Shown here: positions 1 through 64,000 of the stretch, one piece after another | How the letters are laid out: each line of letters starts with the position of its first letter | Position numbering within the stretch: position 1 is the stretch's first letter | DNA from: Erwinia persicina | GTDB taxonomy: Bacteria > Pseudomonadota > Gammaproteobacteria > Enterobacterales > Enterobacteriaceae | DNA length: 64,000 nucleotides | Assembly: GCF_014838825.1 (NCBI RefSeq) | Contig: NZ_JACYMO010000011.1 | Location: forward strand, 62,001-126,000 | Direction: 5' to 3' | Notes under the pieces: model-generated | What the model was told of the DNA's origin: nothing | The model's database searches: none | The model's input: the letters and a program-made list of their open reading frames with translations, nothing else | Program-made: the position numbers and the translations under genes

Positions 1-81
1 GTACGTAATCCTATAGGTTAATAATCCGTTACTCTGCTGCAGCAATCGTCAGGCAATATGCGCCAGAATGCGCAGCCTTCC

Positions 82-333
82 CTAGTTTAACAACGGGCTA
101 AGACCATCACGACCTTCAAGTGCAAACAGGTCGTCACAGCCGCCGATGTGCTGTGCATCAATAAAAATCTGCGGAACGGTTGTCCGGCCGCTACGTTTTA
201 TCATCTCTTCACGCAGGGTAACATCCCCATCAATGGGGATTTCCTTGAAATTCACGCCCTTCTGACTCAGCAATGCTTTCGCACGATGACAGAAAGGGCA
301 GGTCGCTTTAGTGTAGATCTCAACGTTTGCCAT
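82..333 (-). CDS. grxC: Glutaredoxin 3
   Basis: Small dithiol glutaredoxin (83 aa) of the cytoplasm, which reduces protein disulfides and glutathione mixed disulfides with electrons from glutathione. The active-site motif CPFC is at residues 12-15 (E. coli has CPYC), and the conserved TVPQIF segment with its cis-proline and the GGCDD glutathione-binding motif follow. The length equals the E. coli protein. A GGGAG ribosome site lies about seven bases before the ATG. It follows yibN by 17 bases on the same strand, the usual yibN-grxC-secB operon; secB would lie just outside the left edge. Confidence 0.97.
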   Translation of the reverse strand: MANVEIYTKATCPFCHRAKALLSQKGVNFKEIPIDGDVTLREEMIKRSGRTTVPQIFIDAQHIGGCDDLFALEGRDGLSPLLN

Positions 334-350
334 GCCAGAACTCCCGTAAT

Positions 351-782
351 TTATTTACCGCGAACCAGCGGCAGGTTGTCGCCACTCCAGCCGGATACAC
401 CATCTTTCAGCACGTAAACCCGCTCGAAGCCCGCTGCATTCAGCTTGGTCGCTGAATCAGAGGCCGATGTTCCGGTTGCACACACGACGATCAGTGGCTG
501 CGCTTTATGTTTTTCCAGCTCGCCGAAGCTGCCTTTTTTAATATCTGCTGCCAGCACGTTCATCGCGTTAGAAATATGGCCCTTGCGGTAATCATCGCGC
601 CCACGCACGTCCACTACCACGGCTTCTTCTTTGTTAATTAAGCGGGTGGCTTCACCCCGGCTAATCACTTTTACTTTGGAGAACATGCCCTTAACGGTGG
701 TCACGATCACCAGTACCAGCAAAACAACCCACGCCAGACCTAAAATGGTGTGATTGCCTGCGAACTGCATAATATCTTGCAT
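351..782 (-). CDS. yibN: Rhodanese-like membrane protein YibN
   Basis: A 143-aa protein with one N-terminal membrane segment (about residues 8-30) and a cytoplasmic rhodanese domain. A cysteine (about residue 101) sits in the loop CATGTSA, the place of the persulfide-carrying cysteine of active rhodaneses. The ATG at 782 is preferred over an in-frame TTG at 794, because it gives the E. coli-like start MQDIMQF and places GGGAG about twelve bases upstream. It is the first gene of the operon with grxC. The exact physiological substrate is not known. Confidence 0.9.
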
Positions 783-794
783 GAGGGGTAACAA

Positions 795-1134
795 CTCCCG
801 AAAGGGTTAATAAGCTAAAAACAAGGCTTCTGAGTATACCTGCCAGGAGTGTCATGTACAGTCGAGAAGCCCTTCAGAGTTATGTTTTCTGCGACAGATT
901 ACAAAAAAAAGTTGCCTTAAGTGAAAACCGCTATCCTGTGAAGGGACTGCGGCGAAGTTAAGCGGTTAATTGTTGTGCATCGTCGCTTTTTCACACTTCA
1001 CTTTGCTTTGTCGCTGAGAGCGCTTTCGCCTGATTGTCCCCGGTGGGTAAAGCATACGACTGTTACTGACAGAAATAGAAAACCATCCAGAGATGGCTGG
1101 TAAGCTGCTGTTCATCGTGGAATAATCCACAGAT
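795..1134. other. Divergent intergenic region yibN/envC; gpmI absent
   Basis: In E. coli this position holds gpmM/gpmI (about 1.5 kb), the first gene of the gpmM-envC-yibQ operon. Here only 340 bases separate yibN from envC, and no part of a phosphoglycerate mutase can be read in any frame. The region must carry the promoters for yibN (leftward) and envC (rightward). No convincing -35/-10 pair with correct spacing was found by eye. Confidence 0.6.
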
Positions 1135-2442
1135 ATGAGGGAAAAAGCGACAGTGTTACATTCATGGACCCCGCGTAAGCCCACGGCCGTTGTTCCGCCA
1201 TTACGTGCAAGCTTGTCCGCCCTGGCCGTCAGTGCATTTTGCACCGGCGCATTGTTGTTCTCTTTTTCTGCGTCAGCCGCAGAAGACAACAAATCCCAGC
1301 TACAGACCCTCCAGCAGGATATCGCCGCAAAAGAGAAGAGTGTCCAGCGGCAAAAGCAGCAGCGCAGTCAGCTTCTCGATCAGCTGCAGAGCCAGGAGAA
1401 AATCATTGCGCAGGCCAGTCGTCAGCTGCGTGAGACTCAGGGCAGCCTCAGCGCGATCAATAAAGATATCGCCAGCCTGACCGCGTCTATCAATAAACTC
1501 CAGCAGCAGCAGAAACAGCAGGAAGGCATCCTGGCGCAGCAGCTGGATGCGGCATTCCGTCAGGGGCAGCACAGTGGATTGCAGCTGATCCTCAGTGGCG
1601 AAGAGAGCCAGCGTAGCGAGCGAATGCTGGCCTATTTTGGCTATCTGAACGATGCCCGACAGAAATCGATAGAAGCACTGAAGCAGACCCGTAGCGATCT
1701 GTCAGCGCAGAAAGCCAGCCTGATCGACAAACAGGCACAGCAAAAATCACTGCTGACCCAGCAGGAGAGCCAGCAGCAAAAACTGGAAGGCGCACGCCAG
1801 GCGCGTAAGAAAACCCTGAACACACTGGAGTCCTCGCTGGAAAAAGATCAGGCACAGCTGGTCGAGTTGCGTCAAAACGAAAGCCGCCTGCGTGACAAAA
1901 TTGCCAGAGCAGAGCGGGAAGCCAAAGCGCGTGCCGAACGGGAAGCGCGTGAGGCAGAAAAAGTGCGTGAGCGTGAAGCTCAGGCGAAGCGTAAAGGCAG
2001 CACCTATAAACCCACCGACAGTGAACGCTCCCTGATGTCGCGTACCGGTGGCCTGGGTAAACCGTCCGGCCAGGCAATATGGCCGGTACGGGGCACGATC
2101 GAACACCGGTTCGGTGAAGAGCTTCAGGGCGAGCTGCGCTGGAAGGGGCTGGTCATCGATGCACCGGAAGGCACTGAAGTGAAAGCGATTGCCGATGGCC
2201 GCGTCCTGATGGCTGACTGGTTGCAGGGCTACGGACTGGTGGTGGTGGTTGAGCACGGTAAGGGTGATATGAGCCTGTATGGCTACAACCAGAGTGCGCT
2301 GGTGAGCGTCGGAACCCAGGTACGTGCAGGGCAGCCGATTGCGCTGGTCGGGACCAGCGGTGGTCGCGGCACGCCTTCGCTCTATTTTGAAATCCGCCGT
2401 CAGGGACGGGCAGTCAATCCACAACCGTGGTTAGGAAGATAA
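1135..2442 (+). CDS. envC: Murein hydrolase activator EnvC
   Basis: Periplasmic protein (435 aa) recruited by FtsEX that activates the amidases AmiA and AmiB at the division septum. It has a signal peptide ending near the SASA-A segment (residues about 45-50), then two long Gln/Lys/Arg-rich coiled-coil stretches (about 50-170 and 185-300), then a C-terminal LytM (peptidase M23-like) domain from about residue 315, ending in NPQPWLGR as in E. coli. As in known EnvC proteins the LytM fold is an activator rather than a peptidase. The start is uncertain: the ATG has no clear ribosome site, and a GTG at 1153 preceded by GAGGGA is an alternative. It is followed without a gap by yibQ. Confidence 0.95.
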   Translation: MREKATVLHSWTPRKPTAVVPPLRASLSALAVSAFCTGALLFSFSASAAEDNKSQLQTLQQDIAAKEKSVQRQKQQRSQLLDQLQSQEKIIAQASRQLRETQGSLSAINKDIASLTASINKLQQQQKQQEGILAQQLDAAFRQGQHSGLQLILSGEESQRSERMLAYFGYLNDARQKSIEALKQTRSDLSAQKASLIDKQAQQKSLLTQQESQQQKLEGARQARKKTLNTLESSLEKDQAQLVELRQNESRLRDKIARAEREAKARAEREAREAEKVREREAQAKRKGSTYKPTDSERSLMSRTGGLGKPSGQAIWPVRGTIEHRFGEELQGELRWKGLVIDAPEGTEVKAIADGRVLMADWLQGYGLVVVVEHGKGDMSLYGYNQSALVSVGTQVRAGQPIALVGTSGGRGTPSLYFEIRRQGRAVNPQPWLGR

Positions 2443-3363
2443 GTGTTGTTCCAACATCGAAAACTCAGCGGGCTGCTGGTAGGACTGCTTTTATCCAGCC
2501 CGGTCTTCGCCGGTAAGCTTTCGATCGTCATTGATGATTTTGGCTACCGCCCTGCCCAGGAAAATCAGGTGCTGCAGATGCCTGCCGCCCTCTCCGTGGC
2601 CGTGCTGCCCAACGCCCCGCACGCACGGGAAATGGCCACTAAAGCCCATCAGCGGGGACATGAAGTGCTGATCCACCTGCCGATGGCACCGCTGAGCAAG
2701 CAGCCGCTGGAAAAAGATACCCTGCGCCCTGACATGTCCGCAGAAGAGATCGCACGCATTATTCGTGATGCCGCAGCGGCCGTCCCCTTTGCCGTCGGCC
2801 TGAATAACCACATGGGCAGTGCGATGACCTCCAGCCTGCCGGGGATGCAGAAAGTCATGCAGGTGCTGGATCACTACAATTTTTATTTCCTCGACAGTAT
2901 GACCATCGGCAACAGCCAGTCCACCCGGGCCGCAGCCGGCACCAGCGTGAAAGTGATCAAACGTCGGGTGTTCCTGGACGACAGCCAGAACGAAGCGGAT
3001 ATCCGCAAGCAGTTTACCCGCGCGGTACGTCTGGCACAGCGGGATGGTTCAGCGATTGCCATCGGTCACCCTCATCCGGCCACGGTCAGAGTCCTGCAGC
3101 AGATGCTCCCGACGCTGCCTGCTGATATCACCCTGGTGCGCCCGAGCCAGCTTCTGAACGAACCACAGCGCATAAATAACAAGCCTCTCCCGCCGGAGAG
3201 TCAACCCCAGCCTGTCAAACCACATAATCCTTTCCACGGCAGCGAGGTGTGCAAAGTGACCGTGCCGCCGGTGCCGGCAACACGTGCGCTGACAGTCGTG
3301 GCCGAGAGCATCAGCAACAGCCCGCTGGTGCAGGATCTGAAGAAAAGTCTGTTTGGAAAATAG
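2443..3363 (+). CDS. yibQ: Divergent polysaccharide deacetylase family protein YibQ
   Basis: A 306-aa exported protein with a short signal peptide (about residues 1-23) followed directly by KLSIVIDDFGYR, the start of the divergent polysaccharide-deacetylase fold (DUF610 family). Conserved HLPMAP, LNNHMGS and AIGHPHP segments correspond to the family's metal- and substrate-site regions. The start is GTG, immediately after the envC stop codon, so the two genes are translationally coupled. A role in envelope or peptidoglycan metabolism fits the envC link but has not been shown. The C-terminal proline-rich tail (about 235-270) is variable. Confidence 0.88.
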   Translation: MLFQHRKLSGLLVGLLLSSPVFAGKLSIVIDDFGYRPAQENQVLQMPAALSVAVLPNAPHAREMATKAHQRGHEVLIHLPMAPLSKQPLEKDTLRPDMSAEEIARIIRDAAAAVPFAVGLNNHMGSAMTSSLPGMQKVMQVLDHYNFYFLDSMTIGNSQSTRAAAGTSVKVIKRRVFLDDSQNEADIRKQFTRAVRLAQRDGSAIAIGHPHPATVRVLQQMLPTLPADITLVRPSQLLNEPQRINNKPLPPESQPQPVKPHNPFHGSEVCKVTVPPVPATRALTVVAESISNSPLVQDLKKSLFGK

Positions 3364-3371
3364 GGATGCGG

Positions 3372-3395
3372 GGGGCGGCCATGTCTGGCCGCCCC
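3372..3395. terminator. Bidirectional hairpin between yibQ and tdh
   Basis: A perfect 9-bp stem (GGGGCGGCC / GGCCGCCCC) with a six-base loop sits in the 37-base gap between the convergent genes yibQ and tdh. There is no U tract on either side, so it is a terminator-like structure or a transcript-end protecting hairpin rather than a textbook intrinsic terminator. Confidence 0.55.
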
Positions 3396-3400
3396 TGATG

Positions 3401-4429
3401 TCAGTTCCAGTCGAGGATGACTTTCCCCGCCTGCCCGGTGCGCATATCGTCAAACCCTCGCTGAAAATCGTCAATCCCGTAGCGGTGGGTGATCACCGGC
3501 GACAGGTCGAGCCCCGATTGCAGCAGTGCCGCCATCTTGTACCAGGTTTCAAACATCTCACGGCCATAGATGCCTTTGATAAACAGCCCCTTGAAGATAA
3601 CCTGATTCCAGTCAATTGACATCGATGCCGGAGGGATACCCAGCATTGCAATGCGCCCGCCATGGTTCATCACATCCAGCATGGAGCGAAACGCATCAGG
3701 GACGCCGGACATTTCCAGTCCGACATCAAACCCTTCCGTCATCTCCAGCGCACGCATCACCTGCGGCAGACTCTCTTCGCTGATGTTAACCGCCCGTGTT
3801 ACCCCCATCTTTCGCGCCAGCCCCAGGCGATACTCATTCACGTCTGTGATCACCACATGGCGGGCTCCCACGTGACGGCAGATGGCCGCCGCCATGATGC
3901 CAATCGGACCCGCACCGGTGATCAGAACATCTTCGCCTACCAGGTCAAATGACAGTGCCGTGTGAACGGCATTTCCAAAGGGGTCGAAGATCGCGGCCAG
4001 CTCATCGGAAATATTATCGGGAATTTTGAAGGCGTTCACCGCCGGGATCACCAGATATTCGGCAAAACAACCCTGACGGTTAACGCCAACGCCAATGGCA
4101 TTGCGGCACAGATGCGTACGGCCGCCCCGGCAGTTGCGGCAGTGCCCACAGGTAATGTGACCTTCACCCGACACACGGTCACCGGGCTGAAAGCCCGCGA
4201 CTTCCTGACCGACAGCCACTACTTCCCCGACGTATTCATGGCCGGTGATCATCGGCACCGGAATGGTCTTCTGCGACCATTCATCCCAGTTATAAATATG
4301 CACGTCGGTACCGCAGATCGCCGTTTTACGGATCTTGATCAGCAGATCGTTATGACCGGGTTCAGGCACCGGAGCATCATGCGTCATCCAGATCCCGGGA
4401 CGGGCATAGCGTTTTGACAGCGCTTTCAT
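3401..4429 (-). CDS. tdh: L-threonine 3-dehydrogenase
   Basis: Zinc- and NAD-dependent dehydrogenase (342 aa; E. coli 341) that oxidises threonine to 2-amino-3-ketobutyrate in the cytoplasm. Catalytic zinc ligands lie in AICGTD (Cys38) and TGHEYVG (His63-Glu64). A structural zinc site is formed by four cysteines in the stretch [17 protein letters not shown]. The Rossmann motif GAGPIG is near residue 170. Its ATG overlaps the kbl stop codon (ATGA), so the pair forms the classical kbl-tdh operon, the second enzyme taking up the unstable product of the first. Confidence 0.97.
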
Positions 4430-5637
4430 AAGACCTCCCCGCCTGTTATGACGCCCAGTTCAATGCCAACACGACAAAAGGCAGCTACTGCCTGCTCTAG
4501 CTGGGCCTGCGTATGCGCTGCCGAGATCTGGGTCCGTATCCGTGCCTGTCCTTTCGGCACCACCGGATAACAGAAGCCGGTGACAAAAACCCCCTCCTGC
4601 TGAAGCCGGGCCGCGAACGTCTGCGCCAGCCGAGCATCCCCCAGCATCACCGGGATAATTGCGTGATCGGCCCCCGCGAGGGTGAAACCGGCGGCGCTCA
4701 TTTTTTCCCGAAAATAGCAGACGTTATCCCAAAGCCGCCGACGTAAACCCTGCCCGTCTTCCAGCATCTTCAGGACCTCAAGGGAAGCGGTGACAATGGC
4801 GGGCGCCAGCGAGTTCGAGAAAAGATAAGGCCGTGAACGCTGTCTCAGCCACTCCACCACCTCTTTTTTCGCCGCCGTATAGCCGCCTGAAGCGCCGCCA
4901 AGCGCTTTGCCCAGCGTGCCGGTGATAATGTCTATCCGCCCCATCACGCCGCAGTGCTCAGGGCTGCCGCGCCCCTGCGCCCCCACAAATCCAACAGCGT
5001 GGGAATCATCGACCATCACCAGTGCCCCATACCGGTCAGCGAGATCGCAAATGCCCGTCAGGTTAGCGATCACCCCGTCCATGGAAAATACGCCATCGGT
5101 GGCGATCAAAATATGACGAGCGCCGTCGGCCCTGGCCTTATGAAGACAGGCCTCCAGTTCAGCCATATCATTATTGGCATAGCGATAGCGCCGGGCTTTG
5201 CACAGACGAATACCGTCGATAATCGAGGCATGATTCAGGGCATCAGAAATCACAGCATCTTCGGGTCCCAGCAGGGTCTCAAACAGCCCGCCGTTGGCAT
5301 CAAAACAGGAGGAGTAGAGGATCGCCTCCTCCATGCCGAGAAAGGTCGCTAACGCCTGCTCCAGCTGACGGTGGATATCCTGGGTTCCGCAGATAAAGCG
5401 CACTGAGGCCATCCCAAACCCGTGGCTGTCCATGCCAGCTTTCGCCGCAGCAATCACCGCTGGATGGTTCGCCAGCCCCAGATAATTGTTGGCACAGAAG
5501 TTCAGTAGCTCGCTGCCATCTGCCAGGGCAATGATGGCCTGCTGGGCCAGCGTAATCTGTCGTTCCCTTTTAAATAATCCTTCCTGCTCTGCATCGCTCA
5601 GTTGGGTCGTAAGCTGCTGATAGAATTCCTGTCTCAC
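4426..5637 (-). CDS. kbl: 2-amino-3-ketobutyrate CoA ligase (glycine C-acetyltransferase)
   Basis: PLP-dependent alpha-oxoamine synthase (403 aa) that cleaves 2-amino-3-ketobutyrate with CoA to glycine and acetyl-CoA, completing threonine degradation. The PLP lysine is in [10 protein letters not shown] and the DDSHAVG motif carries the aspartate that contacts the cofactor. The open frame extends 34 codons further upstream, but a GTG at 5637 gives the family start VRQEFYQQL and has GGAGAATAAAG just before it. The neighbour tdh overlaps by four bases. In E. coli this operon responds to Lrp and leucine; no such site was identified here. Confidence 0.96.
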
Positions 5638-5866
5638 CTTTATTCTCCAAATCAATATTTTCACAAAACAGATATCTGAAATTGAAGCACAGGGTTGATG
5701 ATATACGCGGAATAATCTCTTTTTTGCAGCATAACTCACGGAAAGGAAACTTCTCCTCTCCGCGTTACAGACTCCTCTGGCTGTCGACTTTGCGATGAGA
5801 TGTTATGATATGAACCATTAGCGAGTGGAACCTCCTGTTCCACCCCACTTTTTAGGGTTTAAGCTC

Positions 5867-6799
5867 ATGATTATCGTCACTGGCGGCGCTGGATTCATCG
5901 GTAGCAATATTATTAAGGCGCTGAATGATAAGGGTCACACCGACATTCTGGTGGTGGACAATCTGAAAGACGGCACCAAGTTCGCCAATCTGGCCGATCT
6001 GAATATTGCCGACTACATGGATAAAGAAGACTTCCTCATCTCTATCCTGGCGGATGAAAATTTTGGTGATGTGGAAGCCGTATTCCATGAAGGGGCGTGC
6101 TCGTCCACCACCGAGTGGGACGGGAAATACATGATGGATAACAACTATCAGTATTCCAAAGAGCTGCTTCACTGGTGCCTGGAACATCAGATCCCCTTCC
6201 TGTACGCCTCTTCCGCCGCGACTTACGGCGGCCGCAACAGCGACTTTATTGAAGAGCGTCAGTTTGAAGAGCCTCTCAACGTTTATGGCTACTCCAAAAT
6301 GCTGTTTGACCACTATGTACGTAATATCCTGCCGGAAGCGCAGTCGCAGGTGTGTGGTTTCCGTTACTTCAACGTCTACGGTCCACGTGAAGGACACAAA
6401 GGCAGCATGGCGAGCGTGGCATTCCACCTCAATACCCAGCTAAACAACGGCGAAAACCCGAAACTGTTCGAAGGCAGCGATGGTTTCAAACGTGACTTTA
6501 TCTATGTTGAAGACGTCGCATCAGTGAACCTGTGGTTCTGGGAAAATGCGGTATCGGGCATCTTTAACTGTGGCACCGGCCGCGCCGAATCATTCCAGGA
6601 AGTGGCCGATGCCGCCCTGAAGTACCATCAGAGCGGCGAAATTGAATACATTCCTTTCCCGGAAAAGCTCAAAGGCCGCTACCAGGCATTCACGCTGGCA
6701 GACCAGACCAAACTGCGCGCCGCCGGGTATGACAAACCGTTCAAAACCGTTGCTGAGGGCGTGGCTGACTACATGGCCTGGCTAAACCGTAACGCGTAA
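5867..6799 (+). CDS. hldD: ADP-L-glycero-D-manno-heptose 6-epimerase
   Basis: NADP-dependent short-chain dehydrogenase-type epimerase (310 aa, same as E. coli) that makes ADP-L-glycero-D-manno-heptose, the donor for inner-core heptoses of LPS. The N-terminal [10 protein letters not shown] is the nucleotide-binding motif, and SSAATYGG plus YGYSK supply the catalytic Ser/Tyr/Lys. The in-frame ATG at 5825 would add 14 unrelated residues; the ATG at 5867 gives [10 protein letters not shown] as in the family. First gene of the hldD-waaF-waaC operon, which opens the LPS core locus. Confidence 0.97.
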
Positions 6800-6815
6800 G
6801 AGGCACCGTCCGGGA

Positions 6816-7862
6816 ATGAAAATTCTGGTTATCGGCCCATCGTGGGTCGGCGATATGATGATGTCACAAAGTCTCTATCGCACCCTGAAGGCCGAACATC
6901 CTGATGCCGTGATTGACGTGATGGCACCCGCGTGGTGCCGTCCACTTCTGTCACGGATGCCGGAAGTGAACGAAGCCCTGGCCATGCCGCTGGGGCACGG
7001 TGCGTTGCAGGTTGCCGAGCGCCGCCGCCTGGGTAAAGCGCTCAAGGTTAACGGCTACGATCGTGCCTATGTTCTGCCTAACTCGTTTAAGTCTGCGCTG
7101 GTGCCGTTTTTTGCCGATATTCCCCGTCGCACCGGCTGGCGCGGGGAAATGCGTTACGGGCTGTTAAACGACCTGCGACGGCTGGATAAAGCCGCTTTCC
7201 CGCTGATGGTGCAGCGCTATGTTGCGCTCGGGTACGATAAAGCGCGTATCCATAGCGCCAGTGACCTGCCGCAACCTCTGCTCTGGCCGCAGTTAACCGT
7301 GAATGAAGCGGAAAAACAGACCACAGCTCACACCTTCGATCTCGCCTCCGGGCGGCCGACGGTCGGGTTTTGTCCGGGCGCTGAATTTGGTCCGGCCAAA
7401 CGCTGGCCACACTATCACTACGCCGCGCTGGCACAGAGCCTGATCGATCAGGGCTATCAGGTGGTGCTGTTCGGCTCGGCCAAAGACCATGAAACTGGAC
7501 AGCAGATCCTGGCTGCACTGGCTGAAGACGCCCGCCAGCACTGCCGTAACCTGGCAGGAGAAACGCAGCTGGAGCAGGCTGTTATTCTGCTGGCGGCATG
7601 CGATGCCGTCGTCAGCAATGACTCCGGACTGATGCACATCGCCGCTGCGCTCGACCGACCACTGATTGCGCTTTACGGGCCCAGCAGCCCGGACTTCACC
7701 CCACCGCTGTCTGCGAAAGCCCGCGTGATCCGTCTGATAACGGGTTACCACAAGGTCCGCAAAGGGGATGCCGACGAAGGTTATCACCAGAGCCTGATTG
7801 ATATTACGCCAGAGCGTGTCCTCAACGAGCTGGCCACGCTTTGCCCACGGCCTGGAGTCTGA
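6816..7862 (+). CDS. waaF: ADP-heptose:LPS heptosyltransferase II
   Basis: GT9-family inner-membrane-associated glycosyltransferase (348 aa) that adds the second heptose to the LPS inner core. It starts with ILVIGPSWVGDMMMSQSL, the family motif around the acceptor/donor pocket, and has the donor-site segments CPGAEFGPAKRWP and VSNDSGLMHIAAAL. It sits 16 bases behind hldD and is followed without a gap by waaC, the standard heptose operon. Confidence 0.96.
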   Translation: MKILVIGPSWVGDMMMSQSLYRTLKAEHPDAVIDVMAPAWCRPLLSRMPEVNEALAMPLGHGALQVAERRRLGKALKVNGYDRAYVLPNSFKSALVPFFADIPRRTGWRGEMRYGLLNDLRRLDKAAFPLMVQRYVALGYDKARIHSASDLPQPLLWPQLTVNEAEKQTTAHTFDLASGRPTVGFCPGAEFGPAKRWPHYHYAALAQSLIDQGYQVVLFGSAKDHETGQQILAALAEDARQHCRNLAGETQLEQAVILLAACDAVVSNDSGLMHIAAALDRPLIALYGPSSPDFTPPLSAKARVIRLITGYHKVRKGDADEGYHQSLIDITPERVLNELATLCPRPGV

Positions 7863-8831
7863 ATGCGGGTATTAATTATTAAAACATCCTCAATGGGGGA
7901 TGTCCTTCACGCATTACCTGCCCTGACGGATGCCATGCACGCTATCCCTGCGATCCGCTTTGACTGGGTCGTGGAAGAAGGTTTTGCCCAGATCCCCTCT
8001 TGGCATCCGGCCGTCGACCGGGTCTTACCCGTGGCAATCCGTCGCTGGCGTAAGCACTGGTTCGGCAGCCAGGTGCGGGAAGAGCGCGTCGTCTTCAAAC
8101 GCGCGCTGCAGTCTCGCGATTACGATGCCGTTATCGACGCCCAGGGGCTGATGAAAAGTGCGGCCCTGGTGACCCGGCTGGCAAAAGGTGAGAAACATGG
8201 CCAGGACAGCCGCAGCGCACGTGAACCCTTCGCCAGCTGGTGGTATGACAAACGCCATGAAGTCAGTAAACAGCAGCACGCCGTACAGCGTACCCGCGAG
8301 CTGTTCGCTAAAAGCCTGGGGTATCAGCTACCCGATACCACTGGCGACTACGCCATCGCACAGCATTTTACGCAGGCGTTACCTGCTGATGCAGACCGCT
8401 ATCTGGTGTTTCTTCACGCTACCACGCGCGACAATAAGCACTGGCCGGAAGATCACTGGCGCGAGCTGATTGGGTTAATGCAGCCTTCAGGTTTAAAGAT
8501 TAAATTACCCTGGGGTGCCGAGCATGAGCATCAGCGTGCAGTGCGGCTGGCAGAAGGCTTCGACTTTGTTGAGGTACTGCCAAAACTCACGCTGGAGCAG
8601 GTTGCCCGTACGCTAGCCGGCGCGCGCGCCGTCGTCTCGGTTGATACCGGTTTAAGCCACTTAGCCGCCGCGCTCGACCGGCCGAATATCACCCTCTACG
8701 GCCCGACCGACCCGGGGTTGATTGGAGGATATGGGAAGAATCAGTTTGTGTTACGCCCGATGGGATCAAACGATATGGCGGCCATTACCGCGCAAAGTGT
8801 GCTACAAAAACTTGCCACACTGCTTTCATAG
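7863..8831 (+). CDS. waaC: ADP-heptose:LPS heptosyltransferase I
   Basis: GT9 enzyme (322 aa) that transfers the first heptose to Kdo2-lipid A. Characteristic segments are MRVLIIKTSSMGDVLHALPA at the N-terminus and VVSVDTGLSHLAAALDRP near the C-terminal donor site. The ATG follows the waaF TGA directly, so translation is probably coupled. Loss of this enzyme in enterobacteria gives a deep-rough phenotype. Confidence 0.96.
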   Translation: MRVLIIKTSSMGDVLHALPALTDAMHAIPAIRFDWVVEEGFAQIPSWHPAVDRVLPVAIRRWRKHWFGSQVREERVVFKRALQSRDYDAVIDAQGLMKSAALVTRLAKGEKHGQDSRSAREPFASWWYDKRHEVSKQQHAVQRTRELFAKSLGYQLPDTTGDYAIAQHFTQALPADADRYLVFLHATTRDNKHWPEDHWRELIGLMQPSGLKIKLPWGAEHEHQRAVRLAEGFDFVEVLPKLTLEQVARTLAGARAVVSVDTGLSHLAAALDRPNITLYGPTDPGLIGGYGKNQFVLRPMGSNDMAAITAQSVLQKLATLLS

Positions 8832-8862
8832 CAATACAGGGATCAGCTGTCTGTAATAATGG

Positions 8863-9834
8863 ATGGTTTTTTCTGGAATCACCGGCAATTCACTGCAGAA
8901 AGTCGTCATACGACGTGAGGTTATAGCACCAGATATGGGAACGCTTTTTAAACAACTTTACCGGTACAGCCATTCGCGCCGTTTTCGCCATAACGAAAAT
9001 CTGTGGCCCTATGTCAAAATCACACGTGCCAGTGAAGGGCACATCAGCAGTCTGAGCCTGCGTGGACAGTTGGTGAAACTCGTTAACCTCAACGATTTAC
9101 ATCATCAATACGCAGGCGATCTGTTGCTGATAGCATCTGGCCCTTCTGTGAATGACACCGATTTCACCCCCCTGCAGCACATACCTGCTATGGGCATGAA
9201 TGGCTCATGGTTTATGCGCGATAAAACCCATTTCAAGTTCTTCGTGATTGTGGATATGACCTTTATTGACCAGCGCTTAAGCATGGTTAAGGACATGGTC
9301 AGAGATCCGGAAATCATTCTGTTCACCACACTTCGTTGTATTGTTCAACTCATTGACTATATTGGGTATTCTTCCCTTCGCTGTCAGGTCGCTATCGTTG
9401 AAGATGCGTGCTATAAGAACTTCCAGCCCAGGGTACTGACTGAAGAAATACACCAAGTCTATCAACATGAACAAAGTGTCAGCTTCAGCGAAGCCGACTG
9501 TAACATTGCCTTTTTTAAAGATATACGCAAAGGTGTGTTTGATGCCGGTACGGTGGCGCACTGGGCATTACAGATTATCCAGTATTTAGGGTTTAACCGC
9601 ATAATTATTGCTGGCCTGGATATGAATAACTTTGACAAACCCCGCTTTTATGAAAATGAAAATGACATATCTCCCTGCAGTCTTGATAAACAGTTTTCAG
9701 GATTAATAGAACCGGCTTTCAGACATGCCAGTAACGTCTTAAAAGAACACTTCATCGATGTGTTAAATCTTTCTCCATATAGTGCGTTAGACAGTAGCAT
9801 CTTTAAAAAGGTAAAGCCCGATGATATCAAATAA
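8863..9834 (+). CDS. WaaZ-like LPS core protein (putative Kdo transferase)
   Basis: A 323-aa protein without signal peptide. The segment LLLIASGPSVND (about residues 86-97) followed by MGMNGSWF and VIVDMTF resembles the pyrophosphate/sugar-nucleotide binding pattern seen in WaaZ and DUF115-type glycosyltransferases. WaaZ is linked to addition of an extra Kdo to the enterobacterial inner core. The gene lies between waaC and waaL and overlaps waaL by 14 bases, so it belongs to the core operon. The start is unresolved (ATG 8863, or ATG 8935 after a GAGG); the protein is confidently core-locus, but the exact activity is inferred. Confidence 0.5.
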   Translation: MVFSGITGNSLQKVVIRREVIAPDMGTLFKQLYRYSHSRRFRHNENLWPYVKITRASEGHISSLSLRGQLVKLVNLNDLHHQYAGDLLLIASGPSVNDTDFTPLQHIPAMGMNGSWFMRDKTHFKFFVIVDMTFIDQRLSMVKDMVRDPEIILFTTLRCIVQLIDYIGYSSLRCQVAIVEDACYKNFQPRVLTEEIHQVYQHEQSVSFSEADCNIAFFKDIRKGVFDAGTVAHWALQIIQYLGFNRIIIAGLDMNNFDKPRFYENENDISPCSLDKQFSGLIEPAFRHASNVLKEHFIDVLNLSPYSALDSSIFKKVKPDDIK

Positions 9835-10981
9835 AAACAACTTCATTGAGAAGAGCATGATTTTTTTCTATGCTATCTTCCTTTTTTTCATGCCTCTCTT
9901 AGGCGGATTAACTAAAGTTAACAATTCCTTTCACATGGCTTTAATACTTAGCATAATTTATTTAATTTCAGCCAGTGATTTTCGTCGCGATATATTTAAA
10001 AATAAAAAATTGATAACTGGACTGGTACTTACCTCCATATTCCTTTTTTATTTCTCTATCAGTGGTCTCTGGAGTACCAATGCTGACACTGTCGTTTCCG
10101 ACCTGACTCACAGTGTTTATATTATCTTCTTCATTCTTATCTTTTATATCATCACCCAGCATGATAAAAAGAACATTATGTTAGCCCTGATTTTTGCTTC
10201 TGTGGTGATACTTTGCATATTAACGTTAATTTATATTAATAAGAAAACATTGTTATATAATCGTCTGCAAAATGGATTTCCATTTGCACCTGAGAATGTT
10301 ATCGACATGGCAGGCTATTACGGTATCGGTATCTTTTGCGGTCTTATCCTGCTGAGAGAGACCGGTAAGAAATGGCTCTATCTGCCGATCGCCCTGCTTT
10401 TTTTCGCTATACTGCTTACGCAGAGCCGTGGCCCCTTGTTCTCACTGATTGTCGCTCTGGCCCCGCTACTTTTACTGATTAAACGCCTGCACCGTAAAGA
10501 CTGGTTAATTATCGCTCTGCTCTTAATGGCCATCATCCTGGCCATCATATTCAGCAATGGTTATAACGTTCTTTTACACAGAATTGAAAGCAGCTACTCA
10601 CAAAGTTTTATCCGGTTTGGTATCTGGGAAGATGCACTGAGCTATGTGCAGCAAAAACCCTGGTTTGGATGGGGTTTTGGCCAGGAAATTAACTTTGTGA
10701 ACGAGATAGGGCAAAGGGTCCACACTACCCACAGCCTCTATCTCGCCACGCTGCTGAAAGGCGGCGTTGTCGGGGGACTACTCTTGCTGATGGTCATCGT
10801 TTATGGCGCTTATATGGCATGGCAGCACTTTAAAGCACACCGTGCGCTGGAGGCATCGATGTTGCTGTTTTCCCTGCTGTTCTACATAACTCAGGGCATG
10901 TTCGTTATTGGTAACCCGGGTACAGCATGGGTGCTGTTCTGGTTCCCACTCGCTCTGGTGATGGCGCTGCCAAGAAGATAG
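9821..10981 (+). CDS. waaL: O-antigen ligase WaaL
   Basis: Polytopic inner-membrane protein (386 aa, roughly ten to twelve hydrophobic segments) of the Wzy_C/O-antigen ligase family, which joins O-polysaccharide from undecaprenyl pyrophosphate to the lipid A core at the periplasmic face. The large periplasmic loop contains PWFGWGFGQ and a TTHSLYL segment with the conserved histidine. The first 150 codons are visibly AT-rich compared with the flanking genes, as is common for this fast-evolving gene. It overlaps the WaaZ-like gene by 14 bases. Confidence 0.88.
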   Translation: MISNKNNFIEKSMIFFYAIFLFFMPLLGGLTKVNNSFHMALILSIIYLISASDFRRDIFKNKKLITGLVLTSIFLFYFSISGLWSTNADTVVSDLTHSVYIIFFILIFYIITQHDKKNIMLALIFASVVILCILTLIYINKKTLLYNRLQNGFPFAPENVIDMAGYYGIGIFCGLILLRETGKKWLYLPIALLFFAILLTQSRGPLFSLIVALAPLLLLIKRLHRKDWLIIALLLMAIILAIIFSNGYNVLLHRIESSYSQSFIRFGIWEDALSYVQQKPWFGWGFGQEINFVNEIGQRVHTTHSLYLATLLKGGVVGGLLLLMVIVYGAYMAWQHFKAHRALEASMLLFSLLFYITQGMFVIGNPGTAWVLFWFPLALVMALPRR

Positions 10982-10999
10982 TAATCTGCGATAAACACC

Positions 11000-11025
11000 G
11001 ACACACCGATGCTTTTCGGTGTGTC
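11000..11025. terminator. Hairpin between waaL and the convergent GT9 gene
   Basis: A 9-bp perfect stem (GACACACCG / CGGTGTGTC) with an eight-base loop lies 18 bases after the waaL stop and touches the last codon of the convergent GT9 gene. The short T-rich stretch after it (TATTGCTT) makes it a plausible terminator for waaL. Confidence 0.6.
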
Positions 11026-12101
11026 TATTGCTTAGCGAAGGCTAACAGTGAAACTTTTTCCTTAACCGACTCTGCACTTATTTGTTCCAGTGGTTGCCTG
11101 CTGTCAGGCAGAGTATGGGTCATTTTCATAATAATATGCTGTACTAAATCCTGATAAGGCCCCGTATGTTTAGGCTCCGCATCAGCGTAAAGACTCACGG
11201 TCGCGGTTTGCAGCGCAATAGCCAGATGCAGTGGCCCGGTATCCCCTGTCACTAATACATCAAATCCATCGATCAGCGTAAGTAATTCTACCAATGAAGT
11301 TTTTCCCACCTGGTTGTCTACATGAGAAAATATCTCTGCGCCGACCCGCCGCTCGAACTCAGCAACTAATCCTCTGTCTTTAGGCCCACCAATCAATGTA
11401 ATCTGATAGTTCTCATGCTGATATAAGAGCGTTGCCAACTCGGCAAAGCGAGCGACCGGCCAACAGCGTTTGGCTTCAGAGGCGCCCATCTGAAAACCGA
11501 TGCGAATGTTATTTCCCTGCTTTTCTGCCGCACGATATGCGACTGGAATATGCATGCGGGGATCGTCATTACGACATCCCAGGGCGGTGAGCAAATCAAG
11601 TTTACGCTGGATCAAATGTCCGTTATAAGGCATCGAATACAGATTGAGCCAGCGGTTCATAAGCGGACTGTCTACGCGATACTGATCGCGGACAATATAT
11701 TCGCTGCCAGAAAGAACGGCGCAAAATATATCATAGGGCATATAAGAGTGCAGAATAACGGTTAACTGCGGCCGGAAAGAGCGTAACGATTTTATTAGCC
11801 GATGTGCATTCCTTATTTTATTATCCCAGTAGAGGACCTCGACGAACCACGGGCTGCTATCCACTAACGGACGGTTTTTTTCACTCGAAACCAGCACAAA
11901 TTCAGCCTGCGGATAACGTTGCTTTAAGGCAAAAATAGCAGGGGTGTTGAACATCAAATCGCCCAGCGCCGTGGTTGAAAAAATCGCAATGCGCTGAAAC
12001 TCACTGTCTGAATTCAGAGGTCTATTTTTTTTCAAATGGCGAAAAAAAAAGGTATAAAACATTAATACCCGGTTAATCCACTTAATTTTAGATACCTTCA
12101 T
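11025..12101 (-). CDS. GT9-family LPS core heptosyltransferase-like protein
   Basis: A 358-aa glycosyltransferase of the ADP-heptose:LPS heptosyltransferase superfamily. The N-terminal IAIFSTTALGDLMFNTPA corresponds to the family's acceptor-side motif and VTGDTGPLHLAIAL to the donor-side motif. It is transcribed against the rest of the core locus and alone. ATG 12101 is chosen over an in-frame GTG three codons upstream. It is more divergent from WaaC, WaaF and WaaQ than those are from E. coli. It may add an outer-core heptose, as WabJ/WabK-type enzymes do in Klebsiella, but donor and acceptor cannot be read from the sequence. Confidence 0.75.
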   Translation of the reverse strand: MKVSKIKWINRVLMFYTFFFRHLKKNRPLNSDSEFQRIAIFSTTALGDLMFNTPAIFALKQRYPQAEFVLVSSEKNRPLVDSSPWFVEVLYWDNKIRNAHRLIKSLRSFRPQLTVILHSYMPYDIFCAVLSGSEYIVRDQYRVDSPLMNRWLNLYSMPYNGHLIQRKLDLLTALGCRNDDPRMHIPVAYRAAEKQGNNIRIGFQMGASEAKRCWPVARFAELATLLYQHENYQITLIGGPKDRGLVAEFERRVGAEIFSHVDNQVGKTSLVELLTLIDGFDVLVTGDTGPLHLAIALQTATVSLYADAEPKHTGPYQDLVQHIIMKMTHTLPDSRQPLEQISAESVKEKVSLLAFAKQ

Positions 12102-12291
12102 TGTTACCACTCAATTTGTCTTATAAAACACTTCCAGATTCATACGCTGGAACGGCATCGACGCTGTATGCTTTCACTACAAAGCAAGGTCATTAAATCA
12201 ACAAATCATAATACATATGTATCGTATGATAGCACTGTTCTGGGGGAGTTTCGACGGTTCAGCTATGCCGCAGAACCGCAGTAAGCGGGCC

Positions 12292-12301
12292 CGGGAGCGT
12301 G
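12292..12301 (+). promoter_or_regulatory. Degenerate ops-like element upstream of galE
   Basis: The sequence CGGGAGCGTG matches the last ten bases of the ops element recognised by RfaH at nine positions, with T changed to G in the middle. It lies about 100 bases before galE in an otherwise empty 300-base leader. RfaH controls many LPS and capsule operons, so the place is sensible. However, the changed base is one that RfaH is known to read, so function is doubtful. Confidence 0.25.
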
Positions 12302-12404
12302 TTGCACTTGCCTTCTTAATCACGCACTATATTACGTGAGCTAAAAATGTTGGCCGAACGACGGGAAGTCACGTCAGACACAGAGAGAGAGAGTGAAGAT
12401 CTGT

Positions 12405-13421
12405 ATGGCAATTCTGATAACGGGTGGTGCCGGGTATATCGGTTCGCACACAGTGCTTTCGTTGCTGAAGCACAATTATGAAGTCGTGGTGCTGGACAAT
12501 CTCATCAACGCATCACCGGTGGCGCTGGGGAAAGTCGAAAGCCTAACAGGGTGCAAGGTCACCTTTTACCGGAACGATATCCGGGAACGGGAGACATTAA
12601 GAACGATTTTTTCCCGACATAACATTTCAGCCGTCATTCATTTTGCTGGTCTGAAATCTGTTGGTGAGTCTGTTGCTAAACCCCTTGAGTACTACCAAAC
12701 CAACGTTGCCGGCACTTTAGTCTTGCTGGAAGAAATGTATGCTGCTGGAGTGAAAGATTTTATATTCAGTTCTTCCGCGACCGTCTATGGCACCCCAACG
12801 ACAATACCGCTCAAAGAAACTGCAAGAATAGGTGGTACCACTAACCCTTATGGTACCTCAAAACTGATGGTTGAGCAGATTTTGGTCGATGTAGCAAAAG
12901 CCTGGCCAGAGATGTACATAACCATCCTACGTTACTTCAACCCTGTTGGTGCCCATGAATCAGGCCTGATTGGTGAAGATCCCAATGGGATCCCGAATAA
13001 TCTCATGCCCTATATTTCTCAGGTTGCCAGCGGCAAATTACAGCAGTTGTCCATTTTCGGAAATGACTACCCTACCCCTGATGGCACCGGCGTAAGGGAC
13101 TATGTTCATGTTATGGATTTAGCGGAAGGTCACCTGAAAGCACTGCAAAACATCCGGCAGTCTCCCGGGGTCAGTACCTATAATCTGGGCACGGGAGTCG
13201 GGTATTCAGTGTTGCAAATGCTGGCAGCATTCGAAAAGATATCTGGCAAAAAAGTGCCTTACCAAATGGTGCCGCGTCGCGAAGGAGATATCGGCGAATG
13301 CTGGGCTGATGTTGAAAAAGCCTACCAATATTTGGGCTGGAAAGCACAGCGAGGCCTGGAAGAAATGATGCGCGATGCCTGGAACTGGCAGGAACAAAAT
13401 CCCAACGGTTATCAGCAATAG
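12405..13421 (+). CDS. galE: UDP-glucose 4-epimerase
   Basis: NAD-dependent epimerase (338 aa from this ATG, exactly the E. coli length) interconverting UDP-glucose and UDP-galactose, and in some family members the N-acetylated forms. Motifs: [12 protein letters not shown] at the N-terminus, SSSATVYG and YGTSK for the catalytic Ser/Tyr/Lys, and [13 protein letters not shown] at 12393, four codons upstream, is an alternative start. Embedded in the LPS core locus and away from galTK, it probably supplies sugar nucleotides for core or O-antigen assembly rather than for galactose catabolism. Confidence 0.92.
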
Positions 13422-13441
13422 ACCGGGTTTATTAAAGCTTA

Positions 13442-13462
13442 TGTGCCGGGCCCACCGGCACA
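13442..13462. terminator. Hairpin between galE and the deacetylase gene
   Basis: An 8-bp perfect stem (TGTGCCGG / CCGGCACA) with a five-base loop sits in the 60-base gap between two convergent genes. A weak U run (CTGCTGCTTTAT) follows on the plus side. It probably ends both transcripts. Confidence 0.5.
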
Positions 13463-13481
13463 CTGCTGCTTTATCGCAAAA

Positions 13482-14444
13482 CTACACCTTGCTTGTTTTA
13501 GCCTGATAGTACTCTGCCAGTGTTTTTCCCACCGTACGTTCAGAGAGCCAGCTAAAGAGCTGTTCCAGATCCTGGTACAAACGTTCAATATGTTGCTCTG
13601 TTGCAAATGTGGGGCTTCCGCCCGGCATAAACTCAGAAGAGTGCAGCATGAATTCAACGTAATCCTGTCCCTCATCCAGCGACTGCCGCACAACCTGTTT
13701 CATGTTCTCAACATTACCACCTGAAGGTCGCAGCCAGTTTACGGAGGGTGAACGTCGCTTACCCCGCAAACGGTCATAACCACTCTTCAATGAATTCATT
13801 AAGCCAGAATGTTTGTACTGGATAGTCATTGGGACTTCTAACAGTGATGACGTTCCAGCTCGCGCAATATTTTTTTCATCCATGAAGTAGGCGTGTGAAG
13901 GGAAATTGCGATAGTTTGTCCCCCCTTTCCCTTCTGGATTACCCGGGGAAAACTGCCAGTTCACCTTTGGTGTCACAGAACAGTCGACCACGTAGCCGAA
14001 CTCAATCAGCAAAGCTGCATAGTATTCATTAAAGGCCCAGCGCCCGGCACGATGACTCAGCATTTTTGTCTGAAACGTGTCTTCCAGCAACCGGGTCATA
14101 AACTCAACCTTACTGCGGATCAGCCCGGCTGGGTATTCAATCAGGTACGGTTTATAACGCCAGTCATCATCCGTGAGCGGATCAAGCGGCGGGCTGTTCC
14201 ACGCATGCAGATGCATTCCAACTTCGCCAGCACCACGCGCAATAACATCGCGGGCAAAAGCAACATAATCATCATCCACCGCCATCTCATAGTTAGTCAG
14301 ATACACCGGCTTAAAGGCATACTTTTCACACAGCGCCTGAAATCGCGGAAGATATTGGGTGTTCCTGGTCGAAATGAGGTTGTGGTTTTCCCACAGGTTA
14401 TCGCCCTCCGTATCGATGGTAATAATGAACGCTGGTTTGACCAT
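13482..14444 (-). CDS. Polysaccharide deacetylase-family protein, WabN-like
   Basis: A 320-aa cytoplasmic protein (no signal peptide) with the carbohydrate-esterase-4/WalW-type deacetylase layout: the N-terminal metal aspartates in IITIDTEGD, GEVGMHLHAWNSPP with the metal histidines, LSHRAGRW with the substrate-site arginine, and FMLHSSEFMPGGSP near the C-terminus. In Klebsiella pneumoniae the core-locus protein WabN, of similar size, removes the acetyl group from the core GlcNAc added by WabH. A WabH-like and a WabG-like gene lie just to the right. The function is inferred from family and neighbours. Transcribed alone on the minus strand. Confidence 0.65.
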   Translation of the reverse strand: MVKPAFIITIDTEGDNLWENHNLISTRNTQYLPRFQALCEKYAFKPVYLTNYEMAVDDDYVAFARDVIARGAGEVGMHLHAWNSPPLDPLTDDDWRYKPYLIEYPAGLIRSKVEFMTRLLEDTFQTKMLSHRAGRWAFNEYYAALLIEFGYVVDCSVTPKVNWQFSPGNPEGKGGTNYRNFPSHAYFMDEKNIARAGTSSLLEVPMTIQYKHSGLMNSLKSGYDRLRGKRRSPSVNWLRPSGGNVENMKQVVRQSLDEGQDYVEFMLHSSEFMPGGSPTFATEQHIERLYQDLEQLFSWLSERTVGKTLAEYYQAKTSKV

Positions 14445-14622
14445 GGATTTATAACCTGAATTATGCTTTTGGCCTTATGTTACGCAGCCCATTTCCTCAG
14501 AGCAAATGACTTTGCATGCAGTCGCCCACTTGATTACCCGCCTGGGTAAAACCGAGCAGTGCTAGCCACGATGCCATTGCTCCATTAGAATTCACCTTCT
14601 GTATCCTGGAAAGCAATACATC

Positions 14623-15690
14623 ATGAATTCAGCCCTTGTTCCCCTGCCAAAACGCATTTTGGTTATTAAACTCCGTCATCATGGCGATATGTTGCTCACG
14701 ACACCGGTCATTAATACGCTGAAGCAAAACTGGCCGGAGGCAGAAGTGGATGTGCTGCTGTATCAGGAAACCAGAGAGATGCTCTCTGCCAACCCCTGCA
14801 TCGCCCGACTGATATCCATCGACCGACAGTGGAAGAAGCTTGGTCCTGCTGTCCATGTAAAGCAAGAGTGGGCGCTTTTGCAGCAGCTGCGCGCACGCCA
14901 GTACGATGTAGTGATTAATCTGGCAGACCAATGGCGCAGTGCGCTCGCGGCACGCTGGACCGGTGCAAGGATTAGACTTGGCTTTGATTTCCCCAAACGG
15001 CAGGGAGCATTATGGCGCTTCTGCCATACAAAGCGGGTCACGGTTGCCGGACATGGTCAGTTGCATACCGTTGAGCAAAACCTTTCGCTGCTTGAACCCC
15101 TGGGCGACCTGGCGTACACCACTCAGGTCACAATGAGTTATGAGGCCCGCGACTGGCAGCACGTTGAAAAATTACTTCATCAACACGCTGTTGCGGATCA
15201 TTTCATTGTGGTTCAACCGACTTCGCGGTGGTTCTTCAAATGCTGGACGGAAGCTAAAATGGCGGCCACTATCACCGCTCTGCAAAAAGAAGGCTATACG
15301 TTGGTGATCACATCAGGCCCTGACAAGCGAGAGCAGGAAATGGTCGCGGCCATTATGGCAAATTGTCCGAAAGAACGGGTGATTTCACTGGCAGGCCAGC
15401 TCACTTTACGCCAGCTCGCAGCGCTCATTGATCATGCACATCTTTTCCTTGGGGTAGACTCTGTTCCGATGCACATGGCCGCTGCGCTAAACACGCCTTA
15501 CGTGGCCCTTTTCGGCCCAAGCAAACTGACGCTATGGCACCCGTGGCAAGGAAAAGGGAAAACCATATGGGCAGGAGACTATGGCACGCTGCCCGACCCG
15601 GATAATGTGGATACAAAAACCAGTGAACGTTATCTTGATTTAATCCCCACTGAAGCCGTAATCAATGCCACAAGGGAGCTCCTGGAATGA
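14623..15690 (+). CDS. waaQ: LPS heptosyltransferase III
   Basis: GT9 glycosyltransferase (355 aa) that adds the branching third heptose to heptose II of the inner core. Diagnostic segments are RILVIKLRHHGDMLLTTPV, QPTSRWFFKCW and FLGVDSVPMHMAAALNTP, all as in enterobacterial WaaQ. It opens a three-gene operon: its last codons overlap the wabG-like gene by four bases, which overlaps the wabH-like gene likewise. The 178-base leader contains no recognisable ops element. Confidence 0.92.
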   Translation: MNSALVPLPKRILVIKLRHHGDMLLTTPVINTLKQNWPEAEVDVLLYQETREMLSANPCIARLISIDRQWKKLGPAVHVKQEWALLQQLRARQYDVVINLADQWRSALAARWTGARIRLGFDFPKRQGALWRFCHTKRVTVAGHGQLHTVEQNLSLLEPLGDLAYTTQVTMSYEARDWQHVEKLLHQHAVADHFIVVQPTSRWFFKCWTEAKMAATITALQKEGYTLVITSGPDKREQEMVAAIMANCPKERVISLAGQLTLRQLAALIDHAHLFLGVDSVPMHMAAALNTPYVALFGPSKLTLWHPWQGKGKTIWAGDYGTLPDPDNVDTKTSERYLDLIPTEAVINATRELLE

Positions 15691-16817
15691 AGCCGTTTCG
15701 TCTGGCGCTGGTACGCCAAAAATATCGTCCGGATGGGGGCGCCGAACGCTTTATTTCTCGTGCGTTACTCGCACTGGAAAAAAAAGACCTTGAACTTAAT
15801 GTGATTACGCGCGAATGGCAAGGTGACATTCACCCTGACTGGCATATCCATTTATGTAATCCGCTGAAGCTGGGTCGCATCAGCCGGGAACGGGGCTTTG
15901 CCTCAGCAGCGAGATCTATCTGGCAGCGTGAGAATTTTGATCTGGTACAGAGTCATGAGCGTATCGCTGGCTGTGATATCTATCGTGCAGGGGATGGGGT
16001 ACACCGCAACTGGCTTCTTCAGCGGGCGCGTCAGCTTCCCGCCTGGCATCGTACTCTTATGTTTAACAGTCCCTATCATCGTTTCGTGATGCAGGCAGAA
16101 AAAGACATGTATTCAGCCCCGGAGTTGAAAGCAGTGATCTGTAACGCGGAGATGATTAAACGCGAGATAGTTGAGCAGTTTCAGGTTGCGCCAGAAAAAA
16201 TCACCGTTATCTACAACGCTATCGATAACCACGCCTTTCGGCCTGCGGATATCGCCCTTAAGCATCAGTTGCGCCAGGCATATCAGTTACCAGAACAGGC
16301 GCACTGCCTGATTTTTGTCGGCTCTGGTTTTGAAAGAAAGGGACTGGAAGCCGCTATTCGTGCGATTGCACCGACAGAGAGTTACCTGATGGTGATCGGG
16401 CGGGATAAAAATCAAAAATCTTATCAGGCGCTTGCCGGATCTCTGGGCTGCCAGTCACGGGTTCGTTTTATGGGCGTTCAGAAAAGCACCCTGCCATTTT
16501 ATCAGGCCGCAGATGCCCTGTTATTGCCCACCCTTTATGATCCTTTTCCCAATGTCATTCTCGAAGCCATGGCCTGCGGTTTACCCGTTATTACCAGCGA
16601 AACCTGCGGTGGTGCTGAATTTATCAGCGAAGGCATCAATGGTTTCGTCACCGATGCGCTGGACATTCCCTCGCTGACGGCGGCCATCCGGCAGTTGCCG
16701 CTTGAGGCGCTTGGCTCTGCAATGGGCCACTCTGCGCGGGAGAAAATTCTGCCTTATCATCCTGCGAGCCTTTCGTCACAATTGATCGACCTTTATCAAA
16801 GAGTATTAACTCAATGA
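15687..16817 (+). CDS. LPS core glycosyltransferase, WabG/WaaG type (GT4)
   Basis: GT4 glycosyltransferase (376 aa) acting on heptose II of the inner core. The N-terminal RLALVRQKYRPDGGAERF and the C-terminal DPFPNVILEAMACGLPV with the retaining-GT E-X7-E type motif are shared by WaaG (glucose) and WabG (galacturonic acid). The company of WabH- and WabN-like genes argues for the WabG branch, with UDP-GalA as donor, but sequence alone does not separate the two donors. Start overlaps waaQ by ATGA. Confidence 0.85.
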   Translation: MKPFRLALVRQKYRPDGGAERFISRALLALEKKDLELNVITREWQGDIHPDWHIHLCNPLKLGRISRERGFASAARSIWQRENFDLVQSHERIAGCDIYRAGDGVHRNWLLQRARQLPAWHRTLMFNSPYHRFVMQAEKDMYSAPELKAVICNAEMIKREIVEQFQVAPEKITVIYNAIDNHAFRPADIALKHQLRQAYQLPEQAHCLIFVGSGFERKGLEAAIRAIAPTESYLMVIGRDKNQKSYQALAGSLGCQSRVRFMGVQKSTLPFYQAADALLLPTLYDPFPNVILEAMACGLPVITSETCGGAEFISEGINGFVTDALDIPSLTAAIRQLPLEALGSAMGHSAREKILPYHPASLSSQLIDLYQRVLTQ

Positions 16818-17917
16818 AAAGCCATATTTTGTTTATCATCGATGGGCTGCCCGGTGGCGGCGCAGAAAATGTCACCCTCACGCTGGCAAAAGGTATAGCG
16901 CAGCGCGGCCACACTGTCACGCTTCTCTCTTTAAGTGACCGGCTTGATTATGAAATACCAAAAGAAATCAACTATATAGTGGATAAAGATACTGGAGGAA
17001 AAGGGCCATTACGTAAACTTTGTGAATTGAGAAGGCGTGCTGCTTCAGTGGACCATTTATTACCTGCGCTTTTTCTTCAATATGGTAAACCCAGCCTGGT
17101 GATCAGCAGCCTGCACAAAACAGATCGCATTGTGGTGCGCTCTCGCGTACTCAGAGCCTGTAATCTGTGGTTGTGTGTTCACGGCATGTTCTCACGATCC
17201 TATCTGGGTAATAAAACCGGTTTCAGCCGCTGGCTAAAAACAAACAAAATAAAAAAAGTATATAAAAACCGCAATATTATCTCTGTCTCAGATGCCGTTG
17301 GTGAGGATTTAGTCAGCAACGTGGGACTGAAACCCAAAACGATAATGACTATTTATAATCCGTTCCATCTTAATGAAATTACTGCGCGTGCGGCTTTAAG
17401 CAATCCCTATGAACAAGAATCATACATTGCTCATGTGGGCCGATTTCATCAGGTGAAAAGGCACGATCGTTTATTAGAAGCCTTTTCGCTGGCCAACCTG
17501 CCCTGCAAGTTAATTATCATTGGCCAGGGAGAAGCTGACGTCACCCAAAAAATTCAGGACAAGGTTTTACAACTCAACTTGCAGGATAACGTTATTTTTA
17601 CAGGCTTTATCAGCAATCCGCTACCGGTGATTAAAGGGGCTAAAATGATCGCCCTGAGTTCAGATAGCGAGGGATTACCATCTGTACTTATTGAAGCACT
17701 CATTTGCCATACGCCGGTCGTCAGTACAGCCTGTCCGGGTGGCGCTTCTGAGATTATGACCGGTGAACTTCAACCTTTCCTGGCAGAGTTAACCAGTTCC
17801 TCACTGGCAGAGAAAATGCGCCAGGCATGGTATTCGCCTCCGGTTATTCGCGAAGAGATGTACAATAAATTCAGTTATGACATCACTATTGATCGATACT
17901 TATCACTACAAAAATGA
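16814..17917 (+). CDS. LPS core glycosyltransferase, WabH type (GT4)
   Basis: GT4 glycosyltransferase (367 aa). It has the N-terminal GLPGGGAENVTLTLAKG acceptor-side motif and the C-terminal SEGLPSVLIEALICHTPVV donor motif. In Klebsiella, WabH adds GlcNAc to the core GalA. This gene follows the WabG-like gene with a four-base overlap, and a deacetylase that could act next is encoded 2.4 kb away, so the assignment is plausible. Its middle part (codons about 40-200) is AT-rich relative to neighbours. The stop codon lies inside a long hairpin. Confidence 0.75.
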   Translation: MKSHILFIIDGLPGGGAENVTLTLAKGIAQRGHTVTLLSLSDRLDYEIPKEINYIVDKDTGGKGPLRKLCELRRRAASVDHLLPALFLQYGKPSLVISSLHKTDRIVVRSRVLRACNLWLCVHGMFSRSYLGNKTGFSRWLKTNKIKKVYKNRNIISVSDAVGEDLVSNVGLKPKTIMTIYNPFHLNEITARAALSNPYEQESYIAHVGRFHQVKRHDRLLEAFSLANLPCKLIIIGQGEADVTQKIQDKVLQLNLQDNVIFTGFISNPLPVIKGAKMIALSSDSEGLPSVLIEALICHTPVVSTACPGGASEIMTGELQPFLAELTSSSLAEKMRQAWYSPPVIREEMYNKFSYDITIDRYLSLQK

Positions 17918-17926
17918 TAAGTATCG
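17894..17926 (+). terminator. 12-bp perfect hairpin overlapping the wabH-like stop codon
   Basis: The arms CGATACTTATCA and TGATAAGTATCG are perfectly complementary with a nine-base A-rich loop. The TGA stop codon (17915-17917) is the beginning of the right arm. The following bases TTTAC are only weakly U-rich. It most probably ends the waaQ-wabG-wabH transcript or protects its 3' end. Confidence 0.65.
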
Positions 17927-17959
17927 TTTACTGATGACAGCCGTTCAGCGTGCTGATTT

Positions 17960-18976
17960 TTAATGCTGCAACTGGATTTTATCCCACACTTCGTCAACAG
18001 ATATATCGCTGCAGTTCCCTGAGTCTGTTTGCATGATCTCATATCGACCAGACCAGGGATGCCAGGCGTTGCGGTCGGTATCACCAAAGAAGACGACCTG
18101 CTTTTTATTCATCGCGGCCGCAAGATGCATCTGACCGCCATCACTGCACAGTATCAGGTCGCAATGCTCGTAGGCGGCAAGCAGTTCACGCACTGAAGCG
18201 GTAGGGTAAAGTGATACGCGGGGATCCTGACATGTCGCCAATAGCTGCTCGGCACGATGCTGGTCACCGACATCATCCGGGGCCAACGTGCCCTGAGGTG
18301 ACCAGAAAATGCAGACGCTGCTGTGGCTGTTTTCCTGCAGATAATGTTGGATGATTGCCGCGTAGCGCTCCAGCGGCCATCGACGCTTTTCACTCCGGCT
18401 ACTGATATGGACAGCTAATCCGACCGGGTAATCTGATGGTCGATTTTTCAGCCGGCTGGCAGCCTGTTGCTGTTCATCCCGGGTCAGCCAGACACGCACC
18501 GGAGGGATGGCGATCTGCCTGTCGGTCAGTGCCGATAAATAACTGAATGTCCGCTCCACCTGGTGCTGGCCCTGGAAATCTTCCGGGCTGAAAGGGATGG
18601 TTATGCCGCGATCGCCCTTCGAAGCGCCAATGATATTTTTCGCCCCAATCATTTTTGCCATTCTCAGGCTGTATTTACAAGGTGTTGGATTAGCCAGAAT
18701 CACCGCATCAAACGCAATCCGCCGCAGCTGCAAAATGATTTTTATCCTTTCGACATAGATGCCGACTTTCGATTCATTTTCTGTTCGGTGTTTGGCTTTA
18801 CGGTAAATAAAAACCTGCTTAATGAAAGGATTATTTTTTACCACATCGTGGCTAACGGTATTAATCAAAAGGTAGATGTTAGCATCCGGAAAGGCGGTTT
18901 TTGCCCCCTCGATTAACGGGGTGGTACACACCAAATCGCCAATATTGTCACGGCGTATAATCAAAATATTCTTCAT
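17960..18976 (-). CDS. GT9-family glycosyltransferase (heptosyltransferase-like)
   Basis: A 338-aa GT9 protein starting MKNILIIRRDNIGDLVCTTP, the family acceptor motif, with LCSDGGQMHLAAAM as donor-side motif and SRSEKRRWP in between. The open frame extends 37 codons upstream, but the ATG at 18976 gives the family start and has AGGTTGG before it. It is transcribed alone, against the core operons, like the GT9 gene at 11025-12101. Possibly an outer-core heptosyltransferase; donor and acceptor unknown. Confidence 0.75.
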   Translation of the reverse strand: MKNILIIRRDNIGDLVCTTPLIEGAKTAFPDANIYLLINTVSHDVVKNNPFIKQVFIYRKAKHRTENESKVGIYVERIKIILQLRRIAFDAVILANPTPCKYSLRMAKMIGAKNIIGASKGDRGITIPFSPEDFQGQHQVERTFSYLSALTDRQIAIPPVRVWLTRDEQQQAASRLKNRPSDYPVGLAVHISSRSEKRRWPLERYAAIIQHYLQENSHSSVCIFWSPQGTLAPDDVGDQHRAEQLLATCQDPRVSLYPTASVRELLAAYEHCDLILCSDGGQMHLAAAMNKKQVVFFGDTDRNAWHPWSGRYEIMQTDSGNCSDISVDEVWDKIQLQH

Positions 18977-19265
18977 TACCAACCTGCTAACAAACAGTCT
19001 GCTTATGTCTACCGGAGTTCCGTCCTGCTGGACGTGACTCGCCTGATAACCCTCCTTGTTCTGGTGAAAACCACCTTCTGCCCACACTTTCCCAGTGGAC
19101 TCGCAAACCTATGCGTGTAACGCGATGACGTCCTGTCGTGCTCTGACAATCTTACGTTATGGATTGCACACTTAATGCTAAAAAAAATCCAGCAAAACAT
19201 TTAACATTCACTAACCACTTGAAATTTCAATGGATTGAGATTTTCTTAAATGAAAGGACACTGCA

Positions 19266-20267
19266 ATGTCTGCCACACCACTGCTTAGTGTGATTGTTCC
19301 TCTGTATAATGCGGGTGCGTTATTTGCCCCTTTTATGACCTCTCTGCTGTCACAGACCTTTCGCGATCTGGAAATCATTATCGTGGATGATGGCTCGACG
19401 GATGGTTCAGGAGAGCGGGCAGAGGAGTATGCCCGCAGGGCCTCTCATATCAGGGTTATCCATCAGGAGAATGGCGGCGTTTCGCGGGCGCGTAACACTG
19501 GGATGAAGTACATCAGGGGAACATATGTCACGTTCCCCGATGCGGACGATATTCTTGAACCGGAGATGTTCAGCACGTTAGTCGCTATGGCTACCGCAGA
19601 CGATCTGGATGCCGCGCAGTGTAATGCCTGGCGAACCAGTACTCCTGGGAGGAAGGAAAAGGTATTAATTCCTGCCCGCCGGCTGCATTCCACTCCGGTC
19701 CTCAGTGGTGCCTCCTGGTTAAATCGGGCGCTGAAAACGCATCGCTATCTGCACGTCGTGTGGCTGGGTATCTATCGCGTTTCACTCATCCGGCAGCGTA
19801 ACCTGACCTTTATACCCGGGCTCCATCATCAGGATATTCTGTGGACCACCGAGTTTATGCTAAATGCACGACGGGTCAGGTATAACGAGCGCCCCCTTTA
19901 CAGCTATCTGTCACATGAACAGTCCATCAGTAACCGCCCAAGAACAGGCCAGGCAAACGTTGAGTACCAGCGTCATTACCTGAAAATTTGTCAAAAGCTG
20001 GAGGAGATAAACCAGCAATATAGTCGCTTCGTCAACATTCATCGCTCGCTTTACGCACAGATCACCCGGGAAGCGCTCACCGTCTGTCATGCCATACGCC
20101 GGGAGCCAGATGAAACGGCCAGACAGGCGATGATTGCTGATTTTTGGGCGGCTGAGATGCCACTCAGAATGCGGCGTAATGCACGAGGCCTGCAGCAAAA
20201 GTATCATTTATTGCTCTGGATGAGCCGCCTGCGCCGCTGGCGAAAATCTGCGCCAGCGCAGACCTGA
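19266..20267 (+). CDS. waaH: LPS core GT2 glycosyltransferase, WaaH (YibD) type
   Basis: GT2 family inverting glycosyltransferase (333 aa) with the N-terminal SVIVPLYNAG, IIVDDGSTDGS and PDADD (DXD) motifs. The middle and C-terminal parts match E. coli WaaH/YibD closely: LHVVWLGIYRVSLI and FIPGLHHQDILWTTEFM have almost identical counterparts. In E. coli WaaH adds glucuronic acid to heptose III under phosphate limitation. There the gene lies beside tdh; here it has moved inside the core locus before waaA. No Pho box was recognised in the 289-base leader. Confidence 0.8.
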   Translation: MSATPLLSVIVPLYNAGALFAPFMTSLLSQTFRDLEIIIVDDGSTDGSGERAEEYARRASHIRVIHQENGGVSRARNTGMKYIRGTYVTFPDADDILEPEMFSTLVAMATADDLDAAQCNAWRTSTPGRKEKVLIPARRLHSTPVLSGASWLNRALKTHRYLHVVWLGIYRVSLIRQRNLTFIPGLHHQDILWTTEFMLNARRVRYNERPLYSYLSHEQSISNRPRTGQANVEYQRHYLKICQKLEEINQQYSRFVNIHRSLYAQITREALTVCHAIRREPDETARQAMIADFWAAEMPLRMRRNARGLQQKYHLLLWMSRLRRWRKSAPAQT

Positions 20268-20290
20268 ACGGATAACTGCACCTGAATCAC

Positions 20291-20343
20291 GCGGTCTGCT
20301 CTGTAAACCCCAGAGCGATGGCCATGAAGTAGTGTGAGACCGC
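20291..20343. repeat. Nested inverted repeats upstream of waaA
   Basis: An outer pair GCGGTCT (20291-20297) / AGACCGC (20337-20343) encloses an inner pair GCTCTG (20298-20303) / CAGAGC (20311-20316), stacking directly on the left side. It lies between waaH and waaA and could form a two-tier RNA structure in the waaA leader or end the waaH transcript. Role unknown. Confidence 0.4.
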
Positions 20344-20428
20344 CGCACTTATCTGCTAACATGCCGCATTATTTTTCTTTTTCGGCCATCTCTGGACGTA
20401 AGTCTCTGTTCACCTGAAAAACAATGCG

Positions 20429-21703
20429 ATGATTACCATTTATACCGCTCTGCTCTATATTATTCAGCCTCTTATCTGGTTGCGCCTCTGGCTGCGCGGC
20501 CGGAAGGCACCCGCCTACCGAAAGCGCTGGGCGGAACGTTATGGTTTTTGTGCAGGGAAAGTGAAGCCAGACGGTATCCTGCTGCACTCCGTATCCGTGG
20601 GGGAAACGCTGGCTGCGATCCCGCTGGTTCGCGCACTGCGTCATCGTTATCCCCATCTGCCCATCGTGGTAACCACCATGACCCCAACGGGGTCAGAGCG
20701 TGCCAGCTCGGCCTTCGGGAAGGACGTCCACCACGTGTACCTGCCCTATGATCTGCCGGGAGCCATGAACCGTTTCTTCGATACCGTGCGTCCACGCCTG
20801 GTGATCATCATGGAAACCGAACTGTGGCCAAATATGATCACCCAGCTGCATACGCGCAAAATCCCGCTGGTGATCGCCAATGCCCGTTTGTCAGAGCGCT
20901 CGGCGAAGGGCTACGCGAAAATCGGCAAATTCATGAAACGCCTGCTGCAGCGCATTACCCTGATTGCCGCACAGAATCAGGAGGACGGGGAGCGGTTTAT
21001 TGGTCTGGGCGTAAAACGATCGCAACTGGCCGTTACCGGCAGCCTTAAATTCGATATCTCTGTCACGCCAGAACTGGCAGCACGAGCCATCACGCTCCGT
21101 CGCCAGTGGGCCCCGCGCCGTCCGGTATGGATTGCCACCAGCACCCATGAGGGTGAAGAGAGTATTATTCTGGATGCCCACCGCAAGCTGCTGGCCCGCT
21201 TCCCTAACCTGCTGCTGATTCTGGTGCCCCGCCATCCTGAACGTTTTGATGTGGCACGCACCCTGACGCAGAAGGCCGGATTCAGCTATACCCTTCGCAG
21301 CAGCGGTGAAATCCCGTCTGGGAGTACTCAGGTGGTGATAGGCGATACCATGGGTGAACTGATGCTGCTGTATGGTATTGCTGACCTGGCCTTTGTCGGC
21401 GGCAGTCTGGTTGAGCGCGGCGGCCACAACCCGCTGGAGCCGGCAGCCCATGCCATTCCGGTCCTGATGGGGCCGCATATCTTTAACTTCAAGGATATCT
21501 GCGCCCGCCTGCAGCAGGCCGACGGTCTGATCACCGTGACCGATGCCGACTCGCTGGATAAAGAGATCGGGACCTTGCTGACCGATGAGGACTATCGCCT
21601 CTATTACGGCCGCCACGCCGTAGACGTACTGCATCAGAATCAGGGCGCACTTCAGCGCCTGCTGCATTTACTTGAACCACACCTGCCACAGCGGAATCAT
21701 TAA
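20429..21703 (+). CDS. waaA: Kdo transferase
   Basis: GT30 enzyme (424 aa) that adds two Kdo residues from CMP-Kdo to lipid IVA, anchored by an N-terminal membrane segment (about residues 3-22). The segments HSVSVGETLAAIPLVRAL, TTMTPTGSERA, IMETELWPN and GGSLVERGGHNPLE are typical. The ATG gives the E. coli-like start TALLYIIQPLIWLRLW. It is followed without a gap by waaE and then coaD, the conserved waaA-waaE-coaD order of Klebsiella, Serratia and Erwinia relatives. Confidence 0.97.
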   Translation: MITIYTALLYIIQPLIWLRLWLRGRKAPAYRKRWAERYGFCAGKVKPDGILLHSVSVGETLAAIPLVRALRHRYPHLPIVVTTMTPTGSERASSAFGKDVHHVYLPYDLPGAMNRFFDTVRPRLVIIMETELWPNMITQLHTRKIPLVIANARLSERSAKGYAKIGKFMKRLLQRITLIAAQNQEDGERFIGLGVKRSQLAVTGSLKFDISVTPELAARAITLRRQWAPRRPVWIATSTHEGEESIILDAHRKLLARFPNLLLILVPRHPERFDVARTLTQKAGFSYTLRSSGEIPSGSTQVVIGDTMGELMLLYGIADLAFVGGSLVERGGHNPLEPAAHAIPVLMGPHIFNFKDICARLQQADGLITVTDADSLDKEIGTLLTDEDYRLYYGRHAVDVLHQNQGALQRLLHLLEPHLPQRNH

Positions 21704-22956
<1,253 letters not shown>

Positions 22957-22965
22957 AAGCGCGGT

Positions 22966-23775
22966 TTACCTCTGGCAGTGCCGGCAGAAAAAGGTGCTGC
23001 GCTGCCCGTGTTTACTGCTTTCTATCGGCATCCCGCACTGGCGGCAAGGTTCACCCGCACGGCCATACACCTGTAATTCCTGTGCAAAATATCCCGGCTT
23101 ACCGTCGCTTTGCAGAAAATCGCGCAGCGTTGTGCCGCCCTGTTCGATGGAGCGCAGCAGCACCGCTTTAATGGTGGCAACCAGCAGCCCGCAATCTGAT
23201 TCAGTCAGCGCCATCGCGGGGCGATCGGGCAGGATCCCCGCGACAAACAGTGATTCACTGGCATAAATATTCCCGACGCCGACCACCACCTTGTTATCCA
23301 TCAGCCAGGGTTTCACTGCCGTGCGTTTCCCGCGCGATTTTTCAAACAGATACAGCGCGGAGAACACGTCACTCAGCGGTTCCGGACCAAGATGTGACAA
23401 TACGGAACTGGCAGCAAGATCCGGAGCCCACAGCCAGGCACCGAAGCGACGGGGATCGGTATAGCGCAGTACCTTGCCATTACTCATTACCAGATCAACA
23501 TGATCGTGCTTTGCCGCAGGAAGATCTTCCGGTAACACCCGCAGGCTGCCCGACATCCCCAGGTGTATGATGATCCACCCCGCCGGCAGTTCCAGCAGCA
23601 GGTATTTAGCCCGGCGCTGGACGCTCAGTACGGGCTGGTCGCTCAGCGCGTGGATCTCCTGAGATACCGGCCAGCGCAGGCGGGAATTACGCACCACAGC
23701 ATGTAATATCGTCGCCCCAACCAGATGCGGCTCAATCCCGCGTCGACTGGTTTCAACCTCTGGTAACTCTGGCAT
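22966..23775 (-). CDS. mutM: Formamidopyrimidine-DNA glycosylase
   Basis: Bifunctional DNA glycosylase/AP lyase (269 aa) removing 8-oxoguanine. The catalytic N-terminal PE after Met1 ([13 protein letters not shown]) is intact, [10 protein letters not shown] holds the conserved lysine, and the C-terminal zinc finger is formed by CRQCGMP and CRHCQR. The genes mutM-rpmG-rpmB-radC lie in the E. coli order and orientation. Confidence 0.97.
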
Positions 23776-23851
23776 TGCCCTGCCTCCGTATCGCGCTGTC
23801 AGCGCTTCGCTTTAACCACGTATTCTATAAGAAAAGCTGAAAACAAAAAAA

Positions 23852-23873
23852 CCCGGCCGGGGCCGGGTTTTTT
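23852..23873. terminator. Bidirectional intrinsic terminator between rpmG and mutM
   Basis: The GC-rich stem CCCGGC / GCCGGG, extendable by further pairs, is flanked by an A run on the left and seven or more T on the right. It reads as an intrinsic terminator on both strands. The leftward reading ends the rpmB-rpmG transcript and limits read-through into mutM. Confidence 0.85.
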
Positions 23874-23889
23874 TATCCACTGAGATTAA

Positions 23890-24060
<171 letters not shown>

Positions 24061-24073
24061 TCAGTTCCTTACC

Positions 24074-24331
<258 letters not shown>

Positions 24332-24454
24332 TCAGCTCGAGCTTTAAAAATAAGGTTCTGGCCGCCTCGTCAGGCTTATAGCCCATCCAGGCGAGTTCTA
24401 TGTGAACCCGCTGAGTAGGCTCAACGCCAAACCCGAGATTCTCAAAGGTGGCGT

Positions 24455-24483
24455 AGTATACGCCCTGTAGCGCGAGTGCTCAA
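24455..24483 (-). promoter_or_regulatory. Sigma-70 promoter for rpmB-rpmG
   Basis: Read on the minus strand: TTGAGC (-35, 24483-24478), a 17-base spacer, TATACT (-10, 24460-24455). Spacing is ideal and the -10 has five of six consensus bases. Transcription would start near 24448 and give a leader of about 140 bases before rpmB, a length open to autogenous control. The rest of the 296-base gap to radC shows nothing else. Confidence 0.65.
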
Positions 24484-24606
24484 GTCCCGAACAGATAAAG
24501 ATCCCTCAGGATCGCGTACTATTGTCTCTTTTGTACGGGAAATGCGCGGTTCAGGCGGTAGAAAAGTGAAATTAAACCCAGAAATGGTTAAATAACATCC
24601 AACCCG

Positions 24607-25278
24607 TCAGAGCCAGCTTCGCTCCGCAAAAGAGACATATTCACCCCGTCCAATCACAATATGGTCAAGCACCCGGATATTCATCAGGGTACAGGCCCGC
24701 ACGATTTGTTGCGTAATATGACGATCGGCACGGCTGGGTTCAGCCAGTCCAGATGGATGATTATGCGCCAGAATGAGCGCCGCCGCATTCCGTTTTAACG
24801 CTTCACGCACAATCTCACGTGGATGCACTTCTACGCTATTGAAAGTACCGCTGAACATTTCGCTGGTATGGATAATCCGATGCTGATTATCAAAAAAGAT
24901 CACCTGAAAGATTTCCCGTTCCCGGTGTGCCAGGGAACTGTTGAAAAAATCCAGCATCTGTTCCGTGCTATTGACTACGCGATTTTCCAGCGCTTCCCGG
25001 CAGGTAAAGCAGCGCCGCGCCAGTTCTGCCACCGCATTCAGCTGTGCATACTTTGCGGTGCCCACCCCATCGATCGCGGTTAACGCCTCCGGTGTCGCGG
25101 TGAGCAGCCGATGCAGTGATCCAAATTTATCGAGTAGCTGTTCCGCCAGTGTCATCACGTGAACCCCGCGAGAACCAATACGCAGGAAAATAGCCAGCAG
25201 TTCAACATCACTGAGCGCGTGTGCGCCGAATTCGAACAATTTTTCTCGCGGCGGGAGGCCAAGCCATGGCTCTTTCAT
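24607..25278 (-). CDS. radC: RadC/YicR family JAB-domain protein
   Basis: A 223-aa protein with an N-terminal helix-hairpin-helix-like part ([12 protein letters not shown]) and a C-terminal JAB/MPN metalloprotease-fold domain with HNHPSG followed by the conserved Ser and Asp of SRAD. The family was once linked to DNA repair; its real function is unsettled. ATG 25278 is preferred to one 11 codons upstream, because AGGAAGGAG lies eight bases before it and the start [14 protein letters not shown] fits the family. Divergent from coaBC. Confidence 0.9.
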
Positions 25279-25308
25279 TTTTTCTTCTCCTTCCTGAATG
25301 AGAAAAAT

Positions 25309-25328
25309 CATGGCATTATATACAGTAG
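25309..25328 (-). promoter_or_regulatory. LexA-like half site upstream of radC
   Basis: On the minus strand the sequence CTACTGTATATAATGCCATG contains the complete left half and AT core of the LexA consensus (TACTGTATATA), but the right half reads CCAT instead of ACAG. It lies about 30 bases before the radC ATG. It may be a weak SOS box or simply a -10 region (TATAAT is embedded). Confidence 0.3.
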
Positions 25329-25400
25329 TTTTCTAACCTGACGTGCCGATTTTACGTACTGCCTCGCAAATATTGTGCAGTCATCCCCCTCACAAAGGAG

Positions 25401-25411
25401 TGTGATAAAAT
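25401..25411 (+). promoter_or_regulatory. Extended -10 promoter element for coaBC
   Basis: TGTGATAAAAT carries a TGn extension directly before the -10 hexamer TAAAAT, about 55 bases before the coaBC start. The -35 region is poor, which is usual for extended -10 promoters. Confidence 0.45.
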
Positions 25412-25466
25412 AGGGAGATTACGGCGCTACGGCATCGGGCAGGTTTAACAGAAGGCGAACAGCAAA

Positions 25467-26681
25467 ATGATGGGATTAAGCGGAAAGCGTATTGTCCTTG
25501 GCGTCAGCGGCGGTATTGCGGCCTATAAAACACCGGAACTGGTACGTCGGCTACGCGATCGCGGTGCGGACGTTCGGGTTGTGATGACCGATGCGGCAAA
25601 AGCCTTCATTACCCCGCTCAGTCTGCAGGCGGTCTCCGGTTATCCGGTCTCTGACGATTTGCTTGACCCGGCTGCCGAAGCGGCCATGGGCCATATTGAG
25701 TTAGGCAAATGGGCGGACCTTGTCATCCTCGCACCCGCGACAGCCGACCTGATTGCGCGCGTCACTGCCGGCATGGCCAACGATCTGCTGACCACCGTCT
25801 GCCTGGCAACGCCGGCACCGGTGGCGGTAGTTCCGGCGATGAATCAGCAGATGTATCGCGCACTGCCGACACAGCACAACCTACATCTGCTGGCACAGCG
25901 TGGCGTATTGATCTGGGGTCCGGACATCGGTAGCCAGGCCTGCGGTGATATCGGGCCGGGACGCATGCTCGATCCGCTGGCAATAGTGGAGCTGGCCGTG
26001 GGCTGGGCAGCCCCCGTCAACGATCTGCAACATCTCAATATTATGATCACCGCCGGCCCGACCCGGGAAGCTCTCGACCCGGTGCGTTTTATCAGTAACC
26101 ACAGCAGTGGGAAAATGGGGTTTTCCCTTGCTGCCGCGGCTGCAAAACGCGGTGCAAAGGTGACGCTGGTTGCGGGCCCGGTCGCGTTAGCGACGCCTCC
26201 AGGCGTGGCGCGCATTGATGTCATAACGGCGCTGGAGATGCAGCAGGCGGTAATGGCGCAGGCCACTGCCCAGCACATTTTTATTGGCTGTGCTGCGGTT
26301 GCAGACTACCGGGCAGCTGCCGTGGCGGAAGAAAAAATTAAAAAACAGGGGGATGAAATCACCCTGCGCATGATAAAAAATCCAGATATTGTGGCTGGGG
26401 TAGCCGCGATGCAGCACAACAGGCCCTATGTTGTAGGATTTGCTGCTGAAACCCAGAATGTGGAAGAATACGCGCAAGAAAAGCGGACACGTAAAAATAT
26501 GGACGTGATCTGCGCCAACGACGTTTCCAAAACCGGGCAGGGTTTCAATAGCGATACCAATGCTCTTCACCTTTTTTGGCAGAAGGGAGACAAGGTCTTA
26601 CCGCTGTGCGATAAGTCGCTCCTTGGCCAACAGTTATTAGACGAGATTGTCAGCCTTTATGATGAAAAAAATCGACGTTAA
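25467..26681 (+). CDS. coaBC: Bifunctional phosphopantothenoylcysteine decarboxylase/synthetase
   Basis: Two-domain enzyme (404 aa) for the second and third steps of CoA synthesis. The N-terminal flavoprotein domain (CoaC, about residues 1-190) carries [18 protein letters not shown], the active-site-type histidine in [11 protein letters not shown], and PAMNQQMY. The C-terminal synthetase domain (CoaB, about 191-404) carries [24 protein letters not shown], and the lysine of EKIKK. Formerly called dfp. Overlaps dut by 23 bases. Confidence 0.97.
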
Positions 26682-27117
26682 AATCCTTGATGCGCGTGTC
26701 GGTACCGACTTTCCCTTACCGACCTATGCCACATCAGGATCCGCCGGGCTCGATCTTCGCGCCTGCCTGGATGACGCTTTCGTGCTCGAACCCGGCGTGA
26801 CCACGCTGGTACCAACGGGTTTAGCGATCCATATTGCTGACCCGGGGCTGGCTGCTGTCATACTGCCCCGGTCGGGACTGGGCCATAAACATGGCGTCGT
26901 GCTCGGCAATCTGGTGGGTCTGATCGATTCCGATTATCAGGGCCAGCTCATGGTTTCCGTCTGGAACCGCGGGCAGGACTCCTTTACTATCGAACCGGGC
27001 GAGCGTATTGCACAGATGGTTTTCGTGCCAGTCGTCCAGGCAGAGTTCAATCTGGTCAGTGACTTTGATTCCAGCGAGCGCGGCGAAGGGGGTTTTGGCC
27101 ATTCAGGTCGCCAGTAG
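26659..27117 (+). CDS. dut: dUTP diphosphatase
   Basis: Trimeric dUTPase (152 aa) hydrolysing dUTP to dUMP, which keeps uracil out of DNA and feeds thymidylate synthesis. All five motifs are readable: [33 protein letters not shown] and [10 protein letters not shown] at the C-terminus. ATG 26659 gives the E. coli start [11 protein letters not shown]; it lies inside the 3' end of coaBC. Confidence 0.97.
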
Positions 27118-27155
27118 CTCTCCACTGCTCTCATAACGACGATAAACTGGATTTT

Positions 27156-27184
27156 ACGTCCGTAAACCACGTGTTTACGGACGT
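27156..27184. repeat. 12-bp perfect inverted repeat between dut and slmA
   Basis: The arms ACGTCCGTAAAC (27156-27167) and GTTTACGGACGT (27173-27184) are fully complementary with a five-base loop. No U tract follows on the plus strand. It separates dut from slmA and could be a terminator/attenuator-like hairpin or a protein-binding palindrome. Confidence 0.6.
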
Positions 27185-27235
27185 TGAGTGGGCCTTTGCC
27201 CGTTTATGGTGATGTTTTCAGGGGTCTTTTAAGAC

Positions 27236-27832
27236 ATGGTTGAAAAAAAGAGTGCGAAACGGAATCGCCGTGAAGAAATCCTGCAGGCGCTGGCACAAAT
27301 GCTGGAATCCAGCGATGGAAGTCAGCGCATTACAACGGCCAAACTGGCGGCCAGTGTTGGGGTTTCTGAAGCGGCGCTTTACCGGCATTTTCCCAGTAAA
27401 ACCAAGATGTTTGACAGCCTTATCGAGTTTATCGAAGATAGCCTGATTACGCGCATCAATCTGATTCTGAAAGACGAAAAAGAGACGCTGCCGCGCTTAC
27501 GTATGATCACTCAGTTAATTCTGGGCTTTGGTGAGCGTAATCCGGGTTTAACGCGCATTTTAACCGGCCATGCGCTGATGTTCGAACAGGATCGTCTGCA
27601 GGGGCGTATTAACCAGCTTTTTGAGCGTATCGAAGTGCAGCTGCGCCAGGTGATGCGTGAAAAGAAAATGCGCGAGGGTGAAGGGTTTACCACCGATGAA
27701 ACGCTGCTGGCCAGCCAGCTACTGGCATTCTGCGAAGGGCTGCTGTCACGCTTTGTCCGTTCAGAGTTTCGTTATCGCCCTACCGTTGACTTTGATGTGC
27801 GCTGGCCGCTCCTGGCGGCTCAGCTCGTCTGA
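27236..27832 (+). CDS. slmA: Nucleoid occlusion factor SlmA
   Basis: TetR-family DNA-binding protein (198 aa) that, bound to its chromosomal sites, disrupts FtsZ polymers and prevents septation over the nucleoid. The N-terminal helix-turn-helix is at about residues 30-52 ([20 protein letters not shown]) and the C-terminal domain has the FtsZ-interacting helices. Very close to E. coli SlmA throughout. Lies 118 bases behind dut and is convergent with pyrE. Confidence 0.97.
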
Positions 27833-27886
27833 CGTTGCGGGTCGATCGCCACAGGGCCGGCGGGAAGAGGATCGCCCCCTGAGCAG

Positions 27887-27913
27887 GGGCGGACCCACGG
27901 TTGCGGTCCGCCC
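27887..27913. terminator. Hairpin between convergent slmA and pyrE
   Basis: A 9-bp perfect stem (GGGCGGACC / GGTCCGCCC) with a nine-base loop in the 100-base gap between two convergent genes. No U tract is present on either strand, so termination would need Rho, or the structure marks processed 3' ends. Confidence 0.5.
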
Positions 27914-27932
27914 GCATAACCGGACAGGCCGG

Positions 27933-28574
27933 TTAAATGCCAAATTCGCTGCGGTAAGCGCGAACCGACACCAGATGATCGGCCATCTCAGGCTGTGCTT
28001 CGAGGTAAGTAATCAGGTCTTTGAGCGTAATGATCGAAATCACCTTGCAGCCGTAGTCCCGCTCCACTTCCTGTATCGCAGAGATGTCCCCCTGCCCGCG
28101 CTCCTGCCGATCGAGAGAAATCAGCACGCCAGCCAGCGTCGCCTGATGGGCCGCGATAATTTCCATTGATTCCCGGATAGCAGTACCCGCCGTAATCACA
28201 TCGTCGACCAGCATGATCTTACCCTGCAGCGGGCTGCCCACCAGCGTACCGCCTTCTCCATGGGCTTTGGCCTCTTTGCGGTTAAAGCAGTAAGGCACAT
28301 CACGATCGTGGTGATCGGCCAGCGCTACCACGGTGGTTGTGGCAATCGGGATGCCTTTATAGGCCGGGCCAAAGACCAGATCGAAATCAATACCGGAATC
28401 CACCAGCGCCTGGGCATAGAAACGGCCCAGCAGGGCGAGATCACGCCCGGTATTGAACAGTCCGGCGTTAAAGAAATAAGGGCTTTTACGCCCTGATTTC
28501 AGCGTGAACTCACCAAACTTCAGCACCTGCTTGTTGATGGCGAATTCGATAAATTGGCGCTGCCAGGCTTTCAT
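27933..28574 (-). CDS. pyrE: Orotate phosphoribosyltransferase
   Basis: Makes orotidine 5'-phosphate from orotate and PRPP, step five of pyrimidine synthesis (213 aa, as E. coli). The PRPP-binding motif [13 protein letters not shown] and the flexible loop [13 protein letters not shown] are intact. ATG 28574 is the family start [12 protein letters not shown], with GAGGAAG just before it. Lies behind rph with an attenuator in between, so its expression should follow UTP supply. Confidence 0.97.
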
Positions 28575-28599
28575 GTCATCTTCCTCAAAATAATGGCGT

Positions 28600-28624
28600 A
28601 AAAAAGGCGACTTCATCGTCGCCT
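28600..28624 (-). promoter_or_regulatory. pyrE transcription attenuator
   Basis: On the minus strand, immediately after the rph stop codon, the stem AGGCGAC / GTCGCCT (six-base loop) is followed by six T, an intrinsic terminator 26 bases before the pyrE start. In E. coli the same arrangement lets a ribosome finishing rph block the hairpin when RNA polymerase is slowed by low UTP, so pyrE is read only when pyrimidines are short. Spacing and position here match that model. Confidence 0.85.
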
Positions 28625-28631
28625 GGTAAAA

Positions 28632-29348
28632 TCAGTTGGCCAGCGCCGCTTTTTGCGCCGCAACCAGCGTATCAATACCGCCCCGCGCCAGCGCCAGCAG
28701 CTTCAGCAGCTCATCGTGGCTGAACGGCTCACCTTCTGCCGTCCCCTGCACCTCTATCATGCGGCCATCTTCGGTCATCACCACATTCATATCGGTTTCA
28801 GCCGCAGAGTCTTCCACATACTCCAGGTCGCAGAGCGCTTCGCCCTTAACGATACCCACAGAGATAGCCGCGACCATGCCTTTCATCGGGTTGGCTTTCA
28901 GTTTACCGATGGAGACCAGATGGTTCAGCGCATCGGCAAGCGCCACACAGGCACCGGTAATAGAGGCGGTGCGGGTACCGCCGTCGGCCTGCAGCACATC
29001 GCAGTCCAGAGTGATGGTGAACTCCCCCAGCGCTTTAAGATCGATAGCAGCACGCAGTGAACGGGCAATCAGACGTTGGATCTCCAGGGTTCGTCCGCCC
29101 TGCTTCCCTTTAGCCGCTTCACGCGCGTTACGACTGTGGGTGGCACGAGGCAACATACCGTATTCAGCAGTGACCCAACCCTGGCCCTGACCTTTCAGAA
29201 AGCGTGGTACGCCGTCTTCGATAGTGGCGGTGCACAGGACTTTGGTATCACCGAATTCAACCAGCACAGAGCCTTCTGCGTGTTTGGTGTAATGACGGGT
29301 CAGGGTGACGGGACGCACCTGTTGTGCGCTACGACCTGATGGACGCAT
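28632..29348 (-). CDS. rph: Ribonuclease PH
   Basis: Phosphorolytic 3'-5' exoribonuclease (238 aa) trimming tRNA 3' ends. Family segments [33 protein letters not shown] and [14 protein letters not shown] are intact. Unlike the frameshifted E. coli K-12 allele, the reading frame is complete, so translation reaches the end close to the attenuator. The open frame continues 13 codons upstream, but MRPSGRS is the family start. Leader gene of the rph-pyrE operon. Confidence 0.96.
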
Positions 29349-29559
29349 AATTTCTCTCCGGCTAGCTAAACATAATTGGCTGCGCATTATACGGATTTCG
29401 CCGCGGATTGCCTATCGCAGGTGGCCATCTAAGCAGGTTGTTATGCGAATGCCGTCTGTTTAAACGCTAAAACAGCAAGATAGCCCGCTACAGGGTGTAA
29501 AGCGTACCGAAATATGGCTAAATGCACCTCTTCGATAATTCCTCATGCCGGACCTGTGT

Positions 29560-30744
29560 ATGACTTCTGTTTTCCATTTTATTCTGGCGCTGGCCATTAT
29601 CTTCGGCCTGGCGTTACTGTTCAGTAATGACCGTAAAAAAATTCGCCCGCGCGTACTGCTGCAGCTGGTAGTGATTGAAGGCGCGCTGGCCTGGTTCTTC
29701 CTGCACGCCTCTGCCGGACTGACCATTGTTACCGCATTTTCCGGCTTCTTTGAAGTGCTGCTTAAGTACGCGGCGAAGGGCACCGACTTTGTCTTTGGTG
29801 GCATGGCGGCACAGGGAATGGCCTTTATCTTCCTTGGCGTGCTCTGCCCGATCGTGTTTATCTCCGCACTCATCGGTATCCTGCAGCATGTGAAAATCCT
29901 GCCGGTACTGATCAGGATCGTGGGTACCGTGCTGTCTAAAATCAATGGCATGGGCAAGCTGGAGTCATTTAACGCCGTCAGCACTCTGATCCTCGGGCAG
30001 TCAGAGAACTTTATTGCCTATAAAGGTATCCTGGCAGACATTTCCCCACGCCGCCTCTATTCCATGGCCGCGGCGGCGATGTCCACCGTGTCGCTGTCGA
30101 TTGTCGGTGCCTACATGTCTATGATCGAGCCGCGCTACGTCGTGGCAGCGTTGATCCTCAACATGTTCAGCACCTTTATCATCCTGTCGATCATCAACCC
30201 GACACCGGTGGGTGATGAGCCGGAAATCCGCCTGGAAAAGCTGCATGAAGACCAGAGCTTCTTTGAAATGCTCGGTGAATACATCCTGGCAGGCTTCAAA
30301 GTAGCGATGATTATCCTGGCGATGCTGATTGGCTTTATCGCCTTGATTACCGCAGTCAATGCGGTGTTTCTGGCCGTATTTGGCATCAGTTTCCAGCAGA
30401 TCCTGGGCTATGTCTTCTGGCCGTTTGCCTGGCTGATTGGGATCCCGACCGCGGACGCGCTGTCTGCCGCCAGTATTATGGCGACCAAGCTGGTCACCAA
30501 CGAGTTTGTTGCAATGATTGAGTTGAAGAAAATCGCCGCGGAACTGACGCCGCGCGGGCTGGGTATTCTGTCGGTCTTCCTGGTCTCCTTCGCCAACTTT
30601 GCCTCCATCGGCATCGTTGCCGGGGCAATAAAAGGGCTGAATGAGCAGCAGGGGAACGTGGTCTCAAGTTATGGCCTGAAGCTGATTTACGGCTCCACGC
30701 TGGTCAGCCTGCTGTCCGCAGCCTTCGCCGGGCTGGTGCTGTAA
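29560..30744 (+). CDS. Concentrative nucleoside transporter (NupC/NupX family)
   Basis: Inner-membrane nucleoside:proton symporter of the CNT family (394 aa; E. coli NupC 400). Signature segments [50 protein letters not shown] and [15 protein letters not shown] are clear, and about ten membrane segments are visible. The ATG at 29560 gives [13 protein letters not shown] like NupC; an in-frame ATG at 29545 adds five residues. The gene stands between rph and yicC, where E. coli has none; placement next to pyrimidine genes is suggestive but unproven. Confidence 0.9.
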
Positions 30745-30752
30745 TCTCGGAA

Positions 30753-30772
30753 CCCGGCGCAGCCGCGCCGGG
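30753..30772. terminator. Hairpin after the nucleoside transporter gene
   Basis: An 8-bp perfect stem (CCCGGCGC / GCGCCGGG) with an AGCC loop, between convergent genes. The following bases TCTCATG are only slightly U-rich. Confidence 0.55.
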
Positions 30773-30791
30773 TCTCATGAATGAAAAAACC

Positions 30792-31220
30792 TCAGAATGC
30801 CACACATACCGGGGCATCCACCCGCATCACCGAATCCTGGGAAAAACGCTGCTTATAGCGCGCGCGCAATGCTTCGATTCCCTGTTCGCTCGCCTTATCA
30901 GCCGGGTGGATCAGCAGCAGCGCCTTACTGTTTTCGCGCGCCAGCTTTCCGTCATTCCCCTGCCACTGCCCTTTCGCCGCGAACACGGTCAGGCCCTCTT
31001 TAAAGCGCGGGGTAACCTCATTATCGATGAATGCCTGCCATTCCCCTTCGGTGATCGCGGTTCCCTGGGGACGATTAAGACCGAAATAGAGCGTGGTCTG
31101 GCTCATGGCATCACCTACCGCGCAGACCGGCTGGACAGAGGAAGAGGATGGTCGATCTGTCACGGTACAGCCTGACAGCGCCAGCAGTACTAAAGAAAAA
31201 GTGAGGGCACGCGAGATCAT
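30792..31220 (-). CDS. DUF3574 lipoprotein
   Basis: A 142-aa predicted lipoprotein. The N-terminus MISRALTFSLVLLALSGC ends in a lipobox (L15-S16-G17-C18), so it should be lipidated and anchored in the envelope. The mature part contains TTLYFGLNRPQG and a TPRFKEGLTVFAAKGQW stretch, typical of the DUF3574 family, whose function is unknown. ATG 31220 is chosen because CAGGAGAAAAC precedes it; the longer frame upstream has no such site. Divergent from yicC. Confidence 0.75.
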   Translation of the reverse strand: MISRALTFSLVLLALSGCTVTDRPSSSSVQPVCAVGDAMSQTTLYFGLNRPQGTAITEGEWQAFIDNEVTPRFKEGLTVFAAKGQWQGNDGKLARENSKALLLIHPADKASEQGIEALRARYKQRFSQDSVMRVDAPVCVAF

Positions 31221-31374
31221 GTTTTCTCCTGGAGATAGTGTTGTTCTGACGTTCAGCATCTTAAGCTGCTGACCACAAAACGTCAGCCAAAACACCGCCT
31301 TTTGACCGAATTCCTGTTAAGCCGCCGTCAGCACCGCTATAATCGCAGCTACTTTTCTTAAAACGGTACGCAAA

Positions 31375-32238
31375 ATGATCCGCAGTATGACCGCCTACGC
31401 CCGGCGCGAGACCAAAGGCGAATGGGGCAGCGCAGCCTGGGAGCTGCGTTCCGTCAACCAACGCTATCTCGAAACCTACATCCGCCTGCCAGAGCAATTC
31501 CGTGGCCTGGAGCCGGTGATCCGTGAACGCATCCGTAATCGCCTGACGCGCGGAAAAATCGAAGTCAATCTGCGGTTCGACGCAGATCCAAGCGCTCAGA
31601 GTTCGCTGGTGCTGAATGAGAAGCTGGCCATCCAGCTGGTGCAGGCGGCCAACTGGGTGAAAATGCAGAGCGATGAAGGTGAGATCAATCCCGTCGATAT
31701 TCTGCGCTGGCCAGGCGTGATGTCGGCTGAAGAGCAGGATCTGGATACCATTTCTGCCCAGTTGCTGACCGCGCTGGATGCTGCCATCGACGAGTTTATT
31801 ATCGCCCGTGAAAGCGAAGGTGCCGCACTGAAGACGCTGATCGAACAGCGTCTGGAAGGAGTCAGCGCCGAAGTAATTAAAGTGCGCACGCATATGCCAG
31901 ACGTACTGAAATGGCAGCGCGAACGTCTGCTTACGCGTCTGGAAGAGGCGCAGGTGCAGCTGGAAAATAACCGCCTGGAGCAGGAACTGGTAATGCTGGC
32001 ACAGCGTGTCGACGTGGCAGAAGAACTCGACCGCCTGGAAGCGCATGTCAAAGAAACCTATAACATCCTGAAGAAGAAGGAAGCGGTCGGCCGCCGTCTC
32101 GACTTTATGATGCAGGAGTTCAACCGCGAGTCGAACACCCTGGGGTCTAAATCCATTAATGCTGAAATCACCGCCTCAGCCATAGAGCTGAAAGTGCTGA
32201 TTGAGCAGATGAGAGAACAGATTCAGAACATCGAGTAA
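31375..32238 (+). CDS. yicC: YicC family endoribonuclease-like protein
   Basis: A 287-aa cytoplasmic protein, one of the most conserved of unknown-to-recently-assigned role (YicC/YloC family, reported as an endoribonuclease in other bacteria). It shows the N-terminal MIRSMTAYARRE and the C-terminal DUF1732 block EAVGRRLDFMMQEFNRESNT-LGSKS. A perfect -10 hexamer TATAAT is at 31338-31343, 32 bases before the start. Followed by a strong terminator. Confidence 0.93.
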   Translation: MIRSMTAYARRETKGEWGSAAWELRSVNQRYLETYIRLPEQFRGLEPVIRERIRNRLTRGKIEVNLRFDADPSAQSSLVLNEKLAIQLVQAANWVKMQSDEGEINPVDILRWPGVMSAEEQDLDTISAQLLTALDAAIDEFIIARESEGAALKTLIEQRLEGVSAEVIKVRTHMPDVLKWQRERLLTRLEEAQVQLENNRLEQELVMLAQRVDVAEELDRLEAHVKETYNILKKKEAVGRRLDFMMQEFNRESNTLGSKSINAEITASAIELKVLIEQMREQIQNIE

Positions 32239-32260
32239 TACTCTTCTCATGGCACTAAAA

Positions 32261-32284
32261 AGCCCTGTTTACAGGGCTTTTTTT
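32261..32284. terminator. Intrinsic terminator of yicC, shared with the LysR gene
   Basis: The stem AGCCCTG / CAGGGCT with a short loop is preceded by an A run and followed by seven T, so it works in both directions. The stop codon of the convergent LysR gene (32269-32271) lies in the loop/stem, meaning the last LysR codons are part of this terminator. Confidence 0.88.
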
Positions 32285-33192
32285 ACGCTATTTTTCTCTG
32301 CCAGAGCCTCAACGCCGTTAATGACCGGCTGCCGTCGTTCATGCTTCCGCGTTGCCACGTAGACATCAATATTCAGTGACGACTGTGCATCGTCGGCCAG
32401 CGCGCGATAACATAATCCCTGCTGATTAAACGTACACATCGACTGCGGCATCAGCGTCATTCCTTTACCCCGTGCAATACTGGCAAGCAGCACAAGAGAG
32501 TCGTCCGGCTCTTTTATGCGCCTGAGCGTAAATGGAAGATGCTGAAAATAAGCCTCACATTTATCGTAATAGACGGGGTTAGCATGGCGGGGGAACCAGA
32601 ACAGCGGCAGATCAGCAATGTCAGCCAGCGCAACCTTCTCTTTTAAACTGGCAGGGTGAGAGGACGGCATTGCCAGCAGGAGTGGTTCGCGGTAGATCCA
32701 GTGAAAACTAAAATCCTGATCGCTGTGCAAACTCTTTTCACCGATGATGACCATATCCATCTGCCCCTTAGAGAGGGACTGCAGAAGCTGACTGGATGTC
32801 TGATTCTGTATCTCGATCTCTTCGGCGCACATCAGTTTTTTTATTTTGTCATTAACCTGAGGAATATTATCGAAACTGAGCGTGCGGGTAAGACCAATTC
32901 GCAGATGGGACGGCTCTTTATTCATTTCACGAACGAATTTGGTGAACTCATTAATCAGGTGCGTTGCTTTATCCACCAGCATGGCGCCAGCTTCTGTCAG
33001 GCGAACTTCATGGGTATTGCGGGTAAACAGCTCACGCCCCAGTGCATCTTCCAGGGATTTAATCTGCCGGGTTAACGGTGGCTGAGTCATTCGCAGCCGT
33101 TCAGCGGCACGTCTGAAGTTAAGCTCCTGAGCAACCACAAGAAAGCATTGCAACTGCTTTATGCTGGGTAACTTACTATTAATGCTGTCCAC
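32269..33192 (-). CDS. LysR-type regulator, divergent from the AfsA operon
   Basis: LysR-family transcription factor (307 aa). The N-terminal winged helix-turn-helix (about residues 12-70) includes FRRAAERLRMTQPPLTRQIK, and the C-terminal effector-binding domain starts near residue 95. It is transcribed away from the eight-gene operon at 33405-39320, the standard layout for a LysR activator of its neighbours, and the 212 bases between them contain a fitting inverted repeat. The last residues VKKAL are encoded by the yicC terminator hairpin, which suggests that the gene was joined to this site. Inducer unknown, possibly a precursor or product of the operon. Confidence 0.85.
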   Translation of the reverse strand: MDSINSKLPSIKQLQCFLVVAQELNFRRAAERLRMTQPPLTRQIKSLEDALGRELFTRNTHEVRLTEAGAMLVDKATHLINEFTKFVREMNKEPSHLRIGLTRTLSFDNIPQVNDKIKKLMCAEEIEIQNQTSSQLLQSLSKGQMDMVIIGEKSLHSDQDFSFHWIYREPLLLAMPSSHPASLKEKVALADIADLPLFWFPRHANPVYYDKCEAYFQHLPFTLRRIKEPDDSLVLLASIARGKGMTLMPQSMCTFNQQGLCYRALADDAQSSLNIDVYVATRKHERRQPVINGVEALAEKNSVKKAL

Positions 33193-33271
33193 AAATTCTC
33201 CGCAGCTGTTGGGGCATTATTCAGTTTTTGGCATCGATTTGATGGTTAACATATTATCTCACCTGAAAGTC

Positions 33272-33298
33272 TTTGTAAATTAATCAATATGTTACAAA
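33272..33298. promoter_or_regulatory. Candidate operator between LysR gene and AfsA operon
   Basis: TTTGTAA (33272-33278) and TTACAAA (33292-33298) form a perfect 7-bp inverted repeat with a 13-base spacer, and a third TTACAAA occurs at 33328-33334, 36 bases further on the same face. LysR regulators typically use one dyad for anchoring and a second, downstream half site for activation. The region is AT-rich, so chance similarity is possible. No confident -35/-10 pair was found. Confidence 0.5.
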
Positions 33299-33404
33299 CC
33301 AAAACCTCTTGTGATACCTAAACCGTATTACAAAATTAACAATTCTCATAAAAAATCCAGATGATATTTTTATTCCTGAAATTCGCCCACTAAGGATAAC
33401 TATC

Positions 33405-34016
33405 ATGTCTGCTAAATATGTTTTAATTTCCCGCTTCCCACTCAAAAACAACGTAAACCCTTCTGCAATTACCGGACTAAAATCCACTTCAGAGAAAAAA
33501 TATTTTTTCTCTGAGGAAAATGATATCCATGAACTTCTTGAACTTCGTTCATTTAACGATATAAAAGAGATTCCGTGGGTAGAGGGTGAGCTTGAGGCCG
33601 CCTTCCATAATATGGCATCGCTTCTTTCAGGTGATATTCGCCGCGAGTTGGTGAAATATGTAGAAGCCCCTATCGAAACTGATAAGTCGCTACCTGACAC
33701 TAAATATATTCAACTTCGTCACGTTGAAGTTCCTGCTGATAATTATTCGCAATATCGCCACTGGCGTGATGAGACCATTTTCAATGTTGTTCGCGACAAC
33801 AGAGATAAAATATCCAGCTTTGAAGCTTTTCACTCTCTCATTAGTGGTCTGCCAGGCGTTATGTTTATCTCATCATTTAATGGTGACAAAGATGAGTATA
33901 AAGAGGCATTCACAAACACTCGTTATCAGAACATTATCCAACAAGCCGGTGATAATTATATTACCGGAGGCAATGAAGGTCTTTATACTCGTATCTACAG
34001 CGCCTTTTCTTGTTGA
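33405..34016 (+). CDS. Unrecognised 203-aa protein, first gene of the AfsA operon
   Basis: Not recognised. No signal peptide or membrane segment. The two halves look alike in layout: about residues 1-88 start with KYVLISRFPLK and residues about 98-203 with KYIQLRHVEVP, each followed by helical stretches and a closing strand (VKYVEAP; GVMFISSF, TRIYSAF). This resembles a tandem ferredoxin-like (dimeric alpha/beta barrel, ABM/NIPSNAP-like) fold, which is a guess. Such folds often occur in small monooxygenases or cyclases of secondary metabolism. AT-rich; AAGGA ribosome site before ATG; gap of 12 bases to the next gene. Confidence 0.7.
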   Translation: MSAKYVLISRFPLKNNVNPSAITGLKSTSEKKYFFSEENDIHELLELRSFNDIKEIPWVEGELEAAFHNMASLLSGDIRRELVKYVEAPIETDKSLPDTKYIQLRHVEVPADNYSQYRHWRDETIFNVVRDNRDKISSFEAFHSLISGLPGVMFISSFNGDKDEYKEAFTNTRYQNIIQQAGDNYITGGNEGLYTRIYSAFSC

Positions 34017-34028
34017 AAGTGAGATTAT

Positions 34029-34805
34029 ATGAAAATTAAGAAAATTTTTGTTGTCGGTGATAAATTTAGTGAATTTACAAATGGTAAAAATGTTTTAACC
34101 ATTTCACAATTGGAACTGCTTACACAAATACCGGCTAAAATAATCGATACTGAACATGAAATCATTGTTGGCCAGGGTGTCAGAGATGACTTTGCAAGAA
34201 AAGTCATCAAAAACCAGAAGCGTAATGAGATACATGATAACAAATTAAACATCATCTCATTAGAAAAACTGGCAGAGGCAAAGAAGAACTGTTACGCACA
34301 TAAAAAAATAAAACACAATGTGCTGATTGGTGCTGCTGAAAAAGTAGAACATAACGATAAGTTATACGCGCTTCCCTTATTGATTGATGAGCGCTGCGAA
34401 CTGATGGCCGACCATCAAACCGGGCAACATATTCAGGGCATGCTTTTAGTGGAAGCATGCAGGCAAACCTTTATTGCCGTAACAGAAGAGTTCTTCTTTA
34501 GCGGCAATAAAAACCGCTATTACGTGATAAACGGCATGGCTATTAATTTCAGCAATTTCCTTTTTCCGCTGCCCGCAGTAATGCATTACGAAATTCTGGA
34601 GCAGGATATTAATGATCGCCGCGCACGTTTTAAAGCGCAAATTCGTGTTACTCAACACGAGACGGCATGCGCGACGATGGATGTATCATTTACAGTTTAT
34701 CCTTCCGAGGTGATCAGCAGCAAAGAGAGTGAACTGGCAATGACAGCGACACAAAATGCCTTCATTGCTGCACAGCAGACCCCGGTAGAGGCTATCCATG
34801 CCTGA
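34029..34805 (+). CDS. AfsA-type hotdog domain protein
   Basis: A 258-aa protein. Residues about 90-226 read as an AfsA hotdog domain: HKKIKHNVLIG at the start, then ADHQTGQHIQGMLLVEACRQ (127-146), the segment corresponding to the family's D-H-x(n)-G-M-L-L-x-E-A-x-R-Q motif, then NFSNFLFPLPA. AfsA of Streptomyces transfers a beta-ketoacyl group from a carrier to dihydroxyacetone phosphate, the committing step of butyrolactone, butenolide and furan signals. Classical AfsA has two hotdog repeats; here only one is clear and the first 85 residues (KIFVVGDKFSEF...) are unrecognised. Very AT-rich. Central gene of the operon; exact substrate unknown. Confidence 0.7.
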   Translation: MKIKKIFVVGDKFSEFTNGKNVLTISQLELLTQIPAKIIDTEHEIIVGQGVRDDFARKVIKNQKRNEIHDNKLNIISLEKLAEAKKNCYAHKKIKHNVLIGAAEKVEHNDKLYALPLLIDERCELMADHQTGQHIQGMLLVEACRQTFIAVTEEFFFSGNKNRYYVINGMAINFSNFLFPLPAVMHYEILEQDINDRRARFKAQIRVTQHETACATMDVSFTVYPSEVISSKESELAMTATQNAFIAAQQTPVEAIHA

Positions 34806-35628
34806 AAACAGCCGGAAGTATGAACTGGCTGCCACCACGCAGGGGCCGCTTTACCCCCCTGCGGAGGTGATGGATAGTCAGGGTAACTTTGTTGTAGAGG
34901 GTATGATACCCGGTCAACACGGTGTTCGATGGGGTCGCGCCCTCGTTTCACCACAGAGTCCACTACCCGCTTTTGGCCAGGTCGCACCCTACACGATAGT
35001 GCGCTTTCTGGAAAAAGTATCGCCTCAAGAACTTGAAGAGATTGTGTTATTCACACTGCCTTTACCGATCCCTTTAAATAACTACAATATGTTATTCGCA
35101 CCTGAGCAGCGACCAAAGGCCAACTCAGAGCAGCGTGATAGTCTTCCTCTGCATCAGGGACATATCTCTGATTACCGCGACAGCGATGGCAGGCGGAAAA
35201 TCTCTCCAGTCACATTACGTCACTGGCTGGCTGCCAGAGGAGAACTGGTTGTCAGTGTCGCTGGCGACAGGAAAAGTGCCCGGTTCGAGTTTGTGTTCCA
35301 TCATCTGGTGCCGAACAGTCTGTATACCATAATGAGTCTGCGCGAGCGCGACCTGGACCCGGAAAATACCAGCAGACCCGGTCCACTAGGCATACCGAAT
35401 GTATTTATTACTGATGAATCAGGCCACGCCAGTTTCTGGGCAGAATTGCCTAATCCATTTCCAAAACGTCACCACCACAGCAATCGTATTATTAATGTCG
35501 TGGTGCTTTATATGAGTACTCAACAAAGTTATGGCGGCGCTATCGGTTTTTATGGACTGGGCGGTGATATACACGCTCAATTAAAACTTAAATTTCGCTC
35601 ATTTGATGAATTTACGACGACCCCCTGA
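34798..35628 (+). CDS. Unrecognised 276-aa protein of the AfsA operon
   Basis: Not recognised. No signal peptide, so probably cytoplasmic. The second half (about residues 150-270) is strand-rich: VVSVAGDRKSARFEFVFHHL, LGIPNVFITDESGHASFWAE, NRIINVVVLYMSTQQSYGG, giving the impression of a beta-sandwich. Residues 1-60 contain QGPLYPPAEVMDSQGNFVVE and HGVRWGRALV. The start overlaps the AfsA-like gene by eight bases, so it is translated with it and probably acts with it. It could be a dedicated cyclase or binding partner, but this is a guess from position. Confidence 0.65.
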   Translation: MPENSRKYELAATTQGPLYPPAEVMDSQGNFVVEGMIPGQHGVRWGRALVSPQSPLPAFGQVAPYTIVRFLEKVSPQELEEIVLFTLPLPIPLNNYNMLFAPEQRPKANSEQRDSLPLHQGHISDYRDSDGRRKISPVTLRHWLAARGELVVSVAGDRKSARFEFVFHHLVPNSLYTIMSLRERDLDPENTSRPGPLGIPNVFITDESGHASFWAELPNPFPKRHHHSNRIINVVVLYMSTQQSYGGAIGFYGLGGDIHAQLKLKFRSFDEFTTTP

Positions 35629-35638
35629 GGAAAAAACA

Positions 35639-35869
35639 ATGCCTTTTATTCACATTTCAACCTGGAAAATGAGTAATGAAGCACAGGTACAAAATATGAT
35701 GGAAGCCGTCACACTCGCCGTCCACCAAACCAGTGGGGCACCACTGGATAAAATATCGGTAGTTATTAATGAAGTTTTACCTTCACGTTGGAGTGATGCC
35801 GGCATTTGCGGCAATGATCCTCAATTCCCAATAAAAAGCAGAAGAAAAAATTACAAGGAGTCAGTGTGA
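35639..35869 (+). CDS. 4-oxalocrotonate tautomerase-family protein
   Basis: Small tautomerase (76 aa) with the catalytic amino-terminal proline directly after Met (MPFIHISTWK) and the typical APLDKISVVINEV strand. It has GAGGAAAAAACA before ATG 35639; the longer frame upstream belongs to the end of the previous gene. Members catalyse keto-enol tautomerisation and related steps, such as decarboxylation or hydration of unsaturated keto acids. Here it could act on a beta-keto ester or butenolide intermediate. Overlaps the phosphatase gene by GTGA. Confidence 0.8.
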   Translation: MPFIHISTWKMSNEAQVQNMMEAVTLAVHQTSGAPLDKISVVINEVLPSRWSDAGICGNDPQFPIKSRRKNYKESV

Positions 35870-36516
35870 ATGAAGTCGCTGCTTTCTTTGATGTTGATGA
35901 AACCATCATAAACTTTAAAAGCATGTTTAGTTTTTATGAATACTGGTGTAAAGAAAAAGGACTTTTAACTCAATATAATGAATATATCACCAAATTTAAG
36001 CAAGACATGCAAAATGGAAAGCGACGAGAGCTGCTAAATAAGGATTATTACCAGCAATTTACTCATATCCCTCTCGATGCGCTGAATAAGTCTGGCCAGG
36101 AATGGTTCCAGCAATGCCTTAATAAAGACATATTTATTAACGAAACAGTTTCAGAGCTACGCTTTCATCAGAAAAATGGAATAACACCCGTTTTTGTTTC
36201 CGGCTCGATGTTGCCTCTTCTGCAGCCTATTGCAGATTACTTAGGCGTTAAAAACATTATTTGCGCCCCCTTAATAATCAATGAAAAGGGTACGCTAACA
36301 GGGAAGATTGGCACGCCACAAACAATTGGAAGCGGAAAAAAAGAGGCCATACTTTCCTTCTGTGATGATAACGATATTCGGGCTGAAGATTGCTATGCCT
36401 ATGGTGATGATATCTCCGACATACCGATGCTGGAAGCAACAGGACATCCAGTTTGCGTAGGGAAGAACATCAGGCTAATGGATTATGCGGCACTGAAAGG
36501 CTGGCGCAACATTTAA
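35866..36516 (+). CDS. HAD-IB family phosphatase of the AfsA operon
   Basis: HAD-superfamily hydrolase (216 aa), SerB/HAD-IB type. Motif I is FFDVDETI (nucleophile Asp9, acid/base Asp11), motif II VSGSM, a lysine in SGKKEAI, and motif IV YGDDISDIPML. In Streptomyces furan and butyrolactone routes a HAD phosphatase (for example MmfP) removes the phosphate that the AfsA product inherits from dihydroxyacetone phosphate. A phosphatase two genes after an AfsA-type gene therefore fits the same chemistry. The start is GTG, overlapping the tautomerase stop. AT-rich like the genes before it. Confidence 0.8.
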   Translation: MNEVAAFFDVDETIINFKSMFSFYEYWCKEKGLLTQYNEYITKFKQDMQNGKRRELLNKDYYQQFTHIPLDALNKSGQEWFQQCLNKDIFINETVSELRFHQKNGITPVFVSGSMLPLLQPIADYLGVKNIICAPLIINEKGTLTGKIGTPQTIGSGKKEAILSFCDDNDIRAEDCYAYGDDISDIPMLEATGHPVCVGKNIRLMDYAALKGWRNI

Positions 36517-36536
36517 AACTTAACAAGGAAATTATC

Positions 36537-37748
36537 ATGGTCTCTGATATAAAAGAGTCAACGATGTCCATCCGCACATGGGTGGCATTATTTATTCTGG
36601 CTTTATCCACTTTTACCATTGTAACGACAGAGCTGGCTCCGGTAGGTTTACTCACGCCTATCGCCAACGGGCTTCATGCCTCTGAATCGGAGATTGGTAT
36701 GACCGTATCACTCTATGCCTGGATTGGCGCATTGAGTGCACTCTTTGCCTCGGTATTTTTGGGTAATTTCCCCAAAAAGATCCTCCTCCTGTCACTCACT
36801 GTTGTCCTGTTCATTTCGAACGTGTGGTCTGCAACAGTGAGCTCTTATGAGGTATTGCTGGCGGCACGTGTCGTCGGCGCACTGGCCCACGGCGCATTTT
36901 GGGCAATGATTGGAGCCACGGCGGTGGCTATGGTTCCAACTAAGTACCTCGGAGTAGCCACTTCCATTGTGTTTGGCGGTGTTTCGGCCGCCAGCGTGTT
37001 TGGCGTGCCTCTCTCAAACTATATTGGTCTGAACTTCGGTTGGCGTCAGGCCTTCTGGCTGATGTCAATTCTGAGCGTGGTTGCCTTTGTTGGCATGATG
37101 TGGGTTGTCCCGAATATCAGCGTCAAAAGTACGATTGGTCTGGGCGCACTGAAAAATGTTTTACGCTCCTCCACATTGTGGAAAATCTACTCCGCGACGT
37201 TGCTGGCTATTACCGCGCACTTTGCTGCCTTCACCTTTATTGAACCCTGGCTGCAAACCCAGCCAGCACTATCCGCAGCTTTCATACCGGTCGTGTTATT
37301 CATTTACGGCATCGCTGGTCTGGCCGGAAACTTCCTCACCGGTATGCTGATCGATAAATACCTTAAAATGACCGTCTCTCTCTCCGTTCTGCTGATTGGT
37401 ATCGTACTGGTCGCGCTGGGTCTTGAGGCTCAGTCATTGTCCCGACCTTTGGTACTGGCCGCGGTCATGCTATGGGGAATTGCCGTTTCAGGCATCTTTG
37501 TTGGTTTCCAGACATGGGTACTCCGTGTGGCTGGAGAAGAAGCGTTTCCTGCCTCAGCAATTTATGTCTCTTTCTTTAACGCCGCAATCGGTATCGGGGC
37601 CTCTGTTGGTGCCTGGATGGTTTCTGCCCTGTCACTTCCGGCACTTTTTGTGACCGCAGGCGTGGCTATCGCTCTTTCCTTCCTCCTCGTTGTGTTCATT
37701 CCGTCCGACAAGCCTGTTACGAAAAAAATGATGGAGAATATTGCATGA
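36537..37748 (+). CDS. MFS efflux transporter (DHA1, AraJ/SotB-like)
   Basis: Twelve-segment major facilitator protein (403 aa) of the DHA1 drug/sugar efflux group. The early TTELAPVGLLTPIANGL segment and GVPLSNYIGLNFGWRQAFW are characteristic. ATG 36537 has AAGGAA before it; the longer frame upstream overlaps the phosphatase. Inside the operon it probably exports the product or gives self-resistance. From here to the right end of the operon base composition returns to that of the chromosome. ATGA overlap with the next gene. Confidence 0.87.
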   Translation: MVSDIKESTMSIRTWVALFILALSTFTIVTTELAPVGLLTPIANGLHASESEIGMTVSLYAWIGALSALFASVFLGNFPKKILLLSLTVVLFISNVWSATVSSYEVLLAARVVGALAHGAFWAMIGATAVAMVPTKYLGVATSIVFGGVSAASVFGVPLSNYIGLNFGWRQAFWLMSILSVVAFVGMMWVVPNISVKSTIGLGALKNVLRSSTLWKIYSATLLAITAHFAAFTFIEPWLQTQPALSAAFIPVVLFIYGIAGLAGNFLTGMLIDKYLKMTVSLSVLLIGIVLVALGLEAQSLSRPLVLAAVMLWGIAVSGIFVGFQTWVLRVAGEEAFPASAIYVSFFNAAIGIGASVGAWMVSALSLPALFVTAGVAIALSFLLVVFIPSDKPVTKKMMENIA

Positions 37749-38152
37749 ACCACGATGCTGAACTGACCCGTTATGGCCGTGAAATTATGGACCGCCTCGA
37801 AGACGGGCTCGCCGATTCGGTGACATCCCGGCTGGCAGAACTGGATGCAGACCTGCCAAATCTGATTACTGATTATGCTTTTGGGGCCATCGTTGGGCGC
37901 CCCGGTCTGGACCTCAAAACACGCGAAATGTTAACGGTGGCCTCGCTGATAACATCCGGTAATGCGCAGCCTCAGCTTGAGTTGCACATGCGCGGCGCAC
38001 TGAATGTCGGTGTCACACCGCAAGAGTTGCTTGAGATAGTCATCCAGATGGCGGTATACGCCGGTGTTCCTGCCTGTATGAATGGCTTGACGGCCTATCG
38101 CGCAGCAACTGCACGCTTCTCTTCTCAGAAGAGTGGAGAAAGAAATGAATGA
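37745..38152 (+). CDS. Carboxymuconolactone decarboxylase-family protein
   Basis: All-helical CMD/AhpD-like protein (135 aa). The core block LTVASLITSGNAQPQLELHMRG-ALNVGVTPQELLEIVIQMAVYAG holds the family's glutamine/glutamate-histidine site, and there is no CxxC pair, so it is the decarboxylase-like rather than the peroxiredoxin-like type. It may decarboxylate or lactonise an intermediate. Overlaps the exporter gene by four bases and the thiolase gene by eight. Confidence 0.82.
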   Translation: MNHDAELTRYGREIMDRLEDGLADSVTSRLAELDADLPNLITDYAFGAIVGRPGLDLKTREMLTVASLITSGNAQPQLELHMRGALNVGVTPQELLEIVIQMAVYAGVPACMNGLTAYRAATARFSSQKSGERNE

Positions 38153-39320
38153 GATTGTGGTTGTTTCGGCGAAAAGAACGGCAACAGGCGCATTTATGGG
38201 CGGTTTGGCCGAACATTCGGCCACGTCGTTGGGTAGCGTAGTGATTCAGGCGCTGCTGGCCGACAGTAAATTACCCGCAGAGGATGTGGACCAGGTCATT
38301 ATGGGTCAGGTTCTGACTGCTGGTTGCGGCCAGAATCCCGCCAGGCAGTCAGCATTAAATGCCGGCCTTCCTGTCGCGGTCGCTGCGCTAACAATTAACA
38401 AAGTGTGTGGTTCAGGATTGAAAGCCGTACACCTTGGCATGCAGGCACTCATCTGTGGGGAGGCCGAGTTTGTGATTGCCGGGGGCCAGGAAAGCATGTC
38501 GAATGCCCCACATATCCTGTCAGGCTCCAGGCAGGGCATTCGGCTGGGTGACGGTGCGCTACAGGACAGTCTGATTGCTGACGGTCTGTGGGATGCGTTC
38601 CATCATTACCATATGGGCGTGACCGCTGAGAATGTCGCTGCTGACTATAATATTTCCCGTTCAATGCAGGATGAGTTCGCCCTGAGCTCTCACCGCAAGG
38701 CGTTAAAAGCTCAGGAAGCAGGACTGTTCTTTGAAGAAATTGTTCCCGTAAAATGGGTGACCAGGAAAGGCGAACCACGGAGTGTGATTCAGGATGAATG
38801 TCCTCGTCATACCAGCATTGAAAAGCTGTCTGGCTTAAAAACCGTATTTAAAAAAGAGGGAACAGTGACAGCGGGTAACGCTTCGTCTCTGAATGATGGT
38901 GCAGCTGCAGTGCTGCTTTGTCGTCGGGAAACTGCAGAAAAACGGGGAATGGCTGTTCTCGCCTCACTCGGTGCTTTCTCCAATGCCGGTATTGAGCCCG
39001 AACTGATGGGGGCTGCACCGATTAACGCTATTGAAATGAATATCAAGAGCATGAACTGGTCGCCTCAGGAGGTCGATATTCTGGAGTCAAATGAGGCTTT
39101 TGCTGCCCAGGCATTGGCTGTAGCACACGCTTGTGGCGTCCCCTCAGAGCGAATTAACCCACACGGTGGCGCGATCGCTCTGGGGCATGCCATTGGTGCG
39201 TCCGGCTGCCGTATTCTGGTCACGTTAATTCATGGATTAATTCGTGAAGACCTTCATAAAGGTATCGCTGCGCTATGTATCGGCGGGGGGGAAGGTGTCG
39301 CACTCAGCGTAACGCGTTAA
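38145..39320 (+). CDS. Acetyl-CoA acetyltransferase-type thiolase
   Basis: Biosynthetic-type thiolase (391 aa). The triad is complete: Cys88 in NKVCGSGLKA, His348 in GGAIALGHAIGASG, and Cys378 in LCIGGGEG, at the numbers known from classical degradative/biosynthetic thiolases. It would condense two acetyl-CoA, or an acyl-CoA with acetyl-CoA, to a beta-ketoacyl-CoA, exactly the kind of acyl group an AfsA-type enzyme uses. ATG 38145 follows GGAGAAAGAA; a GTG four codons upstream is unlikely. Last gene of the operon, followed by a terminator. A plain acetoacetyl-CoA housekeeping role cannot be excluded. Confidence 0.88.
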   Translation: MNEIVVVSAKRTATGAFMGGLAEHSATSLGSVVIQALLADSKLPAEDVDQVIMGQVLTAGCGQNPARQSALNAGLPVAVAALTINKVCGSGLKAVHLGMQALICGEAEFVIAGGQESMSNAPHILSGSRQGIRLGDGALQDSLIADGLWDAFHHYHMGVTAENVAADYNISRSMQDEFALSSHRKALKAQEAGLFFEEIVPVKWVTRKGEPRSVIQDECPRHTSIEKLSGLKTVFKKEGTVTAGNASSLNDGAAAVLLCRRETAEKRGMAVLASLGAFSNAGIEPELMGAAPINAIEMNIKSMNWSPQEVDILESNEAFAAQALAVAHACGVPSERINPHGGAIALGHAIGASGCRILVTLIHGLIREDLHKGIAALCIGGGEGVALSVTR

Positions 39321-39350
39321 CATGCGCACAGAAAAAATACTCAAAAAAAA

Positions 39351-39377
39351 CCCGCCGGATAGTTGGCGGGTTTTTTT
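39351..39377. terminator. Bidirectional terminator after the AfsA operon
   Basis: The stem CCCGCC / GGCGGG with an eight-base loop is preceded by eight A and followed by seven T. It ends the operon rightward and the aldo/keto reductase gene leftward, so these are separate units. Confidence 0.88.
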
Positions 39378-39394
39378 ACTGGCTCATCAGATGG

Positions 39395-40393
39395 TTAAGC
39401 ATTAACGCCTTTCATCCCTTCTTCGGAATAACGGCTACCTTTAATCGAAATCGTTCTGTGAATATTATTCAGCGCCACGACATCTGACGCATCCAGTACC
39501 AGATCGGCAGCGGCAGCATTCTCTGCCAGGTAATTTACATTCTTGGTTCCGGGGACAGGCACCGTTTTATCATACTGCGCCAGTAACCATGCCAGTGCAA
39601 TCTGCCCCGACGTGCAGTGGTACTTTTGCGTGAGCGGTGCAATGGCGTCTAACAGCTTAAGATTATGATCGATATTATCCTGCTGAAAACGCGCGTTGTT
39701 CCGGCGGAAGTCTCCTTCCGGGAAGTCCGCGTTCTTCAGATATTTACCCGTCAGAAAACCCCGACCCAGTGGAGAATAAGGCACTAAGCCAATCCCCAGC
39801 GACTTCACCATCGGCAAAATGCTCTCTTCAATATCGCGCGTCCACAGCGAGTACTCGGTTTGCAGCGCCGTTACTGGAAACACGGCGTGCGCTTTTTGCA
39901 GGGTGGTAGCAGAGACTTCGCACAGCCCGACATGACCGATTTTCCCCTCCTGCACCAGGCGGGACAAACAGCGCATGCTCTCTTCGATATCAGCGTCTTT
40001 ATCCACGCGGTGAAGATAGAAAAGATCTATTTTTTCCACGCCCAGACGCTGTAAAGATTCATGGCAGCAGCGAACAATATAATCCGGGTGGTTATTTATT
40101 TTTCGCGCATAGGCGTCATCAGGATCGCGGTCGATGCCACATTTAGTGGCCACTTTAAACTGACTGCGCGTATGAGGATCAAGCTGGGCTAAAAAATGGC
40201 CGATAAGCCGCTCGTTATGACCCCGGCCGTATAAATTTGCACTATCAATGAAGTTTACGCCCGCATCAGCCAGTTGGCCGAGCAGTGCCAGAGACTGGCT
40301 ATCGTCTGTTTCACCGTAAAATTCACTCAGCCCCATCGCACCGTAGCCGATAGCACTCACGCTCAGATCCTGACCCAGCTGTCTTGTTTTCAT
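39395..40393 (-). CDS. Aldo/keto reductase
   Basis: NADPH-dependent aldo/keto reductase (332 aa). It has GAMGLSEFYGE, the catalytic Asp/Tyr segment FIDSANLYGRGHNE, the HRVDKD segment with the catalytic histidine, and the C-terminal PVPGTKNVNYLAEN cofactor-binding part. AKR11/13-like, close to YajO/YakC-type enzymes. Convergent with the AfsA operon and separated from it by a terminator, so not part of it, although a reductase step would be needed to make a saturated lactone. Substrate unknown. Confidence 0.88.
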   Translation of the reverse strand: MKTRQLGQDLSVSAIGYGAMGLSEFYGETDDSQSLALLGQLADAGVNFIDSANLYGRGHNERLIGHFLAQLDPHTRSQFKVATKCGIDRDPDDAYARKINNHPDYIVRCCHESLQRLGVEKIDLFYLHRVDKDADIEESMRCLSRLVQEGKIGHVGLCEVSATTLQKAHAVFPVTALQTEYSLWTRDIEESILPMVKSLGIGLVPYSPLGRGFLTGKYLKNADFPEGDFRRNNARFQQDNIDHNLKLLDAIAPLTQKYHCTSGQIALAWLLAQYDKTVPVPGTKNVNYLAENAAAADLVLDASDVVALNNIHRTISIKGSRYSEEGMKGVNA

Positions 40394-40564
40394 AACCCCT
40401 CCATAAAATGAAACAGTATTCTTTCATGATTGAGTTATGCGCTGAATTTCAAACCAGGCGATACCTTTTGGGTATCATCGCTGCGGGCAAACAGCGGTAG
40501 GAAGAAAGTCGCTGACAGGGTAAACTATTCCCTTACTTTATTATGGATTTACTTGAGGATGATA

Positions 40565-40903
40565 ATGGAAACTTTACCTCCCTGCCCAAAATGTCACTCA
40601 GAATACAGCTGGCAGGATGGCGCAATGCTCAACTGCCCTGAGTGCGGACATGTCTGGGCTGACGGCGCAGATGCAGCCACCGACGATACCCTGACGGTGA
40701 AAGATGCCAACGGCAATCTGCTGGCAGACGGCGACAGCGTCACGGTGATTAAAGACCTCAAGGTCAAAGGCAGTTCCACGCCGCTGAAGATGGGCACGAA
40801 AGTAAAAAGTATTCGCCTGGTGGAAGGCGACCATAACATCGACTGCAAAATTGATGGTTTTGGCCCGATGAAGCTGAAGTCCGAGTTTGTGAAAAAGAAC
40901 TGA
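40565..40903 (+). CDS. yjdM: YjdM (PhnA) family zinc-ribbon protein
   Basis: Small cytoplasmic protein (112 aa) with an N-terminal zinc ribbon ([16 protein letters not shown]) and the C-terminal PhnA domain with KLKVKGSS-like and [17 protein letters not shown] segments. Historically named PhnA for alkylphosphonate utilisation but without a proven role there. ATG 40565 gives the family start [10 protein letters not shown]; the open frame begins much earlier. Divergent from the aldo/keto reductase. Confidence 0.9.
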
Positions 40904-41055
40904 TCCCGGCCAGTAGCCGCAGCGCTACTGGCCCCCTCTTTTCCCACCTGAGTTGCCCTCACGTCTGAAACTGCTAGTATCACAAGGCACAAACTTCATG
41001 TGTTAAGGGCGTGCGGCGCTCAACGGACCGGCTCAATATTTCCCCAGGGGGCAGA

Positions 41056-42417
41056 GTGAATAAGACGTTAGGCGTGTTTTTCCCGCTTTATACCACGACG
41101 CTGTTAATGCTGCTCGGTTCCGGGCTGCTGACGACCTACGTATCACTGCGCCTGACCTCGGCCCATGTGTCCGGGGGGCTGATCGGGGCGATTATCGCTG
41201 CAAACTACATTGGTCTGGTGATCGGTGGCAAAGTCGGCCACTTTTTGATTGCCCGCGTCGGCCACATTCGCACCTACGTCTCCTGTGCCGGCATCATCAC
41301 CGCCGCCGTGCTGTGCCACGGGTTAACCGGGTTTATCCCGGTCTGGGTCGGCCTGCGGTTGATTATTGGCCTGTGTATGATGTGCCAGTATATGGTGCTG
41401 GAAAGCTGGCTCAACGATCAGTCTGAATCGGAACAGCGCGGCAAAGTCTTTGGCTGCTATATGGTGGCCACCTATCTTGGCATGTCGCTCGGGCAGGTGG
41501 TGCTGATGCTGCAAACTGACCTTGGCCTGAGTACGTTACTGCTGATAGCACTCTGTTTTTCACTCTGCCTGGTACCTATTGCGCTGACCACGCGCACGCA
41601 CGCCCGTCAGCTTTCCCCGGCCCCGATGGAGCTGCGTTATTTTGTTGGCGCAATCCCGAAGGTGCTGGCTACCACACTGGCTATTGGGATGCTGGTCGGC
41701 TCTTTTTACGGTCTTGCCCCCGTATACGCCAGCCAGCAGCAGCTCACCACCGGGCAAACCGGCCTCTTTATGGCTATCGCGATATTTGCCGGTCTGGTGG
41801 CCCAGTTCCCGCTCAGCTGGCTGTCTGACCGCTATAACCGAACCCTGTTGATGCGTCTGAATGCCATTGTGCTTATCGTTGCCGCGCTGCCGCTGGCGAT
41901 CCTGCCGCAGATCAGTTTTTCACTGCTGCTGGTGCTCGGTTTCGTTGTCAGCATGCTGCAATTTTCACTCTACCCGCTGGCGGTGGCGCTGGCCAATGAC
42001 CTGGTTGAGCCGGAACGACGCGTGTCACTGGCCGCCTGCCTGTTAATGGCCTTTGGGGTAGGTGCCAGTATCGGACCGTTAGTGGTGGGGCTACTGATGG
42101 AGCCGCTGGGGGGCAATACCCTGTATGCCTTCTTCGCCCTGTGTGGGCTGATGATTGTCGGCCTGAGCAGAACAGTGAAACAGGATGCAGCACAGTTCGT
42201 GGAAGATGCACCGGTTCCGCATATTGCGATGCCAGACAGTCTGATGAGCTCTCCGCTGTCTCCTGCACTGAATCCGGCATTTGATGAGCAGATGATTGAG
42301 GAAACCATGCCGTCATTTGACAGTGAGGCCGTCACGGAAGAAGAGGAAACACCGCCACTTCAGGGGGCCGACCCCGATGAAGAGACCGGACTGAAGAAAG
42401 CCTGGGAAAAGCTGTGA
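41056..42417 (+). CDS. MFS transporter, YcaD-like
   Basis: Twelve-segment major facilitator (453 aa) similar to E. coli YcaD. It has VIGGKVGHFLIARVGHIRTY in the first half and SWLSDRYNRTLLM in the second. The last 60 residues form an acidic cytoplasmic tail (EEETPPLQ, DPDEETG). The start is most likely GTG 41056 (VNKTLGVFFPLY) with GGGGGCAGA before it; a GTG at 41011 opens the frame. Substrate unknown. A terminator-like hairpin follows. Confidence 0.82.
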   Translation: MNKTLGVFFPLYTTTLLMLLGSGLLTTYVSLRLTSAHVSGGLIGAIIAANYIGLVIGGKVGHFLIARVGHIRTYVSCAGIITAAVLCHGLTGFIPVWVGLRLIIGLCMMCQYMVLESWLNDQSESEQRGKVFGCYMVATYLGMSLGQVVLMLQTDLGLSTLLLIALCFSLCLVPIALTTRTHARQLSPAPMELRYFVGAIPKVLATTLAIGMLVGSFYGLAPVYASQQQLTTGQTGLFMAIAIFAGLVAQFPLSWLSDRYNRTLLMRLNAIVLIVAALPLAILPQISFSLLLVLGFVVSMLQFSLYPLAVALANDLVEPERRVSLAACLLMAFGVGASIGPLVVGLLMEPLGGNTLYAFFALCGLMIVGLSRTVKQDAAQFVEDAPVPHIAMPDSLMSSPLSPALNPAFDEQMIEETMPSFDSEAVTEEEETPPLQGADPDEETGLKKAWEKL

Positions 42418-42500
42418 GTCGTCAGGCTTCGCCGATCGCCGGTGAATGCCTGTACGCACTTAATTCGGTTCGAGAGCAACAGACCTGTGACTGCCCGACC

Positions 42501-42525
42501 GGGGGGGAAACTCCCCGCCTTTTTA
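42501..42525 (+). terminator. Terminator after the YcaD-like gene; rest of gap empty
   Basis: A G-run paired with CCCCGCC around an AAACT loop, followed by TTTTT, gives an intrinsic terminator with one bulge. The remainder of the 305-base gap to 42722 shows no gene or clear site. Confidence 0.6.
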
Positions 42526-42722
42526 ATGGGCCACCCCGCCGTGAGTTCAGGGCGATAGGGGGACGATGGTTAAACGGTACAACGCGGTGATGGTACCAGG
42601 TACTGATCAAATAACAGGCCAGCAGGAAAACCGCTGTTTCATCCCTTGAACGCTAATGCAGTCCTGAGACGCTTACTGTCAAATAAAGAGAGTAAATGGA
42701 AAAAAGTAAGACGCCAGTAAAC

Positions 42723-43367
42723 TTAAATTAATCCCTGAGCATAGGCATAACGAATTAACTCTATGTTTGAAGAGACTCCCAGCCGACGCATCGCGTTATA
42801 TTTTTGCGTTGATATGGTACTGATCGTTCGATTCTGACGATGAGCTATTTCTGATAGCGTATAGCCCGATGAAAAGAGCCTAATCACCTCTAACTCTTTT
42901 GGAGTAAGCGGACTTCCTTTTTCCTGACCTTTTACCAGATAATTCTTAATGTGACTGAATGACGATGAGAAATAACATCCCGACTGCGTGGTAATGTGTT
43001 GGCACGCCTGTACTGTTTCATCAACCGGGTCCGCTTTGCTAACAATGGCCTTAACGCCATAATCACACGCCCCTCTGAGGATCGCCGTATTATTCTGCGA
43101 CGTGAGCAGAACAATTTTCATCGCCGGGAAACGGCTATGCAAAGCACGAAGCTTGGCAAAACCATCGATAGCCGAACGGTCTGAACTCAATGAAAAATCC
43201 GTAATAGCGATATCTGTTGGTGTGGAGGCTAAAACATTCAGTAAACTCTTTCCACATACTGTTTCGCTGGTAATAGAAAAACGATCGCTCCTGGCGAACA
43301 GTACCTTGAGTGAATTAATGATGTGCGGGTGGTCGTCAGAGATTGCCACTGTGTATCTGTTATACAT
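42723..43367 (-). CDS. Orphan response regulator, RcsB/NarL-like
   Basis: Two-domain response regulator (214 aa). The receiver has the acidic pair Asp11-Asp12 in ISDDHPH, a phosphoacceptor Asp57 in ITDFSLS, and lysine in IVSKAD. The C-terminal LuxR-type helix-turn-helix (about residues 145-205) reads LTPKELEVIRLFSSGYTLSEIA. Layout and several residues recall RcsB. No histidine kinase is nearby. ATG 43367 follows GGAGGATGT; the longer frame upstream lies in AT-rich non-coding DNA. Target and partner unknown; might respond to the Rcs phosphorelay or form heterodimers with RcsB. Confidence 0.85.
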   Translation of the reverse strand: MYNRYTVAISDDHPHIINSLKVLFARSDRFSITSETVCGKSLLNVLASTPTDIAITDFSLSSDRSAIDGFAKLRALHSRFPAMKIVLLTSQNNTAILRGACDYGVKAIVSKADPVDETVQACQHITTQSGCYFSSSFSHIKNYLVKGQEKGSPLTPKELEVIRLFSSGYTLSEIAHRQNRTISTISTQKYNAMRRLGVSSNIELIRYAYAQGLI

Positions 43368-43782
43368 ACATCCTCCATGTGGGTGTTCATCCCGAATCAA
43401 TACACGTTCTATTAAAACCAGAATCCAAAAAATTATCTTAATTGCGCGACGTACGGAATGGCAAGCTTTTGCGTTAAATAAACACACATGACTCACAAGT
43501 GAGACTATAAAAAATATAAAATAAAAGCGTTAAGACTGGCCTCTTTTATAAAAATTCCGACACCTTTAGATTAAAAGCGACTAATAACAGGTACACTTAA
43601 AAACACACGTTGCTCATAATTTATTTTCCGAATGAAATATCGCGAAAAAACCGATCATGGCCTGAAGCGGCGTATCTAAGGCCTTTAAGCCCGCATCGTG
43701 GTGAAAATCAGCCGGAGAAAATTTCTGTCGCCGTTTGGGCGCGAACCCCTTAGCATTGCCGCCAGGTTTTGAGGAGATGGCT
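43368..43782. other. AT-rich divergent region between response regulator and yicG
   Basis: A 415-base gap without a credible gene. It is markedly AT-rich around 43490-43600, with a small palindrome CTCACAAGTGAG at 43491-43503. Likely holds the promoters of the response regulator and of yicG and is a good place for H-NS-type silencing. No defined promoter could be fixed. Confidence 0.5.
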
Positions 43783-46151
<2,369 letters not shown>

Positions 46152-46256
46152 TCAGAACTTCCGCTCCCGGCTCATATCCGCCGACAAAAAATTGCGCGAT
46201 GCGGCCTGTTTCTTCAGAAAAAACGGGTTAACGCACCCTAAACGCTGCATGACGGG

Positions 46257-46279
46257 CTGCACCTGTGTATACTGTGCAG
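46257..46279 (+). promoter_or_regulatory. gmk promoter within a CTGCAC/GTGCAG dyad
   Basis: The -10 hexamer TATACT (46268-46273) sits inside an inverted repeat CTGCAC (46257-46262) / GTGCAG (46274-46279). A weak -35 CTGCAT lies at 46245-46250 with 17-base spacing. The start of gmk is 45 bases further on. The dyad around a -10 could serve a repressor. Confidence 0.4.
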
Positions 46280-46317
46280 GAAGTAGACTCCGCTTTATTG
46301 GCATATCAAGAATAATC

Positions 46318-46941
46318 ATGGCTCAAGGCACACTTTTTATTATTTCCGCCCCCAGCGGCGCGGGTAAATCCAGCCTGATTCAGGCACTGTTAAAAACGCA
46401 ACCGCTGTACGATACACAGGTTTCCGTCTCCCACACCACGCGTGGCGTCCGGCCGGGTGAAAATCATGGAGAGCATTACTACTTCGTCAATCACGACGAG
46501 TTCCGCTCCATGATCAGCGAAGATGCGTTTCTTGAACATGCTGAAGTGTTTGGTAACTATTACGGAACCTCGCGTAAAGCGATTGAGCAGGTGCTGTCGA
46601 CCGGCGTTGATGTATTTCTTGATATCGACTGGCAGGGTGCAAAACAGATTCGTGAGAAAATGCCGTCCGCACGTAGCATTTTTGTGCTGCCGCCGTCGAA
46701 AGACGAACTGGACCGCCGACTGCGAGGCCGCGGCCAGGACAGCGAAGAAGTGATCACTAAACGTATGGCGCAGGCCGTAGCAGAAATGAGCCATTACGCA
46801 GAGTACGACTATCTGATCGTGAATGATGATTTCGACCTGGCGCTGTCCGACCTGAAAAATATTATTCGCGCAGAGCGTTTGCGCATGGCTCGTCAAAAAG
46901 CCCGTCATGATGCTTTAATCAGCAAACTATTGGCAGACTGA
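46318..46941 (+). CDS. gmk: Guanylate kinase
   Basis: Phosphorylates GMP to GDP (207 aa, as E. coli). The P-loop [11 protein letters not shown] is at residues 10-20, and the GMP-binding segments [11 protein letters not shown] and DIDWQGA follow. ATG 46318 gives [12 protein letters not shown], although the frame opens far upstream. Heads the conserved gmk-rpoZ-spoT-trmH-recG group, joining guanine nucleotide supply with (p)ppGpp control. Confidence 0.97.
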
Positions 46942-46997
46942 GGACAACTCAGTATGATGCCCAGTCATTTCGTCACCACCCGTGGAGTATCACACTT

Positions 46998-47273
46998 ATG
47001 GCACGCGTAACCGTACAGGACGCAGTAGAAAAAATTGGTAACCGTTTTGACCTGGTTCTGGTAGCAGCACGTCGCGCACGTCAGATGCAGGTTGGCGGCA
47101 AAGACCCACTGGTTCCGGAAGAGAACGACAAATCTACCGTTATCGCGCTGCGCGAAATCGAAGAAGGCCTGATCACTAATCAGATCCTCGACGTTCGCGA
47201 TCGCCAGGAGCAGCATGAGCAGGAAGCCGCTGAAATGCAGGCTGTTACCGCTATTGCTGAAGGTCGTCGTTAA
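46998..47273 (+). CDS. rpoZ: RNA polymerase omega subunit
   Basis: A 91-aa subunit that helps assemble RNA polymerase and forms part of a ppGpp site. N-terminal [20 protein letters not shown] is essentially the E. coli sequence. Lies between gmk and spoT as usual. Confidence 0.98.
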
Positions 47274-47292
47274 TTCGCTTTGAAGGCCCGCC

Positions 47293-49419
47293 TTGTATCT
47301 GTTTGAAAGCCTCAATCAGCTGATTGAAAGATACTTGCCTGAGGAGCAAATAAAGCGCCTCAAGCAAGCTTACCTTGTCGCACGTGATGCTCACGAGGGA
47401 CAGACACGCTCCAGCGGTGAGCCTTACATCACCCATCCGGTTGCCGTAGCCTGTATCCTGGCTGAAATGAAGCTCGACCATGAAACATTGATGGCCGCCC
47501 TTCTGCACGACGTTATCGAAGACACCCCTGCCACCTACCAGGATATGGAACAGCTGTTTGGTCAGACTGTTGCGGAACTGGTCGAAGGGGTTTCCAAGCT
47601 CGATAAGCTGAAATTCCGCGATAAAAAAGAAGCCCAGGCTGAAAACTTCCGCAAGATGATTATGGCGATGGTGCAGGATATCCGCGTCATTTTGATCAAG
47701 CTGGCTGACCGTACGCATAATATGCGTACTCTGGGTGCATTGCGTCCCGATAAAAAGCGCCGCATTGCCCAGGAAACCCTCGAAATTTACAGCCCGCTGG
47801 CACACCGCTTGGGTATTCACCACCTTAAAACCGAGCTGGAAGAGCTGGGCTTTGAAGCCCTGTATCCGAACCGCTATCGCGTGATTAAAGAAGTGGTGAA
47901 AGCAGCACGCGGCAACCGTAAAGAGATGATTCAAAAAATCCTCTCCGAAATTGACGGTCGCCTCGAAGAAGCCGGTATTACCCGTCGCGTCAGCGGACGT
48001 GAGAAGCACCTTTACTCCATCTACTGCAAAATGCACCTGAAAGAGCAGCGATTCCATTCCATTATGGATATCTACGCTTTCCGGGTCATTGTCCGTGATG
48101 TTGATACCTGCTACCGCGTACTAGGCCAGATGCACAGCCTGTACAAGCCGCGCCCTGGCCGGGTCAAAGACTATATTGCTATCCCCAAGGCCAACGGCTA
48201 TCAGTCCCTGCATACCTCAATGATCGGCCCGCACGGCGTGCCGGTTGAGGTGCAGATCCGTACCGAAGATATGGATCAAATGGCAGAGATGGGGGTCGCC
48301 GCGCACTGGGCTTATAAAGAGCAGGGCGAAAGCAGCACCACGGCACAGATCCGCGCCCAGCGGTGGTTGCAGAGCCTGCTTGAGCTGCAGCAGAGCGCCG
48401 GCAGCTCGTTTGAATTTATCGAAAGCGTTAAATCCGACCTGTTCCCGGATGAAATTTACGTCTTCACTCCGGAAGGGCGCATTGTCGAACTCCCTGCCGG
48501 CGCGACGCCAGTGGACTTCGCCTATGCTGTCCATACCGATATCGGTCATGCCTGCGTCGGCGCACGTGTCGATCGCCAGCCTTATCCGCTGTCGCAGTCG
48601 CTGACCAGCGGCCAGACCGTAGAAATCATTACCGCACCGGGTGCCCGCCCGAATGCGGCGTGGCTAAACTTTGTTGTCAGTTCCAAAGCGCGCGCCAAGA
48701 TCCGCCAACTGCTGAAAAATCTTAAACGCGATGACTCGGTCAGCCTGGGCCGTCGCCTGCTCAATCACGCTCTGGGCGGCAGCCGTAAGCTGGCCGAAAT
48801 TCCTGAAGCTAACGTTCAGCATGAGCTGGAGCGTATGAAGCTGGCCACGCTGGACGACCTGCTGGCTGAAATTGGCCTTGGCAACGCGATGAGCGTGGTG
48901 GTGGCGAAAAATCTGCAGCAGAGTGACCAGAGTACGGCGTCAGCAACGGGCACGTCACCTGCCAGCGGAGCGCGCAGCAAGCTGCCAATCAAAGGTGCCG
49001 ATGGCGTCCTGATCACCTTCGCCAAATGTTGCCGTCCCATCCCCGGTGACCCGATTGTGGCGCACGTCAGCCCGGGCAAAGGCCTGGTGGTACACCATGA
49101 ATCCTGTCGTAATATCCGCGGTTACCAGAAAGAGCCTGAGAAATACATGGCCGTAGAGTGGGATAAGGTGACCGAGCAGGAGTTCGTGGCTGAAATTAAG
49201 GTGGATATGTTTAACCACCAGGGCGCGCTGGCTAACCTGACGGCGGCCATCAACACCGCGGGTTCCAATATTCAGAGCCTGAACACCGAAGAGAAAGACG
49301 GTCGTGTGTACAGCGCCTTTATCCGTCTGACGGCACGCGATCGCGTTCATCTGGCGAATATCATGCGTAAAATTCGCGTGATGCCGGATGTAATCAAGGT
49401 GCACCGCAACCGCAATTAA
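47293..49419 (+). CDS. spoT: Bifunctional (p)ppGpp synthase/hydrolase SpoT
   Basis: A 708-aa stringent-response enzyme. Domains in order: HD hydrolase (about 25-180, HDVIEDT), synthetase (about 200-330, KANGYQSLHTSMIG), TGS (about 390-450), helical/CC region (KCCRPIPGD near 590), and C-terminal ACT domain. Start is TTG with the E. coli-like sequence MYLFESLNQLIERYLPE; no ATG fits. Hydrolyses (p)ppGpp and synthesises it weakly under carbon or fatty-acid starvation. Confidence 0.97.
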   Translation: MYLFESLNQLIERYLPEEQIKRLKQAYLVARDAHEGQTRSSGEPYITHPVAVACILAEMKLDHETLMAALLHDVIEDTPATYQDMEQLFGQTVAELVEGVSKLDKLKFRDKKEAQAENFRKMIMAMVQDIRVILIKLADRTHNMRTLGALRPDKKRRIAQETLEIYSPLAHRLGIHHLKTELEELGFEALYPNRYRVIKEVVKAARGNRKEMIQKILSEIDGRLEEAGITRRVSGREKHLYSIYCKMHLKEQRFHSIMDIYAFRVIVRDVDTCYRVLGQMHSLYKPRPGRVKDYIAIPKANGYQSLHTSMIGPHGVPVEVQIRTEDMDQMAEMGVAAHWAYKEQGESSTTAQIRAQRWLQSLLELQQSAGSSFEFIESVKSDLFPDEIYVFTPEGRIVELPAGATPVDFAYAVHTDIGHACVGARVDRQPYPLSQSLTSGQTVEIITAPGARPNAAWLNFVVSSKARAKIRQLLKNLKRDDSVSLGRRLLNHALGGSRKLAEIPEANVQHELERMKLATLDDLLAEIGLGNAMSVVVAKNLQQSDQSTASATGTSPASGARSKLPIKGADGVLITFAKCCRPIPGDPIVAHVSPGKGLVVHHESCRNIRGYQKEPEKYMAVEWDKVTEQEFVAEIKVDMFNHQGALANLTAAINTAGSNIQSLNTEEKDGRVYSAFIRLTARDRVHLANIMRKIRVMPDVIKVHRNRN

Positions 49420-49425
49420 GTCAGG

Positions 49426-49444
49426 GACGGAGCCCTGCTCCGTC
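49426..49444 (+). terminator. Hairpin between spoT and trmH
   Basis: A 7-bp stem (GACGGAG / CTCCGTC) with a CCCTG loop starts seven bases after the spoT stop and is followed by TCTTTCTG. It may reduce read-through into trmH and recG or protect the spoT mRNA end. Confidence 0.5.
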
Positions 49445-49505
49445 TCTTTCTGCTCCCCGATCGCCGGTCTGACGGAATGACTAATTTTTAGGGAGTCTGC
49501 TTCTC

Positions 49506-50201
49506 ATGAATGCTCAACGTTATGCCCGCATCCGCGCAATGCTTGCCGCCCGTCAGCATGACCTGACGGTCTGTATGGAGCAGGTGCATAAACCTCATAA
49601 CGTTTCTGCAGTGATCCGTACCGCTGACGCCGTTGGCGTGCATGAAGTTCACGCCGTATGGCCAGGCAGCCGTATGCGCACCATGGTCTCTTCCGCTGCA
49701 GGCAGTAACAGCTGGGTACAGGTGAAAACTCACCGGACTATATCGGACGCCGTGACCCATCTTAAAGATCAGAACATGCAGATTCTGGCCACCCACCTTT
49801 CTGACAAGGCCGTTGATTTTCGTGAAATCGACTACACCCGCCCCACCTGTATCTTAATGGGGCAGGAAAAAACCGGGATCACCCAGGAGGCGCTCGACCT
49901 GGCCGATCAGGATATTATCATTCCGATGATCGGGATGGTGCAGTCGCTGAATGTTTCCGTGGCATCAGCACTGATCCTCTATGAAGCCCAGCGTCAGCGG
50001 CAAAATGCCGGCATGTACCTGCGTGAAGAAAGCACGCTGGACTATGCGGAGCAGCAGCGTCTGCTATTCGAGGGGGGTTATCCGGTACTGGCCCGCGTGG
50101 CAAAGCATAAGGGACTACCCTACCCGGAAATTAACGATCGGGGTGAAGTCGTAGCGGAACCGGAATGGTGGGCCACCATGCAGTCGAAGGCGCATAAATA
50201 A
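49506..50201 (+). CDS. trmH: tRNA (guanosine-18-2'-O)-methyltransferase
   Basis: SPOUT-class methyltransferase (231 aa) modifying G18 in the D-loop of tRNAs with S-adenosylmethionine. The three family motifs are readable: NVSAVIRTADAVGVHEV, MGQEKTGIT and QSLNVSVASALILYE. Overlaps recG by one base (TAATG). Confidence 0.96.
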   Translation: MNAQRYARIRAMLAARQHDLTVCMEQVHKPHNVSAVIRTADAVGVHEVHAVWPGSRMRTMVSSAAGSNSWVQVKTHRTISDAVTHLKDQNMQILATHLSDKAVDFREIDYTRPTCILMGQEKTGITQEALDLADQDIIIPMIGMVQSLNVSVASALILYEAQRQRQNAGMYLREESTLDYAEQQRLLFEGGYPVLARVAKHKGLPYPEINDRGEVVAEPEWWATMQSKAHK

Positions 50202-52282
50202 TGCAGGGCCGTCTGCTCGATGCCGTCCCGCTGAACACGCTATCAGGTGTGGGTGCCAGTCAGGCGGCAAAGCTGGCTAAACTCGGCCTGCTGACGGTAC
50301 AGGATCTACTGCTGCACCTGCCGATGCGTTATGAAGACCGTACCCAGCTGTATGCCATCAACGACCTGCTGCCGGGCATTTACGCCACGGTAGAAGGGGA
50401 AGTGCTGCATTGCGACATCTCATTTGGCCGTCGTCGTATGCTCACCTGTCAGATCAGCGACGGTAGCGGCGTGCTGACCCTGCGCTTCTTTAACTTCAAT
50501 GCGGGAATGAAAAACAGCCTCGTCGCCGGCCGTCGCGTTACCGCCTATGGCGAGATCAAACGCGGCCAGCGTGGCGCAGAGATTATTCATCCTGAATATA
50601 AGGTTCAGGGGGAAAGCAGCGTGACAGCGCTCCAGGAGACGCTGACGCCCGTCTACTCCACTACGGAAGGTGTCCGCCAGGCCACACTGCGGAATCTCAC
50701 TGACCAGGCGTTAACCCTGCTGGACACCTGCGCCATTGCCGAACTGTTGCCGCCGGAGTTAAGCCAGGGCCTGATCAGCCTGCCCGCGGCCCTGCGAACC
50801 CTGCACCGGCCGCCGCCGGATATGGCACTGGCCGATCTGGACAGCGGCACCCATCCTGCCCAGCGACGGCTGATTATGGAGGAGTTGCTGGCGCACAATC
50901 TCAGCATGCTGGCGGTGCGTGCCGGAGCCCAGCGCTATCATGCCCTGCCGATGGAGGCCCGCCACAGTCTGAGTGACAGGCTGCTGGCGGCCCTGCCCTT
51001 CAAACCGACTAACGCCCAGGCACGCGTGGTGCGTGAGATCGAAACCGATCTGGCCCGCGACTACCCGATGATGCGTCTGGTTCAGGGTGATGTGGGCTCA
51101 GGGAAAACGCTGGTTGCGGCGCTGGCCGCGCTGAATGTCATTGCCTTTGGCAAACAGGTAGCATTGATGGCTCCCACCGAACTGCTGGCCGAACAGCACG
51201 CGAATAACTTCCGTCAGTGGTTTGCACCGCTGGGGCTGGAAGTCGGCTGGCTGGCAGGTAAACAAAAAGGCAAAGCCCGCATCGCCCAGCAGGAAGCCAT
51301 TGCCAGCGGCCAGGTTTCGATGATTGTTGGCACCCATGCAATTTTCCAGGAGCAGGTGCAGTTTAACGGTCTGGCGCTGGTCATTATCGATGAGCAGCAC
51401 CGCTTTGGCGTCCACCAGCGCCTGGCGCTGTGGGAGAAAGGCGAAGAGCAGGGTTTCCATCCACACCAGCTGATTATGACCGCGACGCCCATCCCCCGCA
51501 CCCTGGCGATGACCGCCTATGCAGACCTGGACACCTCCACCATCGACGAAATGCCGCCGGGCCGCACGCCAGTGACTACCGTGGCGATCCCGGATACGCG
51601 CCGGGCCGATATCATTGCCAGAGTGAAACTGGCCTGTGGCAGCGAAGGCCGCCAGGCCTACTGGGTGTGTACGCTGATCGAGGAGTCTGAGCTGCTGGAA
51701 GCGCAGGCGGCTGAGGCCACCTGGGAAGAGCTGAAACTGGCCCTGCCTGAGCTGAATATCGGGCTGGTACACGGTCGCATGAAACCGCAGGAAAAACAGG
51801 CCGTGATGCAGGCCTTTAAACAGGGTGATATTCACCTGTTAATTGCCACCACGGTCATTGAGGTCGGGGTGGATGTCCCCAATGCCAGCCTGATGATTAT
51901 TGAGAACCCGGAGCGTCTGGGCCTGGCACAGCTGCACCAGCTGCGCGGCCGCGTCGGCCGTGGGGCGATCGCCTCTCACTGCGTACTATTGTATAAAGCG
52001 CCGCTGAGTAAAACGGCCCAGAAACGCTTACAGGTACTGCGCGACAGCAACGATGGTTTTGTCATTGCCCAGTGTGACCTTGAAATTCGCGGTCCTGGTG
52101 AGCTGCTCGGCACCCGCCAGACCGGGAATGCCGAATTCAAAGTCGCCGACCTGCTGCGCGATCAGGCAATGATCCCTGAAGTCCAGCGCGTGGCGCGCCA
52201 TATTCATCAGCACTATCCGGCGCAGGCAGTCGCCCTGATCGAACGCTGGCTACCGGAAACCGAACGCTATACCAACGCCTGA
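50201..52282 (+). CDS. recG: ATP-dependent DNA helicase RecG
   Basis: A 693-aa superfamily 2 helicase that regresses stalled forks and processes branched DNA. N-terminal wedge (OB-fold) domain, then helicase domains with Walker A GDVGSGKTLVA, DEQH in IIDEQHRFG, TATPIPRTLAM, and the C-terminal QLRGRVGRG. In E. coli gltS follows; here the next gene is xanP after 100 bases. Confidence 0.97.
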   Translation: MQGRLLDAVPLNTLSGVGASQAAKLAKLGLLTVQDLLLHLPMRYEDRTQLYAINDLLPGIYATVEGEVLHCDISFGRRRMLTCQISDGSGVLTLRFFNFNAGMKNSLVAGRRVTAYGEIKRGQRGAEIIHPEYKVQGESSVTALQETLTPVYSTTEGVRQATLRNLTDQALTLLDTCAIAELLPPELSQGLISLPAALRTLHRPPPDMALADLDSGTHPAQRRLIMEELLAHNLSMLAVRAGAQRYHALPMEARHSLSDRLLAALPFKPTNAQARVVREIETDLARDYPMMRLVQGDVGSGKTLVAALAALNVIAFGKQVALMAPTELLAEQHANNFRQWFAPLGLEVGWLAGKQKGKARIAQQEAIASGQVSMIVGTHAIFQEQVQFNGLALVIIDEQHRFGVHQRLALWEKGEEQGFHPHQLIMTATPIPRTLAMTAYADLDTSTIDEMPPGRTPVTTVAIPDTRRADIIARVKLACGSEGRQAYWVCTLIEESELLEAQAAEATWEELKLALPELNIGLVHGRMKPQEKQAVMQAFKQGDIHLLIATTVIEVGVDVPNASLMIIENPERLGLAQLHQLRGRVGRGAIASHCVLLYKAPLSKTAQKRLQVLRDSNDGFVIAQCDLEIRGPGELLGTRQTGNAEFKVADLLRDQAMIPEVQRVARHIHQHYPAQAVALIERWLPETERYTNA

Positions 52283-52303
52283 TCATGAATGTTTTAGATT
52301 CCT

Positions 52304-52330
52304 GTTTGCCACGTTGGCAAACGATTGCTT
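52304..52330 (+). promoter_or_regulatory. Operator-like palindrome with PurR-like site before xanP
   Basis: GTTTGCCA (52304-52311) and TGGCAAAC (52315-52322) form a perfect 8-bp inverted repeat with a three-base spacer. The overlapping 16-mer TGGCAAACGATTGCTT (52315-52330) agrees with the PurR consensus at eleven of thirteen specified positions. A promoter TTGCTT (52325-52330), 16 bases, TAAAAT (52347-52352) overlaps it, so a bound repressor would block xanP transcription. Confidence 0.45.
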
Positions 52331-52382
52331 TTGCGCTAAAGAAGATTAAAATCGCCCCTTTGTTGCCCCGGGAAGCCTTAAC

Positions 52383-53771
52383 ATGACCGTTGAAACCCAA
52401 GATGCTGCCGCCGACCGTAGCCCTGTTGCTACTGGCAAAAGCGAACTTATTTACCGCCTTGAAGATCGCCCACCGTTACCGCAAACCCTGTTTGCAGCCT
52501 GTCAGCACTTGCTGGCGATGTTTGTCGCGGTTATTACCCCGGCCCTGCTGATTTGTCAGGCCCTGGGCCTGCCCGCGCAGGATACCCAGCATATTATCAG
52601 TATGTCGCTCTTTGCCTCCGGCGTGGCGTCTGTTCTGCAGATAAAAACCTGGGGCCCGGTGGGCTCCGGTCTGCTGTCGATTCAGGGTACCAGCTTCAAT
52701 TTTGTGACTCCGCTGATTATGGGCGGCCTGGCGCTGAAAAATGGCGGGGCTGACGTGCCCACCATGATGGCGGCTCTGTTCGGCACGCTGATGCTGGCAT
52801 CCTGCACGGAAATGGCGCTGTCGCGCGTGCTGCACCTGGCGCGCCGGGTCATTACCCCACTGGTGTCCGGGATTGTGGTGATGATTATCGGCCTGTCACT
52901 GATCCAGGTCGGCCTGACGTCCATCGGCGGGGGCTTTGCCGCGATGAACGATCACACCTTCGGGGCGCCAAAAAACCTGCTGCTGGCTGGCGTGGTGCTG
53001 GCGGTGATCATTCTGCTGAACCGCCAGCGTAATGCTTACCTGCGCGTGGCTTCCCTGGTGATCGCGATGGCGGTAGGCTACCTGCTGGCCTGGGCCATGG
53101 GCATGCTGCCGGAAAATACGACACCGGCCAATACCGCGCTGATTACCCTTCCCATGCCCTTTTATTACGGACTGGGCATCGACTGGAACCTGCTTATCCC
53201 CCTGATGCTGGTGTTTATGGTCACCTCGCTGGAAACCATCGGGGATATCACTGCCACCTCTGATGTCTCCGAGCAGCCGGTCAGCGGCCCGGTTTATATG
53301 AAACGCCTGAAAGGCGGCGTGCTGGCCAACGGCCTGAATTCGTTTGTTTCCGCACTGTTCAATACCTTCCCTAACTCCTGCTTCGGGCAGAATAACGGTG
53401 TGATCCAGCTTACCGGCGTGGCCAGCCGCTACGTCGGCTTTGTTGTCTCGCTGATGCTGATAGTACTGGGGCTGTTCCCCGCGGTGAGTGGCTTCGTGCA
53501 ACATATTCCTGAACCGGTACTCGGCGGCGCAACGATTGTGATGTTCGGTACCATCGCCGCGTCCGGCGTGCGTATTGTGTCGCGTGAACCGCTTAACCGC
53601 CGCGCTATCATGATTATTGCGCTGTCGCTGGCCGTCGGCCTCGGCGTATCGCAGCAGCCGCTGATACTGCAATTTGCACCGGACTGGCTTAAAACGCTGC
53701 TCTCTTCCGGCATTGCCGCCGGGGGTATCACTGCGATCATTCTGAATCTGGTGTTCCCGCAGGAAAAATAA
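52383..53771 (+). CDS. xanP: Xanthine permease
   Basis: NCS2/NAT-family proton symporter for xanthine (462 aa; E. coli XanP 463) with about fourteen membrane segments. It has [20 protein letters not shown] near the start, [20 protein letters not shown] in the middle, and the signature [17 protein letters not shown]. Stands alone between recG and yicH with its own promoter. Confidence 0.94.
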
Positions 53772-53814
53772 ACCGGTTCCTGTCATTCTGGAGACGTGTG
53801 GAAATTTCACCCGG

Positions 53815-53842
53815 TCGCCGCATGCAGGTTGAGATGCGGCGA
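53815..53842 (+). terminator. Hairpin after xanP
   Basis: A 9-bp perfect stem (TCGCCGCAT / ATGCGGCGA) with a ten-base loop between xanP and yicH; no U tract follows. Confidence 0.45.
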
Positions 53843-53890
53843 TAAATCAGGCATAACAAGCCATTACCAGAATTCATAGGGATGGATACG

Positions 53891-55573
53891 ATGAAGTTTC
53901 TCGGAAAAGTTTTGCTCACGCTGCTGCTGTTTCTACTGCTGGTGGTCGTTGCCCTGTATGTTTTGCTGCAGACGCAGTGGGGCGCGGGCTGGATCGGTCG
54001 CCAGGTCAGCGCCGACAGTGATTATGAGCTGTCACTCAGTAAAATGGAGCATAACTTTTCTGATCCCAGCCATCTGCTGTTGAATAACGTCTCCTTTGGC
54101 CGTAAAGGTCAGCCCGCCACGCTGGTTGCTAAACGCGTTAATCTGGGCCTGGGTCTGATCCAGTTCAGCAATCCCCTGCACTTTGCCAGTATTCGCCTTG
54201 ATCAGGGGACGCTAAATCTCAGTGAAAAAAGTGCGCCGCTCTCATTACAGGCTGACCGTTTGCAACTCAGCCAGATGGCGCTGAACCGCAGCGAGGGTGA
54301 ATGGCCGCTGCAGGCACAGCGTGTTGATGGCGGTGTGATGCCGTGGAAGCCGGAGGCCGGTAAGCTTCTCGGCAAGGAAGCCCGCTTCCAGATGAGTGCC
54401 GGCTCGCTGACGCTGAACGGCATCCCTGCCGCTAACGTGCTGATCCAGGGAAGCCTGAAAGGACAACAGTTGCAGCTCAGTAACCTGGGGGCGGACATGG
54501 CGCTGGGCTCCGTGACCGCCAGCGCGCAGCGCGATGCAAACGGTACGTGGCAGGTTTCCACCCTGCGTCTGAACAGCATCCGCCTGCAAACAGATAAGAC
54601 GCTGCGCGATTTCCTGCTGCCGTTGGGTGCGCTGCCGCCAGTGCATTTTGATCGCATCGATGTGACCGATGCCCGCCTTGAAGGACAGGACTGGGCGGTG
54701 ACCGATCTCGACCTGAATTTGAAAAACCTGAGCCTGAGCCAGGGTGACTGGCAGAGCGATAACGGCTCGCTGTCACTGAACGCCAGCAGCTTTGTGAATG
54801 GCAGCCTGCAGTTGAACGATCCGATTGCCAATATGGACTTCTCCCCCCAGGGGATCGCCATTACGCAGTTCAGCTCACGCTGGGTCAACGGTCTGGTGCG
54901 TGCACAGGGTAACTGGACCCGCAGTGACCGGAAACTGACGCTGGACGAACTGGTCATAGCCGGGCTGGAATATACCCTGCCGCTCAACTGGCGTGAACGC
55001 TGGATGCAGCCGCTGCCCGCCTGGCTTGACAGCGTGGAAGTGACGAAATTCAGCGCTAATCGCAACCTGATTATCGATATCAATCCGGACTTCCCTTTCC
55101 AGATGACCTCCCTGGACGGCACCGGCAACCGTCTGCTGATGGCTCGTGAACATCAGTGGGGAATCTGGTCTGGCGATCTGAGCGTCAATGCCGCCGAAGC
55201 CACGTTTAACCGTGTCGACCTGCGCCATCCCTCGCTGGTACTCAACGCCGGGGATAACAGCATTAACGTGACGGAGATGAGTGCTTTCAGCCATGAAGGT
55301 ATGCTGGAGGGACTGGCAACGCTCAGCCAGCAACCGCAACGTGCGCTATCGTTGACCCTGAGTGGCCGTCAGGTGCCCGTGAATGTGTTACATGACTGGG
55401 GCTGGCCACAGGTGCCACTGCAGGGTAACGGCAATCTCCAGCTGAAATTGCAGGGCAATCTGTCGGCGGCACAATCACTGAAATCGTCGGCTAATGGCAC
55501 GCTGACAGTGACAGCAGGCGATAAATCGGTGCAACAGACCATGCAGGCAGGCCAGGTCGCTGGCGCGCAGTAA
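53891..55573 (+). CDS. yicH: AsmA-family protein YicH
   Basis: Envelope protein (560 aa) anchored by one N-terminal membrane segment (about residues 5-25), with a long periplasmic strand-rich domain. It belongs to the AsmA-like group of bridge-forming proteins thought to move phospholipids between membranes. Family-like parts are FLGKVLLTLLLFLLLVVVA and SFGRKGQPATLVAKRVNL. ATG 53891 matches the E. coli start better than ATG 53882, whose ribosome site would be too close. Same place as in E. coli, after xanP. Confidence 0.9.
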   Translation: MKFLGKVLLTLLLFLLLVVVALYVLLQTQWGAGWIGRQVSADSDYELSLSKMEHNFSDPSHLLLNNVSFGRKGQPATLVAKRVNLGLGLIQFSNPLHFASIRLDQGTLNLSEKSAPLSLQADRLQLSQMALNRSEGEWPLQAQRVDGGVMPWKPEAGKLLGKEARFQMSAGSLTLNGIPAANVLIQGSLKGQQLQLSNLGADMALGSVTASAQRDANGTWQVSTLRLNSIRLQTDKTLRDFLLPLGALPPVHFDRIDVTDARLEGQDWAVTDLDLNLKNLSLSQGDWQSDNGSLSLNASSFVNGSLQLNDPIANMDFSPQGIAITQFSSRWVNGLVRAQGNWTRSDRKLTLDELVIAGLEYTLPLNWRERWMQPLPAWLDSVEVTKFSANRNLIIDINPDFPFQMTSLDGTGNRLLMAREHQWGIWSGDLSVNAAEATFNRVDLRHPSLVLNAGDNSINVTEMSAFSHEGMLEGLATLSQQPQRALSLTLSGRQVPVNVLHDWGWPQVPLQGNGNLQLKLQGNLSAAQSLKSSANGTLTVTAGDKSVQQTMQAGQVAGAQ

Positions 55574-55657
55574 TTCTCGTTCGGGGTACTATCTGCCCCG
55601 TCCGGGCTTCGCAACCTCACGCGGGTAAGGTATAGTCCGTTTTTTTACGGGGGAACC

Positions 55658-56530
55658 ATGCTGACCAATTCATCCATTCGTCTGAACAAATACATTGGCG
55701 AGAGCGGCATCTGCTCACGCCGCGATGCCGATCGATACATCGAACAGGGAAACGTTTTTATCAACGGCAAGCGTGCCTCGGTGGGCGATCAGGTCTTTGC
55801 TGGCGATGTGGTGAAAGTAAACGGCCAGCTTATTGAACCGCGTAACGAAGATGACCTGGTGCTGATTGCGCTTAATAAGCCGGTTGGTATCGTCAGCACA
55901 ACGGAAGACGGTGAGCGGGACAACATTGTCGATTTCGTTAACCACAGCAAGCGGGTGTTCCCCATCGGACGCCTGGATAAAGACTCGCAGGGGCTGATCC
56001 TGCTGACCAACCACGGCGATCTGGTGAACAAGATCCTGCGCGCCGGTAACGATCACGAAAAAGAGTATATCGTGACCGTGAACAAGCCGGTGACGGAAGA
56101 GTTTATTCGCGGGCTGGGCGCAGGCGTACCGATGCTGGGTACGGTGACCAAAAAATGCAAAGTGAAAAAAGAAGCACCCTTTGTGTTTCGCATTACGCTG
56201 GTACAGGGGCTGAACCGTCAGATCCGCCGCATGGCAGAGCACTTTGGCTATGAGGTGACAAAGCTCGAGCGTGTTCGCATTATGAACATCAGCCTGAAAG
56301 GCCTGCCGCCGGGTGAATGGCGGGATTTGACCGATGATGAGCTGATCGCACTGTTTAAGCTGATCGAGGACTCCTCCTCCGAAGATAAATCCGCGAAGAA
56401 GGCACCGGCGAAAAAAACCGCCGTGAAAAAGCCCACCAGCAGCGGGGCAAAAACGCCAGATAAAGCGGCTGCCAGCCCGGCGGGTCGTAAACGCTTTAAC
56501 CAGCCGGGCCGCAAGAAAAAGGGCCGCTAA
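55658..56530 (+). CDS. rluF: 23S rRNA pseudouridine(2604) synthase
   Basis: RsuA-family pseudouridine synthase (290 aa) with an N-terminal S4 RNA-binding domain ([20 protein letters not shown]) and the catalytic aspartate in [13 protein letters not shown]. It modifies U2604 of 23S rRNA (also tRNA-Tyr U35 in E. coli). The C-terminal tail from about residue 235 is Lys/Ala-rich, ending RKKKGR as in E. coli RluF. Convergent with fabY after nine bases. Confidence 0.93.
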
Positions 56531-56539
56531 GGCACTTTT

Positions 56540-57481
56540 TTATTGCCCGCTGCCCACGCCCGGCTCCAACGGGCCGTCCGGGTCGGCGGGCAGTACAATG
56601 TACACCCCTTCAAACACCGCACCCGACTCATCGTTACCAAACAGCTCAACTTCAAGCTGCACCCGCGCCTTACGGCCACGCGCCAGCCGGTCAAGATCGC
56701 CACTCAGAGAACCCAGGTCAGCAATCGCGCCCGGCCTGCCGCTGATCGGTTTGCTATAGCGAATGTGGGCATCGGCCAGAATGATCGTCCCGCCCAGATG
56801 CCGCTCACGCAGCAGCAGCCAGATCAGTCCCCAACCGGTCAGCGTCGCCAGCGAAAACAGGCTGCCCGCGAACAGGGTGTGGTGAGGATTCTGATTGCCG
56901 GTTTCCGGCATGGTGGTGATAAATTTCTGGCCGGTATACTGCAGTATGCGCACACCCATTTTTTCACTGAGCGGGATGTGCTGATACCATGCCTGCTGGA
57001 GCTGGCCACACCAGTCAGCGCGGTGCAGAATATCATCCAGCGTCACCACCGGCTTAATCATCAGGAAATGGCGTACCGGCGTGGTCTGCGGTGCGGTGAT
57101 CTCACCCTGGTTGAGGTAGCCGAGCTTGGAAAAGAACTCAACGGCATCTTCACGCGCACTGCAGACGACGCGCTTAACCCCTTCCTGACGCGCCACCGAC
57201 TCCAGGGTCATCGCCACCAGCGTGCCCAGGCCTTTGCCCTGCACGGAGGGGTGGACCGCCAGAAAACGGATAGCGGCTTCGTTGTCGGCATTAATATACA
57301 GCCTCCCGATGGCCACCGGGTCCCCTTTCTCATCCACCACCATCTGATGGTGGGCCAGCGCATCCCAGGCGTCACGCTCCGACCCCATCGGCTGATGCAG
57401 CGGCTTACGCAGCATTTCCCAGCGGAACTGGTAATAGATATCTAACTCTTCTGCAGTTTCTGGCACACGGAGGTGATACAT
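56540..57481 (-). CDS. fabY: GNAT/thioesterase two-domain protein FabY (YiiD)
   Basis: A 313-aa protein with an N-terminal GNAT acetyltransferase domain ([14 protein letters not shown] is the acetyl-CoA-binding segment, about residues 76-90) and a C-terminal YiiD_C hotdog thioesterase-like domain ([21 protein letters not shown]). In E. coli it can start fatty acid synthesis when FabH is absent. ATG 57481 gives [14 protein letters not shown]. Last gene of the yihX-yihY-dtd-fabY operon. Confidence 0.9.
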
Positions 57482-57540
57482 AAAATGGTTCTCTCTTTCA
57501 GGTCCCGCAAGGTCACTTCTGTGCCGTCCGGCTAACGACT

Positions 57541-57978
57541 TCACACCTGCAGCCAGAAGGTTACGGGGCCATCATTAATCAGCGCCACTTTCATATCAGC
57601 GGCGAAACGCCCGGTTTCCGTGGCGATACCTTTATCACGACAGCAGGCAGCGAAATATTCATACAGCTCTTCAGCGTCGGACGGCGCAGCACCGCCGGAA
57701 AAACTTGGGCGCATCCCTTTTTTGGTGTCGGCTGCCAGCGTGAACTGGGACACCACCAGCACGCTGCCCCCCGCCTGCTGCACGTTCAGGTTCATCTTGT
57801 CGTTTTCATCGGCAAAAATACGGTAACCCAGCACCTTATCCGCTAACTTTTGTGCGGTCCCCGGGGTATCCCCTTTCTCTACGCCCAGCAAAATCAGCAA
57901 ACCCGGCCCAATCTCGCCGAGGGTTTCCCCCGCCACGGTGACGCTGGCAGAAAGCGCCCGTTGAATTAAGGCAATCAT
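57541..57978 (-). CDS. dtd: D-aminoacyl-tRNA deacylase
   Basis: A 145-aa proofreading enzyme that removes D-amino acids (and glycine from tRNA-Ala) from tRNA. The two family motifs, SQFTLAA and the C-terminal NDGPVTFWL (Gly-cisPro), are intact. Start overlaps the yihY stop by ATGA. Confidence 0.97.
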
Positions 57979-58847
57979 GATCCCTCGTTTTCTCTTTCTT
58001 GTTCTTCTTGTTTAAGCCGGCGGTAGTCGCCCAGCGTGGCGGTCACTTCCGCCCCTAATAAAACGATACACCACGTCCAGTACACCCATAAAAAAAGAAT
58101 GGGGATAACGGCAAGCACGCCGTAAATCAACTGGTACGAGGGAAACATCGTAACATACAGCGCAAAGCCTTTTTTACCCAGTTCGAACAGGGCACCCGCC
58201 ACGACAGCCCCTACCAGTGCATCGCGTCCTGCCACCTGAGTGGTGGGAACAATGCTGTACAGCAGCCAGAACGACAGGCAGGAGAGCAGGAGCGGGAAAA
58301 TACGCAGTCCGATGTCGACCAGCATGCTGACACCGCTGACGGTTGCCCAGTGCAGCGACAGCAGATAGGAGCTGATCGCCAGGCTCGCTCCCGCCAGCAG
58401 CGGCCCCAGCGTCAGAATCATCCAGTAGACCGCAAAGGAGTAGACCAGCGGTCGCTTACGTTTACTGCGCCAGATAACGTTGAGGGCAGTATCAATCGAA
58501 TACATCAGCAACAGCGCGGTAAAGACCAGGCCGCCAACACCCACGGCGGTCATCTTGCTGACATTGGCAACAAACTGCTCCAGATAGTTCTGGATAGTGG
58601 CACCGGCCGCCGGCACGAAATTGTTAAAGACAAAGTTTTTCAGTTGAACGCTGACGTCCGAAAACATCGGAAAGGCGGCAAACAGCGCAAAGACAACGGC
58701 AATCAGCGGCACCAGCGACAGTAGAGATACATACGCCAGATGCCCGGCCAGCATCGTCATGCCGTCCTCGTCAATACGCTGCCAGAGTAGCTTTATCCAC
58801 GCCCAGAAGGCCCGCAACCGGTGTCGGTAATGGTTCAAAACAGACAT
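57975..58847 (-). CDS. yihY: YihY/BrkB family inner-membrane protein
   Basis: A 290-aa membrane protein (same length as E. coli YihY) with six membrane segments. It was once annotated as ribonuclease BN, wrongly. Family segments: [34 protein letters not shown] and [17 protein letters not shown]. The ATG follows the yihX stop with no gap. Function unknown. Confidence 0.94.
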
Positions 58848-59444
58848 TCAGCGACGATCGGCAAAGAAAGCAGGCAGCACGCTGGCATCGGTGACAAGCA
58901 AACTGTGTATGCCTGCCTGACGTGCAGCTTCGATATTATCGGGATTATCATCAAAGAAGATCGCCTCTTCGGCGGAGAAATCTTCTTCGTTTAACAGACG
59001 CTGAAAAATTTCCGGCTCAGGTTTCCGTACACCCATCTCCTGCGACAGATAAATTTTATCTGCGGCAGCCTGAACTTCAGGATACTGCGTTGGCCAGAAC
59101 TGGCAGTGCAGGCGGTTAGTATTGGAGAGGATAACGACGCGTTCTCCCTGCTCACGCAGCCGCTGCATAATGGCAATCACCTCCGGGCGCACACCGATGA
59201 ACACGGCCTGCCAGCCGGCAGCAAACTGCTCATAGCTTAAGGGCAGCTCAAGCTCTTCACACATTTTATGCGCAAACTCTTCGTCACTGATTTCACCCCG
59301 TTCGTGCTGGTGAAAGCTCTCCCCCATTTTGAACCGGCTTTGCAGGGTCGCTAACGGTACGCGGCTCAGATCGCTCCAGACACCGAGAACCCGGTTGAAA
59401 TCAATATCAACAATGACGTTACCTAAATCAAAGATATACAGCAT
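58848..59444 (-). CDS. yihX: Alpha-D-glucose-1-phosphate phosphatase YihX
   Basis: HAD-superfamily phosphatase (198 aa). Motif I FDLGNVIVDID supplies the two aspartates, motif II ILSNTN, and motif IV FFDDNPDNIEA. E. coli YihX acts on glucose-1-phosphate. ATG 59444 is chosen because AGGAG lies seven bases upstream; an ATG two codons earlier is too near that site. First gene of its operon. Confidence 0.93.
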   Translation of the reverse strand: MLYIFDLGNVIVDIDFNRVLGVWSDLSRVPLATLQSRFKMGESFHQHERGEISDEEFAHKMCEELELPLSYEQFAAGWQAVFIGVRPEVIAIMQRLREQGERVVILSNTNRLHCQFWPTQYPEVQAAADKIYLSQEMGVRKPEPEIFQRLLNEEDFSAEEAIFFDDNPDNIEAARQAGIHSLLVTDASVLPAFFADRR

Positions 59445-59549
59445 GGTCATCTCCTTTTGTTCCGGTGAGTTATTCACTCTAGCGGTAAATTGGAAGACTG
59501 AACAGGTGAGGGCTTTGAAAACTGCGGGGAAGATGAAGCAGGAAGGACA

Positions 59550-59571
59550 GGGCCGGAGAAAACTCCGGCCC
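59550..59571. terminator. Hairpin after typA
   Basis: A 9-bp perfect stem (GGGCCGGAG / CTCCGGCCC) closed by an AAAA loop, 14 bases after the typA stop. Leftward it is followed by CTGTCCTTCC, so only weakly U-rich. It probably separates typA from the yihX operon. Confidence 0.6.
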
Positions 59572-59584
59572 TGAGCAAGCGTGA

Positions 59585-61408
59585 TTACGCTTCTTTTGGA
59601 CCGCGGCTTGCGCGCTTACGGTCGTTTTCAGTCAGGTGACGTTTACGGATACGCACCGACTGTGGCGTCACTTCGACCAGTTCGTCATCATCAATGAACT
59701 CAAGCGCCTGCTCAAGGGTCATCTTCTGTGGCGGAACCAGCGTAGTGGCTTCATCCGTACCGGAAGCACGCATGTTGGTCAGCTTCTTACCGGTCAGGCA
59801 GTTTACGGTCAGGTCGTTTGAACGTGAGTGAATACCGATGATCTGGCCTTCATACACTTCAGCACCGTGGCCGAGGAACAGCTTACCGCGATCCTGCAGG
59901 CTGAACAGGGCGAACGCTACCGCTTTACCCTGGCCGTTAGAGATCAGTACGCCGTTCTGACGCTGGCCCACTTCGCCCTGACGCACGTCGTCATAGTGGC
60001 TGAAGGTGGAGTACAGCAGACCGGTACCGGATGTCATGGTCATGAATTCGTTACGGAAGCCAATCAGACCACGGCTTGGGATCTCGTAGTCGAGACGCAC
60101 ACGGCCTTTGCCATCCGGATCCATGTTTTTCATGTCACCTTTACGCTCGCCCATCGCCTGCATCACAGAACCCTGATGCTGCTCTTCGATGTCGAGGGTC
60201 ACGTTTTCGAATGGCTCTTGCTTACGGCCTTCGAATTCACGGAAGATAACTTTAGGACGGGAAACCGCCAGCTCGAAACCTTCACGACGCATGTTTTCAA
60301 TCAGTACTGACAGGTGAAGCTCACCACGACCTGAGACGCGGAAGGCGTCAGCATCAGGGGTTTCTTCAACACGCAGTGCCACGTTATGCACCAGTTCTTT
60401 GTTCAGACGATCAAGAATCTGACGTGACGTCACATACTTGCCTTCTTTACCGCAGAACGGAGAGGTGTTAACGCAGAAGAACATGGTTACGGTCGGTTCA
60501 TCAACGCTCAGGGCTGGCAGCGCTTCCACATTCTGCGGGTCGCAGATAGTGTCAGAGATGTTCAGCTCGCCCAGACCGGTGATAGCGATGATATCGCCAG
60601 CTTCCGCTTCAGTGGCTTCGATACGCTCCAGGCCCATATGGGTCAGAACTTTACCGACTTTCGCGTTACGGGTTTTGCCTTCGCTGTTGATCACAGTGAT
60701 CTGCTGGTTAGGGCGAACTTTACCGCGTTTGATACGGCCGATACCGATAACACCCAGGTAGTTGTTGTAGTCCAGCTGAGAGATTTGCATCTGCAGCGGG
60801 GCTTCCAGTTCAACCTGTGGTGGTGATACGTGCTGAACAATCGCTTCGTACAGCGGGGTCATGTCTTCCGCCATATCGTTGTGATCCAGACCTGCGATGC
60901 CGTTCAGGGCAGACGCATAGATCACCGGGAAGTCGAGCTGCTCATCGGTCGCATCAAGGTTAACGAACAGGTCGAAGACCTGATCAACAACCCAGTCAGG
61001 ACGCGCGCCAGGGCGGTCAACTTTGTTAATTACCACGATCGGCTTCAGACCATTAGCAAACGCTTTTTTGGTCACGAAACGGGTTTGCGGCATCGGGCCA
61101 TCCATTGCATCCACAACCAGCAGCACCGAGTCGACCATAGACATCACACGCTCTACCTCACCGCCGAAGTCGGCGTGTCCTGGGGTATCCACGATGTTGA
61201 TGCGGTAGTCATTCCATTTAATGGCGGTGTTTTTTGCGAGGATGGTAATCCCACGCTCTTTCTCCAAATCGTTGGAGTCCATTACGCGTTCGGTTGCTTC
61301 GGTGCGGGCATCAAAGGTCCCGGACTGCTGCAGCAACTTATCAACCAGGGTAGTTTTACCATGGTCAACGTGGGCAATAATGGCGATGTTACGCAAATTT
61401 TCGATCAC
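59585..61408 (-). CDS. typA: Ribosome-associated GTPase BipA (TypA)
   Basis: Translational GTPase (607 aa) with G1 [11 protein letters not shown]3 DTPGHADF, G4 NKVD, then EF-G-like domains and the specific C-terminal domain ending RGPKEA. Helps 50S assembly and growth in cold or stress. Divergent from glnA as in E. coli. Confidence 0.98.
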
Positions 61409-61441
61409 AGCTTTGCCTCAGGCATTTAGAAATAGCGCGCT

Positions 61442-61470
61442 ATTGTACACGGATTAATCGAAGGACTGAA
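61442..61470 (-). promoter_or_regulatory. Probable typA promoter
   Basis: On the minus strand: TTCAGT (-35, 61470-61465), 17 bases, TACAAT (-10, 61447-61442), placing transcription start about 27 bases before the typA ATG. Confidence 0.45.
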
Positions 61471-61526
61471 CAGGATCACATATTTCATATAAAGATAACT
61501 GTCCGGATTGCTTTTATAGCCATTTT

Positions 61527-61604
61527 CAGTGCAAAGATTGCACTGTGACGAAAAATTGCACCAAAACAGTGCCCATTAATCACTCAATAGCACCAAAATG
61601 GTGC
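61527..61604 (+). promoter_or_regulatory. NtrC-binding sites upstream of glnA
   Basis: Three dyads resemble the NtrC consensus GCAC-N-GGTGC: CAGTGCAA/TTGCACTG (61527-61545), TGCACC-AAAA-CAGTGC (61557-61572), and a perfect GCACCAAAATGGTGC (61590-61604). They lie about 75-150 bases upstream of the sigma-54 promoter, the enhancer position used by phosphorylated NtrC in E. coli. Confidence 0.8.
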
Positions 61605-61678
61605 GCGACTTCCATTGTGGTGCAGTCCCCGTTTCACGAGAGGGTGCATCATAGCGCTTTTTTCATGAAATAAAAAAG

Positions 61679-61695
61679 TTGGCATAGATTTCGCA
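61679..61695 (+). promoter_or_regulatory. Sigma-54 promoter of glnA (glnAp2)
   Basis: TTGGCATAGATTTCGCA matches the sigma-54 -24/-12 consensus (TGGCAC-N5-TTGCA) with the GG and GC dinucleotides correctly spaced, and is almost the same as E. coli glnAp2. Transcription would start near 61706, leaving a leader of about 138 bases. Confidence 0.88.
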
Positions 61696-61843
61696 ATTAC
61701 TCTTTAAGCGAAAAACGCCAGTTTCCACAACGGTTGATAGCGCGGCAGAGATCTTTATTATCGGAGTAAGCGCCCTGAAACGCAAAGCGCACCCGTGAAG
61801 TTCACTGTCACGACGACAATGACAAAATCCAGGAGAGTTAAGT

Positions 61844-63253
61844 ATGTCCGCTGAACACGTTCTGTCGATGATGAACGAGCATGAAGTCAAATTTGTTGAC
61901 CTGCGTTTTACTGACACCAAAGGTAAAGAGCAGCACGTGACTATCCCCGCTCATCAGGTTAATGCTGACTTCTTCGAAGAAGGCAAAATGTTTGACGGCT
62001 CCTCCATTGGTGGCTGGAAAGGTATCAACGAATCCGACATGGTTCTGATGCCTGACGCCACCACGGCGGTCATTGACCCGTTCTTTGCAGATTCTACCCT
62101 GATCATCCGTTGTGACATCCTCGAGCCAGGCACCATGCAGGGCTACGATCGTGACCCACGTTCCATCGCCAAACGTGCTGAAGATTTCCTGCGCTCTTCC
62201 GGCATTGCAGACACCGTTCTGTTTGGGCCAGAGCCAGAGTTCTTCCTGTTTGATGACATCCGTTTCGGCAGCAGCACGTCCGGTTCTCACGTCGCTATCG
62301 ATGATATCGAAGCTTACTGGAACTCCGGTAAAGAGTACGAAGGCGGCAACAAAGGCCACCGTCCAGGTCTGAAAGGCGGCTACTTCCCGGTGCCACCAGT
62401 TGACTCCGCGCAGGACATCCGTTCTGCCATGTGTCTGACCATGGAGCAGATGGGTCTGGTGGTTGAAGCTCACCACCACGAAGTGGCCACGGCCGGTCAG
62501 AACGAAGTGGCTACCCGCTTCAACACCATGACCAAAAAAGCTGACGAAATTCAGATCTACAAATATGTCGTCCACAACGTTGCTCACGCTTACGGCAAAA
62601 CAGCGACCTTTATGCCAAAACCGATGTTTGGCGATAACGGCTCTGGTATGCACTGCCATATGTCTCTGTCAAAAGGCGGCACTAACCTGTTCGCTGGCGA
62701 CAAATACGGCGGCCTGTCTGAAATGGCTCTGTTCTACATCGGCGGTGTGATCAAACATGCTAAAGCCATCAACGCCCTGGCCAACCCGACCACCAACTCT
62801 TACAAGCGTCTGGTCCCGGGCTATGAAGCACCAGTAATGCTGGCTTACTCTGCCCGTAACCGCTCTGCGTCTATCCGTATCCCAGTGGTTGCCAGCCCGA
62901 AAGCCCGTCGTATTGAAGCGCGCTTCCCTGACCCGGCGGCAAACCCATACCTGTGCTTCGCTGCACTGCTGATGGCTGGCCTGGACGGCATCATCAACAA
63001 GATCCACCCTGGCGATGCCATGGATAAAAACCTGTACGACCTGCCACCGGAAGAAGAAGCCGAGATCCCAAAAGTGGCAGGTTCTCTGGACGAAGCCCTG
63101 GCGGCCCTGAACGAAGACCGCGAGTTCCTGACCCGTGGTGGCGTGTTCACTGACGATGCAATCGAAGCGTACATTGAACTGCGTAAAGCTGAAATGGACC
63201 GTGTTCGTATGACACCGCATCCGGTTGAGTTCGAACTGTATTACAGCGTTTAA
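61844..63253 (+). CDS. glnA: Glutamine synthetase
   Basis: Type I (dodecameric) glutamine synthetase (469 aa), making glutamine from glutamate, ammonia and [19 protein letters not shown], the NGSGMHCH-like [13 protein letters not shown], and the adenylylation-site tyrosine in [12 protein letters not shown] are intact, so it should be regulated by GlnE. AGGAG precedes the ATG. Controlled by the NtrC/sigma-54 promoter upstream. Confidence 0.98.
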
Positions 63254-63440
63254 CATCGCCTTAAGTTTGAAGTAAGCCCGGTGCCCTTTACGTTGTAGTA
63301 AGGCGGCCAAAGGAAGCCCGATGTGCCGGGTAAGACCAGGCCATTCGGGTAACGGAGGGAGCCCATCACGCTGCGACGTGAAAGGCGTCCGGGGTTTTGT
63401 TGCCGTGGAAACTTTCAGCCCATCTCAGGATGGGCTTTTT
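63254..63440 (+). ncRNA. glnZ: Candidate GlnZ sRNA from the glnA 3' UTR
   Basis: In E. coli and Salmonella the 3' end of glnA mRNA is processed to an Hfq-dependent sRNA, GlnZ, ending at the glnA terminator. Here an unusually long, non-coding 3' UTR of the same position ends in a perfect intrinsic terminator with a U tract, the form Hfq-bound sRNAs need. The exact 5' end and seed cannot be fixed from sequence alone. Confidence 0.5.
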
Positions 63441-63441
63441 T
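63417..63441 (+). terminator. Intrinsic terminator of glnA
   Basis: The 8-bp stem AGCCCATC / GATGGGCT with a TCAG loop, followed by six T. Separates glnA from the internal glnL promoter. Confidence 0.92.
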
Positions 63442-63491
63442 CACCGCAAATTCCCTGTTTACGGGATGATTTTCGGGTTATATGGCTATAA

Positions 63492-63508
63492 TGCACTAAA
63501 TTGGTGCA
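63492..63508 (+). promoter_or_regulatory. NtrC site at the glnL promoter
   Basis: TGCACTAAATTGGTGCA is a near-perfect NtrC dyad 24 bases before the glnL start. In E. coli the equivalent site lets NtrC repress the glnL promoter so that glnLG is read mainly from glnA. Confidence 0.82.
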
Positions 63509-63531
63509 AAAATTCCTCAGGAGAACGCTGT

Positions 63532-64000
63532 ATGGCTACCGGCACGCCGCCCGATGCTGGGCAGATCCTTAATTCACTGATCAACAGTATTTTGCTGGTT
63601 GATAGTGAGTTGGTGGTCCATTACGCCAACCCCGCTGCACAGCAGTTGCTGGCTCAAAGTTCCCGCAAGCTGTTTGGTACTCCCCTGCCGGAGTTAATGG
63701 GGTATTTTTCCCTGAATATTGAGGTCATGCTCGAAAGTCTGGACGCAGGACAAGGCTTTACCGACAGCGAAGTCACCCTGGTGGTCGACAGCCGGGCGCA
63801 CGTGATGTCGCTGACTGCACAGCGTCTGCCCGATGGACTTGTTCTGCTGGAAATGGCACCGATGGACAATCAGCGCCGTCTCAGTCAGGAGCAGCTTCAA
63901 CATGCGCAGCAGGTCGCCGCGCGTGATTTAGTGCGCGGTCTGGCTCATGAAATTAAAAACCCGCTGGGGGGGTTACGTGGCGCAGCGCAGCTGCTGGCCA
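63532..64000 (+). CDS. glnL: Nitrogen sensor kinase NtrB (partial, runs off the right edge)
   Basis: The first 156 codons of NtrB, the kinase/phosphatase that sets NtrC phosphorylation under control of PII. Start [19 protein letters not shown] follows CAGGAGAACGCTGT. A PAS domain covers about residues 10-80, and the phosphoacceptor histidine lies in [12 protein letters not shown] (about residues 137-148). The sequence is cut at the window end; glnG should follow. Confidence 0.96.

Follow-up and report, generated by a model that had tools for sequence, protein, structure and literature searches.

Gene order and protein identity mark the locus described here as an enterobacterial version, moved horizontally, of the "gamma-butyrolactone" (GBL) cluster of the marine bacterium Ruegeria pomeroyi. 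We give somewhat better than even weight to the reading that, like its R. pomeroyi homologue, it produces a small diffusible molecule active against other bacteria, exports it and shields the producer from it. The nearest experimental precedent, carried over by analogy, is a killing activity with immunity and not a hormone (PMC7426152, a paper of which we draw on part throughout). Within the window, the whole 64-kb stretch of DNA from the plant-associated Erwinia persicina that was analysed, the features are:

32269..33192, minus strand: LysR-type regulator (P0001; PF00126 and PF03466), the proposed product sensor
33314..33328, LysR/operon promoter region: LysR-type box ATAC-N7-GTAT, at the same aligned place in relatives
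33405..34016, plus strand: 203-aa protein with a tandem ferredoxin-like fold, presumably of the dimeric alpha+beta barrel type
34029..34805, plus strand: AfsA-family hotdog protein, phosphorylated butenolide synthase-like (PF03756)
34798..35628, plus strand: 276-aa conserved protein without a Pfam family
35639..35869, plus strand: 4-oxalocrotonate tautomerase (4-OT)-family protein (PF01361)
35866..36516, plus strand: HAD-IB phosphatase (TIGR01490)
36537..37748, plus strand: MFS exporter (PF07690), proposed for export and immunity
37745..38152, plus strand: CMD-family protein (PF02627), proposed for immunity or detoxification
38145..39320, plus strand: thiolase (TIGR01930), of the acetoacetyl-CoA-forming type by best model matches
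39344..39377, no strand: terminator-like hairpin where the operon meets the convergent reductase gene, with a 13-pair stem and T-runs on both sides
39395..40393, minus strand: aldo/keto reductase (AKR, P0010), the proposed self-protection enzyme, included for its conserved order and box
40461..40475, no strand: second LysR-type box ATAC-N7-GTAT, 82 bases before the AKR start codon

The first-pass annotation had described one LysR gene facing eight packed genes that end in a terminator, and the coordinates bear this out, the eight plus-strand genes being separated by gaps of 12, 10 and 20 bases or overlapping by 8, 4, 4 and 8 bases. Because the terminator scan as a whole does no better than chance (10 sites, compared with 10.4 in shuffled sequence), the hairpin, with its 13-pair stem, is judged by its own shape and position. 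The end of the locus, earlier set at 39377, has to be moved: by conserved order and the common LysR-type box, the locus also takes in the AKR gene and, up to 40475, that gene's promoter box. The same nine families stand in the same order in all nine loci L012-L020, which is therefore not a chance arrangement, and in each of them AKR lies downstream of the thiolase, within about 0.1-2.3 kb. Likewise, AKR is found at 73% identity or more in 7/7 same-genus genomes carrying the 276-aa gene, versus 2/29 of those without it, and both of the latter hold LysR-AKR remnants.

ATAC-N7-GTAT has two exact sites in the window, one per promoter, against 0.34 expected; two or more arise in 4 of 100 shuffles. 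A box keeping at least seven of the eight bases stands 81-86 bases before AKR in 18 of 19 loci, including all seven that have a decayed set or no synthesis genes (single shuffle tests, 0 to 0.073). At the operon promoter most relatives have only a weak box (shuffle tests, 0.007 to 0.89). Upstream of the 203-aa gene, distant lineages yielded no box: the best candidates in ten loci (eight distant, two from Photorhabdus) keep 4-7 of the eight bases, counts that carry no shuffle control and lend the box no support outside the loci tabulated for AKR. Near-duplicate loci (L012, L015, L070, L073, L084) are omitted from the box table and from the trees discussed below. We infer that both boxes are candidate LysR sites that would switch the operon and AKR. 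A longer form of the box pattern has two further matches in the genome, on contigs 1 and 3.

The product of 34029..34805, earlier named as AfsA-type, matches PF03756 at 47.3 bits (cut-off 24, E 2.7e-12, residues 91-222) in a Pfam profile search, as do all 16 aligned AfsA members, this one included; H129, H134, E142 and R145 are kept in 36/36 rows. Its score on the ScbA/BarX hormone-synthase equivalog NF041195, 22.3 bits, falls far short of the cut-off of 200. Pfam and NCBIfam also confirm the families previously given for the tautomerase, the CMD protein, the HAD phosphatase, the exporter, the LysR regulator and the thiolase, which could provide a beta-ketoacyl unit. The HAD protein reaches 130.4 bits on TIGR01490 (cut-off 98.3), with D9, D11, S112, K158 and D181 in 34/34 rows, and the tautomerase 25.9 bits on PF01361 (cut-off 22), with Pro2 in 17/17. 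The thiolase scores 420.4 bits on TIGR01930 (cut-off 240.55) and 523 on PRK05656, below that model's cut-off of 688; it reaches none of the specific acetyl-CoA acetyltransferase, PhaA or BktB cut-offs, its nearest solved chains are a thiolase (8gqj) and acetyl-CoA acetyltransferases, and C88, N316, H348 and C378 are present in 13/13 rows. AKR keeps D50, Y55, K84 and H128 in 26/26 rows, and the CMD alignment has no CxxC. By these alignments the catalytic residues of the locus enzymes are intact. Allowing E values of up to 1, no Pfam family matches the 203-aa or the 276-aa product, and NCBIfam and PDB sequence searches gave no result for either. The former has a tandem ferredoxin-like fold, common to putative monooxygenases and other enzymes, which we take to be that of the dimeric alpha+beta barrel superfamily; the latter has a fold match to Cu,Zn superoxide dismutase (SOD-like Greek-key barrel), with a score under the caution line.

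The megaplasmid GBL cluster of R. pomeroyi DSS-3, around SPOA0339-SPOA0344, shares with the window the order 203-aa, AfsA, 276-aa, 4-OT, HAD; MFS, CMD and AKR genes are present too, and a LysR gene, which the window also has, lies between its two units. The window differs in its added thiolase, in having MFS and CMD inside the synthesis operon and in the convergent AKR at the far end. Identities to the R. pomeroyi proteins are 46.5% for the 203-aa product (SPOA0343), 37.8% for AfsA (SPOA0342) and 56.1% for the 276-aa product (SPOA0341), the first and last locus numbers being assigned by gene order; to the products of locus L046 they are 50% (tautomerase), 43% (HAD), 44% (MFS), 47% (CMD) and 51% (AKR). 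In R. pomeroyi the cluster is required for diffusible killing and for immunity (PMC7426152). Transposon insertions that abolish killing fell in afsA (three mutants), SPOA0341 (two) and the regulator gene SPOA0344 (one); the SPOA0341 and SPOA0344 mutants lose immunity as well, whereas afsA mutants remain immune when next to the parent (PMC7426152). One explanation for this difference would be a regulator that senses the product and induces immunity. The window and R. pomeroyi LysR proteins share about 37% identity and fall in different similarity groups (F6 and F10), so the mutant data transfer by analogy only. As far as the part we drew on goes, that paper left open the molecule, whether it is signal or weapon, and the immunity genes (PMC7426152), and the corresponding part of a second R. 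pomeroyi paper holds nothing on the product. The enterobacterial comparison gives candidates: AKR, CMD and MFS for immunity, and LysR with its box as the product sensor.

We propose that the thiolase makes acetoacetyl-CoA, which the AfsA enzyme would join to dihydroxyacetone phosphate (DHAP), giving a phosphorylated C7 butenolide. The HAD enzyme would take off the phosphate, and the tautomerase together with the 203-aa and 276-aa proteins would convert the butenolide to the final, probably electrophilic, carbonyl compound. This product may bind LysR and turn on the operon and the AKR gene via the ATAC-N7-GTAT boxes; MFS would export it, while CMD and AKR would neutralise any that re-enters the cell. 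These three would form a self-protection module under LysR control, apparently also kept by bacteria that have no synthesis genes. The version in Streptomyces YIM 121038 has a ketoacyl synthase III and an acyl carrier protein, without a thiolase match. The thiolase added in one case, and the synthase and carrier protein in the other, suggest an acetoacetyl thioester and DHAP as substrates. The acetoacetyl unit is a guess, because the thiolase misses the specific cut-offs and none of loci L025-L045 has a thiolase match.

Distribution across genomes points to a mobile set and to protection genes that outlive it. The 276-aa gene was not found in 29/36 same-genus genomes and the set occupies different sites, which rules out an ordinary core feature of the genus; no near-DNA match was found in the E. 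coli collection. Peptide-pattern matches give at least 34 loci, a lower bound. In Enterobacterales, LysR proteins of 47-100% identity lie beside full or remnant loci. Among 295 genomes of the family, LysR is present in 13 (three hits at 39-41% identity, in G002, G017 and G163, were left out as likely paralogues): two have the whole set, one a decayed set and ten no detected synthesis gene. These ten keep AKR (four), MFS (two), MFS and CMD (two), CMD (one) or, in L095, nothing but LysR; MFS thus lies beside LysR without detected synthesis genes in 4/295 genomes and CMD in three non-producers. AKR remnants were first found with AKR as the query, which biases their count; MFS, LysR and 203-aa then served as queries on an equally large family sample (295), and the search for CMD, HAD, tautomerase and thiolase covered the loci only. 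At the yicC site of E. rhapontici both LysR and AKR are scraps, which, like L095, counts against our reading. In Ruegeria and Shimia relatives and in an Alteromonadales MAG, MFS, CMD and AKR form a separate travelling module; against our reading, no AKR, MFS or tautomerase match was found in the Photorhabdus loci. The first-pass annotation had taken CMD for a ring-closing or decarboxylating biosynthetic step. That part of its hormone or antibiotic interpretation is not supported, given that CMD, MFS and AKR form a separate module and persist in enterobacterial non-producers where the synthesis genes are gone; the part resting on AfsA, phosphatase, thiolase, exporter and LysR stands. On these comparisons we take AKR, CMD and MFS to serve self-protection governed by a LysR that senses the product, and not ring closure; related bacteria often seem to retain the protection genes alone.

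Are the retained genes truly remnants? LysR with AKR, CMD and MFS could instead be an older general detoxification locus, or LysR-AKR an older detoxification pair, beside or into which the operon landed, with the non-producers ancestral. LysR-AKR pairs without any operon-gene match exist (L067, L080-L083), and in producers AKR is not part of the operon and is encoded on the opposite strand. We nevertheless consider this unlikely. Decayed operon remains lie between LysR and AKR in L048 and L066, and the remnants are of different kinds (AKR, MFS, MFS with CMD, CMD), interleaved with producers in the LysR tree, where well-supported branches force at least seven changes between producers and the rest. 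Three remnant AKRs nest with seven producers in a supported clade of the AKR tree, and the same three genes accompany the cluster in roseobacters and the Alteromonadales MAG. Both trees have long branches and several weak forks, and the LysR tree is without the R. pomeroyi protein; whole or remnant labels on the LysR tree are hardly more clustered than shuffled ones (103 of 500 as low), which counts against our reading. A second possibility, that LysR senses the product as a quorum signal of the butyrolactone or butenolide type, that any killing comes from something this signal regulates and that AKR is a biosynthetic ketone reductase, we hold to be doubtful. Streptomyces signalling molecules are the best-known context of AfsA enzymes (PMC7756379), transcription of the R. 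pomeroyi cluster depends on the afsA within it (PMC7426152), and AKRs adjoin AfsA-HAD pairs without a 276-aa gene in four Pseudomonas loci (L029, L031, L034, L039), which fit a biosynthetic reductase at least as well. Yet only 21 R. pomeroyi genes respond to afsA, 10 of them within the cluster, which leaves little else to regulate, and that cluster carries immunity (PMC7426152); the ScbA/BarX equivalog is far missed, and non-producers keep AKR, MFS or CMD, which a signal alone would not need. The product may still have a signalling role.

We tentatively extend the antibacterial reading, at somewhat under even weight, to a widespread group of very small antibiotics built from an acetoacetyl thioester and DHAP, from Erwinia, Enterobacter, Serratia and Photorhabdus to Bartonella, roseobacters and Streptomyces. 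The product would act as a weapon and, by way of LysR, also induce itself; the LysR-driven AKR/CMD/MFS kit would be the immunity, and orphan kits would mark resistant non-producers, commoner than producers in the enterobacterial sample. If true, a C7 antibiotic chemistry is common to unrelated bacteria and its protection genes occur among non-producers, which would matter to natural-product chemists as well as to microbial ecologists.

CMD, 4-OT and thiolase families also occur in beta-ketoadipate-type pathways. Catabolism of an aromatic-like acid by such a route is very improbable and was rejected: PcaC (77.9 bits, cut-off 155.7) and PcaF (341.6, cut-off 597) are not reached, in line with the earlier claim that catabolism fails to explain the set, the tautomerase equivalogs stay under their cut-offs, and the nine proteins scanned include no ring-cleaving family. 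CMD is, moreover, kept without the others, and a homologous cluster is tied to killing (PMC7426152).

Other known systems resemble the locus in part. The Streptomyces A-factor/gamma-butyrolactone systems (AfsA, ScbA, BarX) share the AfsA hotdog domain and have a phosphatase and a reductase nearby. The window's AfsA differs in being a single stretch and not a ScbA/BarX equivalog, and it is accompanied by the 203-aa and 276-aa proteins, the tautomerase and CMD. Streptomyces A-factor systems use an ArpA-type (TetR-type) receptor, in contrast to the LysR of the window, where no ArpA-like protein was found among the nine scanned. Beyond the R. pomeroyi work, the portion of the literature covered yielded no paper that describes the operon in an enterobacterium, Erwinia included; it otherwise refers to butyrolactone or A-factor-like clusters of Xenorhabdus and Pseudomonas in general terms. 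The AfsA-like domain of the gladiostatin polyketide synthase of Burkholderia gladioli condenses 3-ketothioesters with DHAP in vitro (PMC7756379); it is the end of a large synthase, whereas the AfsA of the window stands alone beside a thiolase. By description, the methylenomycin cluster on SCP1 of S. coelicolor (MmyA/MmyC/MmyD) has a pentulose as the proposed substrate, where DHAP is proposed for the window, and its MmyD has been likened to AvrD.

The operon is an enterobacterial variant of a type of cluster already tied to interbacterial killing. The thiolase is an addition in this variant, which probably carries a LysR-controlled immunity kit; in the literature searched, we did not find such a kit set apart. 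The operon picked out in the first-pass annotation is real and unusual: a LysR gene faces eight genes on the + strand that encode, in order, an unnamed protein of 203 residues (203aa), AfsA, an unnamed protein of 276 residues (276aa), a tautomerase, an HAD-IB phosphatase, an MFS exporter, a CMD protein and a thiolase. The eight genes are separated by gaps of 12, 10 and 20 bases or overlap by 8, 4, 4 and 8 bases, and end in a terminator-like hairpin. The right boundary then proposed does not hold, as the locus is larger and includes a convergent aldo/keto reductase (AKR) gene. The flanking genes and the two copies of a shared box are:

31375-32238, yicC, left neighbour of the LysR-operon locus
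33314, box ATAC-N7-GTAT in the operon/LysR promoter region
39395-40393, convergent to the operon, AKR, just beyond the terminator-like hairpin
40461, box ATAC-N7-GTAT, 82 bases before AKR
41011, an MFS gene outside the set, right neighbour of the locus

The catalytic residues are intact and invariant, namely C88, N316, H348 and C378 of the thiolase (13/13 aligned rows), D9 and D11 of the HAD protein (34/34) and Pro2 of the tautomerase (17/17). An AKR orthologue lies downstream of the thiolase gene in all nine loci L012-L020. Among 36 genomes of the same genus, seven carry the 276aa gene and nine carry AKR at 73% identity or more; the nine are those seven plus G311 and G312, in which LysR and AKR have a broken MFS gene or no operon remains between them.

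The precedent is Ruegeria pomeroyi DSS-3, where a region with the same families is arranged as two units, 203aa-AfsA-276aa-tautomerase-HAD and MFS-CMD-AKR; the SPOA numbers given to 203aa, 276aa and LysR are deduced from where these genes lie relative to SPOA0342 (afsA). Sharpe and others (PMC7426152) obtained six transposon mutants of this cluster that do not kill, and showed the killing to be diffusible and density dependent. Immunity is lost in SPOA0341 and regulator (SPOA0344) mutants, afsA mutants are immune beside the parent, and transcription of the cluster, the regulator excepted, requires afsA. The authors leave both an antimicrobial and a signal possible for the molecule, and note mainly gammaproteobacterial and actinobacterial homologues, so that clusters of this type were already known to exist.

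When genome_contigs was scanned for peptide patterns of the AfsA protein, 34 loci were collected, 23 of which also contain 276aa. All nine families occur together in nine loci, from Erwinia, Enterobacter, Lelliottia, Cedecea, Buttiauxella, Serratia and Ewingella. Three Photorhabdus loci have 203aa-AfsA-276aa-HAD-CMD-thiolase, with short-chain-reductase-like and drug/metabolite-transporter-like genes close by; two Bartonella loci have a related pair after the HAD gene, and a gammaproteobacterial MAG has one inside its cluster. On a Streptomyces plasmid, KSIII, ACP, TauD, AfsA, HAD, 203aa, 276aa and AKR are consecutive. A simpler AfsA-HAD pair occurs without the 276aa gene, in Pseudomonas (L029, L031, L034 and L039, where an AKR follows) and myxobacteria (L037, L044). 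Four other family genomes (G081, G152, G199 and G274; L007-L009, L011) have frames of 334 aa with a weak AfsA-like match (25-27%), which probably represent another AfsA-type family. In L025, L028 and L030, which are loci of Celeribacter, Burkholderiaceae and Leptothrix, a beta-propeller-like protein adjoins the cluster, the L028 copy matching the ScyD/ScyE family model. An Alteromonadales MAG (L027, 4784-8935) has a second, distant 276aa relative (27%) near the cluster, followed by two metallo-beta-lactamase-domain proteins.

By sequence comparison, the gene set has moved horizontally: the window and G308 (taken as E. rhapontici) share 97% identity in YicC, yet AfsA (69%) and 276aa (66%) are as divergent as those of Cedecea (68% and 67%). 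G308 has its own set on a different contig from its yicC site. At that site (L088, 8790-9010) there are only scraps, 107 bp of LysR and 75 bp of AKR, where the window has the whole set. Of the six 1-kb windows with starts from 33.0 to 35.5 kb, five have a G+C of 38-44% and one has 50%, compared with 53-57% in those starting from 28.0 to 31.5 kb. A second drop, to about 45-47%, lies at 42500-43999, directly beyond the MFS gene at 41011. The genome that holds the window is close to Erwinia persicina: AfsA is 100% identical in E. persicina NBRC 102418 (L012), and a 14.7-kb stretch shares 95.4% DNA identity with G304. The HAD protein (35866-36516) is 92% identical to that of L012, its neighbours 97-100%.

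Searches of 295 family genomes, apparently an identical set each time, gave two genomes with 276aa (E at most 1e-20), three with 203aa (1e-5), six with AKR (1e-120), six with MFS (1e-100) and 13 with LysR at 47% identity or more, three weaker hits being left out. These 13 comprise two full sets, one decayed Photorhabdus-type set (G138) and ten remnants, in which LysR is accompanied by AKR (4), MFS (2), MFS and CMD (2), CMD (1) or nothing (1). At the limits used, 203aa, 276aa and AfsA had no match genome-wide in any of the ten, and HAD, tautomerase and thiolase had none at the locus (L091 being a 7-kb contig). The genes retained form a separate unit in R. pomeroyi, Shimia and an Alteromonadales MAG. 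We infer that they are a self-protection module outlasting loss of synthesis, perhaps kept where neighbours make the compound. Full and remnant forms are intermingled in the LysR tree, where well-supported branches force at least seven changes and clustering by label is hardly above that in shuffles; in the AKR tree three remnants fall inside a supported clade shared with seven producers. Alternatively, the LysR-AKR pair may predate the operon. A decayed set on an Enterobacter hormaechei plasmid record (L048, 6893-11578) has LysR, MFS and AKR whole and 203aa, HAD and thiolase shortened, with no AfsA, 276aa or CMD match at the locus.

The shared box, ATAC-N7-GTAT, conforms to the T-N11-A pattern of LysR boxes; the window contains it twice, against 0.34 expected (two or more in 4/100 shuffles). 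A longer form of the box gave four matches genome-wide, two of them at this locus, and the reversed control gave one. Upstream of AKR, at -81 to -86, at least 7/8 positions match in 18 of 19 loci and 8/8 in seven (single shuffle tests, 0 to 0.073). Between LysR and the retained gene no box at 7 or 8/8 was found in L091; the remnants L092, L093, L094 and L096 have one between LysR and the retained MFS or CMD gene, at 7 or 8/8 as raw scores without shuffle control.
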